A stretch of 64,000 nt of DNA from Bacteroidetes bacterium SW_9_63_38. Its GTDB lineage: Bacteria; Bacteroidota; Rhodothermia; Rhodothermales; Salinibacteraceae. The DNA is taken from assembly GCA_003022435.1 (NCBI GenBank), contig PXUA01000011.1:1-64000 (forward strand), read 5' to 3'. Numbering within the stretch: the first letter of the stretch is position 1; every line of letters begins with the position of its first letter. Shown one piece after another: positions 1 through 64,000 of the stretch. The translations under genes and the position numbers were made by a program. A model generated the notes under the pieces. The model made no database searches. It had not been told where the DNA came from and worked only from the letters and a program-made list of their open reading frames with translations.

Positions 1-50
1 CCAGAATCGGCGCTTTCGGCAACGAACAAGACGATTGGAGCGACCGGCGG

Positions 51-133
51 CAGGGATGAGGGCTCTACAGGGATGAGGGCTCTACAGGGATGAGGGCTCT
101 ACAGGGATGAGGGCTCTACAGGGATGAGGGCTC
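51..133. repeat. 17-bp tandem repeat, four full copies plus a partial fifth
   Basis: The unit CAGGGATGAGGGCTCTA is repeated exactly at 51, 68, 85 and 102, then breaks down in a fifth partial copy at 119. The copies are perfect and there are no spacers, so this is a minisatellite rather than a CRISPR. Two shorter CTACAGGGAAGGG-type echoes follow at about 150-178. The rest of the gap up to 318 holds no gene that I can support. Perfect copies suggest a recent expansion and possible copy-number variation between strains. Confidence 0.95.
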
Positions 134-318
134 CGTTCGGCGACCGGAGCCTACAGGGAAGGGCTACAGGGAAGGGCCGGCCTGCACGGCCGAATCGTCG
201 GGCGTGCACTTTTCCCGTTCGAGTCGTGAGAAAAAATCAGCCGTCCGGCGATTAATCTCATGAGGTCACAGAGATCTCCTCCCTGGTAGCGCCGCTCTGG
301 CACATCAGTGTGCCTAGG

Positions 319-1281
319 TTACATTTGGGCGCCATTTTGCAGCTTCGCCCACTGTGCCTCGGCTTTGCATCTGCTCACAAAACAGGCTCTGGAGGTGTTG
401 TTGGTGTCTTCCCGCAGCGTGCCGGTGACTTCCGATACCGAGTACGGAATCCCGGAGATGTCGGTGTTGGTCGGATAGTTCAGCTCGGCCGTGAGGGTGG
501 TCGGCGCGTACGCATCCCCCAGCGTCTCGCCCCCCTCGTTTTCGAAGCCGGCACTGGTCGAACGCTCAAACGACACGGTGCGCTGGACCGCCCCGATGGT
601 AACGTGGTCGTCGTCACCGATCGTGACGTCGACGGCCTCCCCCGTGCTCTGGTCGATGTCGTAGAAAGTGGCCCCGTTTCTGAAGTCGCCGTCGTCGCTC
701 ACGAAGAGTCCGTAGTCGTTTGTCCCGCTCGGAAGGCTGAGCGACGACAGGTCCACGGTTCTGCGTCTCTCCGCTCTCAATCAGGTTCGGATTCAAGTCC
801 GCCCGCCATTCCCGATCGATCCGTCGAGCATTCGGATCGGAGTTGGGATTCGTACTGGTAAAGGAAAGCGCCTGGTCGTCGTGTCCAATGAGCAGAAAGT
901 CGCCGTTCGACAGATCGGCGCCCGACTCCTGAATTTGCAGCTGCGCTGGTTCCGCATTGAGGTGCTGACTTCTGTCACCCGCCTGCCCGATCCCGGCGAC
1001 CTCGGTCCCATAATTCGCATCGTGGGAAGACTGGTCATCCGTTGCGAGACTAACCGCTGAGTTGTACTTGGAGGCAAGGTAGTTCTGGACAACCGTTCGC
1101 TCTGCGTCGTTGAGCGACCGACTGTAAACAACAACCTCCGCCACGTCCATGTCTGTAAACCGGCCGAAATGGGAACCCATCCGTAGGGCCTGATCATTAC
1201 TTTTCGTATTTCCTTCCTGGCTCAGGGTCGCCTCCGCAACGTTTTCGCCATTCTCGGCTCGATTCCCGACGGTGTTGATCG
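319..1281 (-). pseudogene. decayed LamG/DUF8202-type surface protein, C-terminal part
   Basis: Two minus-strand frames join into one protein-like text. The first runs from about 1281 (an in-frame stop lies just upstream) to about 785 and contains VYSRSLNDAERTVVQNYLAS followed by ASKYN and VAGIGQ, the usual end of a LamG/concanavalin-like domain and its linker in Bacteroidetes surface proteins. It continues with REWRADLNPNLIES. The reading then resumes in another frame from about 775 with SLPSGTNDYGLFVSDDGDF, ending at 319. The sensible join is a single frameshift near 775-790. The 5' half of the gene is missing and the upstream sequence is only weakly similar in other frames. Family assignment is from recalled motif patterns. 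The gene is probably dead, although a sequencing error at the frameshift cannot be excluded. Confidence 0.7.
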
Positions 1282-1571
1282 ATCATCAGTAAGCACCCTG
1301 AATAGCACCTGTCTGCCCCCATTTGGGGGAATACCGGGTCCGGATGCAGACATCGAAACGAAAACGAACACGTCTCCCCACCGGCACAGGCGACGAATCC
1401 TGCGGCCCCAGATGCTTCGTAGATGTGATACGGACAGGCGGCGCCTCCCAGCTGAGCGCACCGACCGCTCCCGTGTGTCTTTCTCAGTTGATCCGGGACA
1501 GTGCCCCTCTTGCAAGAGACAATCAGCGTATCAATGTTCTCACATACCATTGCCCTGTCCTTCTCCCCCAC

Positions 1572-1615
1572 AGAGCTGCGTGATTTTTGATCACGCTTGT
1601 AGAACTGGTATGAGC
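1572..1615. repeat. R6 hairpin repeat, copy 1, downstream of ilvE
   Basis: The block contains the hairpin GCGTGAT-TTTT-ATCACGC at about 1578-1596 and is followed by GAACTGGTATGAGC. A related block lies at 16862-16912. Between the two, the third stem pair changes from G-C to A-T with its partner, which suggests the fold matters. Both copies lie just after the stop codon of a minus-strand gene, so they may act as transcription end or mRNA stability elements. There is no strong U tract. The remainder of the 1282-1631 gap contains no supported gene. Confidence 0.6.
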
Positions 1616-1631
1616 TTTTGCCTCCAGCCCT

Positions 1632-2567
1632 CTACGTGTTCATCTCCGTCCCGTCCGGCACGTCGACGAACGTGAGCCAGTCGTGCGGGTCGTCGCCGCC
1701 CTGCACAATGTCGAAGAAGGCCGACTGCAGCTCTTCGGTGACCGGCCCGCGGGAGCCGGGGCCAATCTCGTAGTCGTCCACGGTGCGGATGGGTGTGACC
1801 TCGGCGGCGGTGCCGGTAAAGAAGAGCTCATCGGCCAGGTACAGCTCCTCGCGGGGAATTTTCTTCTCCTCGACGGTATACCCGCGCTCCTCGGCCAGGG
1901 TGATGACGGACGCGCGCGTGATGCCCGGCAGAATGGAGGAGCCGGACGGCGCGGTGTAGAGGGTGTCGTCCTTAATCAGGAAAAGATTCTCGCCGCTCCC
2001 CTCGGCCACGTAGCCGTCGGTGGTGAGCATAATGCCCTCCATCTTGTCGTTCTTGACGGCGTTCATCTTCACGAGGGCCGCGTTCAGGTAGTTGCCGCCC
2101 GCCTTCGCCATCGCGGGGAAGGTGTTGGGGGCCATCCGATTCCAGCTGGCCACCTCCACGTCGACGCCCTGCTCCAGCGCCTCTTCGCCCAGGTACTGGC
2201 CCCACTCCCAGACGGCAATCGCCGTCTCGATGGGATTGTCGAGCGGGTTGACCCCCATCGGCCCCTCGCCCCGGAACGCCACGGGCCGGATGTAGCACCC
2301 GCGCAGGCCGCTGTGCTCGACGGTCCCGACGACGGCCTCGTTCAACTCGTCGACGCTGTAGGGCAACTCCATGCGGTAGACCTTCGCAGAGTCCACGAGG
2401 CGCTGCATGTGCTCCTCGAGCCGGAAGATGGCCGGCCCCTCGTCGGTCTCGTAGCATCGAAGGCCCTCGAAGACGGAGGAGCCGTAATGAATGACGTGGG
2501 ACAGGACATGGATCTGCGCGTCCTCGTAGGACACGAATTCTCCGTTGAACCAGATGTCGGGCTTCAT
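1632..2567 (-). CDS. ilvE: branched-chain amino acid aminotransferase
   Basis: 311-residue fold-type IV PLP aminotransferase, which catalyses the last step of leucine, isoleucine and valine synthesis from the 2-oxo acids and glutamate. The PLP lysine is K155 in AMAKAGGNYLN, and the phosphate-binding stretch EGSGENLF is at 189-196, followed by LPGITR. The length fits the family. The reading frame stays open further upstream, but the start at MKPDIWFNGEF is the usual family N-terminus and the extension looks like read-through of GC-rich DNA. It is followed after the stop by an R6 hairpin. The next gene upstream on the same strand ends 74 bases away, so shared transcription is possible. Confidence 0.95.
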   Translation of the reverse strand: MKPDIWFNGEFVSYEDAQIHVLSHVIHYGSSVFEGLRCYETDEGPAIFRLEEHMQRLVDSAKVYRMELPYSVDELNEAVVGTVEHSGLRGCYIRPVAFRGEGPMGVNPLDNPIETAIAVWEWGQYLGEEALEQGVDVEVASWNRMAPNTFPAMAKAGGNYLNAALVKMNAVKNDKMEGIMLTTDGYVAEGSGENLFLIKDDTLYTAPSGSSILPGITRASVITLAEERGYTVEEKKIPREELYLADELFFTGTAAEVTPIRTVDDYEIGPGSRGPVTEELQSAFFDIVQGGDDPHDWLTFVDVPDGTEMNT

Positions 2568-2641
2568 GACGGGCAGGGGGAAAGCGGTGGTCAGTAGTGG
2601 AGCAACAAGCGGAGGCAAAAACGGCGCCCGGGGGGAAAGGT

Positions 2642-3433
2642 TCAGCCGTTCTCGTATCCGGCCCTCACCGTCTTCCGACACTGCTCGCGCCGGGCCCGGA
2701 GCCGGGCCGTCCGCTCGGCTCGCGTCCACGCCATGCGCCCGATGGTCCACAGAATCTTGGACGACGCCTGGACCGTGCCTTTGATAGTGCCGGTGATCTT
2801 GGAGACCCCCACGCGCTTCCGGTACGACACCGGGGCCTCCTGGATGCGCAGGCCCGCCTCGGCGGCCTTGATCTGCATCTCGATGGTCCACCCGAAGGTT
2901 TTGTCCTGCATGTCCATCGCCAGCAGGTCGCGGAAGCGGATGGCGCGGAAGGGGCCGAGGTCCGTGTACGTGGCCCCCCAGATCTGCTGCATGAGCGTGC
3001 AGGCCAGCCGGTTGCCCACCTGGGCCTGCGGCAGCAGCGCGCCCGGCTCGGCGTCGCCCCGAATACGCGAGCCCACCACGAAGTCCGCCTCGCCGGCGGC
3101 AATGGGTTCGACCAGCCGTGTCATCTCCTCCGGATGGTCGCTGTAGTCGCCGTCGAGAAAAACCACCACGTCCGGCTGCCGGGCCTTTGCGTATTCAATT
3201 CCCCGCAGACACGCGTACCCGTACCCCTGTCGCTCTTCGGTGAGCACCGTAGCGCCGGCGGCACGGGCGTTATCCTCCGTCTCGTCGGTCGAGACGTTGT
3301 TGACGACCACGATCTCGTCCACCAGGGCCTCAGGAATATCACCCACCACCTGCCCAATGGCACGCGCTTCGTTGAAGGCCGGAATGATGACGAGCGTCGT
3401 CACGATGTTGGAGCAACCGAGAAGAGAATACAC
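2642..3433 (-). CDS. family 2 glycosyltransferase, dolichyl-phosphate-sugar synthase-like
   Basis: About 263 residues. The GT-A nucleotide-sugar fold is shown by TTLVIIPAFNEARAIGQVV, then VVVNNVSTDETED, then FLDGDYSDHP with the metal-binding DGD, then VVGSRIRG. These match the DPM1/DPG synthase group, which moves a sugar from an NDP donor to a polyprenyl phosphate at the inner membrane. The C-terminus is basic (RAERTARLRARRE) and shows no clear membrane pair. The start is uncertain. I chose the GTG at 3433 because an AAGGA sits six bases upstream of it. A GTG at 3403, giving VTTLVIIPAFNE, is the other candidate. The frame stays open further upstream, but there is no family similarity there. 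Acceptor unknown. Confidence 0.85.
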   Translation of the reverse strand: MYSLLGCSNIVTTLVIIPAFNEARAIGQVVGDIPEALVDEIVVVNNVSTDETEDNARAAGATVLTEERQGYGYACLRGIEYAKARQPDVVVFLDGDYSDHPEEMTRLVEPIAAGEADFVVGSRIRGDAEPGALLPQAQVGNRLACTLMQQIWGATYTDLGPFRAIRFRDLLAMDMQDKTFGWTIEMQIKAAEAGLRIQEAPVSYRKRVGVSKITGTIKGTVQASSKILWTIGRMAWTRAERTARLRARREQCRKTVRAGYENG

Positions 3434-3584
3434 GATCCGTCCTTGAGAGGACGGCGAACGGTCAGCGTTACACCGTAGCCCGGCAATCGCATCTTGCCTT
3501 GATTGATGAGCAAGCGCGGAGGTCGGAGGCAGCTTCTCCCACGCGCCCTTTCCCCCACGCTCCCCTTCTCCGTGTCCCCCGGCA

Positions 3585-4088
3585 TTACACCAGCTCATCG
3601 TCCGGCGTCGCGGCCACCTCCTCGATCGCCTCCTCGTCCAGGCGCATCACCGTGCGGTCGTCAAGTGGCTCGGCCCCTGCCTCCTCATAGAACTCGACCG
3701 CCTCCGTATTCCAGTCCAGCACCGCCCACTCCATCCGGCGGCAGCCGCGCTCCTCGGCCATCTCCGCGAGGCTATTCAGAAGGGCCGCCCCGATGCCCTC
3801 GCCGCGATACGTCGACTTCACGTACAGATCCTCGACGTAGAGCCCCGCATTCGTGAGGAACGTCGAGTAGGTGTGGTAGAAGAACGCAAATCCGACCGCC
3901 GTCCCATTCTCCGTCTCGGCGATCAGGGCCTCACACCCGGTCAGCGCCTCTTCGGACAGGTGCTCGCGCAGTAGCGGAATGTCGGGCTCCGCCTCGTCGA
4001 GCAACCGCTCGTAGGCCGCCAGTTCGAGAATGAGCTCCTGCAGCAATGCCGCGTCGTCGGGCGTCGCCTTTCGGATGGTGATGTTCAT
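3585..4088 (-). CDS. GNAT family N-acetyltransferase, diamine/thialysine acetyltransferase-like
   Basis: 167 residues. The acetyl-CoA binding motif A is visible as VKSTYRGEGIGAALLNSLA, preceded by GLYVEDLYV and followed by WAVLDWNTEAVEFYEEAGA. This arrangement is that of the SSAT/thialysine acetyltransferase branch of GNAT, which acetylates small diamines or lysine analogues. The substrate here is inferred only from that similarity. The C-terminal tail is acidic. The stop lies about 150 bases upstream of the GT2 start on the same strand, separated by a pyrimidine-rich tract. Confidence 0.85.
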   Translation of the reverse strand: MNITIRKATPDDAALLQELILELAAYERLLDEAEPDIPLLREHLSEEALTGCEALIAETENGTAVGFAFFYHTYSTFLTNAGLYVEDLYVKSTYRGEGIGAALLNSLAEMAEERGCRRMEWAVLDWNTEAVEFYEEAGAEPLDDRTVMRLDEEAIEEVAATPDDELV

Positions 4089-4197
4089 CGCCTAAATTGT
4101 CATGCTGAAGAAACGTGTAACGTTCAACGTTGAACATTCCCCTGTGTCTACATGGGCACGTCGTCGCAAGGATGGGGGCTACGACCGAGTAAGGCGT

Positions 4198-5733
4198 CTA
4201 CCGGTACCGGCTCAGATCGTCCTCGTCGTCGAAGTCGTCCCCATCGAAGCCGCCGTCGCCGAAGGAGGAGAGCATCGAGCCCATGATGTCGTCGTAGTGC
4301 TGCGTGCCGTCGCCAATTTCCTTGCCGACCAGCGAGTTCTGGTGCAGGGCCTCCAGGACGAACTCCATCATCACGAGCCGCTCGTTGTCCGAGTCCGGCT
4401 TGGTGTAGTCGGCCACGAGGTCCGCCAGCCCATCGATCTCGGTCAGGGTGTCGGCATAGGCGTCGTTGCTCATCTCCTGCTCCAGGTCCACCGAGTTCTC
4501 GTCGGCGAACCAGTCGAGGATGTCGCGGTACTGCGGACGGCCGTCCTCCTTGTCGTCGGGATCGGGGAAGTAGTGACCGAAGATGGCGTCGACGGCCTGG
4601 CCGATGAGCGAGAGCGCCACGTTCTGCGCGCCCTCCTGCTCGCCCTCGTAGACGAGTTCCACCTTGCCGGTGATAGCAGGGGCCACGCGCATGAGGTCAC
4701 TGATCCGCACGGCGGTCTCGTCCTCGCCGTTAAGCAGCGCGCGCCGCTCGGCAGTCGAGAGCAACGCCTCCACCGCCGCTCTCGTCACGCGGACCGAGAC
4801 GCCGGAGGTCTGGTCGATGTACTCGCTGTCGCGCGCCTCGAACGCAATCTGCTCGATGATCTCGCGGAAGAAGTGCGGCACGTGCACATCGACCTCGACT
4901 TCGCCGTCGTCGGACGCCCGGTCGGTCCAGGCCTCTTGCTTCGTAATCGCCATGCCCGTCTCCCGCGTCTTCGGGTAGTGGGTGATGATCTGGCTGTCGA
5001 TCCGGTCCTTGAGGGGCGTCACCAGGTTGCCGCGGCTCGTGTAGTCCTCCGGGTTGGCCGAAAAGACCATCATCACGTCGAGCGGAAAGCGCACGTTGAA
5101 CCCGCGGATCTGGATGTCCTGCTCCTCCATGATGTTGAAGAGGCCCACCTGGATGCGCGGCTGGAGGTCCGGCAGCTCGTTGATCGCGAAGATGCCGCGG
5201 TTCGTACGCGGGATGATGCCGAAGTGGATGACCTCCTCGTCGGCGTAGGTGAGGCGCTTGTTGGCGGCCTTGATCGGGTCGATGTCGCCGATCAGGTCGG
5301 CGATCGTCGTGTCCGGGGTCGCCAGCTTTTCGCCGTAGCGCGCCTCGCGGGGGAGCCACTCGATCGGCGTGTCGTCGCCGTGCTCGTCCACGAGCTCGCG
5401 CCCCTGCTTCGTGACCGGGCTGAACGGATCCTCGTTCAGCGGCGTGTCCGCAATCACCGGGATGTAGTCGTCCAGCAGATTGGGCAGCATGCGGATGAGG
5501 CGCGTCTTCGCCTGGCCGCGCAGCCCCAGCAGAATCAGGTCGTGCTTCGCCAGGATGGCGTTTTCGATTTGCGGGATGACCGTCTGGCCGTACCCCAGAA
5601 TGCCGGGAAAAATGTCTTCGTCCGCCCGCAGCTTTTCGATCAGGTTCGCCCGCAATTCGTCCTTCACGGAGCGGACGTGGTAGTCGGACGCTTTCAGTTC
5701 GCCGAGGGTGGAGAGATCCGTCGGAGCAGCCAT
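4198..5733 (-). CDS. ChlI/MoxR-like AAA+ ATPase (magnesium-chelatase subunit I family)
   Basis: 511 residues. Walker A is GLRGQAKT at 70-77 and the Walker B-like strand is IFAINEL at 181-187. FSANPEDYTSRG and VTPLKDRIDSQI are the sensor-like segments usual in ChlI-type ATPases. The second half is helical and very acidic, ending in a D/E/G-rich tail. Such proteins act as metal-insertion or chaperone ATPases together with a von Willebrand A partner, but no VWA gene lies next to it here, and nothing suggests chlorophyll synthesis. The start is MAAPTDLSTL; the open extension upstream is unlike the family. A client cannot be named. Confidence 0.85.
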   Translation of the reverse strand: MAAPTDLSTLGELKASDYHVRSVKDELRANLIEKLRADEDIFPGILGYGQTVIPQIENAILAKHDLILLGLRGQAKTRLIRMLPNLLDDYIPVIADTPLNEDPFSPVTKQGRELVDEHGDDTPIEWLPREARYGEKLATPDTTIADLIGDIDPIKAANKRLTYADEEVIHFGIIPRTNRGIFAINELPDLQPRIQVGLFNIMEEQDIQIRGFNVRFPLDVMMVFSANPEDYTSRGNLVTPLKDRIDSQIITHYPKTRETGMAITKQEAWTDRASDDGEVEVDVHVPHFFREIIEQIAFEARDSEYIDQTSGVSVRVTRAAVEALLSTAERRALLNGEDETAVRISDLMRVAPAITGKVELVYEGEQEGAQNVALSLIGQAVDAIFGHYFPDPDDKEDGRPQYRDILDWFADENSVDLEQEMSNDAYADTLTEIDGLADLVADYTKPDSDNERLVMMEFVLEALHQNSLVGKEIGDGTQHYDDIMGSMLSSFGDGGFDGDDFDDEDDLSRYR

Positions 5734-6083
5734 ACGACAAGACCGATTGGTGCGAGGGGACTGGAGGAGATGCCGCCACTTCAACGCGAAATGTGGCACG
5801 CGAACCCCTGTGGGCTGTTCCCCCTGACCGCGCGTGCCGTCCTGAATCAAACAGGGGAATTACCTTCTCCGTCTCGGCGGCAACGCCCTGCGAACCGCAA
5901 ACCGATTCGCCTCACAGCGGCCTCGGCCTGCGCGTGTGCATCTGTGGCACGGAGGCATGGACGCGTGGAAGCACGGAAGCATGTGTAGCCTGAAAATGCG
6001 TCCGACGCGTCCAGGCGTCCAGGGCGTTTATGCGTCCAGGCATTTCTCCCTTCCGAACACATACAGCACGGAGTCTCCTTCTC
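5734..6083. other. intergenic gap with GCGTCCAGG-type short repeats
   Basis: No gene is supported. Around 5947-6046 there is a purine-rich block on plus (GGAGGCATGG, GGAAGCACGGAAGCATG) and several GCGTCCAGG repeats. Read on minus this gives TGCTTCCGTGCTTCCACGCG, a member of the pyrimidine-rich tract family seen in many other gaps of this window (see R4). Confidence 0.6.
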
Positions 6084-7157
6084 TCAGGGCGTTCGGTCCC
6101 AGTCAAACAGCTCCAGCCGCGGCTCGGGCGAGCGTACGGCCACGGCAAACCGGTAGCCGTCCGCGGTCCGCCGGGCATCGAGGTCGAGCGGATAGTAGTC
6201 GCGGCTGCCGCCCTCATGGGGCTCCACGAGGCGGCGCTGCAACCGGCCGTCGGGACCGTAGGCGTCGATCTGGACCCAGCCGGGGCGCAGGTTGAGGACG
6301 AACAGGGTATCCCCCACCGCCGCGGCAGACGCCATCAGAAGGGGCGGCTTGTCCACGTCGCCCGCCGCGTAGGCGTAGCTCCGTTCCAGCATTGGCGAAT
6401 CGAAGCCCACGAGCGACACGCTGTCGGCGGTCGCCCCGTCCGCAAGGTTCGACGACAGGCGGTGCACGACCGGTCGGTAGCCGGACAGGCTCACCAGCGC
6501 GTTGTCCCAGGCCCGCAGGAAGCCGGCGCGCCGCCAGTACGGCCCGCCGAGGTCGGCCTGCGCCGTCACTGCTCCCTGCTCGTTGAGCCGCGACACGTGC
6601 GCGCCCACCTGCTCCCCCACGGCCTTCGCGTAGAGCGACGTATCGGTGGCGAGCATGTAGACGAGCGCGTCTCGGGCCGGTCGGTCGTAGGAGATGGACT
6701 GCGCCGCCAGCCGCCGCCCGTCCGCCACGAAATCAATGCGATCGGCTCCAGCATTGAACACCACCAGTGTGTCGGCCCGGTGGCCGATGAGGTACGGCAC
6801 GGCGAAGCTGGAGTCGGCAATCTCGCGCTGAAACGCGGCGTCGGCCCCGAAGCGAAAGAGACTGTTTCGCCTGGCGTCGCTCACGGCAATGCCGTTCTCC
6901 ACGAAGCGGACCGTCCGCGGGTATGTGAGGGGATGCGCCTCCGCCCCGTCCGATGTCCCCGCCGCCCGAAGCGTATCCGCATCCATCTCAGCGGCCACCC
7001 GGCGCGAGAGCGAATCGGCCGAAAACAGCGTCTCGTTGGCCTCACGGCGACAGCTATACGGTAGGCATCCGGTAAAGAAAAGGAGGCCCACGAGCAAAAG
7101 ACACACCGGACGTCGGAGCGTTCGCTCCCACGCCCGCACATCGACATCTACGTTCAT
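6084..7157 (-). CDS. predicted lipoprotein with beta-propeller-like body
   Basis: 357 residues. The N-terminus has a basic start, a hydrophobic run CLLLVGLLFF and a lipobox FTGC, so it is probably exported and lipidated. The body has recurring short strands with NGIAVSDARRNSLFRFG, GHRADTLVVFNAGADRIDFV and FVLNLRPGWVQIDAYGPDGR, a spacing typical of six-bladed propellers (NHL or 6-bladed Bacteroidetes lipoproteins). Substrate or partner is unknown. The start is taken at MNVDVDVRAW because the open frame upstream runs through low-complexity intergenic DNA. No neighbour explains its role. Confidence 0.75.
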   Translation of the reverse strand: MNVDVDVRAWERTLRRPVCLLLVGLLFFTGCLPYSCRREANETLFSADSLSRRVAAEMDADTLRAAGTSDGAEAHPLTYPRTVRFVENGIAVSDARRNSLFRFGADAAFQREIADSSFAVPYLIGHRADTLVVFNAGADRIDFVADGRRLAAQSISYDRPARDALVYMLATDTSLYAKAVGEQVGAHVSRLNEQGAVTAQADLGGPYWRRAGFLRAWDNALVSLSGYRPVVHRLSSNLADGATADSVSLVGFDSPMLERSYAYAAGDVDKPPLLMASAAAVGDTLFVLNLRPGWVQIDAYGPDGRLQRRLVEPHEGGSRDYYPLDLDARRTADGYRFAVAVRSPEPRLELFDWDRTP

Positions 7158-7489
7158 TTGGGGCTCAAGTTGACTCGAAAAATGGTCGTGTCCGCCCGTT
7201 TCGAATGGCAGTGCTCCTGCTGGTCGTTGCGTATTGCGTGAGGATCCATTCGCCTCCTCGTATCGGCTTCTGACCGTCTCGCCCCCAAGACGCCCCGCAC
7301 AAACGCACACACGCCTTCCCCCACGCTCCTCTTCTTCCATGCATGAACCCTCCCCGACGGGCAAATGCACTCATGCCGCCCTCGTTCGACACGTCCTCGA
7401 CGGACGACGCCTCACTCCTCCCGCCCCATCCGCATGGTGAGTCTCCCCCCGGTTGCCGTCCCGCAACACCGTGAGGCGGACCGTGACGC

Positions 7490-7593
7490 TAGTGCAGCTT
7501 CAAACGATCTTTTGGGGGAAAGCAGTTTGCTATTGCTCCAAGCTCCAGCTTGAGGTATCTCGATTGCACAACGGACCCGTTGAAGCTGCACTA
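7490..7593. repeat. R1 element, copy 1, 104 bp with 14-bp terminal inverted repeats
   Basis: The element begins TAGTGCAGCTTCAA and ends with the exact reverse complement TTGAAGCTGCACTA. A second copy with the same interior order (CGATCTTTTGGGG, GCTCCAGCTTGAGGTAT, TCGATTGCACAACGGACC) is at 43621-43746. The size and ends are those of a small non-autonomous mobile element or structured repeat. It sits in the 7158-8030 gap, which otherwise holds a C-rich tract near 7280-7330 and no gene that I can support. Confidence 0.9.
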
Positions 7594-8030
7594 TGCCGGG
7601 TCGTGGGGCCGTTGCAGCACGCCCGGTCTAGGCCGCCGCGCTCCTTCCGTTTCCCCACAATCCGCGCGGCCCGGTCAGAGCGGGAAGCAGACGCGGCCCA
7701 CGGAGAGCCGACAGTCCCAACAGGCCTCAGCTTCTGCTCCACGTTCGAGGGCCGGGGTCGAACGAGCGTACCTGCTCACGTTCCTCTCTGCCGACAATCT
7801 CATTGTACGCTCCTGCAGGACCTTCCGGCCTCAAAGAAATCGGCCCTCGTGCTGCGAGGAATCTCATCATCCTGGAGAGATTGCCCTGCTCTCGTGTGCT
7901 CCACAACGCGGTCGTGTCATTCATCCCAGGTACCGAACCGCGCCCGCGCCGGTCAATTCGAATGCACCTTCCTTCCTTCAGATTCACGGTTCTGATTCCG
8001 GGACCTCTGCCGTTGCCCGACCTCTCCTCC

Positions 8031-9077
8031 ATGCGGTCTCGCCCCTCTACCGCCGGGCCCAGTCGTCGGGAGTGGGGCGTCATCCTGGCATTCTGGGGGA
8101 CATTTGCACTGCTGTCGATCGGCCAGGACGCCGTCGGGGACGGCGCCGTGGTCTTTCGGTGGGGCAAAGCCGCGGGCGAGCTCGTCGAGTACGGCACCTG
8201 GGCGCTCTTTACCCCCCTTCCTGCTCCGCCTAACCGCCGCGTTCCCGGTTATCGACGCGCATCGCCCCCGCGTCTGCCCGCTCCGCAACGGCCTCCTGCA
8301 CGTCGTCACGAGTTTTTCCGTCGCAATCCTGATCGGCCTCAGCGAAGAGCTCGTGGGGCTCGGGGTCGGCGCCGAGCCCAGCACGATGCCCCCTTTCTTC
8401 AGCAGGTGCAGGAGTTCTGGTTTCTGGACGAACTGATGGTGTACGTGGTGGTGCTGATGGCCGGCTTCGCCCGTGTCTACTACCTCCAGAAGCGGGAGCG
8501 GGAGGCCGAGGCCGAGCGGCTGGAGGCCCGCACCGAGGCCCTCGAAGCCCAGCTTACGGAGGCCCGCCTCAGCGAGCTGCTCCGCCACGTGCTCGACGAG
8601 GACGCCCCGCAGGAGGTGCCCCTTTCGGAAGAGCTGGACTTCCTCGATGACTACCTCGACATCCAGACCATCCGATTTCAGGGCAACCTCGACACCACGA
8701 TCGATGTGCCGCCGCCCCTGCACGATGCCCGGGTGCCCAACCTCCTCCTACAGCCGGTGGTGGAAAATGCCATTCGACACGGCACCAGCCAGATCCGCGG
8801 CACCGGGCGCATTGTCATTCGGGGTCGCCGCGATTACGACCGGCTCATGCTTACGGTGCAGGACAACGGGCCGGGGATGTCGGCCGAGCCAACCGATGGC
8901 CTCGGCCTGCGGAACGTGCGGGCACGGCTGTCGGAACTGTGCGGCGACGATGCGACCCTCCGCTTCGATACGTCGTCGGACGGCGGAACCCGCGTGACGC
9001 TCGACCTTCCCTATCACACCGGCACCGACCTGTACACGAGCAACACGCATACGGCCCCCGCTGTGCCCCCCGATTGA
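8031..9077 (+). pseudogene. LytS/YehU-type sensor histidine kinase, frameshifted and lacking the phosphoacceptor segment
   Basis: From MRSRPSTAGP the frame encodes membrane segments (GVILAFWGTFALL), then drops into another frame at the C6 run near 8209-8216. There the correct membrane text FLLRLTAAFPVIDAH and LLHVVTSFSVAILIGL continues to about 8395, where the first frame resumes with QEFWFLDELMVYVVVLM, a coiled coil and the kinase core. LLLQPVVENAIRHG, DNGPGMS and GLGLRNVRARL are intact ATP-binding boxes. The dimerisation helix goes directly from AQLTEARL to SELLRHVL. The PHFLFN block that carries the phosphoacceptor histidine, about 40 residues in this family, is absent in every frame. Two frameshifts plus this deletion make it almost certainly non-functional. 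No response regulator is adjacent. Confidence 0.85.
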
Positions 9078-9208
9078 CTGTTCTCTTTTCCCACTCGGGA
9101 CGACCGACTAATCCGAGCTTTCTTCCAGGCGCCACCCGCCGCCCCCCCCTCGGTTGATGCCTCCAAGCGTCCACGCCCCCACGCTCCCAGTCCCCCACGC
9201 TCGACGAC

Positions 9209-10690
9209 TCACCCTCGGCTGCCGTGTGTTTCCAGAACGGCGTCGGCCTGCTGCTGAATCTCGGGCCGCTCGCGAAACGCCCGAATCGTCTCCTGTGCAT
9301 GGTGGTAGGCCTCCAGGTGATCAACGACGCGCTCCGGATAATCCTCCCCGATTACACAACCCGCGGCCTGCTGCTCCAAGGGCGGCATGCGCCAGGGCTC
9401 GTGGACATAGGCGGTCGTTTCCAGATGAGATAACTCGGGCACCCAGCGGCGGATGAACGTGCCGTCGGGATCGTGCTCCTTGCCCTGCTTGACAGGATTG
9501 TAGACGCGGATCTGGTTGATGCCGGTGGTGCCGGACTGCATCTGCACTTGCGGATAGTGGATGCCGGGCACGTAGTCCGCCATGAGCCCGCCGTAGGTGG
9601 GGGCGAAGCGGCGCCAGTCGAGCCAGCAGTCGTACGCCGCAAACGAGCACAGCATGGCCCGCATGCGAAAGTTGAGCCAGCCGGTCGTGCGCAGGCACCG
9701 CATGCAGGCGTCCACCATCGGGAAGCCCGTCTGCCCGTGAAGCCACGCGTCGTACAGGGCCGGGTCCCAGTCATCGTCGCGGAGCGCGTCGAACGCCGGA
9801 ATGTAGCTCTCGTGCTCGATCCGGGGCGCGTCCTCCAGCTTCTGCGTGAAGTGGCTGTGCCAATGGAGACGGCTGTCGAAGCTGTCGAGCGCCGTGCGCC
9901 AGGTGCGCGCCGCCGGGTCGGACCGCCCCTCCAGCTCGTCCTGCCGTTGCCGCAACTCGTAGACCACCCGGCGCAGGCTGATGGTGCCGAACGCCAGGTG
10001 TACCGAGAGGCGCGAGCAGGCCGTCCTTCCGGACAGCGGGCTCGACATCGCCCGGCGGTAGGGCCGCCCGCGCTCGTAAAGAAATGAATCCAGCGTCCGG
10101 TGCGCCTCCGCCTCCCCGATTTGCTGCAACGCAGCGGTCGACGGGCGCAGGCCCAGATCGGCGTGCGACGGCATGAGGCCGGAGTCGACCTCGGGCACCG
10201 GCGTCAGCGCCTCCGGCGGATACACGAGCGGGCGCGCCATGGCGTCGTCCCAGTGGTCGGCCCAGTCGTCGCGGTCGTGCGGCCCGCGGATGACGCCGCG
10301 GCACGGAATCTCCGTGCACGGCACGCCCTGTTCTTCTGCCCAGGCCCGCACGCGGCGGTCGCGGTCGAACGTGCGCCGATTCCCGACTTCTTCGTGGGCC
10401 CAAAGGCGGAGCGGTCCCACCTCTTGCCGCAGCCTCTCCAGCACGTCCGGCATCTCGCCGCAACGCACCACGAGCGGCTGGCCCCGCCGTCGGAGGCGCG
10501 CCCGCAGCTCGATCAGCGCCTCGCGGATCAGGGTCCAGTGGCGCGGGCGGTAGTCGTCGCCCGCCGCGATGGACGGCTCCGCCACGTAGAGCGGCAGCAC
10601 CGGGCCGCGCTCAGCGGCGCGCTTCAGCGGCCTGTGATCGTCCACGCGCAAATCACGCTTGTACCAGACGACCTGAACGGGGGCGGACAT
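9209..10690 (-). CDS. cryptochrome/photolyase family protein
   Basis: 493 residues. The N-terminal alpha/beta antenna domain opens with VQVVWYKRDLRVDDHRPL. The C-terminal FAD-binding helical domain includes LSVHLAFGTISLR, LHGQTGFPMVDACMR and TGWLNFRMRAMLCSF, followed by IHYPQVQMQSGTTGINQIR. This pattern is that of bacterial deoxyribodipyrimidine photolyases/cryptochromes, which use light and FADH- to reverse pyrimidine dimers, sensible for a brine-surface organism. Repair versus signalling cannot be settled from sequence. It is downstream of coaE by 114 bases on the same strand and converges with the dead kinase across a C-rich tract at 9157-9208. Confidence 0.9.
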   Translation of the reverse strand: MSAPVQVVWYKRDLRVDDHRPLKRAAERGPVLPLYVAEPSIAAGDDYRPRHWTLIREALIELRARLRRRGQPLVVRCGEMPDVLERLRQEVGPLRLWAHEEVGNRRTFDRDRRVRAWAEEQGVPCTEIPCRGVIRGPHDRDDWADHWDDAMARPLVYPPEALTPVPEVDSGLMPSHADLGLRPSTAALQQIGEAEAHRTLDSFLYERGRPYRRAMSSPLSGRTACSRLSVHLAFGTISLRRVVYELRQRQDELEGRSDPAARTWRTALDSFDSRLHWHSHFTQKLEDAPRIEHESYIPAFDALRDDDWDPALYDAWLHGQTGFPMVDACMRCLRTTGWLNFRMRAMLCSFAAYDCWLDWRRFAPTYGGLMADYVPGIHYPQVQMQSGTTGINQIRVYNPVKQGKEHDPDGTFIRRWVPELSHLETTAYVHEPWRMPPLEQQAAGCVIGEDYPERVVDHLEAYHHAQETIRAFRERPEIQQQADAVLETHGSRG

Positions 10691-10804
10691 TGGAAGGGGC
10701 AGATTGTGAGCATGCGTTCCTTGCCCTAACGGACACGGTCCCCATCCGATTCCAAAACGACGCGCGGATGACGGTCCACTTCCGACCGTCGCTCTGCAGC
10801 CGCC

Positions 10805-11401
10805 TCAGCCGTCCACAATCCTCCAGTACAGGTCGACGCTCTTGTCGCGGAGGTCACCGAGCGAGCCGTCGTTTTCGATAACATGATCGGCCCGGCGGCG
10901 CAACTCGTCCTGCGGAAGCTGATGCTCCATTCGGTCCCGCACCTGGGCCTCCGTCACGCCGTCGCGCTCCACGACGCGGGCAATGCGCTCCGCATCCGGC
11001 GCCACCACCGCCGCCGTCGCGTCCACGTGAGCATCGCCCCCCGCCTCAAAGAGGAGCGCGGCCTCGTGCACGAGCAGATCCACGCCCTCCTCCTCGGCCC
11101 GCATCTCTGCCGCCGCAAACGACTCGAACACCCGCGGGTGAACGATGGCATTTAACTGCTCCAGCCGCTCGGCGTCCCCAAATACCTGCGCGGCCAGAAA
11201 TTCGCGGTTCAGGGAGTCATCCTCCGCGTACGCATCGCGGCCGAACGCGTCGACGATCTCCGCCCGGACCGCGTCGTCGTTCTGCATGAGGGCCTTCGCC
11301 TCCACGTCGGCGTAGAACACCTTCGCTCCCTGCTCCTCCAGAAAGCCGCAGACGGTGGTCTTGCCGCTGCCAATGCCGCCGGTCACGCCCAAGGTCTTCA
11401 C
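10805..11401 (-). CDS. coaE: dephospho-CoA kinase
   Basis: 198 residues, the usual size. It phosphorylates the 3' hydroxyl of dephospho-CoA in the last step of CoA synthesis. The P-loop GGIGSGKTT is at 8-16, followed by the CoaE signature with FYADVEAKALMQ, NAIVHPRVFESF and VHEAALLFEAG. No ATG precedes the P-loop at a fitting distance; the GTG at 11401 (protein MKTLGVTGG) gives the normal family start. The frame remains open upstream without similarity. It is 91 bases downstream of the HIT gene, probably co-transcribed. Confidence 0.93.
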   Translation of the reverse strand: MKTLGVTGGIGSGKTTVCGFLEEQGAKVFYADVEAKALMQNDDAVRAEIVDAFGRDAYAEDDSLNREFLAAQVFGDAERLEQLNAIVHPRVFESFAAAEMRAEEEGVDLLVHEAALLFEAGGDAHVDATAAVVAPDAERIARVVERDGVTEAQVRDRMEHQLPQDELRRRADHVIENDGSLGDLRDKSVDLYWRIVDG

Positions 11402-11490
11402 AGTGACGAATGACGAGTTTCGATTTTCGAATGCACACCGGACGAGTGTCTTTTGCAATTCGCAATTCGACACTCGAACTTCGCAGTTGC
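11402..11490. repeat. CTCGAA/ATTCG-rich intergenic repeat, copy 1
   Basis: The stretch contains TTCGATTTTCGAATG and GCAATTCGCAATTCGACAC followed by TCGAACTTCGCAGTTGC, a set of short palindromic units with a GC content well below the neighbours. Similar text occurs at 13245-13286 and 44004-44042, each next to a gene start or stop. Function unknown. Confidence 0.5.
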
Positions 11491-11492
11491 CC

Positions 11493-11837
11493 TCATCCGG
11501 GCGGCCAGCTAAACGGGCGTCCGCCGAGAAGATGAAGGTGAAGGTGATAGACCGACTGCCCCCCATCGTCGCCGCAGTTGATAACCGTGCGGTAGCCGCC
11601 GTCCAGCCCTTCCTCCTGCGCCAGTTCACGCGCCACCACGAACAAATGCCCCACGAGGTCTTTGTCCTCCGGTGCTAGATCGTCGAGGCTCGGGATCGGC
11701 GTCCGCGGCACAATCAGGATGTGGGTCGGCGCCTGCGGATCGATGTCGTGGAAGGCCACGCACCGGTCGTCCTCGTGGACGATGTCGGCGTCGACCTCCC
11801 GGTCGATGATCTGTTGGAAAAGCGTCTTTTCGGACAT
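11493..11837 (-). CDS. HIT family nucleotide hydrolase/transferase (HINT-like)
   Basis: 114 residues. The histidine triad is HLHLHLLGG with H98, H100 and H102. It is preceded by FHDIDPQAPTHILIVPRTPI, the HINT-branch signature. HINT proteins hydrolyse adenosine phosphoramidates; the physiological substrate is not known. The start MSEKTLFQQIID is standard for the family, whereas the open extension upstream is not. It is the first gene of a minus-strand run with coaE and the photolyase, and diverges from the pterin genes. Confidence 0.93.
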   Translation of the reverse strand: MSEKTLFQQIIDREVDADIVHEDDRCVAFHDIDPQAPTHILIVPRTPIPSLDDLAPEDKDLVGHLFVVARELAQEEGLDGGYRTVINCGDDGGQSVYHLHLHLLGGRPFSWPPG

Positions 11838-12067
11838 AGTGCCAGTGCCGCTGTCAAGAACGACGTGCGTGCGAACGGAACGGTCAAACGAAGCTTTCCA
11901 TCTGGACCTCAAATATGCAGACCGGACCGCTGAATCACAAGACGAAATTGTAACCGCTTGCCTGTAACGGTCCTGTTTCCGCTCGAACAACATCCTCGCC
12001 CCGCGGTGAGTAGTACTGACTTCAAAGCAATGTTTGTCCCAACACATTTTTGGCCTCGTCGCCATAC

Positions 12068-12481
12068 ATGTCTACCGTCTACGTCACCCGCAAGGTGCAC
12101 TTCAACGCCGCCCACCGCCTCCACAACCCCGAGAAATCGGAGGCGTGGAATGAAGAGACCTTCGGCCCGTGCAACAATCCGAACTGGCATGGCCACAACT
12201 ATGAGCTTGAGGTGACGGTGGCGGGCGAGCCCGACCCCGAGACCGGCTACGTGGTCGACCTCGGCGACCTCAAATCCGTGTTGAACGAGCAGGTCATCGA
12301 CAAGGTGGACCACAAGAATCTCAACGTCGAAGTGGACTTCATGGACGGCCTCATTCCGTCGACCGAAAACTTCGCGATCGCCATCTGGAACCAGCTCGAC
12401 GGGGAACTGCCGGCGGGCGAGCTGCACTGCGTCCGCCTGTACGAGACGCCCCGCAACTTCGTCGAGTACCGGGGCGAGTGA
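12068..12481 (+). CDS. 6-pyruvoyl-tetrahydropterin synthase, eukaryote-like
   Basis: 137 residues. Zinc ligands H16, H41 and H43 (HGHNY), catalytic C35 in GPCNNPN, DHKNLN at 81-86, STENFA at 98-103 and E126 in LYETP. The CNNPN-x-HGHNY arrangement and the ending [16 protein letters not shown] resemble animal PTPS far more than the shorter Cys loop of bacterial QueD. PTPS converts dihydroneopterin triphosphate, the folE product, to 6-pyruvoyl-tetrahydropterin. folE follows by 46 bases and an SDR comes next, supporting a biopterin rather than a queuosine role. A QueD role remains possible. Confidence 0.88.
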
Positions 12482-12527
12482 CGCCCCTCGTTCCCGCTCT
12501 GTTTTCCATACCCGACCCCGCTCCGAC

Positions 12528-13187
12528 ATGGCCGAAAAGAAAATTGCCGCCGACAACCTCCGCGACAACGGCACCCCGATGGGGGGACCGCCCAAGCTCT
12601 ACGAGCGTCGGGACATGTACGACGAGGACACCAGCGAGGAGATTGCCGAACACGTCTCGTCGATCCTCGAGATTTTAGGCGAGGATCCGTCCCGGGAGGG
12701 CCTCGCGAAGACGCCTGAGCGCGTAGCGCGCGCCTACCAGTTCCTCATGCACGGCTACGCCCTCGACCCGAAGGACATTCTCCAGCAGGCCCTGTTCGAG
12801 GAGGCCTACGACGAGATGATCCTGGTCAAGGACATCGAGGTGTACTCGCTCTGTGAGCACCACATGCTCCCGTTCTACGGCAAGGCACACGTCGCCTACA
12901 TTCCGGACGGCAAGATCGTGGGCCTCAGCAAAATCCCGCGGACGGTGGATGTCTTTGCGCGGCGCCTGCAGGTGCAGGAGCGCCTCACCCTCCAGATCCG
13001 CGACGCCATCGACGAGGTGCTGGAGCCCCTCGGCACCGCCGTCGTCATCGAGGCCAAGCACCTCTGCATGATGATGCGGGGGGCGGAGAAGCAAAACTCG
13101 ATGACCACCACGAGCTCCGTGAGCGGCGAGTTTGACGAGCACGCGACCCGCGCCGAGTTCATGCGCCTCATCCGCGCGACCGAGTAG
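12528..13187 (+). CDS. folE: GTP cyclohydrolase I
   Basis: 219 residues. It opens the purine ring of GTP to make dihydroneopterin triphosphate, the first step of folate and pterin synthesis. Zinc ligands C109, H112 and C180 are present in [15 protein letters not shown] and [26 protein letters not shown] and the ending TRAEFMRLI are standard. The N-terminal 40 residues are acidic and probably disordered. It lies 46 bases after the PTPS gene and ahead of the SDR, all on plus. Confidence 0.97.
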
Positions 13188-13244
13188 GCAGTGGCGAGTG
13201 GCGAGTTGCGAATGGTCGGCCGCGCCCTCATCTTCAGGGGCGAG

Positions 13245-13286
13245 GCCACGTTCGCACACTCGAAAATCGAGATTCGCAATTCGACA
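13245..13286. repeat. CTCGAA/ATTCG-rich intergenic repeat, copy 2
   Basis: The text CACTCGAAAATCGAGATTCG followed by CAATTCGACA sits directly before the SDR start codon, including the palindrome CTCGAAAATCGAG. It resembles 11402-11490 and 44004-44042. The position leaves little room for a separate ribosome-binding site. Confidence 0.45.
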
Positions 13287-13985
13287 ATGATCGTCGTTGT
13301 TACCGGCGCGAGCCAGGGCATCGGGCAGGCTATCGCTGAGGCATTTGCCGACCGAGACGGGGCGCAGATTGTCCTGGCAGCGCGGTCGGCGGACGCTCTC
13401 GAATCGGTCGCCGCGTCGTATCGGGATCACGGCGGGGAGGCCCTGGTCGTGCCCACGGACGTAACGGACGACGAGGCCGTGGCCGAGATGGCGGACACCG
13501 TGCAGTCGGAGTGGGGTGTGCCGGACGTGCTCGTCAACAACGCCGGCCTGTTCCGGCACGCGCCGCTCGACGAGTTGACGCTCGACGGCTTTCGCGAACA
13601 GCTGGACGTGAACCTGACCGGCACGTTCGCCGTGACGCAGGCCTTTTTGCCTGCGATGCGCAAGCGGGGAACAGGCCATCTTTTCTTCATGGGATCGGTC
13701 GCGTCCATCCAAACCTACCCCGGCAACGCGGGCTACTGCGCTGCCAAACACGGGGTCCGCGGCCTGGCCCGCGTGGTGCGCGAGGAAACGAAAGACGAGG
13801 GCTTGCGGGTAACGACCGTCCTTCCCGGCGCCACCTACACCCCCACGTGGGACGGCGTGGACCTGCCCGAGGAGCGCTTCATGCCGCCGGAGGATATCGC
13901 CCGGTCGATCGTAGACGCGTACCATCTCTCCGACCGCACCGTGTTGGAGGAGCTGGTGTTACGGCCACAGGCGGGAGACGTGTGA
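13287..13985 (+). CDS. short-chain dehydrogenase/reductase, candidate sepiapterin-reductase step
   Basis: 232 residues. NADP(H)-binding TGASQGIG at 6-13, NNAG at 84-87 and the catalytic set S137 or S140, Y150, K154 are all present. Classical SDRs of this type include 3-oxoacyl-ACP reductases and sepiapterin reductase. The chain is generic, so the substrate comes only from context: directly after PTPS and folE, it could reduce 6-pyruvoyl-tetrahydropterin to tetrahydrobiopterin. The upstream ATG-less extension contains the ATTCG repeat and is not coding. Confidence 0.85.
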   Translation: MIVVVTGASQGIGQAIAEAFADRDGAQIVLAARSADALESVAASYRDHGGEALVVPTDVTDDEAVAEMADTVQSEWGVPDVLVNNAGLFRHAPLDELTLDGFREQLDVNLTGTFAVTQAFLPAMRKRGTGHLFFMGSVASIQTYPGNAGYCAAKHGVRGLARVVREETKDEGLRVTTVLPGATYTPTWDGVDLPEERFMPPEDIARSIVDAYHLSDRTVLEELVLRPQAGDV

Positions 13986-14062
13986 AGCGTCGTCGGGCTG
14001 GGTGCTCTCCTCCGCCCCCGTGCGCCTTCGCTCCGGAGAGGCCGGTTGAACGTCAACGGGGG

Positions 14063-14203
14063 TACTGATCCGTGCACAGGTAGGGAAACAAAATTCTCCG
14101 TGTGAGGAAGGAGATCAGCCGGACTCGTCCGATAAGATGCTGGAAATCTGGGATTTCCTCAGCACGGCGAACAGTGGCCTGCGCACTTTCTCACGGATCG
14201 GTA
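14063..14203. repeat. R2 element, copy 1, 141 bp
   Basis: It starts TACTGATCCGTGCACAGG and ends CACGGATCGGTA, an inverted pair. The interior has CCGGACTCGTCCG and the hairpin GGAAATC-TGG-GATTTCC. The same family is seen at 34402, 49592, 52110, 54439, 54743-56013 and 57963. It fills most of the 13986-14372 gap before lipA; the rest of the gap shows nothing that I recognise. Confidence 0.85.
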
Positions 14204-14372
14204 GGACCAACGTGCGAAATCAAAACACCAGTCTCTAACGGAGCGAACAAGACCCGTTCTGCAGAGGAACGGCGCCCCGCGCCTTCTGTACCTATTCGTC
14301 CGTGTACGTGACTGGGCGTTCTTCTGAAGATCGGACGCCTCGGTCCCCTGAATTCAAGCCCTTAATCTGCGC

Positions 14373-15368
14373 ATGTCTACCCCTGCGACCGACGATCCGA
14401 CCGCGGAGCGCGAGCCGACCACGCCCGACGACGCCGACCTCGACAGTGTCGAGCCCGAACCGATCGCCCCCTCCGGCGACGGCGACCCTGGGTTCGTTGA
14501 ACTGCCCGTCGTCGAGAACACGAACAAAAACAAACGCGGCCGTCGTCCCGACTGGCTCCGGGTCTCGCTGCCGCAGGGCGAAACGTACAACGACGTGCGA
14601 GAGACGGTCGAGGAGCACGACCTGCACACCGTCTGCGAGAGCGCCAACTGCCCCAATATGGGAGAGTGCTGGAGCCGCGGCACCGCCACGTTCATGATCC
14701 TGGGCGACGTCTGCACCCGCTCCTGTGGCTTCTGCGCCGTGAAGACCGGCCGGCCGCAGGACGGCCTCGACTGGGACGAGCCGCGCCGCGTGGCCGACGC
14801 CGTCGACAAGATGGACCTCGACCACGCCGTCATCACCAGCGTCAACCGCGACGAGCGCGAGGACGGCGGCGCCCCCATCTTCGCGGAGGTCATCGAACGC
14901 ATCCACGACCTCGGCGCCACCTGCGAGGTGCTTACCCCCGACTTCCGCGGCATGCGGGAGCCGTGCGAAACGGTCTTCGAGGCCGAGCCGGACATCTTCA
15001 ACCACAATGTCGAAACGGTGCCGAGCCTCTACCGCCGCGTGCGGCCGCAGGCCAACTACGAACGCTCCCTCAAGGTCCTGAAGTGGGCCAAAGAGGAGGG
15101 CCTGCGCACCAAAAGCGGCATCATGGTGGGCCTCGGCGAGACGAAGGAGGAGGTTCTGGAGATCATGGACGACTTCGTCGACATCGGCCTCGACGTGATG
15201 ACCATCGGGCAGTACATGCAGCCGACCGAGCATCACCTGCCGGTCGAGGCGTGGATCGAGCCGGAGGTCTTTGACTGGTACAAGCAGGTCGGCGAGGAGA
15301 AGGGCATCGACCACGTCGAGAGCAGCCCGCTCACCCGCTCCTCCTACCACGCCGAGGAGCACGTGTAA
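14373..15368 (+). CDS. lipA: lipoyl synthase
   Basis: 331 residues. A radical-SAM enzyme that inserts two sulfurs into protein-bound octanoate. The auxiliary cluster cysteines are C88, C93 and C99 (CESANCPNMGEC), the SAM cluster cysteines are C114, C118 and C121 (CTRSCGFC), and the conserved terminal RSSY is at 322-325. The first 50 residues are an acidic extension rich in D, E and P not found in E. coli LipA, a likely halophilic feature. No lipB is adjacent. Confidence 0.97.
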   Translation: MSTPATDDPTAEREPTTPDDADLDSVEPEPIAPSGDGDPGFVELPVVENTNKNKRGRRPDWLRVSLPQGETYNDVRETVEEHDLHTVCESANCPNMGECWSRGTATFMILGDVCTRSCGFCAVKTGRPQDGLDWDEPRRVADAVDKMDLDHAVITSVNRDEREDGGAPIFAEVIERIHDLGATCEVLTPDFRGMREPCETVFEAEPDIFNHNVETVPSLYRRVRPQANYERSLKVLKWAKEEGLRTKSGIMVGLGETKEEVLEIMDDFVDIGLDVMTIGQYMQPTEHHLPVEAWIEPEVFDWYKQVGEEKGIDHVESSPLTRSSYHAEEHV

Positions 15369-15396
15369 CCTCCGTTTACAGGCGGCCCAATACACC

Positions 15397-15984
15397 ATGT
15401 CGCCCCTAACAAAAGCCCCTGCCCCCCGAGAGCGGCGGTTTACGGTCGACGAATACTATCGCATGGGAGAGGCGGGCGTCTTTGACGAAGACGACCGGGT
15501 CGAACTGCTTGACGGCCACATCTACGTCATGTCCCCGATTGGAAGCGAGCACGCTGCGTGCGTCCGCCGCCTGAACCGCTTGTTTCAGTCTCGGCTCGGG
15601 GGTCGAGGACTCGTCAGCGTTCAGAATCCGGTTCGTCTTGCCGACGATTCGGAACCGGAACCGGACGTGGTGCTGCTGCGGCCGCACGACGACGGGTATG
15701 CGTCTGAGCACCCGGGGCCGGAGGAGGTGACTATGGTCGTGGAGGTGGCCGACACGTCGCTGTCGTTCGACCGCGATGTCAAACTGCCCCTCTACGCCGA
15801 GGCCGGTATTCCCGAAGTGTGGCTTGTAGACCTGGAGGCCTCCGTGATTCACGTGTACCGTGACCCGAATGGAGACGACTACCACACCCACACGACGCAC
15901 GACCCCGACGCTGAACTCGAAGTGGCCGGTCTTTCCGACGGTCCTCTGCTCCCGGCCGCTAAAATACTGCGCGCTTCTGATTGA
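15397..15984 (+). CDS. Uma2 family (DUF820) PD-(D/E)XK nuclease-like protein, copy A
   Basis: 195 residues. The Uma2 core is visible as RRFTVDEYYRMGEAGVFDED, then VELLDGHIYVMSPIGSEHA, then the putative catalytic residues in DSEPEPDVVLLRP, VVEVADTSL and the K of FDRDVKLPLYAEAGIPEVW. The family has a restriction-endonuclease-like fold, often in multicopy in cyanobacteria and Bacteroidetes; its cellular role is unsettled. The next gene is a paralogue in tandem 65 bases away. It follows lipA by only 28 bases but is unlikely to be functionally linked. Confidence 0.9.
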   Translation: MSPLTKAPAPRERRFTVDEYYRMGEAGVFDEDDRVELLDGHIYVMSPIGSEHAACVRRLNRLFQSRLGGRGLVSVQNPVRLADDSEPEPDVVLLRPHDDGYASEHPGPEEVTMVVEVADTSLSFDRDVKLPLYAEAGIPEVWLVDLEASVIHVYRDPNGDDYHTHTTHDPDAELEVAGLSDGPLLPAAKILRASD

Positions 15985-16049
15985 ACGACGCCGCCTCGTT
16001 CACCTCCAGAATCTCGTGTCCTCGTCCGTACCGAGGTGATTCTTTCCGT

Positions 16050-16649
16050 ATGCCCACAACAGCCGATCCTCTCACATCGCCAAAGCGGCGACGGTTTACG
16101 GTCGACGAATACTACCGGATGGGGGAGGCGGGCGTCTTCGGCGACGACGACCGGGTCGAACTGCTTGACGGCCACATCTACGTCATGTCCCCGATTGGAA
16201 GCGAGCATGCTGCCTGCATCGACCGACTCACTCGTCTTTTCGTCCCCCGTGCCGCAGAGAACGCAATCGTGCGGGTACAGAACCCCATTCGGCTGGAGAC
16301 GGACTCGGAGCCGGAACCGGACCTCGCCCTGGTCACCCCGGGCGACGGCGCGTACGTGTCTCAGCATCCGGGGCCCGCAGACACTCTGCTCGTCATTGAG
16401 GTCGCCGATACGTCACTCGCGTTCGACCGTGACGTAAAACTGCCGGTGTACGCCGACGCCGACCTTCCAGAAGTCTGGCTCGTGGATCTGGAGCACAAGC
16501 AGATCCACGTCTACCGCGATCCGTCCGGCGACGGCTACACGACCCACGAGGTGCATGACACCGACGACGCGTTGACAGTCGAGGCCCTTCCGGACATCGG
16601 GTCCGTCTCCGCGTCCGCGATTCTCAAACCGACCCAATCGGACGAGTAA
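16050..16649 (+). CDS. Uma2 family (DUF820) PD-(D/E)XK nuclease-like protein, copy B
   Basis: 199 residues, paralogue of the preceding gene with the same order of motifs: RRFTVDEYYRMGEAGVF, LLDGHIYVMSPIGSEHAA, SEPEPDLALV, VIEVADTSLAFDRDVKLPVY. The two genes share an uninterrupted identical 61-base block (15491-15551 and 16147-16207) inside otherwise diverged DNA, which points to recent duplication or gene conversion. Putative active-site residues are conserved in both copies. Confidence 0.9.
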   Translation: MPTTADPLTSPKRRRFTVDEYYRMGEAGVFGDDDRVELLDGHIYVMSPIGSEHAACIDRLTRLFVPRAAENAIVRVQNPIRLETDSEPEPDLALVTPGDGAYVSQHPGPADTLLVIEVADTSLAFDRDVKLPVYADADLPEVWLVDLEHKQIHVYRDPSGDGYTTHEVHDTDDALTVEALPDIGSVSASAILKPTQSDE

Positions 16650-16810
16650 TTGCCTCTCTCCCGTTTCTCCTTTTTCGCGACCGACCATCTCGAACAGAGA
16701 CGGGAGGACGGGATCAATGAAAAAGGGTGTCATACCGAGTCCGCTTACAAAGTTCAGGAGTGGGGAATGAGCGTACGGTCATAAATACTCAGGCGCACGA
16801 GTGCGCCACG

Positions 16811-16856
16811 CACATACCCACACACCCCGATAGTGGTCGGGACATTGCTCCCATAT
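16811..16856. repeat. R5 hairpin repeat, copy 1
   Basis: CACACCCCGATAGTGGTCGG then GACATTGCTC: a short CCCGA/TCGGG hairpin with a conserved downstream flank. Copies are at 21340-21388 and 28389-28440. No following T run is seen, so it is not a classical terminator. Confidence 0.6.
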
Positions 16857-16861
16857 CCGCA

Positions 16862-16912
16862 TACCTAACGGAGCCGCATGATCTTTGATTATGCTTGCGG
16901 AGTTGGTATCAG
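16862..16912. repeat. R6 hairpin repeat, copy 2, at the end of the next minus gene
   Basis: The hairpin GCATGATC-TTT-GATTATGC at 16876-16894 is nested in a larger palindrome whose arms read ATACCTAACGGAGC and its partner GGAGTTGGTAT. It begins within the stop codon of the minus gene at 16909. Compared with 1572-1615 one stem pair has changed on both sides. Confidence 0.65.
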
Positions 16913-17280
16913 AGCGCCACATCTTCTTTTTGAACGTACGCCTCCCCCTCGTCCGACACCTGCAGCAGCGTCCACGGCTGCTCCGGATCGGAGAGAAAGC
17001 ACAACCCCTCCCTGCCGAGCGCCTCGTGTGCATCCCGGGCGCAGGCCGTCGCCGTGTCCCACGGCATCGTCGGCGCGTTAAGCCAAACGCTCGTGTATGG
17101 CCCGTTCTCTACCTCTTCCGCAATCTGCACGGGCACCGTCTCCCCCTCGTAGGTCCCCTCGTAGGTGAGCACGAGCGCGTCCTCGTCCTGCTCCACCGTC
17201 TCAAGCACGTCCCGAAGCCACGCCACCGCCTCCTCTTCCGACAGGTTGCGCACGTAAATCTCAATCGTATCGTGGGCCAT
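16909..17280 (-). CDS. hypothetical small acidic protein
   Basis: 123 residues from MAHDTIEIYVRNLSEEEAV. It is strongly acidic and appears to form a compact alpha/beta unit; there is one tryptophan-rich patch (VWLNAPTMPWDT) and LGREGLCFLSDPEQPWTLL near the end. I do not recognise a family. The frame is open upstream, but that part is encoded by the pyrimidine-rich R4-like tract and is excluded. The TGA stop overlaps the R6 repeat. It lies downstream of the ABC ATPase gene on the same strand. Confidence 0.7.
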   Translation of the reverse strand: MAHDTIEIYVRNLSEEEAVAWLRDVLETVEQDEDALVLTYEGTYEGETVPVQIAEEVENGPYTSVWLNAPTMPWDTATACARDAHEALGREGLCFLSDPEQPWTLLQVSDEGEAYVQKEDVAL

Positions 17281-17335
17281 GAATGTTGGCAATCTGCTCT
17301 GAAAAGAAGAAGGGCGACACCACTGCTCAACACGC

Positions 17336-17470
17336 TCCGTCGTGCTCAAATGCATGGATGCACGGATGCCCGGAAGCACAAAGGCGCTGCCTGTATGCTT
17401 CCATGCCTCCACACTTCCACGCCTCCACGCTCCCACGCCTCCACGCTCTCATTCTCCCACGCCCCGCGCT
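17336..17470. repeat. R4-like pyrimidine-rich tract with inverted flank
   Basis: It starts with GTGCTCAAATGCATGGATGC, a purine-rich inverse of the family, then turns into TGCTTCCATGCCTCCACAC and repeated CTCCCACGCCTCCACGCTC units. All C-rich units are on the plus strand, so the transcript of the flanking minus genes would be G-rich. Confidence 0.65.
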
Positions 17471-17474
17471 CTAC

Positions 17475-18101
17475 TTACCGATGATCCTCAATCCGCAGCG
17501 ACCGGGCATGCCGCTCCGCCTCATCGGCTCGATTCGTCGCCACGACGACCATGCCCCCGTCGGCCCGTTGATCGTCAATGATTCCGGTGACCATCGCCCG
17601 CCCCGACGCGTCCAGGTTGGCCGCCGGCTCATCCAGCAGTAGCAGCGGCGGGTCCGCCAGCAGCGCGGCGGCGTACTTCACCCGCTGCCGCATCCCGGAC
17701 GAAAACGTCGACACCGGATCGTCGGCCCGATTCGCGATGCCAACCTGATCGAGCACTGTATCGATCCGCGCCTCAACGCCGCCGAGTCGTCGCGCCTCGG
17801 CCAGAAACGCCACGTTCTCGCGCGCCGTGAGTGCCCTGTACAACCCCAGCGCCGGCGCCACAAGCCCTGTTCGGAGCGGATGCTCCTCCTCGCCGATGGA
17901 GGCTCCGTCGACGGTTAGCGTCACCGTGCCCGCCTTCGGCATCAGCACTCCCGCCAGGATGCGGAGCAGCGTCGACTTGCCCGCCCCGTTCGCCCCCGTC
18001 ACCGCCAGACTCTCGCCTCCCTCCATGGAAAACGACAGCCGTCGGAACAGCAGCAGCGTCCCGTACCGATGACCGACCTGCTCGGCAACGAGAGACGGCA
18101 T
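17475..18101 (-). CDS. ABC transporter ATP-binding protein, CcmA-like
   Basis: 208 residues. Walker A GANGAGKST at 36-44, signature FSSGMRQRVK, Walker B LLLLDEPAANLD. The short single-domain form and the TGANGAGKSTLLRILAG context match CcmA, the ATPase of the haem exporter for cytochrome c maturation, but no ccmB or ccmC is adjacent, so the transporter partner is unknown. The start MPSLVAEQVGHRYG is the usual one for such ATPases. Co-transcription with the small acidic gene downstream is possible, although a 194-base repeat tract separates them. Confidence 0.85.
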   Translation of the reverse strand: MPSLVAEQVGHRYGTLLLFRRLSFSMEGGESLAVTGANGAGKSTLLRILAGVLMPKAGTVTLTVDGASIGEEEHPLRTGLVAPALGLYRALTARENVAFLAEARRLGGVEARIDTVLDQVGIANRADDPVSTFSSGMRQRVKYAAALLADPPLLLLDEPAANLDASGRAMVTGIIDDQRADGGMVVVATNRADEAERHARSLRIEDHR

Positions 18102-18204
18102 GCAAAAGTGGACGAGTAGTTGGCAGCACGCTTGTCGGAACGTACGAGATACACCGCAAAACCCAAAGTCTATACCAGAGCGATTGCATGTTGGCAGATG
18201 CACG

Positions 18205-18296
18205 GAGACATCGGAGGCGCGATGTTACCGTTGTCCCCATCTGCCCGAAATGAGTAGAAACATGGGGGCATGGAAGCGATGACGCTGTGCTCCAAC
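18205..18296 (-). repeat. R4 element, minus orientation
   Basis: Read on minus it starts GGAGCACAGCGTCATCGCTT, continues CCATGCCCCCATG, then ACTCATTTCGGGCAGATGG and AACATCGCGCCTCC. The same order of words occurs on plus at 21976-22070, with substitutions. It lies in the 18102-18772 gap together with an inverted repeat GATTGCCCTGAA / TTCAAGGCAATC (18328-18369) and a C/T-rich tract at 18585-18722. No gene is supported in that gap. Confidence 0.7.
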
Positions 18297-18584
18297 GTTC
18301 TTTTGTTTGCTCCCGAGGGCAAAACGCGATTGCCCTGAAAGTCCCCACCGGTCCGCTTCAAGGCAATCGAATGTTGGAAATCCAGGCCGAGCGAAGGCGG
18401 CGTTCCTGCTACGATCATCCGATGATGCCGAAACGTATGTCGGCATGGGCGTCTGGAAGAGACATCAGGCTGTTCTGAACGCACTCCCTATTGAGAACAA
18501 CCCCAAGATGCTACTGCCGTACCGGTCCCTTCCAGGCCGCCGCATCGGATTTGTCGACATCCTCCCACAGCCGGCAGACCGCCC

Positions 18585-18722
18585 CCCCTTTCCCCATCCC
18601 GCTGTCTCCCACTCCCCCGATCTCACACTCTCCCGTTTCCCAGTCCCCCCGCACCCATTTTCGATCTCCCAATTTTCCAACTTTCCCACCTTCCAATGTT
18701 CTAACTTTCCAACCTTCCCCGT
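18585..18722. other. strand-asymmetric C/T-rich tract upstream of polB
   Basis: About 140 bases almost free of G on plus, with repeated TTCCAACTTTCCCACC and CTCCCACTCCCC units. It lies 50 bases before the polB start. Comparable tracts are at 3535-3585, 9157-9208, 36595-36660 and 38345-38385. It could influence transcription or form unusual structure; function is not known. Confidence 0.6.
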
Positions 18723-18772
18723 AATCCCTCGTACGAAATTCCAGTCGTCTCCCCTGAATCCTCACCTCGGTC

Positions 18773-21193
18773 ATGGGCTCCCCGTCCCAATCCGCCACGC
18801 CCACCCCGGCCGGTCCCGACGAGGCGTCCCCGGCCGACATCGCCCTGTTCGGCAAGGACCCGATGCCGCGCATCGTCGACGTGCATCCCGAAAGCTTTCG
18901 GGACCGCCCGTCGGGCGAGCCCGCCGCGGTCCGCCTCTACCAGCGCACGGAGGACTTTGCCGACATCACCGAGCACGAGGAGACGTTCTATCCCTTTTTC
19001 TTCGTCTCCGACGCGAGCCTATTGAACGGCCTCCGCCACGACTTCTGGTGCAAGCGGCTGGACGGCGATAATTTCTTCAGGCACGTCGCCGCCTTTCCCA
19101 CCTGGGGGGCGTACTGGGACGCCGTCCGCCAGATCGAACGCCGCACCGACAGCGACGAGGGCCGGCCCGACGAACTCTACCGCGTCGGCTCGCCCGTCCA
19201 GCAGTACCTCATGCAGTCGGGCCGCACCTGCCTGCTCGACATGACGCTCGACGACCTCCACCGCCTGCAGCTCGACATCGAGGTCTACACCGAGGGCGGC
19301 TTCCCCAACGCCGACCGGCCCGAGGACAAAATCATCATTGTCGCCTTCTCGGACAACCGCGGCTGGACCCGCCTGCTCCACCTCGACGACGACACCGACG
19401 AGGCCACCCTCCTCCGGCAAACGGTCCAGACCATCCGCGAGCGCGACCCCGATGTGATCGAGGGCCATAATGCGTTTGCCTTCGATATCTCCTACATCCT
19501 CGACCGCTGCGATATGCACGGCGTCGACTTCGCCATCGGGCGCGACGGGTCGGTGCCCCGCACGTACGACTCCAGCATGCGCTTTGCCGAGCGGACGGTC
19601 GACTACCCGGCCGTCGACATCGTGGGCCGCCACGTCATCGACACCTACTTCCAGGTGATGGCGTTCGACGTGTTCAGCCGCGACCTGCCGGACTACAGCC
19701 TCAAAACCGCCGCCCGCTACTTCGGCCTCGCCCCCGAGGAGCGCACCTACATCGAGGGCGTCGACATCTCGCGGGCGTGGCGTGAGAACCGCGACAAATT
19801 GCTCGACTACGCGCTCGACGACGTCATCGAGACGAAGCGCCTCGCGGGGCACCTCTCCGGCTCCACGTTCTACCTGGCGCAGATGCTGCCCATGACCTAC
19901 GGCGCGTCGGCGCGGCGCGGCCCCGCGGCCAAGATCGAGAGCCTCTTCGTGCGCGAGTACCTGCGTCGCCGCCACGCCCTCCCCCGCAGCGAGTGGGGCA
20001 GCCAGTCGATGGGCGGCTACACCGACATCTTCATCACCGGCGTGATGGGCCCCATCGTCTACGCCGACGTGGAGAGCCTGTACCCCTCCATCATGCTCAA
20101 CTACGACGTGCAGCCGTCCGGCGACACGCTCGACCTCTTCCCCACCCTGCTGGAACGGCTCACCGACCTGCGTCTCAACACGAAACAGGACATGAAGGAC
20201 GCCGAGGACGAGGAGGTCCGCAGCGAACTGGATGCCCGACAGTCCTCATATAAAGTGTTGATTAACTCATTCTACGGCCTCCTCGGCTTCTCCCTCTCCG
20301 TCTTCAACGACTTCGCGGAGGCCGACCGCGTGGCCCGCACCGGGCAGGAGATCCTGCGCGACCTGATCGACGAGATCCGCAATCGGGGCGGCACCGTGAT
20401 CGAGGTGGACACCGACGGCGTGCTCTTCGTGCCGCCGGACGACGTGCGCGGCGAGGAGGACGAAGTCGACTTTACCGTGGGCCTCACAGAGGCCATGCCC
20501 GAGGGCATCCGCGTCGGGTTCGACGGGCGCTACCAGAAGATGCTCTCCTATAAGAAGAAGAACTACGCCCTCCTCACCTACGACGACGACCTGAAGTTTA
20601 AGGGCTCCTCCCTCATCTCCCGCTCCAACGAGCCGTTCGGGCGCGACTTCGTACGCCGGGCCATCCGCCGCCTGCTCGACCACGACATCAAGGGCCTTCA
20701 CGACCTCTACGTCGACACCCGCACCAAGATCATCGAGAGCGACTGGGAAAGCGTCGAGAGCTTTGCCCGTACTGAAACGCTCAAGGACACCCTGGCGGAC
20801 TACGAGGCCGACGTAGAGGACGGCAACCGCCCCCGCGCCGCCACCTACGAACTCGCCAAGCGAAAGCAGGAGCGCACCGGCAAGCCCGTCAAAAAGGGCG
20901 ACCGCATCACCTACTACATCACCGGCGAGAACGCGGGCGTGACCGCCTTCAAGCACTGCGCGCTGGCGGCCGATTGGGACCCCGACGCCCCCGACGAGAA
21001 CACCGCCTACTACCTGAAGCGCCTCGACGAGTTTGCCACCAAGTTCGAGCCGTTCTTCACCGAGGAGGACTTCCGCCTTGTCTTCTCCGCCGAGGACATG
21101 TTCGGATTCTCGGCTGACGGCATCGAGATCCAGCGCCGCGAACACGAGGCCGACCGTCCCGATGGCGACCCGACCGACGAGGTGCCCTTCTGA
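18773..21193 (+). CDS. polB: family B DNA polymerase (DNA polymerase II type)
   Basis: 806 residues. The proofreading exonuclease is intact: Exo I D168-x-E170 (LDIEVYTE), Exo II N233 and D238 (HNAFAFDISY), Exo III Y346 and D350 (YALDD). The polymerase motifs are A DVESLYPSIM at 432-441, B K494 to G502 (KVLINSFYG) and C DTD at 546-548 (EVDTDGVLF), where the usual serine after DTD is glycine. The sequence looks closer to archaeal PolB than to E. coli PolII, which raises the possibility of transfer from haloarchaea sharing the habitat; a phylogeny would be needed. It probably acts in repair or restart synthesis. A repeat-filled 671-base gap precedes it. Confidence 0.95.
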   Translation: MGSPSQSATPTPAGPDEASPADIALFGKDPMPRIVDVHPESFRDRPSGEPAAVRLYQRTEDFADITEHEETFYPFFFVSDASLLNGLRHDFWCKRLDGDNFFRHVAAFPTWGAYWDAVRQIERRTDSDEGRPDELYRVGSPVQQYLMQSGRTCLLDMTLDDLHRLQLDIEVYTEGGFPNADRPEDKIIIVAFSDNRGWTRLLHLDDDTDEATLLRQTVQTIRERDPDVIEGHNAFAFDISYILDRCDMHGVDFAIGRDGSVPRTYDSSMRFAERTVDYPAVDIVGRHVIDTYFQVMAFDVFSRDLPDYSLKTAARYFGLAPEERTYIEGVDISRAWRENRDKLLDYALDDVIETKRLAGHLSGSTFYLAQMLPMTYGASARRGPAAKIESLFVREYLRRRHALPRSEWGSQSMGGYTDIFITGVMGPIVYADVESLYPSIMLNYDVQPSGDTLDLFPTLLERLTDLRLNTKQDMKDAEDEEVRSELDARQSSYKVLINSFYGLLGFSLSVFNDFAEADRVARTGQEILRDLIDEIRNRGGTVIEVDTDGVLFVPPDDVRGEEDEVDFTVGLTEAMPEGIRVGFDGRYQKMLSYKKKNYALLTYDDDLKFKGSSLISRSNEPFGRDFVRRAIRRLLDHDIKGLHDLYVDTRTKIIESDWESVESFARTETLKDTLADYEADVEDGNRPRAATYELAKRKQERTGKPVKKGDRITYYITGENAGVTAFKHCALAADWDPDAPDENTAYYLKRLDEFATKFEPFFTEEDFRLVFSAEDMFGFSADGIEIQRREHEADRPDGDPTDEVPF

Positions 21194-21339
21194 GTCGGGC
21201 AACTGTACGGTCCGCCTCCCTCAGAAGCGTGCTCGCTCATCGACTTACTCCGTTCGATGTTGCCCAAATTGTGTGTACGTTTGTGAGCTTGTGCGTGGAG
21301 AATAGTCTCCCCGTCGATCCGAGCAGCCTGGTCTGACAC

Positions 21340-21388
21340 GCCCACACTCACACACCCCGACAGTGGTCGGGACACTGCTCACATACGC
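21340..21388. repeat. R5 hairpin repeat, copy 2
   Basis: CACACCCCGACAGTGGTCGG then GACACTGCTCACATA, nearly identical to 16811-16856. It lies in the 21194-21603 gap, in which I see nothing else that I can name. Confidence 0.65.
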
Positions 21389-21603
21389 CCACACGTCCTC
21401 TCACATGTTCTCGGCTACCCCCGACCGCTCACAGGCCCCCGAGCCTCCGTCGCCAGACGGGCTCCTACCGGTCTCGCTGCACAAATCAGGGTCTCTACGA
21501 GAATTTCCCTCACCGTCGAGCACTGCGCGTGAACCAATGTCCGTGCAGTCCGTGCGTGGTGGTTGAATGTTAATCCACCCTCTATCGCCAGCTGTTTCCC
21601 GCC

Positions 21604-21834
21604 ATGAAACGTCTTGCCGTCGCGGGCGCCTTCGCCACGATTGGCGGAGCCGCCACCCTCCTCATGGTCGCTAGCATCCTGTACTCGTGCCGCCAGGGCG
21701 GCCACCCGCACGATATGGGCACCGACGCACACTCTGAGGACGCCCCCTCGCATTCGTCCGTCATGGAGCCGCCTGTGGACCCCCGTCCGGCCGCGCCGTC
21801 GTCGGCGCGAAAGGTTGTCCTGCCGCACGCGTAG
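21604..21834 (+). CDS. small hypothetical membrane-anchored protein with His-rich tail
   Basis: 76 residues. The N-terminus MKRLAVAGAFATIGGAATLL is basic then hydrophobic to about residue 27, ending in SILYSC, so it could be a signal anchor or, less likely, a lipoprotein leader. The remainder is short, hydrophilic and rich in H, D and S (HPHDMGTDAHSED), then proline-rich. I do not recognise a family. Support is limited to the plausible leader and codon composition, so it may be spurious. Confidence 0.45.
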   Translation: MKRLAVAGAFATIGGAATLLMVASILYSCRQGGHPHDMGTDAHSEDAPSHSSVMEPPVDPRPAAPSSARKVVLPHA

Positions 21835-21975
21835 CATTGCGTCTCGGCGGGCCCCGTTACGTCCGCCCTGTCGATCGCGGCTCATCGGTTGAATGCTGAC
21901 GAAGTGGACGCCCCTCCTCCTCCAGTCCCGGTCCCGGCGGTCGCATCGTGCCTTCTTCAGCCCGCAGGAAGACGA

Positions 21976-22070
21976 TTTGAGCACAGCGGTACTGCTTCCA
22001 TGCCTCCACGCCTCCGCTCATGCCGGGCGGATGGACCGTTGGCAACATCGCCTCCTGCATCGTCGGATGT
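21976..22070 (+). repeat. R4 element, plus orientation
   Basis: TTTGAGCACAGCGGTACTGC, then TTCCATGCCTCCACGCCTCC, then GCTCATGCCGGGCGGATGG and AACATCGCCTCC. It aligns over its whole length with the reverse complement of 18205-18296, and its first half with 41101-41190. The rest of the 21835-22178 gap shows no gene. Confidence 0.75.
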
Positions 22071-22178
22071 CTCGACCCTTCAATCGTCCTGTTGGGCTCG
22101 GCATAGAGGTTGCAGGCGTTGTCCACGAATTTTAAGTTCAATAGTATCGCTTTTTCCTTCCGCCAACTCCCACGATTT

Positions 22179-23234
22179 ATGCGATTCCGATCGTCCTTGC
22201 TCAGTCTCGCGCTTTTTCTCCTCGGTGCCTTCCTGCTGACTTCTTCTCCAACGAGGGCACAAGAGGACACCGACGATGTCAGTGATCTGAACAACGCACT
22301 GCAGGCCGTCGGCACGCAATATGCCGACAGCTACGTGCAACCGCTCAGCAACGCCTTCGGTGCCAACATGGGAGGAGGTCTATTCCGCAGTGCCGACGTG
22401 GGAAATAGCTTGATTCCCGGCTTTCCTGTCGACCTCTACGTCGGCGTCAGCGTGTCTGGGACCCTCACGTCGTCAATGCAGAAAAGCTTTGCTCCAGACG
22501 CAGAGGAGACGTTTACCCGGAATGGGGATAAATACACCGTTCAGTTTAAACCAGATCCGGACGATGAAGTGCCAACTGCTTTTGGGGAGACGAATCCTCC
22601 CGACGCAAATCTAGTCGTAGAACGAAATGGGAATCAAGTCGGCGATCCGATCAGGGCACCGCAGGGACTCGTCAACACGTCCATTGCGCCGATCGTGGTT
22701 CCCCAGATCGGTATCGGCTCAGTCGTAGGGACGGACGTTCAGGTTCGGTATTTGCCAAAGATAGAGCTATCGGCTCGAGGCGGCAGTTACGGAACAGTCG
22801 GCCTGTTCGGCATCGCCGTACGGCACGATATTGACCAGTGGATTCCTGCTCCGCTTCCGCTCGAACTTACTGTACAGGGGGCCTGGAACCAGTTCTCGTT
22901 GGAAAACGACGCCGTTACCGGCGACGGAACATCAGAGGTACTCGATGTTTCAGGATGGGCGGTGAACCTCCAAGCCAGCAGAGGCGTACCGGTCATTCCC
23001 CTTACTTTCTACGGGGGAGTACAGTATGAAAAATTCGGCGTCGATTACAACTACACGTTCCAGCCTGATGGTTCTAGCGAGCCAGTCAGTCTGTCGCTGG
23101 AACAGGACGCCGCGAACAACTTCCGCGGCCTCGCCGGGTTTTCACTCACGTTCGCCATCGTCCGGTTCAACGTCGACTACGCCATCGGGAACGAGAACAA
23201 CGTCGTGACGACGGGACTCGGCATCCGGATATAA
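22179..23234 (+). CDS. outer-membrane beta-barrel protein, DUF6588-like
   Basis: 351 residues with a clear signal peptide (MRFRSSLLSLALFLLGAFLL, cleavage near TRAQE). The mature part opens with a helix-like stretch ending YADSYVQPLSNAFGANMGGG, then alternates short strands with Gly/Asp turns and ends in VVTTGLGIRI, a typical barrel terminus. This layout resembles the DUF6588 family of Bacteroidetes; the family name is recalled rather than searched. It presumably sits in the outer membrane; cargo unknown. It uses more AT-rich codons than its neighbours. A GC-rich hairpin follows the stop. Confidence 0.8.
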   Translation: MRFRSSLLSLALFLLGAFLLTSSPTRAQEDTDDVSDLNNALQAVGTQYADSYVQPLSNAFGANMGGGLFRSADVGNSLIPGFPVDLYVGVSVSGTLTSSMQKSFAPDAEETFTRNGDKYTVQFKPDPDDEVPTAFGETNPPDANLVVERNGNQVGDPIRAPQGLVNTSIAPIVVPQIGIGSVVGTDVQVRYLPKIELSARGGSYGTVGLFGIAVRHDIDQWIPAPLPLELTVQGAWNQFSLENDAVTGDGTSEVLDVSGWAVNLQASRGVPVIPLTFYGGVQYEKFGVDYNYTFQPDGSSEPVSLSLEQDAANNFRGLAGFSLTFAIVRFNVDYAIGNENNVVTTGLGIRI

Positions 23235-23270
23235 CCGCCCTCCCGTTTGCTCCTTTCAGCGAGAACCCAG

Positions 23271-23297
23271 CGCCCCCGGCCCCATCGGTCGGGGGCG
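23271..23297 (+). terminator. GC-rich hairpin after the barrel gene
   Basis: A perfect 8-bp stem CGCCCCCG/CGGGGGCG with an 11-base loop, 36 bases after the stop codon. It is followed by TTGCAATT rather than a pure T run, so intrinsic termination is likely but not certain. Confidence 0.6.
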
Positions 23298-23773
23298 TTG
23301 CAATTGGAGTTCGAGGGACTGATCCCCCTCTTCAAGCTGCCGATGCTCTTCACGCAGCCATCGCGCAAGCATGAGGGTCGCCTCGGCCCGGACTGGCACG
23401 ATGTCGGCAGACACGTCGCCGGTGGCGTGAACGAAGCGCAGGAGATGGTACTGCCCGTCGGGTGCGCCTAGTGCAGCGTCCACCGTCAATCTACAGGGTG
23501 GCGAATGCCCTGCGCATCCTCGGCCCAATTCGGGAAGACGTGATTCGTGACTGCTGATCCGGCAGCCCATGCAATACGTCGTCTGAAAACGGGCACTTCT
23601 GTGAAGCGGAACCGAGGACTTCGAGGGCACAGAATGAGCCTTGACACTGCACTAGCCCCCTCCTGCGCCTGATCCTTCCAACTCGTCGAGCAGGCGCAGC
23701 CCCTCCTGCCCAGCGACCGCACTGCCCGTTCCGGCCAGTTTCACGTCAGAGGCGGGCCGACGAGACGTCCGAG
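23298..23773 (-). pseudogene. possible small minus-strand gene split by a repeat element
   Basis: On minus, 23773-23656 gives protein-like text (with a slip) ending SAVAGQEGLRLLDELEGSG before a TAG that belongs to the end of the 23469-23655 element. On the other side, 23468-23298 reads GAPDGQYHLLRFVHATGD then VPVRAEATLMLARWLREEHR. Both parts have the composition of real coding sequence, and the element lies exactly between them. I do not recognise the family. Low confidence: neither part has independent support. Confidence 0.3.
23469..23655. repeat. R1-related element, 187 bp with CTAG at both ends
   Basis: It begins TAGTGCAGCGTC and ends GACACTGCACTA, an imperfect terminal inverted repeat related to R1 (TAGTGCAGCTTC). 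CTAG occurs at both borders, compatible with a short target duplication. The left part, GCAGCGTCCACCGTCAAT then CTACAGGGTGG, recurs in altered form at 33671-33703. There is no open reading frame of note inside. Confidence 0.7.
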
Positions 23774-23860
23774 CCCCCCGTGGATTGTCATGACCGACTG
23801 CAGCGGTTCACGAATGCGTTCCCCACAACCGTTCGTCCTCCAGGAGGATTTTTGGAGGCC

Positions 23861-24430
23861 CTACGCACTCGGGGCGGCCGTCGCCGTGTCCGCCTCCGCA
23901 GGCGCGACGACCTCCTGATAGTTGACAACCGCCTCCTCCACAACATCCTTTGCCCGATCCGGCCCGAAGAAGTCCTGCACACGCACCGTTTTGTCTTCGA
24001 GCGCCTTGTAGTCCTGAAAGAAGCGGCGCAGCTCACGGAGCCGGTGATCCGGCAGCTCCTTGATGTGCCAGTAGTCGTTGAACGCCGGATCGTCCATATG
24101 GATGCAGATGATTTTCGCATCCTCCTCGTCGTCGTCGACCATGCTCATCATGCCGATGGGACGAGCCCGTAGGATGCTAAGCGGGTCGACCGACTCCTGC
24201 GCCAGCACGAGCACATCGAGCGGGTCGCCGTCGTCGGCGTAGGTCCGAGGAATGAATCCGTAGTTGGCGGGATACACGACCGAGGAGTACAGCATGCGGT
24301 CCACCCGCAGCAGCCCGGTCTTTTTATCCAGTTCGTACTTGACCTTCCCGCCCTGCGGGATTTCGCTAACAGCGTTGAAGACATCCGGACTGTCCGTCCC
24401 GATGTTTACGTCGTGCCAGGGGTGAGCCAT
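23861..24430 (-). CDS. ppa: inorganic pyrophosphatase (soluble, class A)
   Basis: 189 residues. It hydrolyses PPi to phosphate and so drives biosynthetic reactions in the cytosol. The signature [11 protein letters not shown] holds three metal-binding aspartates; [13 protein letters not shown] and the RARPIGMM strand are typical of family I enzymes. The start [11 protein letters not shown] and the length fit bacterial homologues. No co-transcribed neighbour. Confidence 0.96.
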
Positions 24431-24704
24431 AGCTATAAAATGTGTGCGTTGTGACGAGATTGCGGCCTCGGATCGCGTGGGATGTCCGGCGATGCCAGTG
24501 TATGAGGCTCGGCGATGCGCATTACAAGACCGATCCGTGGGAGCGCATGTTTCTCCCTTTTCCCCCCGATACGATCCCGGTGCAGCCCGAGACGAACCCG
24601 GGCCCGAAGATCTTAGAGAGCACGTAGTCGCGCATCGGCAGGGGGCATGGCCGGTTCTCCCAAGGTAGGGAAGAAACGGACCGCCGTAAACCGGGGCGCG
24701 GGCG

Positions 24705-25382
24705 TTACCCCTCAGGGCCGCCGGCCCTCGGATCCTCGGTACGAGGCGTCTCTTTCAGGTGCTGCGACGGATCGAACGAGCGCTCAGTGCCGCACCAAGC
24801 GGCGAGCGCCGCACTGGTGAGGTATGTATTCGGATCATCGAGATCGTCGAGGCTGTGTCCGGCGGCCGCCGGCGTGTCCTGATTGCCGTCGGCGGCATCG
24901 AGGGCTTCGGCGGTCCGCTGGACGCTACGGGCAAGGTGGGAGGCCGCCTCCGTCGTGTGATCCTCGACGGTAAACTGTCCGTCGCGGTAGAGATTGGCCA
25001 GCGTGCGCACAGCGTCGGTCGTGCCGAGGTGGACTGCGACCTCGTCGGTCTCCCCCGACACCGTGCCGCTGCCACCTGTGGGCACGGCTGCAATCGGATC
25101 CAACCCCCGATCCGTAAGCGCCGTCACGAGGGCCTCTCCACCGGGAGCACTTCGGTTCACGATAATGCTGGTGCGCCCGATGTACGGCCGCTCGGCCACG
25201 AGGCCCTGCAGGTAGTCGGCCAGGGCCTCAGCAGTGTCTTCGGTGTGCTGCCGGGCGCGACCGAGGCGGAACTGGGTGGGGGCACCCGTGCCGTTCTGCT
25301 CTTTCTCCAGGATGGAAAGAGTGGCCTCGACGGACGGATCGTCGTGCACGAGGTCAACGCCGAGAAAGAAGGAGTGGGCCAT
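24705..25382 (-). CDS. hypothetical acidic protein, possible RNase H-like fold
   Basis: 225 residues beginning [20 protein letters not shown]. The opening strand with an aspartate, the later strands [16 protein letters not shown] and AVHLGTTDA and the spacing between them remind me of RNase H-like nucleases/ATPases, but no diagnostic motif is complete, so this is a weak inference. The tail ([17 protein letters not shown]) is disordered-looking. I do not recognise a family. It is downstream of the egt genes on the same strand, after a tandem repeat. The 24431-24704 gap contains nothing I recognise. Confidence 0.75.
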
Positions 25383-25530
25383 TGCGGAGAGACGTACTGA
25401 TTCAAGAGGGCCTGCGCGTCGCGAACAGCGAGCGCCCGGGGTTCGGGCCGAGTATGTCCATGACGTGCCGCGGCGCTCGTTCCGGGCCTGCCGCCCATTT
25501 TCACGAGGTCGCCCTACGCATCACGTCTCA

Positions 25531-25610
25531 ACAGTACGCCTCACCGCACAGTACGCCTCACCGCACAGTACGCCTTACCGTACAGTGCGCCTCACCGTAC
25601 AGTACTGCAC
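25531..25610. repeat. 17-bp tandem repeat running into the end of egtD
   Basis: Unit ACAGTACGCCTCACCGC at 25531, 25548, 25565 and 25582, then a partial copy. The first two copies are identical; the next two vary at one or two bases. The array covers the stop codon and the last codons of egtD on minus, and a C-to-T change in the third unit makes the TAA stop. Confidence 0.9.
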
Positions 25611-26558
25611 GCTGAAGTACGAGCGCTCATCGGTCCACACCTCGTCGACCGCAAAGCCCGCCTCCTGCATCAGGGCAGCGAAGTCCTCCAGCGTGTACTT
25701 GTACGAGTACTCGGTATGGATCGTCTCTCCTTCGGCGAACGCGATCGACCCGCCCGCCACGGTCACGGTCTGCGCCTCGCGGCTCTGGAGAAAGCTCTCG
25801 ATGCATCCCTCCTCGTCGTTCCAGACGCTGAGGTGTTCGAACCGGTCAAGGTCGAAGGTGGCGTCGAGCTCCCGGTTCATGCGTCGCAGGAGGTTCTTGT
25901 TGAACGCCGCCGTGACGCCGGCGGCGTCGTTGTAGGCCGCCTCCAGCACGTCCACGTCCTTCTTCAGGTCGACGCCGATGAGAAGGCCGCCGTCGCGCCC
26001 CACGACCGTTCGCACGTGGGCCAGGAAGTCGCGGGCCTCGTCCGGCGGAAAGTTGCCGATCGTGGAGCCGGGATAGTAGGCCACCGTCCGGGCCGGGGGC
26101 CGGGGCGGCTCCGGCAACTCAAAGGGCGTCGTGTAGTCGGCACACAGCGGCTGAATGGGCAGGTCCGGATGGGCCTCGACCAGGGACTCGGCCGCCTCCA
26201 GGAGATGGTCTCGGGAAATGTCGACGGGCACGTAGGCGGCCAGGTTCTCCAGATGATCGAGCAGGAGACGGATCTTCCGGCTGCTCCCACTCCCATACTC
26301 TACGAGCCGCGCCCGCGGCCCGACGGCGTCGGCCATCGCCTCGGCGTGGGTGCGCATGATCTCCATCTCCGTCCGCGTCGGGTAGTATTCGTCTTGTTTG
26401 CAGATGCGGTCGAAGAGCTTCGATCCCCTGTCGTCGTACAGGAATTTCGAGGGGATCTGCTTCTGCGGCTTGCGTAGGCCGTTGAGGACGGCCTCGCGAA
26501 ACGAGTCGGTCTCCGGGGCCTTGTCGACGAGGGAGAGCCGTTGGGTAGTCGTTTCCAT
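25575..26558 (-). CDS. egtD: L-histidine N-alpha-methyltransferase (ergothioneine synthesis)
   Basis: 327 residues. It trimethylates the histidine amino group with SAM to give hercynine. LVEYGSGSSRKIRLLLDHL is the SAM-binding loop, preceded by QIPSKFLYDDRGSKLFD, and followed by YYPGSTIGNFPPDEA and VTAAFNKNLLRRMNREL, all characteristic of EgtD. The start is METTTQRLSL. The last residues (QYCTVRRTVR) are encoded by a 17-bp tandem repeat and so may vary. It lies 109 bases after egtB and forms its operon partner. Ergothioneine is a sulfur antioxidant, useful under strong light and salt. Confidence 0.95.
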   Translation of the reverse strand: METTTQRLSLVDKAPETDSFREAVLNGLRKPQKQIPSKFLYDDRGSKLFDRICKQDEYYPTRTEMEIMRTHAEAMADAVGPRARLVEYGSGSSRKIRLLLDHLENLAAYVPVDISRDHLLEAAESLVEAHPDLPIQPLCADYTTPFELPEPPRPPARTVAYYPGSTIGNFPPDEARDFLAHVRTVVGRDGGLLIGVDLKKDVDVLEAAYNDAAGVTAAFNKNLLRRMNRELDATFDLDRFEHLSVWNDEEGCIESFLQSREAQTVTVAGGSIAFAEGETIHTEYSYKYTLEDFAALMQEAGFAVDEVWTDERSYFSVQYCTVRRTVR

Positions 26559-26667
26559 GAGCGAACGCGGGGGAGCGAGACAACTGAAGAAAAAAGGGTG
26601 TCCATACGACGCCCCCGACCGCCGGGGCGAATCGGGGACGCAGGGGGCACCGAACGGGACGGCAACG

Positions 26668-28059
26668 CTATTTGACATCCCGAGCCAGTCGCAGCCCCAT
26701 AAACTGCCACGACTCGTCGGGGTGAAAGAAGTTACGGTAGGTAGGCCGGATGTGCGACTGCGAGGTCGCACAGGACCCGCCGCGGAGCACGAACTGCTCG
26801 CACATGAACTTGCCGTTGTACTCCCCGATGGCGCCGGGAAGCGGCTCGTAGCCGGGGTACGGCGAATAGTGACTGCGCGTCCACTCCCAGACGTCGCCGA
26901 ACATCTGGTGCATGGGGCCGTCCCCCGCTTCCGGCGTGTGCCCCACGGCGTCCTCGGCCAGCGGGACCGGATGGAAGTTTTCCTGATCCACGAAATTGCC
27001 CTGTACCGGGAGGTCGCGCGCAGCGATCTCCCACTCGGCCTCGGTGGGCAGCCGAGCGTCGGCCCAGCGGGCAAACGCGTCGGCCTCGTAGTAGCTGAGG
27101 TGGGACGCCGGCTCGGCGGGGTTCACCTCGCGGAGGCCGCCCAGCGTATGCAGGTACCACGTGCCCTCGTGCTCCTCCCAGTAGAAGGGCTCGGCCCAGT
27201 CGGCCTCCTGCACCGTCGCCCAGCCGGCGGAAAGCCAGAGCTCGGGCCGCTCGTAGCCGCCGTCCTCCATGAACTGCAGGTACTCGCCGTTCGTGACGAG
27301 GCGGTTGCCGAGCTGAAACGGCTCCAGGTGTTCTTTGTGACGCGGCGTCTCATTGTCGTAGCAGAAGCCGTCGCCGTCGTAGCCGATTTCGTAGAGGCCG
27401 CCCTCAAAGTTCACCCAGTCGAGGGCGGGGGCCGCCGTCGTCGCGGGCGGCGTCAGGTCGTCGCGGTAGGCGGGCCGAAGCGGATTGACCGACAGCACGT
27501 GCTTGATGTCGGTCACCATGAGTTCCTGGTGCTGCTGCTCGTGGTGCAGGCCGATCTCAATGAGCGGCGCCAGCGCCTCAAACGTCTCCGCGTCCGCCCC
27601 CGTCATAAGGGCGTGCATGTGCTCGTCGACGTGGTGCCTGTAGTCGTACACCTGCTCTACCGTAGGCCGCGAGATGTACCCGCGGCGGTCCCGGCAATGG
27701 CGCTCTCCGGCCTGGATGTAGTAGGAATTGAAGAGGTACGGGTACGTGTCGTTGAGCAGCTCGTAGTCCTCCAGGTACTCGCGGAGGATGAAGGTCTCGA
27801 AGAACCAGGTGGTGTGAGCCAGGTGCCACTTGGTCGGGCTCACATTTTCGACCGTCTGAACCACGTAGTCCTCCGTGTTGAGCGGCTCGCAGAAGTTCTC
27901 CGAAAAATTCCGGACAGTGCGGTACCGATCGGTGAGGGTCGTGAGGTCGTTCGCGCGGAGTCCCTTGCGCGCCTTCGCGGGCGGGGCCGGGTCCTCCTCC
28001 GCGGCCGTTTCGAGGGACGGCGCCACATCGGGCGCCGAAGGGGACTTGGATGTAGGCAT
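26668..28059 (-). CDS. egtB: ergothioneine sulfoxide synthase
   Basis: 463 residues. A non-haem iron enzyme that joins a thiol donor to hercynine with O2. An N-terminal DinB-like helical domain holds the iron ligands: H79 region (KWHLAHTTWFFE) and H173-x3-H177-x-E179 (HHEQQHQE). The C-terminal formylglycine-generating-like domain has RLPTEAEWEIAAR, FGDVWEWTRSHYSPYPG and FVLRGGSCAT. The N-terminal 40 residues are a low-complexity A/P/E tail. No egtA, egtC or egtE lies nearby, so the donor (gamma-glutamylcysteine or cysteine) is open. Confidence 0.95.
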   Translation of the reverse strand: MPTSKSPSAPDVAPSLETAAEEDPAPPAKARKGLRANDLTTLTDRYRTVRNFSENFCEPLNTEDYVVQTVENVSPTKWHLAHTTWFFETFILREYLEDYELLNDTYPYLFNSYYIQAGERHCRDRRGYISRPTVEQVYDYRHHVDEHMHALMTGADAETFEALAPLIEIGLHHEQQHQELMVTDIKHVLSVNPLRPAYRDDLTPPATTAAPALDWVNFEGGLYEIGYDGDGFCYDNETPRHKEHLEPFQLGNRLVTNGEYLQFMEDGGYERPELWLSAGWATVQEADWAEPFYWEEHEGTWYLHTLGGLREVNPAEPASHLSYYEADAFARWADARLPTEAEWEIAARDLPVQGNFVDQENFHPVPLAEDAVGHTPEAGDGPMHQMFGDVWEWTRSHYSPYPGYEPLPGAIGEYNGKFMCEQFVLRGGSCATSQSHIRPTYRNFFHPDESWQFMGLRLARDVK

Positions 28060-28388
28060 GGTGTGGGGTGCGCGGAAGTCGTGAGGAAAACGACAGACGA
28101 GGAGCGATGGCCGAGCTGCAGGCCGCGCAGCAATTCCTACACTCCGCTCCGTGCCCATCTGCGGATCTTCACCTGAAGAACCGATCTCCGTCAATAACGA
28201 GGGCGAATGGCTCCACAGATCAGCGCCTGTGTGAAGAGAATATACAACAACGGAGGCCTCCCGTTGGAAGTCAAGGGGCTACCAGTAGAGTTGAAAGGGA
28301 TAGGGGATTCGTTACAGTCCCCACCTTCCCACGACCATCGCATCGCGGAAGAATCAAGAAGGTCTCCGTCCGTCAGTGGCAAAACAGC

Positions 28389-28440
28389 CCGCTCACATAC
28401 CCCGATTCGGAACGAGTTCCGATGAGTCGGGACACTGCCC
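28389..28440. repeat. R5 hairpin repeat, copy 3, with longer stem
   Basis: ACATACCCCGATTCGGAAC, GA, GTTCCGATGAGTCGGGACAC: the R5 ends are kept (CCCCGA and TCGGGACACTGC) but the loop holds an extra near-perfect stem TCGGAAC/GTTCCGA. It lies in the 28060-28524 gap upstream of egtB, in which no gene is supported. Confidence 0.6.
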
Positions 28441-28524
28441 AAAAACTCACACACAATTTCGGGCATCTCAGGAGGATGGGCCAATGCGTAAACCCACTCT
28501 TGACAGACATACGATTGCCCCACT

Positions 28525-29385
28525 TCACCCGCCCAGCTGTTCCAGGTCGGCAAGCGGATCTGGATGCCGGAACTGGTAGCCCAGCGTCTCTTTGAGCCTC
28601 CGATTATTCACGCGCTTGCCCGTGGTGTCGTCGCTCATATCAAACGTAGGCGGCTCCAACCCCGTCGCCTCCGCCGCCTTTGGATAAAACACGTGCCGCT
28701 CGGGGTGTTCGTCGGCACAGGCGTTGAAGACCTCCCCGCGCACGTCCTGCTCGATGATGGCGGAAAAGACCCCGACGGCGTCGTCCCGATGGATGAGGTT
28801 GACGGGAGACCCGGGCTTGCTCACGTCGGTGCGCCCCGCAAGGAAGCGCCCCGGATTTCGGTCCCCGCCGTAGAGGCCCCCGAGCCGGACGATGGTCACG
28901 TCCAGCTCCGGCGTCTCATTCACGAGTAGCCCCTCCACGGCCACCAGGGCTTCCCCCGTGGAACGGCGCGAACCGGGCAGTGCGTTGGGCTCGCCGGGCG
29001 GTACATCGTCCTCCGTCACGGTCTGCTCCACGCTCGGGTACACGCCCGTGGAACTGGCAAACACCACCCACTCGACGGCGCCGTCGACAGCGGCGTCGCG
29101 GACGGCCTCGATCTGGCGCCGGTGCCGTTTTTTCACGTCGTCGGCCCCGCGCGAGGGCGGTACGTTCAGCACAAGAACTTCGGACGCAAAGAGCGCTCCC
29201 GGGTCGCTGCCGGAGAGATCGGGGTCGAGGGTGAGCAAAACGGGGTCGATGCCGTCTTCTCGGAGGTGGTCGAGCTTTTCGGGGGTCGTCGTGGAGCCGC
29301 AGACCGACATGCCCGCCTGGACGAGGTGCTGTCCGAGCGGACGGCCTAGCCATCCGCAGCCGAGAATGCTAATTGATGAAGCCAT
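28525..29385 (-). CDS. NAD(P)-binding epimerase/reductase-like protein, extended SDR
   Basis: 286 residues. It starts MASSISILGCGWLGRPLGQH, a Rossmann dinucleotide-binding loop GCGWLG like that of the YeeZ group. FASSTGVYPSVEQTVTEDD contains the SDR serine and tyrosine region, LGGLYGGDRNP is the substrate-side loop, and NLIHRDDAVGV is the extended-SDR C-terminal strand. Substrate unknown. The open frame upstream of the start is the tail of a decayed kinase gene, not part of this protein. Confidence 0.85.
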   Translation of the reverse strand: MASSISILGCGWLGRPLGQHLVQAGMSVCGSTTTPEKLDHLREDGIDPVLLTLDPDLSGSDPGALFASEVLVLNVPPSRGADDVKKRHRRQIEAVRDAAVDGAVEWVVFASSTGVYPSVEQTVTEDDVPPGEPNALPGSRRSTGEALVAVEGLLVNETPELDVTIVRLGGLYGGDRNPGRFLAGRTDVSKPGSPVNLIHRDDAVGVFSAIIEQDVRGEVFNACADEHPERHVFYPKAAEATGLEPPTFDMSDDTTGKRVNNRRLKETLGYQFRHPDPLADLEQLGG

Positions 29386-29781
29386 GCGTCGCAGAGTACA
29401 CGCTTGACGAGAGATCGGAACGCAGCGGGGGCGTCGTGCATCTCGGGCGGCGCAGTCTGCACTGCTCGAAACTGCCCCCGTGTCGAGTCGCCCGTACGTC
29501 GACCCCGGCTCGGAGATCCGTGGGCGACCTGTTCCGCGGGTCCGTCCCCGCCGCGCGTCCATCGGCTTCGGATCCACGTCCGGGACGGCGGACTCCGCAT
29601 CCATCGTTGCCGGACCCACCAGTGTAAGGGAACTCCCCGGTCGGGCTCCGTGTCGACCTCGATTCGCCCGTCGTGCTTCTCGACGATTTGCCTCACGATG
29701 GGAAGCCCGAGTCCGGATGAGCCCTCGTTCCCGGTCGGCTCCGGGGTCAGGCGCTGAAACGGTGCAAACATGCGTTCCCGA

Positions 29782-31359
<1,578 letters not shown>

Positions 31360-31403
31360 AACAAACAGGTGCGCAGTCGAAAGGAGCAGACGGGAAGACG
31401 GGG

Positions 31404-33428
31404 CTACCGCTCGATGCGTACGTTCTGCCGCGCGTCGATGCGGGCGTGCCAGCCGGGCGGGACGACGATGGTGGTGTCGTACTGGTGCAGGATGGCCGGG
31501 CCGTCGAAGGTGTGGCCGTGATGCAGGGCCGTACGGTCGTAGGTGGGTGTGTCGGTGGCCCCGTCGGCGTCGAACCGGACCGGACGGGTGCCGAGTCGGG
31601 CATCGGCGAGTGGAGTGTCGGTCTCGGGCTCTCGCGGCAGTTCGGGCGGCGGCACGGCGACCCGCCCCCGCACGCGAAGCGCCACCACCTCCACCGGCTC
31701 GTCGGGGTCGGCGTGGCCGTAGCGGTCCCGGTGCCGCTCGTGAAAGGCATATACGGCGTCCTGCACCGCCGCCTCCGTGACCGGGGCGTCGAGCGGCACG
31801 CTGAGTTCGTAGCTCTGCCCCTCGTACCGCAGGTCGACCTCCAGGGCCAAGTCAGGCGTGCCGTGTGTGTTGAGGACCGACCGGACATCCGCCGCCGCGG
31901 CGTCGCGCGCCGCTGTGAGGGGGACGGGGTCGTCAGCGAGCGTCTCGGCGGGTGTGAGGACGGCGCGGGCCGTGTCGTACACAACATCGGCCATCAGCAG
32001 GCCGAGGGCGCTGAGGACGCCGGGCGCGGGCGGCACGAGGACACGGCGCATGCCGAGCGCCTCCGCCAGCTCGACGGCGTGGAGGGGACCCGCCCCGCCG
32101 AAGGGAACGAGCGTGCAGTCACGGGGATCGTGGCCGCGCTCGACGGAGACGCGGCGGAGCGCCCGCTCCATCGTGGCGTTCGCTACCTGCAGGATGCCGA
32201 GCGCCGTTTCTTCGGGCGAGCGGTCAATCTGCTGTCCCAGTCCGCCGACGGCATTGCGGGCGGCCTCCGGGGCCATGTCGAGCGTGTCGTCGCCCCCCAG
32301 CACGTGCTCGGGCGCCAGGCGCCCCAGCACGAGGTGCGCATCGGTCACCGTGGGCTCCGCGCCGCCGCGCCCATAGCAGACCGGTCCCGGCTCGGCCCCA
32401 GCACTCTCCGGCCCCACCCGCAGGCTGCCCCCGGCGTCAACGTGAGCAATGCTGCCACCGCCCGCTCCCACCGTGTGGATGTCGGTCGACGGCAGGCGCA
32501 GCGGCAGGTCGGCAATCGTGTGCTCCGTGGTGCGGGGCACCGCGCCGTCGCAGAGCGCCACGTCGGCACTCGTGCCGCCCATGTCGAGCGTCATGATCTG
32601 CGGGGCGTCGGCATCGAGTGCGCGGCGCGCCACCCCGAGCGCCCCGACAACACCGCCTGCGGGCCCGCTCAGGGCCAGCCGGGCGGCCTCCTCGGCGGCC
32701 GTGTCGAGCCCAATGGTGCCCCCGTTCGACTGCATCACACGCACCGACCGCGCCCCCAGCGCCTCGTCGAGCCGATCCAGGTATCGCGCCACCTGCGGCC
32801 GCACGTAGGCGTTGACGACCGTCGTCGCCGTGCGCTCGTACTCCCGGTACTCCGGCAACAACGTGCTGCTCCGGGTAATGGACACCGTCGGCGGCAACTC
32901 GTCCCGGAGAATCTCAGCGGCGCGGGCCTCGTGATCGGAATTTCGGTACGAGAACAGAAACACCACCGCGACGCTGTCAATCTCCTGCTCGGTAATCGTC
33001 GCGGCCACACGCCGGACGGCCTCCTCATCGAGCGGCGTGAGTACCTCGCCCTCCTCGCTCAGCCGCTCCGGGACCTCGTGTCGTCGGTTCTCCGGCACGA
33101 GCGGCGCCGGGCGCGACGGCTGTAGGTCGTAGAGATCGGGCCGGTTCTGACGCCCGATGGTGAGCACGTCGGCAAACCCCTCGGTGGTGACGAGCGCCGT
33201 CGTGGCGCCGCGGCGCTCCAGGAGGGCGTTGGTCGCCGTCGTGGTGCCGTGCACGACGGGCACGTCGTCCGCACCCGCCATCTCGTCGAGGCCCCTCACC
33301 ACGGCCTCGTGCTGCGGACGGGTGGTGGGCTGCTTGTGGACCTGTAGGCCGTCGTCGGTGACAACCACGAAGTCGGTAAACGTGCCGCCGACATCCACCC
33401 CAACTGGGGACGAAGAGGATGCTGCCAT
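31404..33428 (-). CDS. hydantoinase A / 5-oxoprolinase subunit A family protein
   Basis: 674 residues. The actin-like ATPase phosphate loop GVDVGGTFTDFVVV is at the N-terminus, VVHGTTTATNALLERRGA and TLDMGGTSADVALCDG follow, and VPFGGAGPLHAVELA marks the C-terminal part. It pairs with the HyuB-type protein just downstream to open cyclic amides with ATP, e.g. 5-oxoproline to glutamate. All family blocks are intact. The start MAASSSSPVGVDVGG leaves only a short tail before the first strand. Confidence 0.93.
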   Translation of the reverse strand: MAASSSSPVGVDVGGTFTDFVVVTDDGLQVHKQPTTRPQHEAVVRGLDEMAGADDVPVVHGTTTATNALLERRGATTALVTTEGFADVLTIGRQNRPDLYDLQPSRPAPLVPENRRHEVPERLSEEGEVLTPLDEEAVRRVAATITEQEIDSVAVVFLFSYRNSDHEARAAEILRDELPPTVSITRSSTLLPEYREYERTATTVVNAYVRPQVARYLDRLDEALGARSVRVMQSNGGTIGLDTAAEEAARLALSGPAGGVVGALGVARRALDADAPQIMTLDMGGTSADVALCDGAVPRTTEHTIADLPLRLPSTDIHTVGAGGGSIAHVDAGGSLRVGPESAGAEPGPVCYGRGGAEPTVTDAHLVLGRLAPEHVLGGDDTLDMAPEAARNAVGGLGQQIDRSPEETALGILQVANATMERALRRVSVERGHDPRDCTLVPFGGAGPLHAVELAEALGMRRVLVPPAPGVLSALGLLMADVVYDTARAVLTPAETLADDPVPLTAARDAAAADVRSVLNTHGTPDLALEVDLRYEGQSYELSVPLDAPVTEAAVQDAVYAFHERHRDRYGHADPDEPVEVVALRVRGRVAVPPPELPREPETDTPLADARLGTRPVRFDADGATDTPTYDRTALHHGHTFDGPAILHQYDTTIVVPPGWHARIDARQNVRIER

Positions 33429-33798
33429 GAATCAGAGAACCTTCTCGGAAGGAGAACGCGCGCTTGCTGATGCGTGAACGGAGGCCACCGATCTCCACTG
33501 ACCGCACAACGCGGGCCCGGAACGCTCAGCATCCCAGGATCGTGCCGGCCGAGTTCGGCCGACCCCTGCCTTACGCCGAAAAGAGTGCAGACCGACCCGT
33601 CACGGATCGGTAGAAGCAAAAGACGATCCGTGCCCGAGACATGCAAGAATGGCCCCAACGGGCTTACTGCAGCGTCAACCGTCAATATACACGGTTCCCA
33701 GTCCCCGTCATACTTCCAGCATAATCCGTAAGGGGAAGGCTCTGGATGGTGGGGAGGCATCTCGAATTTTCACTCGTCAATCCATTCGTGACGGTCCA
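33429..33798. other. intergenic gap with repeat fragments
   Basis: No gene is supported. Near 33600 there is CACGGATCGGTAG, a solo end of the R2 family. At 33667-33703 CTGCAGCGTCAACCGTCAAT then ACACGGTT resembles the left part of the 23469 element and forms a hairpin AACCGT/ACGGTT. Compared with 23469 its first stem pair has changed on both sides (A-T for C-G). Confidence 0.5.
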
Positions 33799-34263
33799 CT
33801 ACGACCCGGGAGACCGCTCGTCGTCGTGCTCGTCCACCGTCGAGGCCCACCACGGCTCCGACGCGTCGGCGTCGGGATGGAGCAGGCGGCGCAACGGCGC
33901 GGGCTGAAGCTTCACGGTTCCCAGCGCGTCTGCGGACGCCCACTCAAACGAGAGATACGCTTCCTCCGCCGTCGGCGCCGTGTCTGTCAGCGCGGACGCC
34001 TCCGTCGCAAAGCAGTGGTTGAGCTCGTACTGCGGCGTGCCGTCGCGCCGCCACCGGTGCTCCACCACGCCCCGGTACGCCCCGACGGTCGATGCGACGC
34101 CCAGCTCCTCCCGCAACTCGCGGCGCAGACACTCTTCCAACCCCTCCCCGTCCTCCACGTGCCCCCCGGGCAAGAACGTATGCGACTGCCCGTCGGCCCG
34201 CACGACGAGCACACGATCCTGACGGCGAATGACGGCACGAGCAAGGAGATGGGTCGTAGCCAT
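33799..34263 (-). CDS. Nudix hydrolase
   Basis: 154 residues. The Nudix box is complete: G34-x5-E40-x7-R48-E49-L-x-E52-E53-x-G55-V (GHVEDGEGLEECLRRELREE). Such enzymes cleave nucleoside diphosphate-linked compounds using Mg2+. Specificity cannot be read from the box; the LPGGHVEDGE context is common in the ADP-ribose/8-oxo-dGTP-like general class. The C-terminal tail is acidic and W-rich. No operon partner. Confidence 0.9.
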   Translation of the reverse strand: MATTHLLARAVIRRQDRVLVVRADGQSHTFLPGGHVEDGEGLEECLRRELREELGVASTVGAYRGVVEHRWRRDGTPQYELNHCFATEASALTDTAPTAEEAYLSFEWASADALGTVKLQPAPLRRLLHPDADASEPWWASTVDEHDDERSPGS

Positions 34264-34401
34264 GTGGAAAGGGTGTCGGTTCTGAGGCAAGGATTGGAAT
34301 ACGCTCACTGTCGCTCCGAGTCAAGAGGGCCGTCCGACCCGGCCCCCAACCGTCGGACCGTGACCGGAGTCCGGAAGCGACGCACAATGGGGCGAGTGTT
34401 C

Positions 34402-34480
34402 TACTGATCCATGCATGGACAGGTAAACAATGTTCTCCTTGTGAGGAAGGAGGTCCGAGACCCTGGAGATCTGTGTGTCA
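34402..34480. repeat. R2 element fragment
   Basis: TACTGATCCATGCATGGACA, then GGTAAACAATGTTCTCC and GTGAGGAAGGAGGTC, equivalent to the left half of R2 at 14063. No right end is found before the next element at 34552, so the copy is truncated. Confidence 0.65.
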
Positions 34481-34551
34481 CTGTGCGCGATTAATCACCG
34501 GACGTTCCCCTCATGCTTGAAGACCCACTGGGTTGACCACGAGTCCCTACT

Positions 34552-34770
34552 TACCGGACAGTTTGCTCAGAGCACCGAAAAATCCTCTCCAATCGTCACT
34601 CCAGACCCTGATCTAGACCATCTAGATGTCCAGGAGCGACGATGGAAAATCCGGAAATTGTCGGGGCATTTTCGGCAGTTTTGCCTGTAAATAGCGACTC
34701 CGAAGAAAAGAACAGCGGAATCGTCAGGGATTTTTCGGTGCCAGGCTTCGAATTTGAAAACTGTCCGGTA
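34552..34770. repeat. R3 element, 219 bp with bipartite terminal inverted repeats
   Basis: The left end has TACCGGACAGTTT and, 8 bases later, CACCGAAAAATCC. The right end carries the exact reverse complements GGATTTTTCGGTG and AAACTGTCCGGTA, spaced 20 bases apart. No coding potential inside. The size and two-block ends are those of a small non-autonomous transposable element. Only one copy is in the window. Confidence 0.85.
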
Positions 34771-34833
34771 GCCAGCACGAGTCCTTTCCGGCCTTGAAGA
34801 AATCGGCGTCCCGGAGAGCTGCAGGACGAAACG

Positions 34834-34898
34834 ACTGAAATTCGCCTTGCTTGACCGCTCCAACCGGAGGGCGGAGTGGGAGTTTGGCGAATTTCAGT
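34834..34898. repeat. 65-bp hairpin with perfect 13-bp arms
   Basis: ACTGAAATTCGCC at 34834 pairs exactly with GGCGAATTTCAGT at 34886; the loop contains further self-pairing text (CCGCTCC, CCGGAGGGCGGAG). It may be a mobile-element relic or a structured RNA. The remaining part of the 34264-35107 gap is unusually AT-rich for this chromosome and has no supported gene. Confidence 0.8.
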
Positions 34899-35107
34899 GT
34901 AGTCCAAAGCTCTCAGCCGATTTCTTCATAGCCGTGATGTTTTTCGTGCATTTTTGGATCCAGCTAAAAATGCACATCCACTCTTGTTGTGGACAGAAAC
35001 GCAAGACGAAAACATCATCCTGCGGTTAATCCCATGGTTCCACATAGATTGGCTTGCCCTGTGACCAGTGGGCCCCATTCACAAATCATTAGGGCCACAT
35101 CTCACGC

Positions 35108-35881
35108 TCAGAAGTACGCCGTGAGGCCGATCTTGATCACGACGAGATTGGTGGTCGACCGACGGATATCAAGTTCACTCTTGTCCAGGCGAAGGTTGTC
35201 ATTTTCGTCTTGAAGGGTTCCTTCCGCCAGATACTCCGCCTCTTGCCCAGATAAATACTGTCCCCCGAAGTGCACCGAGAGCTCCCTGAACGAGCTCTGT
35301 GCTCGCTTGCCCTCCCGCGGCCGGTACACTATGATATCGACCCCGGCTCCCCCACCCCCGCTCCAGGCAAAGTCGTCGAAGTTGGTCTCACTGGCGATGT
35401 CGTCGTCCGCGTCGTTGCTGCCTCCGCGGTCTTCGATCCGCGTCCGTGTAAACAGGTACTTGAAGCCCCCCACCGCCTCCACGTAGGGCCGGAACGGTCC
35501 CTGGAGCGGCTGCAGTTGGAATACAGCGTGCGGCTGAAAGATGTTGTTCGTCGTGATGACATCGACATTTACTGAGGGCCCCACCGTCCGACTAAACAGC
35601 ACCGTCCGCTCACTCCGCCCGTAGATGAGAAACCCGAGATCCAGCCCCAGCACCGCCGGCGAGGCCCCGAGCTGCGTACCGAGGAACAGATTGCCCCCGA
35701 AGCCGGCACTCTCGATGTTGTCCGCAAACGGCCCCACCGGCACCCCGACGTTGAAGTTGACGCTCCCGATCCGCACAGGTCCGCTCCGCTCCCCGGACGA
35801 CAACGACTGGCCGTGCACCTCCGGTGCCGCAAGTCCCCCGACAAGACCGACGACGACAAGAAAAACAACCGCACGGTACAT
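35108..35881 (-). CDS. predicted outer-membrane beta-barrel protein
   Basis: 257 residues. Signal peptide MYRAVVFLVVVGLVGGLAAP with cleavage near VHGQS. The mature chain alternates strands and D/G turns: RIGSVNFNVGVPVGPFADNI, GGNLFLGTQLGASPAVLGLD, PYVEAVGGFKYLFTRTRI, and it ends in LVVIKIGLTAYF with a terminal phenylalanine, the usual recognition signal for barrel assembly. Family within OmpA-like/OmpW-like small barrels not resolved; cargo unknown. The AT-rich repeat region lies downstream of its stop. Confidence 0.8.
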   Translation of the reverse strand: MYRAVVFLVVVGLVGGLAAPEVHGQSLSSGERSGPVRIGSVNFNVGVPVGPFADNIESAGFGGNLFLGTQLGASPAVLGLDLGFLIYGRSERTVLFSRTVGPSVNVDVITTNNIFQPHAVFQLQPLQGPFRPYVEAVGGFKYLFTRTRIEDRGGSNDADDDIASETNFDDFAWSGGGGAGVDIIVYRPREGKRAQSSFRELSVHFGGQYLSGQEAEYLAEGTLQDENDNLRLDKSELDIRRSTTNLVVIKIGLTAYF

Positions 35882-36137
35882 GGTGGAAGGGGGAAAACAT
35901 GAAAACCCATCGACGACGCCCCGGATGCAAGCCGCGCTTCCCTCAACGGGTGCCCCTTTTCTCCCGCACCCCCCCCATCCGGCACATCCATCTTCCGCTC
36001 ACGCCGACACTCCGCCTCAGTTCCGTATTGCCCCGTCGTCCCCACCCTTCGGAGCCGTTCTCCGTTGAACCGTTTTCCATCGAACGGCGTATGGCCATTT
36101 CCATCCCGATTGCCTGCTCAATCCGTTCACTCGCCCC

Positions 36138-36590
36138 ATGCCCACCCGCTACGACGGCACCGACGACGAGGAGCGCGCACTGAACGCGTTCATCCGATTC
36201 AGCCGTGCCTTCAATACTGTCAACCAGAACATCCGGGAGACCTTCCGGGCCCACGACCTGTCGTCCGGGCAGTTCGGGGTGTTGGAAACCCTCCACCACG
36301 TCGGGCCGCTGTATCAGGGCGAGCTCGGCGAAAAGCTGCTGCAGAGCAAGGGCAACATCAGTACGATCATAAGCAACCTCGCCGAGCGGGACCTCGTGGA
36401 GCGACGGCGCGACCCCGAGGACCGGCGCTACGTGAAGGTGCATCTCACCGAGTCGGGCGAATCGCTGATTGCCGACATCTTTCCCGACCACGCGGAGCGC
36501 ATCCTCGAGGCCTTCGATGTCCTGGAGGACGACGAGATCGACACCTTCAGCCGCCTCTGCAAAAAGCTCGGCCTCGGCAACACCTCATAG
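36138..36590 (+). CDS. MarR family transcriptional regulator
   Basis: 150 residues. Winged helix: SSGQFGVLETLHHVGPLYQG, then the recognition helix QSKGNISTIISNLAERDLV and the wing RRRDPEDRRYVKVHLTESG. These are the standard MarR elements; such proteins act as dimers that repress nearby genes until bound by a small ligand. The convergent methyltransferase next to it or the divergent barrel gene are candidate targets, by position only. I see no clear operator. Confidence 0.92.
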   Translation: MPTRYDGTDDEERALNAFIRFSRAFNTVNQNIRETFRAHDLSSGQFGVLETLHHVGPLYQGELGEKLLQSKGNISTIISNLAERDLVERRRDPEDRRYVKVHLTESGESLIADIFPDHAERILEAFDVLEDDEIDTFSRLCKKLGLGNTS

Positions 36591-36666
36591 CCCTCCCTGC
36601 GCTTCCTTTTCCCCACGCTCCCTCTCTCCCGCGCCCCCATTCTCCCGCGCCCCTCTTCCCAGCCAC

Positions 36667-37278
36667 TCACGCCACCGCCGTCCCCATGATGTGCGGCGAC
36701 ACGACGGGCAGCCCCGTCTCGAATGATTCGTACGTGACGGCCGAGAACCCCGCCGCCTCCAGGACTGCCCCCGTCTCGCGGTCCGGATGGCACCCGTCGG
36801 CCAGTCGTTTCCAGACCGGCCGAATGCCGCGCTGCAGGGTGTAAAGCCACGTGTCGCGGGGGGCCGCCATGTGCTCGATAAACAGCAGCCGCCCGCCCGG
36901 ACGCAGAACCCGCCGCAGTTCGGCCAGCGTCTCCCCGAGATCCGGCACGGAGCAGAGCACGAGCGTGCTGATGACGACATCGGCACTGTTGGACGGAAGC
37001 TCGGTGTCCTGCGCCGGCGCCGTCCGCACATCCGCGTCGATTCCCCGCCCCGCCAGTTGCGTACGCAGAAAGGGGTGCATGTGCGGGTTCGGCTCCAACC
37101 CAATCCACCGGAGGCCCTCGGGGAAATACGGCAAATTGACGCCCGTGCCCGGCCCAATCTCCACCACCGTGCCCTCAACGTCGGCAAAGAGAGCCCGCTT
37201 GCGGGCGCCGTAGAGCCGGTGCTGCACCCGGTCCCCGAGAGCGAGGCCGTGCGCGAAGAGCTTCTGGGAAAGACTCAT
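36667..37278 (-). CDS. class I SAM-dependent methyltransferase, UbiE/METTL7-like
   Basis: 203 residues. Motif I VVEIGPGTGVNLPYF, acidic residue of motif II in LEPNPHMH, motif post-I in ADVVISTLVLCSVPDL, and LRPGGRLLFIEHMAAPRDTW. The order matches small-molecule or lipid methyltransferases of the METTL7/UbiE class. Substrate unknown. The start MSLSQKLFAHGLALGDR is chosen because the upstream frame has no similarity. It converges with the MarR gene across a C-rich tract. Confidence 0.88.
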   Translation of the reverse strand: MSLSQKLFAHGLALGDRVQHRLYGARKRALFADVEGTVVEIGPGTGVNLPYFPEGLRWIGLEPNPHMHPFLRTQLAGRGIDADVRTAPAQDTELPSNSADVVISTLVLCSVPDLGETLAELRRVLRPGGRLLFIEHMAAPRDTWLYTLQRGIRPVWKRLADGCHPDRETGAVLEAAGFSAVTYESFETGLPVVSPHIMGTAVA

Positions 37279-37466
37279 GATCGCGTTTTCGAGTGAATCC
37301 GTTTCCGAGTGACAAGGGTTGGTGGGACCGCAACCATCCGTCTCTGACCGTTGAGGCTGATGTCGCCCAGAACGTTTGACGTAAAACGTTTCAATGTCTA
37401 TACGAATAGCCGTGCCAGACACGGCCCGGCCCGATCAGGTAGTACGGTAGGACCACGGAGGAGGAT

Positions 37467-38303
37467 CTACAGAATCCCGAACGCGCCCCCCAGAAGCCGC
37501 CCGGCCACCACGACCGCCAGCGCCGCGAAGCCCCGCCGCAGCCATCGGGTCGAGACTCGGTGCGCGAGCGCCGCCCCGCCCTGGGCCCCAATCACTGCGG
37601 GTCCGGCCAGGAGAAGCCCCGTGCCCACGTCCACGTAACCGAGCGCGAGCGGCGGCCGTCCGTCGAGGCCCGCCCCGAGGAGCCCGTACGCCCCCACACT
37701 CATCGTCGAAATGACGAGGATGGTGGCGCTGGAGGTCCCCACCGCCCGGTGAAACGGCAGGCGCAGCCATCGGCTGTAGGCGGGGACGAGGACCACGCCG
37801 CCGCCCACGCCCACCGCCGCCGCGACCGTGCCCGCCGCCGTCCCCGTCCCGAGCCACGCCCCCCACCCGCTCTTCTGAGCGTCTTCTCTCTCGACCTCAA
37901 CATCCCCGGACGAGCCCCGCACCATCCGCACGGCCACCACGAGCAGAACCGCCGCGAAGAACCCCTGAAAGACCGACGCGTCGTACCAGGGCTGCGTCCC
38001 CACCACCCACGAGACCGCGCCCACCGCCGCCGCACTCGCCAGCCCGACGCCCAGTGCCATCCGGGTCCGTACGGCCCCCTTCCGAAGATGATGCCGCGCA
38101 CTGGCCCCCGCCGCAAAGCCCGTACAGAAGAGCCCCGTCCCCACCGTAAGCGGCGTCCGCACCCCGTCCGGCACCCCCATCCACCCGTACACGGCAAATA
38201 ACATCGGCGTGAAGATCACGCCGCCCCCAATCCCAATGAGCCCTGCCAGCACCCCAGCTCCGAGTCCGGCCGCGCCCACCAACACCGCCTGCCACACCGC
38301 CAT
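37467..38303 (-). CDS. TauE/SafE family sulfite/anion exporter
   Basis: 278 residues with about eight hydrophobic segments. The family repeat is visible twice: GLIGIGGGVIFTPMLF near the N-terminus and AVGVGGGVVLVPAYSRW in the middle, then GTSSATILVIS. TauE/SafE proteins move sulfite, sulfoacetate or related anions across the inner membrane. The link to the sulfur chemistry at the far end of the window is only suggestive. The start is MAVWQAVLVG; the upstream open frame is encoded by an intergenic C/T tract. It follows the S41 protease gene by 79 bases. Confidence 0.88.
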   Translation of the reverse strand: MAVWQAVLVGAAGLGAGVLAGLIGIGGGVIFTPMLFAVYGWMGVPDGVRTPLTVGTGLFCTGFAAGASARHHLRKGAVRTRMALGVGLASAAAVGAVSWVVGTQPWYDASVFQGFFAAVLLVVAVRMVRGSSGDVEVEREDAQKSGWGAWLGTGTAAGTVAAAVGVGGGVVLVPAYSRWLRLPFHRAVGTSSATILVISTMSVGAYGLLGAGLDGRPPLALGYVDVGTGLLLAGPAVIGAQGGAALAHRVSTRWLRRGFAALAVVVAGRLLGGAFGIL

Positions 38304-38382
38304 CCACTCGTCCACGCATTGTTCGCTATACCAGTCCCCGCCCCCCAGTTTTCTAATCTTCCAATCTTCCAACCTTCCACCC

Positions 38383-40068
38383 TCATTCCTCCGGCGACAG
38401 AATCTCGTCGTACCGGTCCGGCGCGTGCAGAAGGGTCACCGCCGCCCCAACCTGCCGATCCGTGGGGAGCAGCGCCGCCATCCGGGCCGACGCCGTCATA
38501 AAGCGCGCCCGAATCTCACGTTCCAGATGCCGCTTCAGGGCCGGAGCCCGCGCCGAGAAGGCGTCGTCCTCCTCGGCCTGCACCGCCTCCTGCAACACCG
38601 TGACCTCGTCCTTCACCTCCGCGTAGGTGGCCTCGGACAGCCGTTGCTTAAGCCGCCGCACAGCCGTCTCCGCCTCGGTCCGGTACCGGATGTCCTCGAC
38701 CTCAAGCCAGGCCCGAAAGTCGTGCAGCATCGCGTCAGTCACTGCAAAGTCCGGCGGCAGGGAATCGCGCGACGCCGCGTAGTGATTGGCGTAGTAGAAA
38801 AAGGCCGACCGCTCTTCGAGGGCCTGCTCGAGAGCACCGGATGTGGGCGCTTCGATCCTTACGTCGGGCCGCAGGCCGTTTCCATCGCGCACCGTGCGGC
38901 CGTGAGCGGTTTTGTGCGTCTCGTGGGTCGTCGTGTCGGGCCTTCGTCCCGTTGACGCTGTGTCCGCCGTGTCTTGAACCGGCGCTGCGTCGACCTCCTG
39001 AATGCTCCGACCACTGGGGGTATGGTACTGGGCCGTCGTCATTTTCAGCGAGGTGTTGTGGGGCAACGATCGAATGGCCTGCACGAGCCCTTTTCCGTAG
39101 GTGGTCGTACCCAGCACCACCCCCCGGTCATGATCCTGCACCGCCCCGGCCACGATCTCGCTCGCCGAGGCACTGCGCCCATTGACCAACACCGCGAGCG
39201 GCAGCGTCGGCAGTAGCGGCGCGCGGTCGCTCCGGTACGTGTTGTCGGACTGGGGCAGTCGCCCCTCCGTCGTCACCACTGCCGCCCCCTCCGGCACGAA
39301 CAGCTCACTCACCTCCACGGCCGCGTTGAGCAGTCCGCCGGGGTTGTCCCGCAGGTCGAGGATGAGTCCGGACAGCTCGTCCCCGTCCCGAAGCGCCCGG
39401 AGGGCCGTCTCCAGCTCCCCCGCCGCCCCCCGCGTAAAGCGCTCCATTTTCACGTAGCCCACCTCCGCGTCGTCCCCCACCCGGCCCCGGTAGGTCACGT
39501 TATTCAGCTCAATTTCCTCGCGGGTGAGCGTAAAGTGCAGCGGCGACGACGCCCCCTCGCGCCGCACCGTCACCGGCACCGTCGTGCCCGGCTCGCCGCG
39601 CAGCAGCGTCCGCACGTCGTCCATCGATAGCGGTGCCACCGCCTGCCCGCTCGCATGGGTGATCACGTCGCCCGCGCGAATGCCCTGCTGTTCGCCGCTG
39701 GCCCCCTCCACGGGCGCCACGACCGTCAACTCCCCCTGCCGCTGATCCACCGTGAGCCCCACGCCCCCGTACTGCCCCTTCGTGATGACCTCGATGGAGG
39801 CGTGATCGGCCTCGTCGAGAAACGTGGTGTACGGATCGAGCTCGCTGAGCATCGCTTCGATCCCCACCCGCATCAGGGACTTCGGGTCCACCGGCTCCAC
39901 GTACCCGGTCACCAGCTCCTCGTAGACGGCCCCAAAGATGCGAACGTTTTTCTGAAGGGCAAAGATGTCATCGTCCGCCGGCATCCAGGCCCCCACCGCC
40001 ACCCCGAGCATGACGGATACGCCGAGCAGCACGGCGAGAAAGGAGGCTTTTATACGCTTGGGGATCAT
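38383..40068 (-). CDS. S41 family C-terminal processing peptidase
   Basis: 561 residues. An N-terminal membrane anchor (ASFLAVLLGVSVMLGVAVGA) is followed by the usual helical cap, a PDZ domain at about 95-185 (GQYGGVGLTVDQ to VPVTVRREG) and the protease core LILDLRDNPGGLLNAAV. The catalytic Ser/Lys pair lies in NGRSASASE at 296-304 and K326 in TYGKG. CtpA-like enzymes trim or degrade periplasmic proteins. The C-terminal 150 residues are helical and charged, an extension often seen in Bacteroidetes homologues. tatC lies 129 bases upstream. Confidence 0.95.
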   Translation of the reverse strand: MIPKRIKASFLAVLLGVSVMLGVAVGAWMPADDDIFALQKNVRIFGAVYEELVTGYVEPVDPKSLMRVGIEAMLSELDPYTTFLDEADHASIEVITKGQYGGVGLTVDQRQGELTVVAPVEGASGEQQGIRAGDVITHASGQAVAPLSMDDVRTLLRGEPGTTVPVTVRREGASSPLHFTLTREEIELNNVTYRGRVGDDAEVGYVKMERFTRGAAGELETALRALRDGDELSGLILDLRDNPGGLLNAAVEVSELFVPEGAAVVTTEGRLPQSDNTYRSDRAPLLPTLPLAVLVNGRSASASEIVAGAVQDHDRGVVLGTTTYGKGLVQAIRSLPHNTSLKMTTAQYHTPSGRSIQEVDAAPVQDTADTASTGRRPDTTTHETHKTAHGRTVRDGNGLRPDVRIEAPTSGALEQALEERSAFFYYANHYAASRDSLPPDFAVTDAMLHDFRAWLEVEDIRYRTEAETAVRRLKQRLSEATYAEVKDEVTVLQEAVQAEEDDAFSARAPALKRHLEREIRARFMTASARMAALLPTDRQVGAAVTLLHAPDRYDEILSPEE

Positions 40069-40197
40069 GGGAGAGAGGCGAGTGTGAGCCGAGGCGGAGG
40101 GACGTGAGGACCGCAGACGCGGCCGTTCCGAAACCTTGCCAACACCGTGCCGGACCCGCTCGTCCTGTCCCCCTGCGCGCCGTCCCCGCAGCGACGG

Positions 40198-41025
40198 TCA
40201 ACGCGACCGGGTCACCCACACGGCGATGTAAATCGATAATTCGTAGAGGCCCAAGAGGGGAAGCGCCACGATGATCTGCGAAATGGGGTCCGGCGGCGTC
40301 AAGAACGCCCCCACACCCAGCACCACGAGCAGCGCATACTTCCGATACGCCCGCATCGTGTCCGGGGTAAGAATACCCACTTTGGCCAGAAAGTACACGA
40401 CCACCGGCAACTCAAAGAGAAGGCCCGTCCCCAGCGCCCAGAACGACACCATGCTGAAGTAGGTCATGATGTCGAAGTGGTTCTCAATCTGCGGCGACAA
40501 CGTGTACTGGGCAAAAAACTGGAGCGCCAGCGGCGTCAGGATGAGGTACCCGAACGCAATCCCGAGCAGAAAAAAGAACGCCGCAAAGACCGCCGCGAAG
40601 CGCATGCCCGACTTTTCACTCGGGTACAGCGCCGGCTCGACGAACTTCCACAGGTAGTACACGATCACCGGCGAGCCCGCGACCAGGCCGACGACGATGA
40701 TGGTGCCGATGTCGGCAAAGAACTGCCCGGTGATCGTCCGATTGAGGAGGTTGATCTCCGACGGATTCATGCCGAGCACCCCGTACATGAAGAAGTCCGG
40801 TCGGGTGGGCCCAATGAGAATCTGATTGACGATCCACTGACTGAAGAACGCACAGAGCACCGTGATGATGAGCACCCCGCCCCCGGCCTTGATGAGGGTC
40901 CATCGCAGCTCCTCGAGGTGGTCGAGGAACGGCATCACCCCCCGCTCGTCGGGCGCATCGCCCGCCGCCCCATCGCCCTGCACCCCGGGCGTCATCTCCG
41001 TGTCTGGCGAAACCCCCTCGGACAT
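40198..41025 (-). CDS. tatC: Sec-independent protein translocase subunit TatC
   Basis: 275 residues and six hydrophobic helices. MPFLDHLEELRWTLIKAGGG is the TatC N-terminal signature, and GIAFGYLILTPLALQFF, LLFELPVVVYFLAKVGI and LLVVLGVGAFLTPPDPISQI are conserved. TatC recognises twin-arginine signals and exports folded proteins. An acidic 30-residue tail precedes the conserved part. A solo end of the R2 repeat (CACGGATCGGTA read on minus) lies five bases before the start codon, in the ribosome-binding region. No tatA is adjacent. Confidence 0.96.
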   Translation of the reverse strand: MSEGVSPDTEMTPGVQGDGAAGDAPDERGVMPFLDHLEELRWTLIKAGGGVLIITVLCAFFSQWIVNQILIGPTRPDFFMYGVLGMNPSEINLLNRTITGQFFADIGTIIVVGLVAGSPVIVYYLWKFVEPALYPSEKSGMRFAAVFAAFFFLLGIAFGYLILTPLALQFFAQYTLSPQIENHFDIMTYFSMVSFWALGTGLLFELPVVVYFLAKVGILTPDTMRAYRKYALLVVLGVGAFLTPPDPISQIIVALPLLGLYELSIYIAVWVTRSR

Positions 41026-41100
41026 ACTGCTACCGATCCGTGAAAAAGTGTGTCAAACAGCCCCCCAACTGTATAAGGCAGCTGCATCTTGCTTTATGAT

Positions 41101-41190
41101 GAGCACAGGAGAGCGGTAGAGCACATCCTCCGTGCGTCCATGCCTCCAGGCATCCGTTCAGTCCGGGCCGATTGGTTGATGGACGGCAAA
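41101..41190 (+). repeat. R4 element, plus orientation
   Basis: GAGCACAGGAGAGCGGTAG, then AGCACATCCTCCGTGCGTCC, ATGCCTCCAGGCATCCGTTC and AGTCCGGGCCGATTGG. The order matches the R4 copies at 18205 and 21976 with substitutions. The rest of the 41026-41398 gap has a CAGTCAAGACTGCCTCAC near-direct repeat at about 41276-41315 and no supported gene. Confidence 0.55.
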
Positions 41191-41398
41191 AGCGCCTCCG
41201 GCTCTCCCGACCCCTTCTCAGGTGCGAGTGCCCTGTCCGCCTGTGGAGACCCGGGACCCTCACCGGCGAAAGTGGCAGTCAAGACTGCCTCACGTACAAG
41301 ACTGCCTCACACACGTCCAGTCCTGGGCTTGCCTGCCTCCGGCCGTCTGCTCTCCCTATCCTCAACGTCCAGACTCTCCCTCCACGCTCTCGTCCCGC

Positions 41399-42007
41399 CT
41401 ACGCACTGTCGGATCCGCTGCTTTTTCCCTCCTGCAGATTGAGATCGAGCAGCGAATCAACCCACAGGCCCTCGGCCTCCACACGCGCCTGTCCGCTGCT
41501 CCAGGTAAAGTTGAAGAGCGTGAGCAGCCCGGTCACGTCGAGTCCCTCGCGTCGGAGCAGATGCAGGGCCCGGGACGCGCTGCGGCCGCTATTCACGATG
41601 TCGTCGAGCAGCACGACCGGCTTTTCCGAGTCGATGGGCCCCTCTACGAGACGACGGCGCCCGTGCTCCTTGCGTTCGTCACGCACGAGCCCCCCCGTGA
41701 ACTCGTCGCCCTCGGAGGCCGCCAACACGCTACACACGAGGGGATAGGCTCCGAAGCCGTAGCCGACGACCTGATACACGTCCCGGTCGTGCAGCCGATC
41801 GGCCAGCACTTCCCCCACTTCCGTAAAGAGCTCGCCGTCGAGCATCGGAATCCGGGTGTCCAACAGCCAGCCGATGGGCTGTCCTCGCGGATCAGTGATC
41901 AACTCGTCTTCCCGACGAATGAGGGCCCGGTCGTACAGACGCCGTCCGAGTTCCACAAGGTCGGCGCGTGCGGACGAGCTCAATGTACTGCGATCCATCG
42001 ACGGCAT
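41399..42007 (-). CDS. phosphoribosyltransferase family protein, PyrE-like
   Basis: 202 residues. The PRPP-binding motif is VVLLDDIVNSGRSASRAL. The early part, LGRRLYDRALIRREDELIT then DPRGQPIGWLLDTRIPML, is like that of orotate phosphoribosyltransferase-related proteins. However, the central catalytic loop is not clearly that of a full PyrE, so the substrate is not certain. Either the first codon at 42007 or the second methionine at 41998 could be the start. It follows glyA by about 100 bases. Confidence 0.8.
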   Translation of the reverse strand: MPSMDRSTLSSSARADLVELGRRLYDRALIRREDELITDPRGQPIGWLLDTRIPMLDGELFTEVGEVLADRLHDRDVYQVVGYGFGAYPLVCSVLAASEGDEFTGGLVRDERKEHGRRRLVEGPIDSEKPVVLLDDIVNSGRSASRALHLLRREGLDVTGLLTLFNFTWSSGQARVEAEGLWVDSLLDLNLQEGKSSGSDSA

Positions 42008-42108
42008 CGAACCAACGGTGGAGTGCTGGAAGGGAACGGGGCGGAATGCCGATGTGGAAAGGATGAACCGTTCATCGCACGAGCACGTTCCGCTGGTCGT
42101 CGGCGTCT

Positions 42109-43407
42109 CTACGCGACGACAAAATCGTAGAGCGGGAACTCGTCACAGAGGGCACTGACCTCCCGCTCCACGCGCTGCTGCACGTCCTCGTTCTCCGGAT
42201 CCTGGAGCACGCGGTCGATGAGGTCGGCCACGTGGGCGAACTCGTCGGTGCCGAAGCCGCGCGTGGTCATGGCCGGCGTTCCAAGGCGAATGCCGCTCGT
42301 CACAAACGGGCTCTTGTCGTCGAACGGCACCATGTTCTTGTTGGCCGTAATGCCCGCGTTCTCCAGCACCGCCTCGGCGGTCTTGCCGGTGAGGCCCTTG
42401 TTGCGCAGATCAATGAGGATGAGGTGGTTGTCCGTCCCGCCGGAGACGAGGTCGTAGCCCCGCTTCTTGAACTCGGCGCCCATGGCCTGGGCGTTGTCGA
42501 CCACCTGCTGGGCGTACTCGCTGAACGACGGCTGGAGCGCCTCTCTGAAGGCCACGGCCTTCGCTGCGATGACGTGCATGAGCGGGCCGCCCTGCGTACC
42601 GGGAAAGACCGCGGAGTCGAGTAGTTCGCTCATCATCTTCGTGCGCCCGCTCTTGCGGGCCGTCTTGCCCATCGGGTTCTCGTAGTCGTCGCCCACCAGA
42701 ATCATCCCGCCGCGCGGACCGCGAAGGGTCTTGTGGGTGGTCGTCGTGACCACGTGGGTGTGCGGCATCGGGTCGTTGAGGACTCCCCCGGCGATGAGCC
42801 CCGCCGTGTGTGCCATGTCCATCCAGAGGAACGCCCCCACTTCGTCGGCGATGTCGCGGAACTCTTCGTAGTCGAAGTCGCGCGGGTAGGCACTGGCCCC
42901 AATCGAAATCATCTCGGGATCGACCTCTTTGGCCCGGTCGCGCACCTTGTTCATGTCGATGCGGCCGGTGTCCTTCTCGACGCCGTAGAACTCGGACTCG
43001 TACAGGATGCCGGAGAAGTTGACGGGCGAGCCGTGCGTAAGGTGGCCGCCGTGCGAGAGGTCGAGCCCGAGCAACGTGTCCCCCGGATCCATGAGCGTCA
43101 GATAGACGGCCGCGTTGGCCTGGGCGCCGGCGTGCGGCTGTACGTTCACCCAGTCGCACCCAAAGAGCTCCTGGGCACGCTCCTGCGCGATTTCCTCGGC
43201 CACGTCCACGTGCTTGCAGCCACCATAGTAGCGCTTGCCGGGCAGCCCCTCGGCGTACTTGTTGGTAAGCGGCGTGCCCATCGCCTCCATCACCGGGCGC
43301 GAGGCAAAGTTCTCCGACGCAATGAGTTCCAGGCCCTCGTTCTGGCGCTGGACCTCGTTCTGGATCACGTCGTAGATCTCGGGGTCTTGCGTGTGCAGAC
43401 TGCTCAT
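42109..43407 (-). CDS. glyA: serine hydroxymethyltransferase
   Basis: 432 residues. It interconverts serine and glycine with tetrahydrofolate using PLP. The PLP lysine is in [51 protein letters not shown] and [12 protein letters not shown] are family blocks. The start is taken at [14 protein letters not shown]; a TTG three codons upstream would also be in frame but is less likely. Acidic surface compared with mesophile GlyA. Likely co-transcribed with the phosphoribosyltransferase. Confidence 0.97.
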
Positions 43408-43620
43408 CGGAACCAAACGGATTGGGAAGACAAATCGATGGCGGGTGATGACGGCATTAGTTCGTTAAAGATACGACCTCGCCGCCACAACCTGAAGGGC
43501 TCAGGCAAAATTTAGGCAGGATTCGCTTTGCTGGTTTGATTTCCGAGCTTTGTACGAGCGGGCGTGCAGACGGTCCCGCCCAATCGTGACGCACACGCGA
43601 TTTTCGTGTGTAACGCACCC

Positions 43621-43746
43621 TAGTGCAGCTTCAAACGATCTTTTGGGGAGATCAGTTTGCTATTGCTCCACGCTCCAGCTTGAGGTATGGACGGACGAGG
43701 TCCGTCCAAAGCTCGATTGCACAACGGACCAGTTGAAGCTGCACCA
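43621..43746. repeat. R1 element, copy 2, with an inserted hairpin
   Basis: TAGTGCAGCTTCAA at the left, TTGAAGCTGCACCA at the right (one mismatch to the left end). The interior matches 7490-7593 except for 23 extra bases at 43689-43711 that contain the perfect hairpin GGACGGA-CGAGG-TCCGTCC. The 43408-44042 gap also contains an R4-like tract near 43905-43950 and the ATTCG-type repeat at 44004-44042; no gene is supported. Confidence 0.9.
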
Positions 43747-44003
43747 GGAGTACTTCCTCCTCGGAGACCCTGGATCTCCTTGGTCAGGGCGCGTATTGCG
43801 TGATCCGTATTTCGCAATCCCAGTTTCGAGGTATCCGATTGTGGAGGCTTATCCAGTTTTGGGGACCGTGGCCTCGAGTACGCTTTGAGTTCAACTGTAC
43901 CGTGGCCTCCACGCTCCCATGCCTCCATGCCTGTCTCGGCCGAAGAACATGACGCCGCCCCCCCCAGAAGGCCCCCCACCAATCCACAATCGACCTCCCC
44001 GTC

Positions 44004-44042
44004 CCCAACTCGAAATTCGACACTCGAAATTCCGAAATTGCG
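44004..44042. repeat. CTCGAA/ATTCG-rich intergenic repeat, copy 3
   Basis: AACTCGAAATTCGACACTCG then AAATTCCGAAATTGCG, directly adjoining the stop codon of the DUF4159 gene. It shares the words with 11402-11490 and 13245-13286. Confidence 0.5.
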
Positions 44043-44726
44043 TCAGTGCGTCATCGCGTAGGCGAGGATATTGACCCCCATGCGGAAAGCCGCCCGCCGC
44101 TTCTCCGGCGGATTATCGTGGACGGATGCCGGATCCCATCCATCCCCCAGATCGGCCTCGTGTGTGTAGTACACCATCACCCGTCCCCCGTCGTCGAGAA
44201 TCGCGTAGCCCTGGGGCCGCTCGCCGTCGTGCTTATGAACCTTGGGCGGCCCGTCCGGGATGTCGTACCGGGTGTGGTAGATCGGATGATCAAAGGGCAG
44301 TTCCACGAGCTCCTTCTCCGGGAAGACCTTCGCGAGCTCCTCGCGGATGTACTCGTCAAGGCCGTAGTTGTCGTCAACGTGTAGGAAGCCGCCCTGCAAC
44401 AGATAGCGGCGCAGCCGATCGGCCTCCGCCGCGGAAAACGTCACGTTGCCGTGCCCCGTGAGGTACAGATACGGGTACGAAAACACCTTGTCACTCGTGA
44501 GCGCCACCACCTCCTCCTCCGTTCCCACGTCCATCAGGGTCTGCTCCCGCACAAACGCCAGCAGTTCCACAAGCGACTTCCTGTCGCTGTACCAGTCGCC
44601 CCCCCCCTGGTACTTCACACGAGCAATGCGGATTGCGGAGTCGTCCTGCGCGTGTCCCGGCGGAACGCCGACCAGCACACTCCCCACGAGGACGAGAGTG
44701 AGAAGGCGAGTACCGAAAGGCGTCAT
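44043..44726 (-). CDS. DUF4159 domain protein, exported
   Basis: 227 residues. Signal peptide MTPFGTRLLTLVLVGSVLVG, cleavage near GHAQD. The rest follows DUF4159: RIARVKYQGGGDWYSDRKSL, then VFSYPYLYLTGHGNVTFSAA, then LRRYLLQGGFLHVDDNYGLD and AYAMTH at the end. The domain has a GATase-like architecture and is common in Bacteroidetes, but its function is unknown. Periplasmic location is inferred from the leader. It stands alone on minus. Confidence 0.87.
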   Translation of the reverse strand: MTPFGTRLLTLVLVGSVLVGVPPGHAQDDSAIRIARVKYQGGGDWYSDRKSLVELLAFVREQTLMDVGTEEEVVALTSDKVFSYPYLYLTGHGNVTFSAAEADRLRRYLLQGGFLHVDDNYGLDEYIREELAKVFPEKELVELPFDHPIYHTRYDIPDGPPKVHKHDGERPQGYAILDDGGRVMVYYTHEADLGDGWDPASVHDNPPEKRRAAFRMGVNILAYAMTH

Positions 44727-44932
44727 AGCAAATACGTGTTGCATGCAACCGGGAGACGATAAAACTTGCACAGGGCACTCAGGTTCACCGCGCTTTTGAT
44801 TCTCGCAGGCGGACCGTCTCTCTATCCAAACGCAAAACGCTCAACGCACCAACGCCTCATCGCAAACAGAGAACCCAATCCCCGCCCCCACCGTTGATCG
44901 ACATGCGCCTCGTGTCACCAATCCGCCGACCG

Positions 44933-45139
44933 ATGTCGAAATTCCTCAAGACCCTTCTGCTGACCGCCGCCGCCACCGGTACCGCGGCGCTCATTCTCTA
45001 CCAGCTCGACCTCGACGCCGCCCGCGAGGAACTGGCCGACGAGGCCCCGGAGATTCCCGGCATGGCCGGTATGGACCCCGACGATATGGGCGAGGAAGAC
45101 GTGGCCATGCTCCTGAACGAACTCGCTTCCCAGCTTTAA
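44933..45139 (+). CDS. small hypothetical membrane-anchored acidic protein
   Basis: 68 residues from MSKFLKTLLLTAAATGTAAL. One hydrophobic N-terminal segment to about residue 21, then an acidic stretch with a methionine-glycine patch (GMAGMDPDDMGEED). It probably is a membrane-anchored or secreted small protein; no family recognised. An upstream in-frame ATG at 44894 would add 13 residues but gives a poorer leader. Followed by a zinc-ribbon protein. Confidence 0.6.
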   Translation: MSKFLKTLLLTAAATGTAALILYQLDLDAAREELADEAPEIPGMAGMDPDDMGEEDVAMLLNELASQL

Positions 45140-45265
45140 CCTCATGCCCGTCCCCAACGCCGAGAGGACGCATGACGCGTCTCCTCACGACGCTCACTCT
45201 CAGGATGGAGACGGGGCACTCCGGTGCAATCATGCTCTTCCGCATCAATCCTGCCGTTTCGCACG

Positions 45266-45451
45266 ATGGCGTCTACTCGTGAATGCCCCTCCTGTGCCCT
45301 GGAGTTCGACGATACGGGCAATGTCGAGCGGTGCCCATACTGCGACTACGAATTTCCCCAGCGTCGCTCCTCCATCCACTGGGTGGCGTGGCTGCTGGTG
45401 CTGCTCCTCCTCTGGCCCGCCATCAAAGGCCTGATGTTCCTCTTCGGGTAA
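45266..45451 (+). CDS. small zinc-ribbon membrane protein
   Basis: 61 residues. Two CxxC pairs, CPSC at about 7-10 and CPYC at about 23-26, form a zinc ribbon; a single membrane segment VAWLLVLLLLWPAIKGLMFL closes the chain. Such proteins recur in Bacteroidetes without known role. The start MASTRECPSC is immediately before the first zinc knuckle; the in-frame start 42 bases upstream lacks support. Confidence 0.75.
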   Translation: MASTRECPSCALEFDDTGNVERCPYCDYEFPQRRSSIHWVAWLLVLLLLWPAIKGLMFLFG

Positions 45452-45490
45452 TGCCTGTCAACTCCCGAAAGCAAGGCCCCCGTCCGCGCC

Positions 45491-45535
45491 CTCATGACTC
45501 CCAACCTCATGACCCATAACCTCATGACTCACAAT
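45491..45535. repeat. 15-bp tandem repeat, three copies
   Basis: CTCATGACTCCCAAC, CTCATGACCCATAAC, CTCATGACTCACAAT. Three imperfect direct copies lie between the zinc-ribbon gene and roxA. Confidence 0.75.
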
Positions 45536-45603
45536 TCGTAACGGGATTATCCACCGGACCGGTACAAGCTCCTTCTTGCGAACCCAGGCAGACCGCCCCC
45601 CAC

Positions 45604-46785
45604 ATGCAGACCGCCCCTCCCACCTCGATCCTCCTCGGCGACCGCTCGCCCGCCGACTTCCTCGACACCTACTGGCAGAAGCAGCCCCTAGTGGTCCGCG
45701 ACGCGCTTCCGGACTTCCAGTCGCCCCTCTCGCCGAACGAACTGGCCGGGCTTGCCTGCGAGGACGGCGTCGAGAGCCGCCTTATCCTCAAGGACGGGGG
45801 CGAGTACCCGTGGGAGCTGCGGCACGGCCCCTTCGCTCCCGAGGACTTTACGGAGCTGCCGCAGTCGCACTGGACGGTGCTCGTGCAGGAAGTCGACCGC
45901 CTCATTCCGGAGGTGGGCGCCCTGCTCGACCGCTTCCGATTCCTCCCCGACTGGCGCCTCGACGACGTGATGGTAAGCTACGCGCCGACGGACGGAACCG
46001 TGGGACCGCACCTTGACAACTACGATGTCTTCTTGATTCAGGGAGCGGGGCATCGGCGCTGGGAAATCGGCACCACCCCGGTCGAGAACGAAACCATCGT
46101 CCCGGACCTCGACGTGCGCATCCTTGAGAATTTCGCCCCCGACGAGGAGTTCGTCCTGGGTCCCGGCGACCTGCTGTACCTGCCGCCCCGCGTGGCGCAC
46201 CACGGCGTCGCCACCGACGACGCCTGCATGACTTACTCGGTCGGCTTCCGCGCCCCGACCCACCGCGACCTCGTGGGCGACTTCCTGCAGTACGCCCTCG
46301 AACAGATCGACCCGGACACCCGCTACAGCGACCCGGGCCTGACGCCCGTCGAGCATCCCGGCGCCCTCCACGACGACGCCCGTACCAAGGTACACGACCT
46401 CCTCCATGGTCTCCTCGACGACAACACTGTCGACCGGTGGCTCGGCGAATACCTGACACGTCCGACACGCGACCGCGCGGCCGCACCGCCCCGGCAGCCG
46501 CTCTCGGCCGAGGCCCTCACCGACGCTCTCCGCCAGGGCACCGACCTGCGTCGCGGCCCCGTCGCGCACCTCGCCTTTCTGGAGCACGACGACGGCACCG
46601 CCACCCTCTTCGTCAACGGCGAGGCCCAGGCGCTCGACGCCGACCTCGCCTACGCGGCGCCCCTCCTAACGGGGCGTCAGGTCCTTCCCGCCGACACTCT
46701 CACCCCGCACCTCGACGACGAAGCATTCGTGGCATTGATCACCGACCTCGTCAACGACGGCGTGCTTGAGCTCGATGCGACATAG
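45604..46785 (+). CDS. cupin-4/JmjC ribosomal oxygenase, RoxA-like
   Basis: 393 residues. A Fe(II)/2-oxoglutarate dioxygenase: H136-x-D138 (GPHLDNYDVFLIQ) and the distal histidine at H199 or H200 (PPRVAHHG). SPADFLDTYWQKQPLVVRDA is the family opening, and the C-terminal winged-helix-like part (VNDGVLELDAT) is present. E. coli RoxA/YcfD hydroxylates an arginine of ribosomal protein uL16; the same role is likely but the substrate is inferred. It converges with the MMPL gene. Confidence 0.9.
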   Translation: MQTAPPTSILLGDRSPADFLDTYWQKQPLVVRDALPDFQSPLSPNELAGLACEDGVESRLILKDGGEYPWELRHGPFAPEDFTELPQSHWTVLVQEVDRLIPEVGALLDRFRFLPDWRLDDVMVSYAPTDGTVGPHLDNYDVFLIQGAGHRRWEIGTTPVENETIVPDLDVRILENFAPDEEFVLGPGDLLYLPPRVAHHGVATDDACMTYSVGFRAPTHRDLVGDFLQYALEQIDPDTRYSDPGLTPVEHPGALHDDARTKVHDLLHGLLDDNTVDRWLGEYLTRPTRDRAAAPPRQPLSAEALTDALRQGTDLRRGPVAHLAFLEHDDGTATLFVNGEAQALDADLAYAAPLLTGRQVLPADTLTPHLDDEAFVALITDLVNDGVLELDAT

Positions 46786-46879
46786 CTTCACCGCGCTCTT
46801 CCCCAGAATCGGAACGTGTGGAGATGCCCCCCTCCGCGAGGCAAAAACACACCCACACGCCCATACGACGCCCAAACCC

Positions 46880-49462
46880 TTACGCCGCCCCCTCCTGAGC
46901 AGACGGCTCAGCGTCTGGAAGATTCCCCGGCGCTACGTCCGCGTCTTCCAACCACTGAAAGAGCGCCGGCAGAAAGACGAGCGCCGCCAGCAGGGTCGTG
47001 CCGAACCCGACGACGGCCAGCGTCCCGATGGAGTTCAGACCCGGGTGAAAACTCAACACCAGTCCCCCGAAGCCTACCGCCGTGGTGAGGTTGCCGATGA
47101 ACACGTGCTCGCCCGTGGAGCGGAGGACCGTCCCAATCGATCCGTGTCCCTCCTCCCGGTACCGATGCACCATGTGTACGCCGTCATCGTTGCCGATTCC
47201 CAGGAGGGCCGGCAGCACGATCATGTTGTAGAAGTTGACCATCAGGCCGAACACCTCCATCAGGAGCAGCATCCAGAGAATGCCCACGACGAGGGGGATC
47301 AGGGCCATCAGTGCCCACCGCATGTCCCGGAAGTGAAGCAGCATCAGGAGCGCGACGACAAGAAACACCCCGCCGATCATCCAGGGGGCCTCGCGCTGTA
47401 GAATCATAAGCATCTCGGCCGCCACGATCTGCGTCGATCCGGCGTGGTACGTGTCTCCGTCCTCGGTCGTGACCGTACCGACATCCTTGGCAAACGCAAT
47501 CGACTTTCGCCCGTCCGACACCCCCACGGAGGGATACACAATGACGAACTGCCCGAGGTCGCCGTCCTTCGTCGTGTACTCCTCTCGCAGAAACTCCGGC
47601 ACCTGGTCGAGCGAGATCGGCGCGCGCGTCTGCGACCCACGACGCAGTTTCTGCATCCCCTCGGAGGTGTCATCCTTCAGGAACCGGTTCTCCGTCGCCG
47701 TCTGCTGGATTTCGGCGATGCGCCTCAGCTTGCGCTGCTGGGCGGTGTCGGCCACCGGAAACCGCTCCTGCAGGCTTTCGACGGCGAGAATCGTCGGCGA
47801 GGTCGTGTCGGTTCGCATCTTTGTTCGCAATGCTTGCACAATCTCCGGCACGTCCTCCTGGCTGTCGGCGACAATGTAGGCCGGATTGTCTCGATCCTGT
47901 CCGCCGGTACTGGTACGCCCGACGTACTGGGACTTCTCATCGTACTCCGTGAACGCCGGCTCCAGCGCCCCGAAATCATACTGAAACTGGACCCGGGGCA
48001 GGAACGCAAGAGCCGCCACGAGGGCGATGCCACTGCCGACGACAACGGTCCGCGCTCCGGGAAACCGCCCCCCGACCCGCGAGCCCTCGGCCTCCGGCTC
48101 CATGCCCGGGGCCGACTCCAAATCGAGAAGACGGATGCGTTCGAAGAGCGCGAGCAGGGCCGGCATCACGATGACCGTCGCCAGAAATGCGAATATAACC
48201 CCTGTCCCCGCAACGGCCCCAAATTCACTGAAGCCCTTGAAGTCCGCAAGGGTGAGCACGTAGAGCGCGACCGCGGTCGTGAGTGCCCCGATGGCAATGG
48301 CCTGCCCGGTGCTCGTAAAGGTCGTATCGACGGCGTCCACGATCGACTGCCCTTGGGCCCGCTCCTCGGCGTACCGCCCGTAGAAGTGAATGCCGTAGTC
48401 GATCCCGAGCCCAAAGAGAATGAGCCCGAGCGTCGAGGTCATGAGGTTCAATTCCCCGAACAGGAGATAGGCCGCCCCGCCCGTCCACGTCAGGCTCATA
48501 AAGAGCGGCAGGCCGATCAGCAAGCCCAGGAAGGGGGCCCGAAGCAGCTCCTGCAGGAGCACCGTTCCGTTGAACGTGCCGCCGGCCCGGGCCCGGTAGG
48601 CCTTGTAGAAGAAGTAGAGAATCACGATGAGGACGACGCACGCCACGCCCACCCCGAACGACCCCGCCACGTCGCTCCGAATCGTCTGCACCTGCACGAG
48701 CTGCCGGTAGAGGCGCCCGGACAGCACCACCTTCATCTCCGGGTGATAGGACGCCGGCTCCATCCGGTCCACGAGGGTTCGGACGTCAGCGTACAGGTTC
48801 TCGATGAACCCGAGATTGGTGTTGCCGCTGGAGGGATAAAACCGAAGGGCCATCGTCGTGCTGTCGCCCGAAATCGGGTACCGCTTCCCGACGACCCGAT
48901 CGTACACCGCCTGCAGTTGTTCAGCGTCGTTCTCGGCCCGAGCCGAATCCGCCTCTTCGTCCTCGTCGATCTCCACGTAGAAGGGATTGGCCTCGCGCCG
49001 GGCCTGCTTCGCCTCCTCGATCTTGTTCTGGAGAACGTCTTCGACCTGGGCCAGCTCCGGATCCGACGCGAAGTAGAGCGCGTTTTCCTGCAGAAACTCC
49101 ACCTCCCGCTTGTACTCGACGCGCCTCAGGTAGGACTGCGTCGAATCGTCGCGCCGCTTCAACGAAAGGGCTTTCGGAATGAAATCCTCCGCGAAGGCCT
49201 TGTTGGCCTCGAACGACGGACTAACGATGGCCACGGCCATGTCCTTTCCACTTCCCCCCCCCAGCGTCTCCTCCAGGGTCTCCAGGGCCTGGACGCTATC
49301 GTAACTGTCCGGGACGAGGTTCGCGATGTCCGTGTCGATCGTCAGGTCCTGCGCCAGGTGCAGCCCCCCGGCCGACAGCAGAACGGCCCCCAACAGGACC
49401 CACACGGCGTGCTGTACGGCCCCGCGGACAACAGGGCGAAGGAGGTCGAAAACGCACTTCAT
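46880..49462 (-). CDS. MMPL/RND-type transporter
   Basis: 860 residues with about 12 membrane helices in two homologous halves. First half: FGLGIDYGIHFYGRYAEERA and ALTTAVALYVLTLADFKGFS; second half: LLGIGNDDGVHMVHRYREEG and NLTTAVGFGGLVLSFHPGL. The periplasmic loops (residues about 50-270 and 520-700) are large. The layout matches hopanoid/lipid exporters of the MMPL class; cargo is probably a lipid or sterol-like compound, without direct proof. The start MKCVFDLLRPVVRG precedes the first helix; the upstream open frame is unlikely. Confidence 0.93.
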   Translation of the reverse strand: MKCVFDLLRPVVRGAVQHAVWVLLGAVLLSAGGLHLAQDLTIDTDIANLVPDSYDSVQALETLEETLGGGSGKDMAVAIVSPSFEANKAFAEDFIPKALSLKRRDDSTQSYLRRVEYKREVEFLQENALYFASDPELAQVEDVLQNKIEEAKQARREANPFYVEIDEDEEADSARAENDAEQLQAVYDRVVGKRYPISGDSTTMALRFYPSSGNTNLGFIENLYADVRTLVDRMEPASYHPEMKVVLSGRLYRQLVQVQTIRSDVAGSFGVGVACVVLIVILYFFYKAYRARAGGTFNGTVLLQELLRAPFLGLLIGLPLFMSLTWTGGAAYLLFGELNLMTSTLGLILFGLGIDYGIHFYGRYAEERAQGQSIVDAVDTTFTSTGQAIAIGALTTAVALYVLTLADFKGFSEFGAVAGTGVIFAFLATVIVMPALLALFERIRLLDLESAPGMEPEAEGSRVGGRFPGARTVVVGSGIALVAALAFLPRVQFQYDFGALEPAFTEYDEKSQYVGRTSTGGQDRDNPAYIVADSQEDVPEIVQALRTKMRTDTTSPTILAVESLQERFPVADTAQQRKLRRIAEIQQTATENRFLKDDTSEGMQKLRRGSQTRAPISLDQVPEFLREEYTTKDGDLGQFVIVYPSVGVSDGRKSIAFAKDVGTVTTEDGDTYHAGSTQIVAAEMLMILQREAPWMIGGVFLVVALLMLLHFRDMRWALMALIPLVVGILWMLLLMEVFGLMVNFYNMIVLPALLGIGNDDGVHMVHRYREEGHGSIGTVLRSTGEHVFIGNLTTAVGFGGLVLSFHPGLNSIGTLAVVGFGTTLLAALVFLPALFQWLEDADVAPGNLPDAEPSAQEGAA

Positions 49463-49591
49463 ACGGACAGAGATCGCTGAGTGAAGAGCCGTGCCCTCGA
49501 TGGCCGCTCCGGTCGGCCCAGAAAGCGGCTCCCTCCAGGACAATGGCAGTTCGTCTCGCGGCGTCGCTATGTCCCCAACCTCCCCCGTTCC

Positions 49592-49695
49592 TACTGATAC
49601 GTGAATGGGTTCTTAAAGACGATTCCGACCAGTAGCGGACCACGGTCCTCCCCGTAGGAGAGAATAAAGTTTACCTACCCGTGCACGGATCAGTA
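49592..49695. repeat. R2 element, reverse orientation
   Basis: TACTGATACGTGAATG at the left and CCCGTGCACGGATCAGTA at the right; the reverse complement reproduces the R2 order TACTGATCCGTGCACGGGTA then GGTAAAC. The interior is short and lacks the GATC hairpins. It sits in the 49463-49879 gap upstream of the MMPL gene; nothing else is recognised there. Confidence 0.85.
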
Positions 49696-49879
49696 AAGCC
49701 GCGGTCAGCAGGGCATTCGTGTCGGCCTGCCCAACGGAGGCGCTCGCTCAATTGGTTCTTTTCCGGAACTGTACCCCGGGGCGTTCCCCTTCATACCGTC
49801 CTCCGCTTTTAATCCACGCCGCCCCTGCCCGACGCAACACTGGGCAGAGGCGTTTCCTTCTGCCAACGCCCCTGGGACC

Positions 49880-50443
49880 ATGCACGCCCAACTGGAGCAG
49901 TACCAGTCCCACTTTTACGACGTGAAGGCGGAGGCCGGTGCCCTCATTGAAGACGCCGATGCCGACCGGCTGCGCACCCCGCCCGACGACGACACGTGGT
50001 CGGTTGCGCAGGTCTTCGACCACCTGAACACGGCCGGCTGGCTGCTCCTCCCGGAGCTGGAGACCGCCATTCGCAACGGGCACGAGCACGGCCCCTACGG
50101 CGAGCCGCCGTTTGAGTATGGAATTGTGAGCCGGTGGTTCGTCCGCTCGATGCAGCCCGCGTCCGGATGGACGTTCACCGCCCCCTCCGTCTTCAAACCC
50201 TCCCCACCCGAGACACTGTACCCCCAAGAGGCTCTTGAGGAGTTTTGTGCCCTGCAGGACCACCTTGCCGACTGCGTGGCCGAAACCGACGGGCTCGACC
50301 TGCGCCGCATTCGGGTCGGGTCCCCCGCCGTCCCGCTCCTGCGCGTTGGTCTCGGGGCGTGGTTCGAAGCCACCGTCGCCCACGAGCACAGGCACCTGGA
50401 CCAGGCCCGAACGATTCTCGACGCGGTGTCGCCCGCAAGGTAG
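49880..50443 (+). CDS. DinB family protein
   Basis: 187 residues, four-helix bundle expected. The three DinB-type metal histidines can be placed as HLNTAGW (about residue 48) and the HEHRHLDQA pair near the C-terminus. The start MHAQLEQYQSHFYDV is typical. Members are thiol S-transferases or of unknown function; no specific substrate can be named. Not linked to neighbours. Confidence 0.88.
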   Translation: MHAQLEQYQSHFYDVKAEAGALIEDADADRLRTPPDDDTWSVAQVFDHLNTAGWLLLPELETAIRNGHEHGPYGEPPFEYGIVSRWFVRSMQPASGWTFTAPSVFKPSPPETLYPQEALEEFCALQDHLADCVAETDGLDLRRIRVGSPAVPLLRVGLGAWFEATVAHEHRHLDQARTILDAVSPAR

Positions 50444-50667
50444 TAGCCCGTGGGCACAGTGATTGCGGGAATGTTTACCGTCTCGTCCCCCCCTCCTGCT
50501 CGTCCGCGTCCCGCTTCGCCCCCGGAATGTGCGACCACAGCGGTACAACACCTGGTCGGCCCCGTGCCCCCGACAACCGCCCAACGCTGAAGCATCGCAT
50601 TTTTGAGCGCTGGCCGTTACGTTTGCCGACCGGCACCGCCCTTTTTCCGCCACACTCGTTCTGCACC

Positions 50668-51231
50668 ATGCCTGCCATCTGCGTCTACTGCTCGTCCAGC
50701 GACGCCATTGCCGACGTCTACCCGCCCGTGGCCGATGCCCTGGGGCGCAAGATTGCTCAGCGCGGCCACACGCTCGTGTACGGGGGCGGGGCTGTCGGCC
50801 TGATGGGCGTGCTCGCCCACGCGGCCCATGAGGAGGGCGGTGCCGTGACCGGCGTCATTCCCTCCAAGCTTCAGAACCGAGAGGGCATTGCCTACAACGC
50901 CGACGAGCTCATCGTGACCGACACGATGCGAGAGCGCAAGGGCATCATGTTTCGGCAGTCCGACGCATTTATCGTGCTGCCGGGCGGATACGGCACCCTG
51001 GAAGAGTTCATGGAGGTGCTCACCCTCAAGCAACTGGGCTACCACGACCACCCGATTGTCATCCTGAACGTCGACGGCTTCTACGACACCCTGCTCTCGT
51101 TCTTCGAGGAACTGCGCGAGGGGCAGTTTGCCCGCGAGGCCATTACGGACCTCGTGCACGTCGTGGCCGCCCCCGACGAGGCCCTGGACCGCATCGAACA
51201 GGTCGCCGCGCAGGACGGCACGTTGTCGTAA
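50668..51231 (+). CDS. LOG family protein (TIGR00730), cytokinin riboside 5'-monophosphate phosphoribohydrolase-like
   Basis: 187 residues. MRERKGIMFRQSDAFIVLPG contains the arginine/lysine region and PGGYGTLEE at 105-113 is the LOG signature. YGGGAVGLMGVLAHAA is the Rossmann-like loop. LOG enzymes split nucleoside 5'-monophosphates into base and ribose phosphate. The bacterial role may be nucleotide clean-up. Standard length and start. The esterase gene begins 43 bases after its stop, so they may be co-transcribed. Confidence 0.93.
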   Translation: MPAICVYCSSSDAIADVYPPVADALGRKIAQRGHTLVYGGGAVGLMGVLAHAAHEEGGAVTGVIPSKLQNREGIAYNADELIVTDTMRERKGIMFRQSDAFIVLPGGYGTLEEFMEVLTLKQLGYHDHPIVILNVDGFYDTLLSFFEELREGQFAREAITDLVHVVAAPDEALDRIEQVAAQDGTLS

Positions 51232-51274
51232 CCCCTTTCCGATTTACGCACTCTCGGACTGCCCTGCGCGCCTG

Positions 51275-51931
51275 ATGCCCGACCCGTCTCTACATACTCT
51301 CTGGGTGGAGCGTACCGCCCGCGTCGCCGCACTGGGCACGCCGTCAACCGCCGCGACACTGTGGATTGTGCTGCACGGCTACGGCCAGCTGGCGGGGGAC
51401 TTCGCGGCGCATTTCGGGGGCCTCGTGACGCCGGCCCGGGCCGTGGTGGCGCCGGAAGCCCTCTCCCGCTTCTACGTCGACGGCCTGGAGACACACGAGA
51501 AGGTGGGTGCTTCCTGGATGACGCGCGCGGCCCGTGAGCACGAAATCACCGACTACGTCGCCTACCTCGACCGGGTCGTGGCCACGCTCCCGGACGACGA
51601 CTCATCCCCCTCCATTCGGGTGCTCGGCTTCTCCCAGGGCGCGGCCACGGCCAGCCGGTGGGCCGTGCTCGGGGATACGGTGATCGACCGCCTCGTCCTC
51701 TGGGGCGGCGCCCCGGCCCACGACCTCGACCTGAACACGCACGCGGAGCTTCTTCGTAACATGGATCTAACCGTAGTCGCGGGCACCGACGACCCGTACG
51801 TACCGCCCGAGCGGCGGGCGGCCCTCCAGCAACACCTTGCGGCACACGAAATTCCGGTGTCCATCCAGACGTTTGACGGCGGACACGAGATGGAGGACGA
51901 CATGCTGCGGCAGATTGTCTCGGCCGGCTGA
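51275..51931 (+). CDS. alpha/beta hydrolase, phospholipase/carboxylesterase type
   Basis: 218 residues. Nucleophile S120 in GFSQG, acid D172 or D173 in GTDDPYVP, histidine H204 in GGHEM. HGYGQLAGDF forms the oxyanion side. The length and ordering match the small carboxylesterase/YpfH class, which cleave short acyl esters. Natural substrate unknown. The frame is open upstream because it overlaps the LOG gene in another frame. Confidence 0.88.
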   Translation: MPDPSLHTLWVERTARVAALGTPSTAATLWIVLHGYGQLAGDFAAHFGGLVTPARAVVAPEALSRFYVDGLETHEKVGASWMTRAAREHEITDYVAYLDRVVATLPDDDSSPSIRVLGFSQGAATASRWAVLGDTVIDRLVLWGGAPAHDLDLNTHAELLRNMDLTVVAGTDDPYVPPERRAALQQHLAAHEIPVSIQTFDGGHEMEDDMLRQIVSAG

Positions 51932-52109
51932 GCCCTCCCTCTTCCATCGGACTGGCCTCCGGGATATTTGGCGTAGCGCGCGGCCCGCGTACATCCCATC
52001 TGGTAATACGTGCGCACCATGTCCATCCCGACGATGTCTTCCTACGTGCGGTAGGTCTCCGGTCGATCCCCGAGGGCCTCCACTGTCTCTTTGGCAACCG
52101 ATTCATTCT

Positions 52110-52246
52110 TGCTGATCCGTGCACAGGTAGGTAAACCGCATTTCCCGTTTGGGAAGGAGATCCCAGATCTCAGGAATCCCAGATTCCTTGGACCGTGGTA
52201 TGCTCCCAATCGGAATCGTCTTCAGGAATCCATTCACGTATCAGTA
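52110..52246. repeat. R2 element, 137 bp
   Basis: GCTGATCCGTGCACAGGTAG at the left and CACGTATCAGTA at the right. Inside are two short hairpins, GAGATC-CCA-GATCTC and GGAATC-CCA-GATTCC, with the same ATC/GAT core as the hairpins of the other copies but different outer pairs. It lies in the 51932-52434 gap; no gene is supported. Confidence 0.9.
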
Positions 52247-52434
52247 AAGTCACCCCGCCCTTCCGCGCAGGGCATCCTCTGATGACCTCGTGACCCCCCA
52301 GTGCGGAAGCAGTTCGTCCTTACAAGGCTGTGCCCTGCTCTCCTGCTCGCCGGACTGATATCGGTAGGCCTCTGGACATTCCAAAAGTTAACGTCGTATT
52401 CCGGCGTCATGCGCAGGTGGTCGTTAGGGACCGT

Positions 52435-53442
52435 CTACTCCTCAACCGGTCCGGCGGTGTTGGACGTCGTCTCCACGCGTCGGGGATGTCGCTGCTCCTC
52501 GATCAGGCGCGTCCAGACCCGCTCGGCAAACTTTTCGAACGGCGCCTTCTGGTGCAGCCAACCGAAGTGGAGGACGTACGGCGTGAACTCGACGTACTCG
52601 CCCATGCGCGGCATCTGCTCAGCCAGCCCCAACAGTGTGTCGCGGAGGCGGGCATTCGGGAGGCCGCGGAGGCTGTAGACGAACGGGGAGGTGTAGAAGC
52701 GATAGGTGACCTCCGTGAAGGCCGAGTCGTGGTCGACGAGGGCGTCGATATAGTCGAGCTGCGGACTATTGCGCCCTTGCAGCCACGGAAAGACGTGCAG
52801 GCCGAGTTCGCTCATCGCCATCGCGAGGCTCCATTCACACGTTTCCTCGGAGCGGCCCTCTTCGAGACGACTCCGGAAGTGGGTGTCATCGGACTGCGCG
52901 AGAAAGTCGGCGGCACGGTCCACGACCTCCCGCGTCGTGGCGTCGTCCCGGGCGTAAATCATCCCCGCCTGCACCCGCGGTAGGTGCGTGAGGCCAAACC
53001 GGCAGAGCGTACGCTGCCGGCGGCGCAGAAGCACGTCGACGAGCACCCCAAGCCCTTTCGGCCCCCCAAAGAAATGATCGGCATTCTGGAGCCCTGTGGC
53101 CGTAAACGGAAACGCCGCGAACTGGTGCCAGAGCGGATCCGGATCGCGGCACCAGATCATGTCGGCGTCGACAAATAGGCTTCGGTCGAACGGCTTGAAC
53201 TGACCGAGGTGGTGTTTGAACCCGACGATCGACTGGTGCTCCGCGGGCAGCGCCTCGATCTCCTCAAAGACGGAGTCGAGCCGATTCTGCTCCAGGACCT
53301 CTCGATGCGATTCCGGACAGAACAAGGCCACGGGCCGGTCGGCATCGTGCCGACGCAGGGTGTGGACCGACGCCACAGCATGCTTGACGTAGCGGGGGGG
53401 GCCGTAGGTGTGGAGGACATAGCCCTCTTGCGGCGTCTCCAT
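52435..53442 (-). CDS. GT8-like glycosyltransferase
   Basis: 335 residues. VLHTYGPPRYVKHAVASVHT at the N-terminus and SLFVDADMIWCRDPDPLWH with the DAD metal motif fit a GT-A retaining transferase of the GT8/nucleotide-diphospho-sugar type. The C-terminal half (RVQAGMIYARDDATTREVV, TPYVLHFGWLHQKAPF) includes the late HxxW segment usual for substrate closure. The acceptor is unknown; the location at the edge of a surface-sulfation region suggests glycan work. Confidence 0.7.
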   Translation of the reverse strand: METPQEGYVLHTYGPPRYVKHAVASVHTLRRHDADRPVALFCPESHREVLEQNRLDSVFEEIEALPAEHQSIVGFKHHLGQFKPFDRSLFVDADMIWCRDPDPLWHQFAAFPFTATGLQNADHFFGGPKGLGVLVDVLLRRRQRTLCRFGLTHLPRVQAGMIYARDDATTREVVDRAADFLAQSDDTHFRSRLEEGRSEETCEWSLAMAMSELGLHVFPWLQGRNSPQLDYIDALVDHDSAFTEVTYRFYTSPFVYSLRGLPNARLRDTLLGLAEQMPRMGEYVEFTPYVLHFGWLHQKAPFEKFAERVWTRLIEEQRHPRRVETTSNTAGPVEE

Positions 53443-53620
53443 CGGGCGGGAAGGGTGATCGGTCGGACAGCGTGCTCCTTTCAAACCTGCAGATGCGCAA
53501 TTGGTCCGCACTCGTGGCTCCCCGATCAGGCGAGCGCCCGCGGCTCACGAGCCCCCGACGCAAGAAGATGTAAGTCAGCCCCTCGGCTCAGCCCGCCTTC
53601 ACCACGGGCCCACCTCTCAA

Positions 53621-54349
53621 TCACTTCGCACGGTGGGGGGACAGAGATGTGATGTCGTCAACATCGACCTTGGACTCATCCCCTGTCGTGTCCGAATCGC
53701 CCGACAGGGTAATCGACGCGGGCTTGTTGGGCGGATCGTCGCCGAATACCTGCCGGTAGTCCTCAGCCACATTCCGCGTTTCTGTTTTCCAGCTTCCAGT
53801 ACCGGGCTCCTGGGCCGACTCCACCACGATCACTTTCAGCGGCCCAAAGGAAACGGTGGTTCCAACTGGAAGAGACGAACTATACGTGTACTTGATGCTC
53901 TTCGGACGGCCTAGCCAGTCGGTGCCGAAGGTCACGTAGACGGCCCCACCAGTGTCGTTTTCCTCTTTCTCACTCGCACCCTCCGGAAGATGCGGCGCCC
54001 GCCACCGCCACTTCAGACGCGGACGCTTCTTCAGATTCCAGTCGAATTCTTTCCCGTTGCGCTGGGAAAAGCGAATATACTCTCCGTTCGTGTACAGGCG
54101 CACAAATTGGTTTCCCTCTTCTTCCAACACCTCAAACTGCTCTCCGTCTTTCAACCCCTCTCTCGCCGGACGCACGTCATCTTCCCCATTTACCCGAAAC
54201 CATTGCTCCGGTACGCTCCCGACCTCATACTGCTCGAAGTCCTCCACAACGGACGCAGACTGCTCCCAAAGCGCCCCCCCCCCATACGCTCCCAACTCAA
54301 GCATCATGAGGACCCCTCCCAATAAGGTGTACGCGACAAATCGGCTCAT
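53621..54349 (-). CDS. DUF3047 domain protein, exported
   Basis: 242 residues. N-terminal hydrophobic leader MSRFVAYTLLGGVLMMLELG, then a jelly-roll-like domain with LKKRPRLKWRWRAPHLPEGA, AVYVTFGTDWLGRPKSIKYT and a final RNVAEDYRQVFGDDPP, the DUF3047 blocks. The domain resembles carbohydrate-binding folds; no enzymatic residues stand out. Function not known. It is upstream of the GT8-like gene on the same strand, and next to repeat-rich DNA. Confidence 0.8.
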   Translation of the reverse strand: MSRFVAYTLLGGVLMMLELGAYGGGALWEQSASVVEDFEQYEVGSVPEQWFRVNGEDDVRPAREGLKDGEQFEVLEEEGNQFVRLYTNGEYIRFSQRNGKEFDWNLKKRPRLKWRWRAPHLPEGASEKEENDTGGAVYVTFGTDWLGRPKSIKYTYSSSLPVGTTVSFGPLKVIVVESAQEPGTGSWKTETRNVAEDYRQVFGDDPPNKPASITLSGDSDTTGDESKVDVDDITSLSPHRAK

Positions 54350-54438
54350 ATTGATGTGCCTTGACTTGCAAATCTAGCTCTTCCGGGGGCGCTTCCGTAC
54401 CGCCTCCTTTCTGATGTCCTGTCGACCGACGGCGAACC

Positions 54439-54638
54439 TACTAATCCGTTCACGGGGGGGTAAACAGTTCTCTCCGTGTGAAGAGATCAGCCGGACTCGT
54501 CCGGCAAGATCTTGGGGATCTGAGATCCCCTGAATCCCAGATTGCTGGAAATCCTAGATTGCTGGGAATCTTAGATTCACGGGACCGTGTTGTGTTATCA
54601 GCAGAGATCGTGTTTGGACACCCACTCACGTATCAGTA
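54439..54638. repeat. R2 element, 200 bp, full length
   Basis: TACTAATCCGTTCACG at the left and CACGTATCAGTA at the right. The interior shows the palindrome GCCGGAC-TC-GTCCGGC (54490-54505), the hairpin GGGGATC-TGA-GATCCCC, and direct repeats GATTGCTGG-AATCCTA. This is the most complete uninterrupted copy in the window. Confidence 0.9.
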
Positions 54639-54751
54639 AGTGGTTCTCCACAGCTCAACTGCACACTCGCGGCAGGACTGTAGCCGTTTTCAGAACCGTG
54701 GAGGTAACACAACCCGTTTATCTCTGAGCCTATACGCCTCTGTACTAATTC

Positions 54752-55783
54752 ATGCGAATCAGGGGTTGAGAGCGAGAAGGAGCATCGCAGCGGCGAGCCG
54801 ACCGAAGGCATGAACGAGAAGCCCCTGATAGGAGCGTACCTTCGAGGCCTTCTGAATGCCAGTTTTCTCGTTGATCCAGTTGAACAGGGACTCGATGCAG
54901 GCAAACTCGTTTGCCACTGGCGCATGCGGCTTACAGCCTTTTGGAGGTTCTCCTTCTGAGGGTATCTGCCGCGGAGAGCGTCTTCTGTCCTTTGTTCTTC
55001 TTGACCGGCGTTAGCAAATTGAGGTCTTGATCTTCGGCAAGCTGTTCTTTGAGGGGACCGTCACAGTAGGCCTTGTCTCCACAGAGAACTCCGCCCTCGA
55101 TGGTCGGCAAAACGCGTCGGGGGATTGCACACAATAGCCCCGAAGGTCGTTTTCGCTTCCCGGCGTCAGTCCGGCCTGCTGCAAAAGAGGGAGTGTCCCA
55201 CTTCTTTCCCAGGCGACAACGTGCAGCTCCACACCGTGAAAGAAGGTGTTTTTCGAGGAGCAATAGCCAACTGAGGCCAGCCGATCGGAGGCGACCATTG
55301 CCTGGGAGGCCCGCGGCCCCTCCGCGAGCATAATTGGCATTGAGTCGGCGATTCGGACCACCTCTTCTTGGGTCTTTCGGCAACTGATTTCGGAGAGGGC
55401 CTCCTGGACAAGGGGCGCAAAGACGGCGCTCAGCCGATTCAGGCGCCGATCGTAGCTTTGATATGAGGGGGGATCCGGGAACCAGTCCGAAAAGTGATCT
55501 TCCGCGTACTCGTGAATCTCGCTTGTGGGGGATCGCTTCTTGATCAGCCCAAACACATAAATGGTCAGCACCTCCTCGTCGGTAAAGTCCGGATCGGCGT
55601 TGTTGCTCTGCCGTTGCGCGGCCGCAGCGAGTCGTCCCCGGTATCGCTGGCAGATGAACAGGTAGATCCGAATAAGCGTAGAGGCAGCGTCCATGTCGCC
55701 AAGGGCGGCCCGTTAAAGATGTTGGACGCATCTTCTTTCAAGCCGCCTGCGGCGACGTGGTTTTTCAACCCCTGATTGGCATA
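54752..55783 (-). mobile_element. insertion sequence (about 1.03 kb) inserted into an R2 repeat
   Basis: The ends are an imperfect inverted repeat: ATGCGAATCAGGGGTTGA on the left and the reverse complement of ATGCCAATCAGGGGTTGA on the right. AATTC lies directly outside both ends (54747-54751 and 55784-55788) and looks like a 5-bp target duplication. Joining the flanks restores the R2 end TACTAATTCATGCACAGATA. One decayed DDE transposase gene is inside. Confidence 0.88.
54759..55694 (-). pseudogene. DDE-type transposase, IS982/IS4-like, frameshifted
   Basis: The first 180 codons, from MDAASTLIRIYLFICQRYRG, are intact: DEEVLTIYVFGLIKKRSP, SYDRRLNRLSAVFAPLV, RIADSMPIMLAEG (first catalytic aspartate) and FFHGVELHVVAWERSG. 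The frame then shifts twice. GVLCGDKAYCDGPLKEQL and later ANEFACIESLFNWINEKTGI then HAFGRLAAAMLLLALNP are in other frames, ending at 54759. The order is that of a roughly 310-residue DDE transposase. Non-functional as it stands. Confidence 0.85.
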
Positions 55784-56279
55784 ATTCATGCACAGATAGA
55801 TAAACTACATTCTCCGTCTGGAGATGGAGATCAGCCGGACTCGTCCGGCAAGATCCTGGGGATCTGAGATCCCCTGAATCCTAGATTGCTGGGAATCCTA
55901 GATTGCTGGGAATCCTAGATTCCCGGGACCGTGGATGCTCCCAGTCGGACTCGTCTTTTCCGATCTCAGATCGACTTAATCTGAGATCGGTGAAACCCCA
56001 CTTCCGTATCAGTGGAACGACTCAGGACTCTTCACGACACCAGCAAGACATGGGGAGAGGAGCACATTTCTTCACAGGCCGAACCCGGTCGACCTGATTT
56101 TTTCCTTCCCCCCGATTCTCGTTTTCCCCCCTCCCGACCTCAACATTCGCGCTCCTTTCAATCACGTAAGTTTCATTTTCTCTCGTCCGACTTTCCGAAT
56201 GCTCGGTGCTACCTTCACGTAGGTGTTAGTACCAATGCATGTCGTATCTCATATTAACAGTTACTCTTTTTGCCCTGGC

Positions 56280-56525
56280 ATGACGCAGCTTCTCCGATTA
56301 CTTCCCTGCCTCACTCTCCTGGCACTTACGTTTGCTATCAGCCCTGAGGTCGCACACGCGTACGGGGGCCCTGGGAGTGTAATTTCAGGAATCGGCACAT
56401 TTCTCGCTCTCGTTGCGGCCCTGCTCGCCTCTGTGTTTGGCTTCCTCTGGTTTCCGCTCAAGCGGCTCTACAAGAAGATGACCGGCGACGAGGAGGAGCA
56501 GCAGGAAACACCTGCCAGCCAATGA
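56280..56525 (+). CDS. small membrane protein of the sulfotransferase cluster (A)
   Basis: 81 residues. Leader MTQLLRLLPCLTLLALTF with cleavage near AHAYG, then AYGGPGSVISGIGTFLALVA, a second hydrophobic run to FLWFPLKRLYKKMTG and an acidic tail. The pattern of a Y-x-GPG start followed by a glycine-rich membrane segment and a basic end is one I recall from small proteins encoded beside sulfotransferase or alkaline-phosphatase-like genes; function unknown. Its stop overlaps the start of the next gene (ATGA at 56522), so they are translationally coupled. Confidence 0.75.
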   Translation: MTQLLRLLPCLTLLALTFAISPEVAHAYGGPGSVISGIGTFLALVAALLASVFGFLWFPLKRLYKKMTGDEEEQQETPASQ

Positions 56526-56905
56526 ACCTCCTTTTTGCCATGATTGTGGTGGTGGGATTTGCCGCCGTCCTCGAACTGTTGAATCTTCCCGCGCGTGCTC
56601 GGGATGCAGGACAACGCAGCCAAGACTGCCTCAGGGTACTGCAGAACGACTCGCTCACGGATTGTGAGAAGGAAGAAGCCCTGCAGTCTCAAACCAAGCA
56701 CCTGTTCCGATTGCTCGGCATTCTGGCAGGCGGAAGCCTGCTGGCACTCGGCGGTCCGCTCGGCGCCGTCTGGGGACTCAATCAGCTTGGTGTGGGAACC
56801 TTCTCGGGCGTCTTGGGCATACTGCAACGCATTGACTTTCTTGCGGGAACTGTAGTTGCCGGTACGATTGCGTACGCGCTCGTCTCCAGACGTCGGACGT
56901 CATGA
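56522..56905 (+). CDS. membrane protein of the sulfotransferase cluster (B)
   Basis: 127 residues with two to three hydrophobic segments: MNLLFAMIVVVGFAAVLELL, LFRLLGILAGGSLLALGGPL and the C-terminal FLAGTVVAGTIAYALV, with a charged helix between the first two (RARDAGQRSQDCLRVLQN). It overlaps cluster gene A by four bases and the sulfotransferase start by four bases (56902-56905). No known family can be named with certainty. The overlaps argue strongly for one mRNA and a shared function at the membrane. Confidence 0.75.
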   Translation: MNLLFAMIVVVGFAAVLELLNLPARARDAGQRSQDCLRVLQNDSLTDCEKEEALQSQTKHLFRLLGILAGGSLLALGGPLGAVWGLNQLGVGTFSGVLGILQRIDFLAGTVVAGTIAYALVSRRRTS

Positions 56906-57975
56906 ACTTTGAAGACCGTTACGGGACACTCGACCGTCTCCTTCATCGCATTGCCTTTAGCGCCGATACGGCCCAGCACGCCCTGGCCGACGTGGAAAAC
57001 ACGCTCTACGCGGACGAGCTGCCCCCGGTCGACGCTCCTGTGTTCATCACGTCCCTGCCTCGATCCGGCACCAGCATTCTCCTGCGGGTGCTGTGTGATA
57101 CCGGGCATTTCGCAAGCCATACGTACCGGGACATGCCGTTCATACTGTGCCCGATGCTCTGGAACCAGTTCTCAAATCGGTTCCACGCGGATGACACCGC
57201 CGAAGAACGAGCACACGGGGACGGCCTGGAGGTCTCGGCCGACAGCCCGGAAGCCTTCGAAGAGGTCGTCTGGAAACACTTCTGGCCGGAGCATTACCGC
57301 GATGATCACATCCGCCCCTGGACGTCGGAGAACCACGACGCAGAGTTCAATTCATTCTTCGAGACGCACATGCGAAAGGTGTGTGCGCTTCGTGAAGAAA
57401 ACGGCGAGCCCCGGCGCTACCTTTCGAAGAACAACCTCAACATCGCTCGCCTCGGAGCTCCCCCTGCTCCTTTGCAGCAGGGAACCGTCCTCATTCCGTT
57501 TCGGGATCCCGTTCAGCAGGCCGCCTCGATGTCCCGCCAGCACGAGCGGTTTTTGAAGATTCACGACGACGATGATTTTGTCCAGGAGTATATGGAGGCC
57601 ATCGGCCACCATGAGTTCGGGAAGGGGCTGCGCCCAGTCAATTTCGACAACTGGCTCGACGACGCGCCTCCGCCGAGCGAGTTTTCGTTCTGGGTCCAGT
57701 ATTGGACGACTGCTTACGAGCACGTGCTTGCCCACCAGCACGACAACATCGTCCTTCTCTCCTATGCCCACCTGACGGAAGAGCCGGACAATGCCCTCTC
57801 CGGGCTGGCCGAGATTGTCGAAGTCTCTGAAGATGACCTGCTTCCGCAGGCTGAACGTCTCCATCCCCCCCGCACTCACGAGGTCGGCACCTCTGCGGTA
57901 CCGGCAACACTACTGAAACGGGCCGATGACGTGTACGAGCGGCTCGAGCAGGCCGCCAACATTACCGATCCGTAG
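56902..57975 (+). CDS. PAPS-dependent sulfotransferase family protein
   Basis: 357 residues. The 5'-phosphosulfate loop is LPRSGTS at 52-58 (VFITSLPRSGTSILLRVL), and the 3'-phosphate side is IPFRDPVQQAASMSRQ with the usual Arg and Ser. The fold is cytosolic; the donor is PAPS and the acceptor unknown (carbohydrate, lipid or phenol). It is coupled to the two small membrane genes by overlaps. Its last codons (TDP) and its TAG stop lie inside a decayed R2 repeat, so the native C-terminus may have been altered by the insertion. Confidence 0.88.
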   Translation: MNFEDRYGTLDRLLHRIAFSADTAQHALADVENTLYADELPPVDAPVFITSLPRSGTSILLRVLCDTGHFASHTYRDMPFILCPMLWNQFSNRFHADDTAEERAHGDGLEVSADSPEAFEEVVWKHFWPEHYRDDHIRPWTSENHDAEFNSFFETHMRKVCALREENGEPRRYLSKNNLNIARLGAPPAPLQQGTVLIPFRDPVQQAASMSRQHERFLKIHDDDDFVQEYMEAIGHHEFGKGLRPVNFDNWLDDAPPPSEFSFWVQYWTTAYEHVLAHQHDNIVLLSYAHLTEEPDNALSGLAEIVEVSEDDLLPQAERLHPPRTHEVGTSAVPATLLKRADDVYERLEQAANITDP

Positions 57976-58088
57976 AAGCCACTTTCTCCACGAGTTTGGG
58001 GATCTGAGATCTCCTGAATCGCGTGCAGCCGTAGGCAGGAGGTCGAGGGTGCCAATCTCAGATCGGTGCAAACCTATTCGCGTCGTAA
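57963..58088. repeat. R2 relic overlapping the end of the sulfotransferase gene
   Basis: TACCGATCCGTAGAAG at the left, then CTTTCTCC, TTGGGGATCTGAGATC and, later, ATCTCAGATCGGTGCAAACC, all matching the interrupted R2 copy with deletions. The TAG of CCGTAG is the stop codon of the sulfotransferase gene. Confidence 0.7.
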
Positions 58089-58097
58089 GTTTACGAC
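58082..58097. promoter_or_regulatory. short perfect palindrome before propeller gene 1
   Basis: GTCGTAA-GT-TTACGAC, a 7-bp inverted repeat with a two-base centre, about 95 bases upstream of the first propeller gene. It has the form of a regulator binding site; it could equally be part of the decayed R2 end. Confidence 0.35.
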
Positions 58098-58192
58098 CGC
58101 GTAAAGAAGCCGCTCAACGTAGACACGATCGGAAAATCAGTTCACGAAACTGAGAGAAATACCACGTGGGTCCTTCTCCGAATCGTTCGTCC

Positions 58193-59539
58193 ATGCCCTC
58201 TTTTTCTCGATCCAAGGCTGTATTCTTGCTGTCGGGAGCGGTTCTGTTCTTCCTCATAGGATTCGGCTTTCGTGCAGGCCGCATTCCGCCGAATGACGCG
58301 TTGGAGCAAGCCTGGAAACAGGCAAAAAGCTTGATCAGCGAGCCTCACTTCTTGAATGATCAGGCCTACGACAGGGAAGGGGCCCAAACAGTCGGGTCGG
58401 GCGTTCAGCACTCCGGCCTTACCCTTCTCGTCTCCGTCTGGAAAACCGCTGGAAGTTGGGAACCCGGCATCAAACTTATCAACCAGCGTGGAGACACGAT
58501 CCATGCGTGGAGAATCCACCCTGAAGAACTGTTCCCAACCCTGCAGGAGAAGGGCCGAATTGGATACATTCACGGCACGCAACTGCTCCCCGATGGCGAT
58601 CTGGTTTTCAACATTGAACCGAGGATGGGGACCGCTCGCGTCGATGCCTGTGGAACCGTTCAATGGACAATCGCTGGGGGCAGCCATCATTCCGTCGGTC
58701 AGGCATCAGACGGCTCGTTCTGGATCTCAGACATCAGCTCTCATCCTCGCACCAAAAGCAAAGAGTTTCCAAATGGATACCCGGGACTGGACCATCCCGT
58801 ATATGTCGACAAAATCGCTCACGTCTCTAGTAGTGGGGATATAATAGAAAAAATTAACCTTCTTGACGTAATTTACGAAAACGATTTAGAAAAGCACATC
58901 AGCAAAGCATACATCTCAGCCGACGCGTCCGTCCCCACCGGCACGCTCCCGACCGAAGACATCACACATCTGAACGATGTCGAGCCACTTTCGGAGAATA
59001 TGGCCGACGAGTACCCTCAGTTTGAAACCGGGGATTTACTTATCTCCCTTCGCAACCTGCACTTGGTATTCGTCCTCGACCCCGATACCCAAACCGTGAA
59101 GTGGCATTCTTCCAAGCCATTTACCATGCAGCACGACCCAGACTTCATGGGCGACGGGTGGATTGGTGTGTTCGACAACAGAAGAGACTTTACGGAAACG
59201 GGCAACATGCTTGGAGGAAGTAGAATCGTCGCCGTCCAGCCCCAGTCCGATTCGCTGAAAAGTCTTTTTCCGACTTCGCTCTCAGATACGTTCTACACGG
59301 CCGTCGGAGGAAAGTGGCAACGACTCGACAACGGGAATCTCCTTTTGAACGAGTACACGGAAGGGCGCGTCGTCGAGGTGGCCCCAGATGGTCGTACGGT
59401 GTGGGAGTGGATCAAATCGCCCACGGATACCGGACAAGTTCCCTCCGTTCAAGAAGCCACCCGCTATGACCTGACGAAAGAGACGACTTCGTCGTGGCCG
59501 TGCGCGTCCGAAGAAACCGTTCGAAGCCCCTCTTCCTGA
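58193..59539 (+). CDS. arylsulfotransferase-type propeller protein, membrane-anchored (copy 1)
   Basis: 448 residues. One N-terminal membrane helix (VFLLSGAVLFFLIGFGF, 10-26) leaves the rest outside the cytoplasm. Histidines in positions conserved among the three copies are H127 (YIHGTQLLPDGD), H165/H166 (GGSHHSVG), H259 (ITHLNDVEP) and H314 (MQHDPDF), with blade text such as GWIGVFDNRRDFT and GRVVEVAPDGRTVWEW. This fits the arylsulfotransferase (ASST) propeller family, which moves sulfate between phenolic donors and acceptors through a histidine and without PAPS. The start at 58193 is preferred to the GTG at 58166. Confidence 0.82.
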   Translation: MPSFSRSKAVFLLSGAVLFFLIGFGFRAGRIPPNDALEQAWKQAKSLISEPHFLNDQAYDREGAQTVGSGVQHSGLTLLVSVWKTAGSWEPGIKLINQRGDTIHAWRIHPEELFPTLQEKGRIGYIHGTQLLPDGDLVFNIEPRMGTARVDACGTVQWTIAGGSHHSVGQASDGSFWISDISSHPRTKSKEFPNGYPGLDHPVYVDKIAHVSSSGDIIEKINLLDVIYENDLEKHISKAYISADASVPTGTLPTEDITHLNDVEPLSENMADEYPQFETGDLLISLRNLHLVFVLDPDTQTVKWHSSKPFTMQHDPDFMGDGWIGVFDNRRDFTETGNMLGGSRIVAVQPQSDSLKSLFPTSLSDTFYTAVGGKWQRLDNGNLLLNEYTEGRVVEVAPDGRTVWEWIKSPTDTGQVPSVQEATRYDLTKETTSSWPCASEETVRSPSS

Positions 59540-59694
59540 GCGATCGGTTCTTCCACAACAAAACGCAATCTGTCTACTCCCCTCCGGACCGGAGTCAGGC
59601 TCGTCGCGTGATCAATTCCTGTTGATTTCGGGCTGTGAAAGGGCAGGCGCCTCCTTTAGCGCTCTCGGTATGCTCTTTCTGAGTTACACAGCAG

Positions 59695-61035
59695 CTACCT
59701 GCTGGAGCTCATATCCGACGACGAGCAGGACCAAGAGGCAACCTCTTCGGGGGTCAGATCATATCGAGTCGCTTCAGTGACTTCCGGAACGTGATTCTCG
59801 TCGTACGGAGCGTGAACCCACTCCCAAACGGTTCGTCCCTCAGGCGTCACCTCAACAACCCTGCCCGCCTTGCTTTCCGTCAGGAGCATGTTCCCGTTTG
59901 CCAACTGCTGCCACTTTCCCATCGACCCCGTGTGGAACGGATCGGAATGCTTAGTGGGGAATCGCACCTCGACAGAGTCGGTGTGCGGCTGAATAGCAAC
60001 GATTCGACTCCTGCCCAACATCGCGCCTCGATCGGTGAAGTCGCTGGCGTTGTCGAAGATCCCAATCCATCCATTCCCGAGAAAGTCCGGATCATGCTGC
60101 AAAATGAACGGATCATCAGCATGCCACTTCACCCTCCGAGTCTCGGGATCAACAACGAAGACAAGACTGAGATTGCGGATCGACACCATAAGATCTCCCT
60201 CGTCGAACAAGGGATACTCATCCGCAAGGGACGCTCTCAGCGGCTCCACATCATTGACGTGCGTGAGATCTGTTGTTTGTAATCCGTCTTTATTCGCATG
60301 CGGCTGGAAGGCCTCGGCAATATGACGCTCTAGGCCATTGGCGTACAGTACGTCAAGTACGTTCAGACTGTCGAGAACTTTTCCATCCTCACTCACATTG
60401 AGAAGTGGCTCGTGATAAACAGGCTTCATCAAACCCGGCAATCCGTTCGGATGACCGGGACTTGTGCGACGCGGCTCTTGGCTGGATCCTGAAACCCAAA
60501 ACGACCCGTCTTCCGCCCGTTCAATCGAGTGGTGGCTACGCACCGGCAACCGCCACTGCGCGTCGCTGCAGGCCCCCAACCGCACGGTCCCAACCTGCCC
60601 AAAATTGACCAAGACATCTCCATTCGGAAGAAGATGCGACCCGTGAATGTTGCGGCGCCCGATTCGTCGATCGTCGAGGGAGTCCGGAAACAATTCTCGG
60701 GGATCAACCCGCCATCTGTGTGCAGTTTTTCCGTCCCGATCCATCAACCGAACTTCTGGTAGATATCCCTCTGGCCCCTCCCATTCAGAGGTTACGAGTG
60801 TCAATCCCGGCTGCATCTTATCCGGCTGTTCCTCTCGGACTCCCTGCCAGTCGTAGACTCGTGACGTTACAAAGCTCGGAGGACTAAACGCATACACTGC
60901 CTGCGCCTGATCCCCCGCTTGCACAAGAAGCTCATTGGGAAACCAGTCCCACGCTCTCACCACAAATCCGTAGAGGAATGCCAACACGATCAGGGAGGCA
61001 ACGAACGCAACTTTTTCGGGAGAGCGGGAGGCCAT
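59695..61035 (-). CDS. arylsulfotransferase-type propeller protein, membrane-anchored (copy 2)
   Basis: 446 residues, on the opposite strand to the other two. Membrane helix VAFVASLIVLAFLYGFVVRA, then IHGSHLLPNGD, VRSHHSIERAEDGSFW, LTHVNDVEPL, LQHDPDFLGNGWIGIFDNAS and GRVVEVTPEGRTVWEWVHAP, in the same order as copy 1. All four conserved histidine positions are kept, so it is probably active. The divergence between copies is substantial, so the duplication is not recent. It converges with copy 1 over 155 bases of non-coding DNA and diverges from copy 3 across a 487-base gap. Confidence 0.82.
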   Translation of the reverse strand: MASRSPEKVAFVASLIVLAFLYGFVVRAWDWFPNELLVQAGDQAQAVYAFSPPSFVTSRVYDWQGVREEQPDKMQPGLTLVTSEWEGPEGYLPEVRLMDRDGKTAHRWRVDPRELFPDSLDDRRIGRRNIHGSHLLPNGDVLVNFGQVGTVRLGACSDAQWRLPVRSHHSIERAEDGSFWVSGSSQEPRRTSPGHPNGLPGLMKPVYHEPLLNVSEDGKVLDSLNVLDVLYANGLERHIAEAFQPHANKDGLQTTDLTHVNDVEPLRASLADEYPLFDEGDLMVSIRNLSLVFVVDPETRRVKWHADDPFILQHDPDFLGNGWIGIFDNASDFTDRGAMLGRSRIVAIQPHTDSVEVRFPTKHSDPFHTGSMGKWQQLANGNMLLTESKAGRVVEVTPEGRTVWEWVHAPYDENHVPEVTEATRYDLTPEEVASWSCSSSDMSSSR

Positions 61036-61522
61036 TCTCGGCAGACAGTACTGATTCGAAGATTGAGGACCTTGTGGACGTGGCGTCACGGCGGCGATGT
61101 CTGCCGTCTGCATTTTTCGCAAACGGTAACAGGCCCCTCCCCCCCCTGTTCCGAAGCCTCTCCGATCTTCCACGGCAATTTTGTTCTTTCGTTTTCGAGA
61201 TCCCGAATTCTTTCCGGCCTACTTCTCTCTCCTACAGTCTTTCTGACCTGCCCAGCTCCTTTCAGAGCTTTCATCCCCATTGGACTTTCGGACCGGATAA
61301 CTTGGGATCAACTCCGCACTTGAACGTATAGAGATTCCCTCACCTAAAAAATAGGGGATGGGAGGAGCGTTCTCTGCCTTCGGGAGGATCGGATGCGCTT
61401 GTTATTGCCCTCCCGTCCCATTCCTCCGAGCCCCATTGAGTGGGACCGATCCTTCGAGGGCATGTGCATCATTCCACAATCGGCCAAGTCCCCCAAACGC
61501 TCACGACTACTGTACGTCTTTG
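61036..61522. other. divergent intergenic region between propeller copies 2 and 3
   Basis: 487 bases with T-rich stretches and no gene that I can support; the open frames that enter it are extensions of the two propeller genes without family similarity. It must contain promoters for both directions, but I cannot place a convincing Bacteroidetes-type -7/-33 pair. Confidence 0.5.
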
Positions 61523-62854
61523 ATGAAGTCTCTCTCCTGCGAGAAGGTCTGGGTATTCGCGTCCGTCATTCTCTTTGCATTCGGATACGGCTACATTGCG
61601 CACGCTTTCAACCTCTTCCCGAAGCCTTACATCGAGAGAGCCCTCAACCAGGCAACGGCCATCTCTACCGCTGTGCGCGATCTTCCCCCAAACTCTGATC
61701 CCGTGGCTTACAACCGGTCGGGTGCGCGAACGCCACTGCCCGACCGACGTCAACCCGGGTTGACCGCCGTGTCTTCTAACTGGCAGGATCTGGACTGGAA
61801 ACCGGCGGTGCGACTCCTGGACGTGAAGGGAAATGTGATCCATCAGTGGATCACTTCTCCCATCAAAATTTTCCCTTCGCTCTACGGTTCCTTCGGAAAA
61901 CTCCGACGGTTTCCACCCCCCTTCGGTTTCCACCTCTATCCGAATGGGGATCTGTTGGTAAATGCACACGACGTAGGTCTCGCTCGGCTGGACGCCTGTG
62001 GAACGGTTCGATGGCGCCTCTTTCAACCGGACACGCACCATTCCGGAAGTCCGGGACGAAACGGAAGTTTCTGGCTTCCAGGGGGGCGCATCGAAAAGAT
62101 CTCATTCCCCGGTCTTGAGGGATTCAAGGTCGACCACGACCTCATCGTACGGGTGTCCAAACGAGGAGAAGTAACGCAGAAAATAAGCCTGCTCGACATA
62201 CTACACAAAAATGACCTTCAGGACCGGATATTTCGGACAAATTCGGGAGGGTTGTCAGATGGGGATTTGACACATCTGAACGATGTTGAGAGGCTTCCTG
62301 GCTCATTAGCGTCCGAATATCCCGGATTTGAGGCCGGGGACCTTCTGCTCTCTCTTCGAGAAATCCACTCCGTTCTCGTACTGGATCCGGATACGAGGAA
62401 CGTGAAATGGATCGAATCCGACTCCTTCATCCGCCAGCACGACCCCGACTTCATCGGCAACGGATGGATCGGTGTTTTTGATAACCACTGGGATGGCACC
62501 CTTCGGGGCCGTGCCCTCGGCGGCAGCCGCGTCGTCGCCGTCCATCCACAGCTCGATTCGACGCGCGTCCTGTTTCCCACCCCGCTCTCGGACACATTGT
62601 ATTCGATTACCGCGGGTCGTTGGCAACAGCTGACCAACGGCAACATGCTACTGACGGAGTCGCGAGCCGGTCGGGTCGCTGAATTTACCAAGTCGGGACG
62701 ACTCGTATGGGAATGGATTCATGCCCCCCACCACTCTCTCGTCTCGGAAGTGTACGGCGCCGAGCGCGTCGACGCGACAAAAGCCCAGGTGGAAAAGTGG
62801 AACTGCTCAAATGATACAAATCCTGCGAACTCATCTTCTTCGGAGAAGGAGTGA
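61523..62854 (+). CDS. arylsulfotransferase-type propeller protein, membrane-anchored (copy 3)
   Basis: 443 residues. Membrane helix VWVFASVILFAFGYGYIAHA, then FGFHLYPNGDLLVNAHDVG, DTHHSGSPGRNGSFWLPG, LTHLNDVERL, IRQHDPDFIGNGWIGVFDNH and GRVAEFTKSGRLVWEW. The four histidine positions of copies 1 and 2 are all present. The loop between the HH block and the LTHLNDVE block is shorter than in copy 1, so the substrate face may differ. The start MKSLSCEKVW is placed just before the helix. A GT4 gene follows 272 bases later on the same strand. Confidence 0.82.
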   Translation: MKSLSCEKVWVFASVILFAFGYGYIAHAFNLFPKPYIERALNQATAISTAVRDLPPNSDPVAYNRSGARTPLPDRRQPGLTAVSSNWQDLDWKPAVRLLDVKGNVIHQWITSPIKIFPSLYGSFGKLRRFPPPFGFHLYPNGDLLVNAHDVGLARLDACGTVRWRLFQPDTHHSGSPGRNGSFWLPGGRIEKISFPGLEGFKVDHDLIVRVSKRGEVTQKISLLDILHKNDLQDRIFRTNSGGLSDGDLTHLNDVERLPGSLASEYPGFEAGDLLLSLREIHSVLVLDPDTRNVKWIESDSFIRQHDPDFIGNGWIGVFDNHWDGTLRGRALGGSRVVAVHPQLDSTRVLFPTPLSDTLYSITAGRWQQLTNGNMLLTESRAGRVAEFTKSGRLVWEWIHAPHHSLVSEVYGAERVDATKAQVEKWNCSNDTNPANSSSSEKE

Positions 62855-63126
62855 GTTGTCCGAACCTCTATTATGTTGCAGCAACTGAGGCCGGCCGGAA
62901 ATTTTTGCTTTTGGGGTCTCGATCGTGCGCGAGCATGCTCCCCCCGATTGACGGCTTCAGCAAGCGTCCGGCCGACTCCAACCTTGCAGGCATGGGAATT
63001 TTCACACCGATCTTTCAATCCTTCGTTCGTCTTTCTGCGCCGAGCGGGCTCGACCGGGCCCGACCGGATCCGGAGTAAAAAGCAGCGGTAGGACCGACGT
63101 TCTCCACATGACGGGTTCCTAAATGT

Positions 63127-64000
63127 ATGCGTCTGCTGGTCATCACTCAAGACTTTTCCCCCGCCGTTGGAGGCATCGAAACCTATACGACAGAGCTGGT
63201 CCATCGCTGGGCCCGACAAGCCGAACATGTGGAAGTTGTTGCTCCGAACCTCCCTGAGGCCGGATCCGTCGACGCACAGTTGCCATTCCCCGTCACACGC
63301 GCCGCAACGCGGCCCGACCTCCTCCCCGTCCTGGGCCTTCCCACCATTGTTCGTCGCGTCCGGACCCTGCAGCCCGACGTTACCTTCCATGCTCAGTGGC
63401 AGACGGTGGGAGCAGCGGTACTCGCTCGACGCCTCACGGGCGCTCCCCAACGCATCGTGTGTGCGGCACACGGCCGTGAGCTGCTTTTCAATCCTGCTGA
63501 CGGCATGCCCGGCCTCCAGTCGACCTACGACGCACTCCGTCGCCTTCTTCTACGCGGGCCGGATCGGTTTACGCCAGTCAGCCGCTACACCGCCGGTCTG
63601 CTTCACGAGTGCGGCGTTCCCCCGTCTCGCTGCCACGTCGTTCCCAACGGGACCGATCCCGACCACTACCGCCCTTTTGACGCATCGCCCCTCGGCAAAT
63701 CCCTCGGCCTCGCCGACGGCTCTGTCCTGTTGACGGTTGGCCGTCTCGTTCCGCGGAAAGGCATCGACACCACGCTCCACGCCCTACCGGCCGTGCTCGA
63801 CGCTGTGCCCGACCTCACGTACCTCGTCGTCGGCACTGGACCGGACCGGGACCGGCTGGAGAGGCTGGCCACCGACCTCGGGATTCGCTCGTGCGTCCGC
63901 TTCGCCGGATACGTCGACGCCGACGATCTGCCTACCTACTACAACCTCGCGGACGCCTTCGTGATGCCATCTCGCGAGGCTCCCCCCGACGTGGAGGGAT
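63127..64000 (+). CDS. family 4 glycosyltransferase, truncated by window end
   Basis: The frame is open from 63127 to the window end (291 codons). It opens MRLLVITQDFSPAVGGIETY, the classic GT4 start, with AAHGRELLF, VVPNGTDPDHYRPF, LTVGRLVPRKGIDTTLHALP and AGYVDADDLPTYYNLADAFV, so both GT-B lobes are visible. The C-terminal EX7E catalytic helix begins at SREAPPDVEG and lies across the edge. It transfers a sugar from an NDP donor to a growing glycan. Its place after the propeller genes suggests that it builds the polymer or lipid that is sulfated. Confidence 0.88.
   Translation, partial: MRLLVITQDFSPAVGGIETYTTELVHRWARQAEHVEVVAPNLPEAGSVDAQLPFPVTRAATRPDLLPVLGLPTIVRRVRTLQPDVTFHAQWQTVGAAVLARRLTGAPQRIVCAAHGRELLFNPADGMPGLQSTYDALRRLLLRGPDRFTPVSRYTAGLLHECGVPPSRCHVVPNGTDPDHYRPFDASPLGKSLGLADGSVLLTVGRLVPRKGIDTTLHALPAVLDAVPDLTYLVVGTGPDRDRLERLATDLGIRSCVRFAGYVDADDLPTYYNLADAFVMPSREAPPDVEG

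Follow-up and report, generated by a model that had tools for sequence, protein, structure and literature searches.

ASST enzymes take sulfate from phenolic donors outside the cytoplasm and do so without PAPS. Two-step sulfation of the caprazamycins by Cpz8 and Cpz4 was reportedly described by Tang et al. in 2013. In this Streptomyces pathway, a PAPS enzyme makes a phenolic sulfate and a PAPS-independent ASST spends it (Tang et al. 2013, as cited in the available part of PMC4257720). The periplasmic ASST of E. coli CFT073 (3ELQ/3ETS/3ETT) also bears on the locus described here. According to the available part of a 2026 review (PMC13426309), ASSTs use aromatic sulfate donors, the E. coli enzyme has an N-terminal beta-sandwich and the residues His252, His356, Asn358, Arg374 and His436, and for most bacterial ASSTs the natural acceptor has yet to be identified and the physiological role is poorly understood. 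The E. coli asst gene belongs to an operon with links to disulfide-bond formation (PMC10932419, available part).

We analysed a 64,000-nucleotide stretch of DNA (the window) from Bacteroidetes bacterium SW_9_63_38, probably a member of Salinibacter (the genus, below). It carries a small gene (A), a membrane gene (B), a PAPS-type sulfotransferase (ST) and ASST-like propellers (P; Table 1). Our favoured reading, held with moderate confidence, is that A, B-ST and P constitute a self-contained envelope sulfation relay, in which a membrane ST makes an aryl-sulfate donor and outward-facing propellers spend it on envelope acceptors.

Table 1. Coordinates of the features discussed (window positions unless another coordinate system is given)
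Feature	Position	Strand	Description	Basis
Gene A	56280..56525	+	81 aa	ORF listing
Gene B	56522..56905	+	127 aa, three membrane helices	helix prediction, ORF listing
ST	56902..57975	+	357 aa, PAPS-type sulfotransferase (Sulfotransfer_3), loop LPRSGTS	Pfam, family alignment
P1	58166..59539	+	457 aa, membrane-anchored ASST-like propeller	Arylsulfotran_2 1.6e-31
P2	59695..61173	-	492 aa ORF, ASST-like propeller	Arylsulfotran_2 5.1e-33, alignment
P3	61358..62854	+	498 aa ORF, ASST-like propeller	Arylsulfotran_2 2.3e-28
GT4 glycosyltransferase	63127..64000	+	continues past the window to contig position 64299	Pfam
Fourth propeller	contig position 76973-78301		13 kb past window end	
APS kinase	G000:C3:84471-84920		PAPS supply	

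The membrane-bound sulfotransferase and gene A

An earlier note on this DNA had claimed four-base overlaps at 56522 and 56902, and both are present as ATGA, between A and B (56522-56525) and between B and ST (56902-56905). The B/ST overlap was found in 7/7 genus relatives and the A/B overlap in all six that retain both genes. With the overlaps repeated across the genus, and the block itself kept in other groups of bacteria, the A/B/ST arrangement is more than chance. The PAPS loop ascribed to ST is likewise there; its R54 and G56 are invariant (18/18 in the family alignment), and ST matches Sulfotransfer_3 (PF13469) above the cut-off (1.4e-9; 39 bits against 27). A fold search with a fused B-ST relative returned PAPS sulfotransferases. 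Searches with a wider ST profile gave protein-tyrosine sulfotransferases as the best solved relatives by sequence (1.5e-9), followed by Stf1 (1.1e-7), and a profile built from the genus only found no solved relative. Besides these fold and profile matches, ST has its domain and PAPS loop in common with Sulfotransfer_3 enzymes (solved relatives TPST1/2 and mycobacterial Stf1/Stf9). What sets it apart is a membrane domain of three helices at the N-terminus, or B as its partner, and the association with A and a propeller.

B and ST occupy one reading frame in 17 genomes (nine loci, then eight more). B is therefore, on this sequence evidence, a split membrane domain of the sulfotransferase and not the separate mover or presenter of a carrier that had been suggested. 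A weak Pfam match (0.062) had raised the idea of an ExbB-like proton channel; we rejected it because none of the other 17 B members matches ExbB and because other loci have B and ST in a single frame. Helix order had also suggested that B or its longer variant might be Oxa1/EMC3-like; we set this idea aside, as the four longer variants scanned, out of eight, gave no match to such a family. APS kinase was found in all 13 genomes of the genus, in carriers and non-carriers of the cassette alike.

Gene A had no convincing match in a Pfam search. Family alignments showed a signal-peptide-like N-terminus, the sequence AHA|YGGPG, one further membrane helix and a charged tail, and A is thus a small signal-peptide/one-helix protein. 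The YxxPG motif is present in 57/57 strings, equal to 48 distinct cores, although the profile used to find A itself contains this motif. Its tyrosine, kept in all 48 cores and preceded by A or G, always stands just after the signal-peptidase-like site. In 29/31 genomes, A and ST are encoded on one strand, with A no more than 1.1 kb upstream.

The ASST-like propellers

Propellers P1 to P3 match PF14269 (Arylsulfotran_2) at 100-115 bits, against a cut-off of 27; PF05935 scores above its own cut-off in P2 and P3 and below it in P1. The three propellers noted earlier after ST are thus all present and ASST-like, but they are not one operon, because P2 lies on the opposite strand, and a fourth copy is found outside the window. 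The true start of P3 is probably the ATG at 61523, where similarity to P1 begins. The P1 model (pLDDT 86.5) and helix analysis point to a single N-terminal helix as the membrane anchor. In a Foldseek search with this model, the two best matches were Cpz4 (E 3.1e-13) and the next four were E. coli ASST (2.0e-11 for 3ett). TM-scores for these six best solved matches were 0.45-0.58 and sequence identities 10-18%.

Conserved histidines had been counted as four in the three propellers; conservation was borne out, but the count is five (H113, H174, H175, H268 and H323 in P1 numbering), each invariant in 13/13 aligned genus propellers. In a wider set, H174, H175, H268, N270 and H323 are invariant (21/21). 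R296 is present in 20 of these 21, with K in the other, and in 11/13 genus propellers, with K in two. P3 lacks H136 and keeps H174, H175, H268, N270, R296 and H323; position 395 is T in 20/21 propellers and N in P1. An HMM alignment places R296 and H323 on an R and an H of Cpz4. The His, His-x-Asn, Arg, His set of the E. coli enzyme has a likely counterpart here, with H174/H175, H268 and T395 matched to it by order and HxN spacing and not by residue alignment. The ASST histidine pocket, whose absence would have spoken against the earlier proposal, thus appears to be kept together with the propeller fold. Based on the model and these alignments, the propellers have the ASST fold and active-site residues, and we infer transferase activity.

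Distribution of the cassette

A search with the propellers alone found 42 loci from many bacterial groups. Propeller, A and ST stand together in 17 of them (15/37 outside the genus). Among 34 genomes outside the genus picked by propeller alone, ST was found in 31 and A in 31, with the A profile including sequences from 16 of the 34 and the ST profile from 15. Of these genomes, 19 have no ST in the propeller stretch, and 16 of the 19 have one in another part of the genome. In Ruegeria's family (149 genomes, two of which, G336 and G351, were already known from the propeller search), P was found in 12, ST in 11 and A in 12; all 11 ST genomes also have P and A (Fisher P/ST 8.7e-16). Within the genus, the 9/13 genomes with P are also those with B. 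The two sulfotransferase types therefore occur together far outside the source strain, and the earlier observation of the gene arrangement was correct and, if anything, understated.

Copy number was one for ST and ranged from one to five for propeller matches. Beyond P, A, B and ST, no gene cluster was shared by more than three of the 19 stretches compared. Mirror-tree agreement between ST and its neighbouring P was moderate (r 0.42, 23 loci), and none of 5000 permutations was as high. Exceptions were seen: among the propeller-chosen genomes, G345 has ST and no A match, and G352 and G364 gave neither; G334 has A and B with no ST found, and G011, from the genus, has a propeller and B with no ST, and A is missing next to its B. 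As many of the genomes are incomplete MAGs, little weight attaches to any single absence. A single ST sequence gave no match to genome contigs, whereas a propeller alignment did retrieve loci. The B profile, built from one genus, matched only four genomes of that genus among 296 of the phylum. In 47 non-genus relatives, no ST or B match was found, and there were three weak propeller matches (1.9e-5 to 5.5e-4 in two, 3.1e-7 in one).

Proposed relay and alternative explanations

We predict that B holds the PAPS-dependent ST on the cytoplasmic side of the cell membrane and that a membrane-soluble aromatic carrier is sulfated there; this step is suggested by family, topology and the B-ST fusion. 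The aryl sulfate would then arrive at the outer face, where A possibly gates or presents it. A histidine of the outward-facing propellers (H323 of P1, within QHDPDF) would receive the sulfuryl group, which would then be transferred to acceptors in the envelope. For Salinibacter, the probable acceptors are glycans or glycolipids of the surface. A single charging enzyme could in this way serve several propellers with differing acceptors. As proposed earlier, the carrier might be a phenol or quinone and the acceptors glycans or lipids, and a quinone in particular is speculation; a literature search returned no relevant paper on sulfated menaquinone with a membrane-bound sulfotransferase. Linkage of ST and P does not in itself establish that the product of ST is the donor of P. 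No carrier-synthesis gene was recognised in the cassette. A type III PKS, considered as a carrier source, is found in 11/13 genus genomes, including the four without the cassette, and being genus-wide regardless of the cassette it is not a cassette signature. No match turned up in the source genome (G000, 84% complete) or in G002.

By analogy, the chemistry of such a relay has its precedent in Cpz8/Cpz4, which the earlier note had not named. Both enzyme types occur together here too, and Cpz4, the second enzyme of that sulfation, is the solved structure nearest to P1. In contrast, the Cpz system is part of an antibiotic pathway, with its carrier supplied by a type III PKS. Unlike Cpz8, ST would be integrated in the membrane through B, and the present system further has a conserved A protein, membrane-anchored propellers and a spread over many bacterial groups. 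P1 has its propeller fold in common with the E. coli ASST, but the propellers have an N-terminal helix in place of the beta-sandwich, and a P/A/B/ST cassette in place of the disulfide-associated operon. We did not find the membrane cassette of A, B-ST and propeller described in the literature searched.

Alternatively, ST with B might sulfate one envelope lipid or glycan precursor in the cytoplasm and the propellers another outside, with environmental aryl sulfates as donors, the two sulfations being linked only by a common surface. Sulfotransfer_3 enzymes have many substrates, and the glycosyltransferases and Wzi-like capsule gene near the Salinibacter cassette would suit such a division. However, co-occurrence is near-strict even without adjacency, no other gene cluster recurs in more than three of the stretches compared, and one ST accompanies several propellers, and we therefore consider independent sulfations possible but unlikely. 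That the propellers are binding or structural proteins is highly improbable. Propeller folds are versatile and identity to the solved matches is low, but those matches are Cpz4 and E. coli ASST, the histidines and N270 are invariant, R296 is nearly so, and R296 and H323 fall on residues of Cpz4.

A different role for A must also be weighed, in which A itself carries the sulfate: B-ST would O-sulfate the invariant tyrosine with which mature A is predicted to begin, and the group would be donated to the propeller. The conserved tyrosine and the residue before it fit this idea, as do the protein-tyrosine sulfotransferases at the head of the wider ST profile search and the acceptance of tyrosine-containing peptides by ASSTs (PMC13426309, available part). 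Yet after export the tyrosine would be across the membrane from PAPS, limiting A to a single use. Moreover, the TPST match may merely mirror which superfamily relatives are solved (Stf1 is close behind), the genus-only ST profile found none, and A was retrieved with a profile containing the motif. We regard A as the carrier as distinctly improbable, and its extension to a general bacterial envelope sulfate-export system, with the O-sulfated tyrosine of A as donor for several outward ASST propellers, as very doubtful.

The aryl-sulfate relay resembles in part the earlier interpretation, of which the pairing of sulfotransferases and the ASST histidines and fold stand, and B as a separate mover and the GT4 gene as a cassette member do not. 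If the relay is real, the sulfate source of an ASST would be a donor made by the same cell at its inner membrane through its own PAPS sulfotransferase. Cells whose PAPS stays inside could then add sulfate to glycans or lipids already exported to the surface, and the relay would be common to such diverse bacteria as Salinibacter, Ruegeria and cyanobacteria.

Genomic neighbourhood

The GT4 gene has a relative in 6/9 genus stretches; it is genus context outside the conserved cassette. Glycosyltransferases and a Wzi-like capsule gene are found close to the Salinibacter cassette, whose host is a salt-loving bacterium. Between strains M8 and M31 of S. ruber there are differences in regions rich in sulfotransferases and in sulfonated metabolites, chiefly extracellular ones (PMC3669384, available part).

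Distribution of the cassette

Our analyses have shown that the PAPS-type sulfotransferase (ST) and the ASST-like propellers (P) co-occur outside the source strain, in keeping with the earlier note's proposal that both types act in one system. This was demonstrated by a scan of genome_contigs, a collection described as covering 84,980 species, with the propeller alignment alone; the scan returned 42 loci, five of them from known genomes of the source genus (probably Salinibacter). Whole-genome profile searches of the 34 genomes from outside the genus behind these loci (E 1e-20 for ST, 1e-3 for A) detected ST and A in 31 genomes each. The propeller stretch held no ST in 19 of the 34, none of which had contributed to the ST profile, and in 16 of these 19 ST was encoded elsewhere in the genome. 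In this search ST was not found in G334, where A and B were present, A was not found in G345, where ST was present, and neither was found in G352 and G364. A case of propeller, A and B with no ST found in the genome is a Gammaproteobacteria MAG (L063/L184). Of the 31 ST genomes, 29 have A on the ST strand no more than 1.1 kb upstream, and one has it 97 bases downstream.

A second sample, from the family that includes Ruegeria atlantica, comprised 149 genomes, two of them previously known carriers. P was found in 12, ST in 11 and A in 12, and every genome with ST also has P and A (P versus ST, Fisher 8.7e-16). The propeller of G457 is a weaker, partial match only, and G474 has a weak A match with ST and P absent.

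P, A and ST were all present in the fetched stretch at 17 of the 42 loci (L060, L061, L066, L070, L073, L074, L076-L079, L089, L090, L092, L093, L098-L100), with taxa that, judged by record title, include Gamma- and Alphaproteobacteria, cyanobacteria (Okeania, Leptothoe), KSB1, Desulfobacteraceae, Omnitrophica, a Bacteroidetes MAG and a Vibrio. With a relaxed cut-off (E up to 0.5), all but L076 also gave a B match. In 13 of these 17 loci P is the gene immediately before A, with both on one strand; an opposite-strand ORF intervenes in L073, P comes after ST in L074 and L099, and P is divergent in L079. In a Pirellulales genome the block sits on another contig (L169). The cassette looks self-contained, because when called ORFs of at least 90 aa from 16 non-genus and three genus stretches were compared all against all by BLASTP, no cross-group cluster apart from those of P, A, B and ST spanned more than three of the 19 stretches.

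The cassette in its genus

Features in and beyond the window (C11:1-64000) of the source genome (2.84 Mb, 84% complete)
Feature	Position	Strand	Remarks
Glycosyltransferase-like gene	52435-53511
GGGATCTGAGATC-type elements	54515-54529, 55859-55873, 57999-58011		palindromic, around the cassette
IS982-like transposase ORF	55011-55694	-	upstream of the cassette; 63 bits, below the 130-bit cut-off
Tandem repeat	55876-55926		17-base unit, three copies
A	56280-56525		no Pfam match above cut-off, no NCBIfam match
B	56522-56905		no Pfam match above cut-off, no NCBIfam match
ST	56902-57975		Sulfotransfer_3, above curated cut-off
P1	after ST	+	Arylsulfotran_2, above curated cut-off
P2	after ST	-	Arylsulfotran_2, above curated cut-off
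P3	after ST	+	Arylsulfotran_2, above curated cut-off
GT4 gene	starts 63127		after P3
Fourth propeller	C11:76973-78301		same contig, past the window end

The four-base overlaps previously noted at A/B and B/ST in the source genome were confirmed, and recur across the genus at 6/6 A/B and 7/7 B/ST junctions. PAPS supply is represented by an APS kinase gene. Past the window lie a further GT4-like gene and a Wzi-type capsule assembly gene, and MlaC and outer-membrane efflux genes adjoin the fourth propeller.

Among 13 genus genomes, the source included, the same nine have propellers and B (G000, G002-G004, G006, G007, G009-G011), and the Salinibacter altiplanensis AN15 record contains the cassette. 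ST is present in eight of the nine, the exception being G011 (83% complete), where neither A nor ST adjoins B, and was not found in the four genomes lacking propellers and B. P-A-B-ST is the usual order where the block is intact in relatives (L045, L047, L050-L052); G006 has propellers and A-B-ST on different contigs, and in G003 the propeller next to B-ST is lost, as is most of A there. Across nine genus stretches (L045-L053), relatives of the glycosyltransferase-like gene occur in seven, and of a DUF3047 gene and the GT4 gene in six each.

A single putative loader, ST, goes with several putative spenders, the propellers. Each of the eight genus carriers has one ST, as do 10 of the 11 carriers in the Ruegeria family; the remaining one, G409, combines a full copy with a 90-residue piece. 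Of the 31 ST-positive non-genus genomes, 30 have one ST and one has two. Propeller matches, fragments counted, number one to four per carrier in the genus and one to five in the Ruegeria family. Broken propeller copies (remnant, in-frame stop, split frame) are frequent in the genus (G003, G006, G007, G010; L023, L025, L013/L022, L018), and the single genus ST has no internal stop, as if acceptor enzymes turned over faster than the loader.

Protein features

B is the membrane domain of ST. It was previously cast as a separate protein that moves or presents the carrier, a role that did not survive the finding of B and ST in one open frame at nine loci (L066, L070, L089, L090, L092, L093, L098-L100; 480-506 codons) and at eight more (L163, L169, L172, L175, L176, L178-L180; 487-535 codons stop to stop). 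In the model of the L093 fusion (pLDDT 85.4, nine sequences), long helices lead into a sulfotransferase fold, nearest to Stf9, Stf1 and tyrosylprotein sulfotransferases. No family match among 18 B members was better than 0.035. Hydropathy and positive charges, read by the positive-inside rule, suggest three helices with the C-terminus of B, and hence ST, in the cytosol. In a second cassette variant B is replaced by a longer membrane protein, roughly 240-280 codons in size (L155, L157-L161, L166, L171), with no Pfam match above cut-off in the four of eight scanned. In G356, A and ST are only 124 bases apart.

In line with the expectation of an ASST histidine pocket in the propellers, H174, H175, H268 and H323 (P1 numbering) are invariant, together with N270, in 21 of 21 propellers from many groups. 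R296 is kept in 20 of these 21 and is K in two of 13 genus propellers. The P1 model (pLDDT 86.5, 21 sequences) matched Cpz4, second enzyme of caprazamycin sulfation, best (9kf6, 3.1e-13; 9kf4), with E. coli ASST next (3ett, 3ets, 3elq), ahead of other propellers. R296 and H323 line up with Cpz4 residues of the same kind, an arginine and a histidine. The conserved set also resembles His252, His356, Asn358, Arg374 and His436, listed for E. coli ASST in PMC13426309. P1, P2 and P3 are each predicted to have a single hydrophobic helix at the N-terminus. Two cysteines are invariant in the genus propellers (13/13), though not in the wider set.

The best family match of A relatives was DUF6223, in five of 21 members (4.6e-4). 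YxxPG is present in 57/57 A strings (48 distinct 35-residue cores), an invariance partly due to selection since the A profile was built from YxxPG-type sequences. In a set of 52 strings, a few of which are one gene cut differently, Y is preceded by A in 51 and by G in one, and position -3 is A, V, G, L or S. By the AxA rule, signal peptidase I would therefore leave this Tyr as the predicted first residue of exported A. There are hints of a wider family of signal-peptide YxxPG proteins. G393 encodes an A paralogue (L183:2500-2700), a small membrane protein with YIDPG for YIGPG, in a stretch without an ST match, and cassette genomes have five more weak A-profile matches (3.6e-6 to 5.7e-5) on other contigs.

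Proposed mechanism

We propose that B-ST would load an aromatic carrier with sulfate at the inner membrane and that the propellers would discharge it outside the cell. As no other gene was seen travelling with the cassette, a common metabolite or A itself is the probable carrier. The same PAPS-then-ASST order is known from caprazamycin biosynthesis, where Cpz8 makes phenolic sulfates from PAPS and Cpz4 uses them (PMC4257720); the cassette differs in having been moved to the membrane and in being widely spread. The chemistry is known, and we regard the membrane-located, widespread form as new: it was not found in a literature search, beyond whose reach lay most subscription papers and bioRxiv preprints. 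For Salinibacter, PMC3669384 and PMC6060240 report variable regions in which sulfotransferase and glycosyltransferase genes abound, along with differing sulfonated metabolites that are mainly extracellular, which fits surface acceptors.

Sequence elements around the cassette

Palindromic GGGATCTGAGATC-type elements, a tandem repeat and an IS982-like ORF also lie around the cassette. Matches to GGGATCTGAGATC with up to one mismatch on both strands number five against 0.19 expected, and the element is perhaps a dispersed intergenic repeat.
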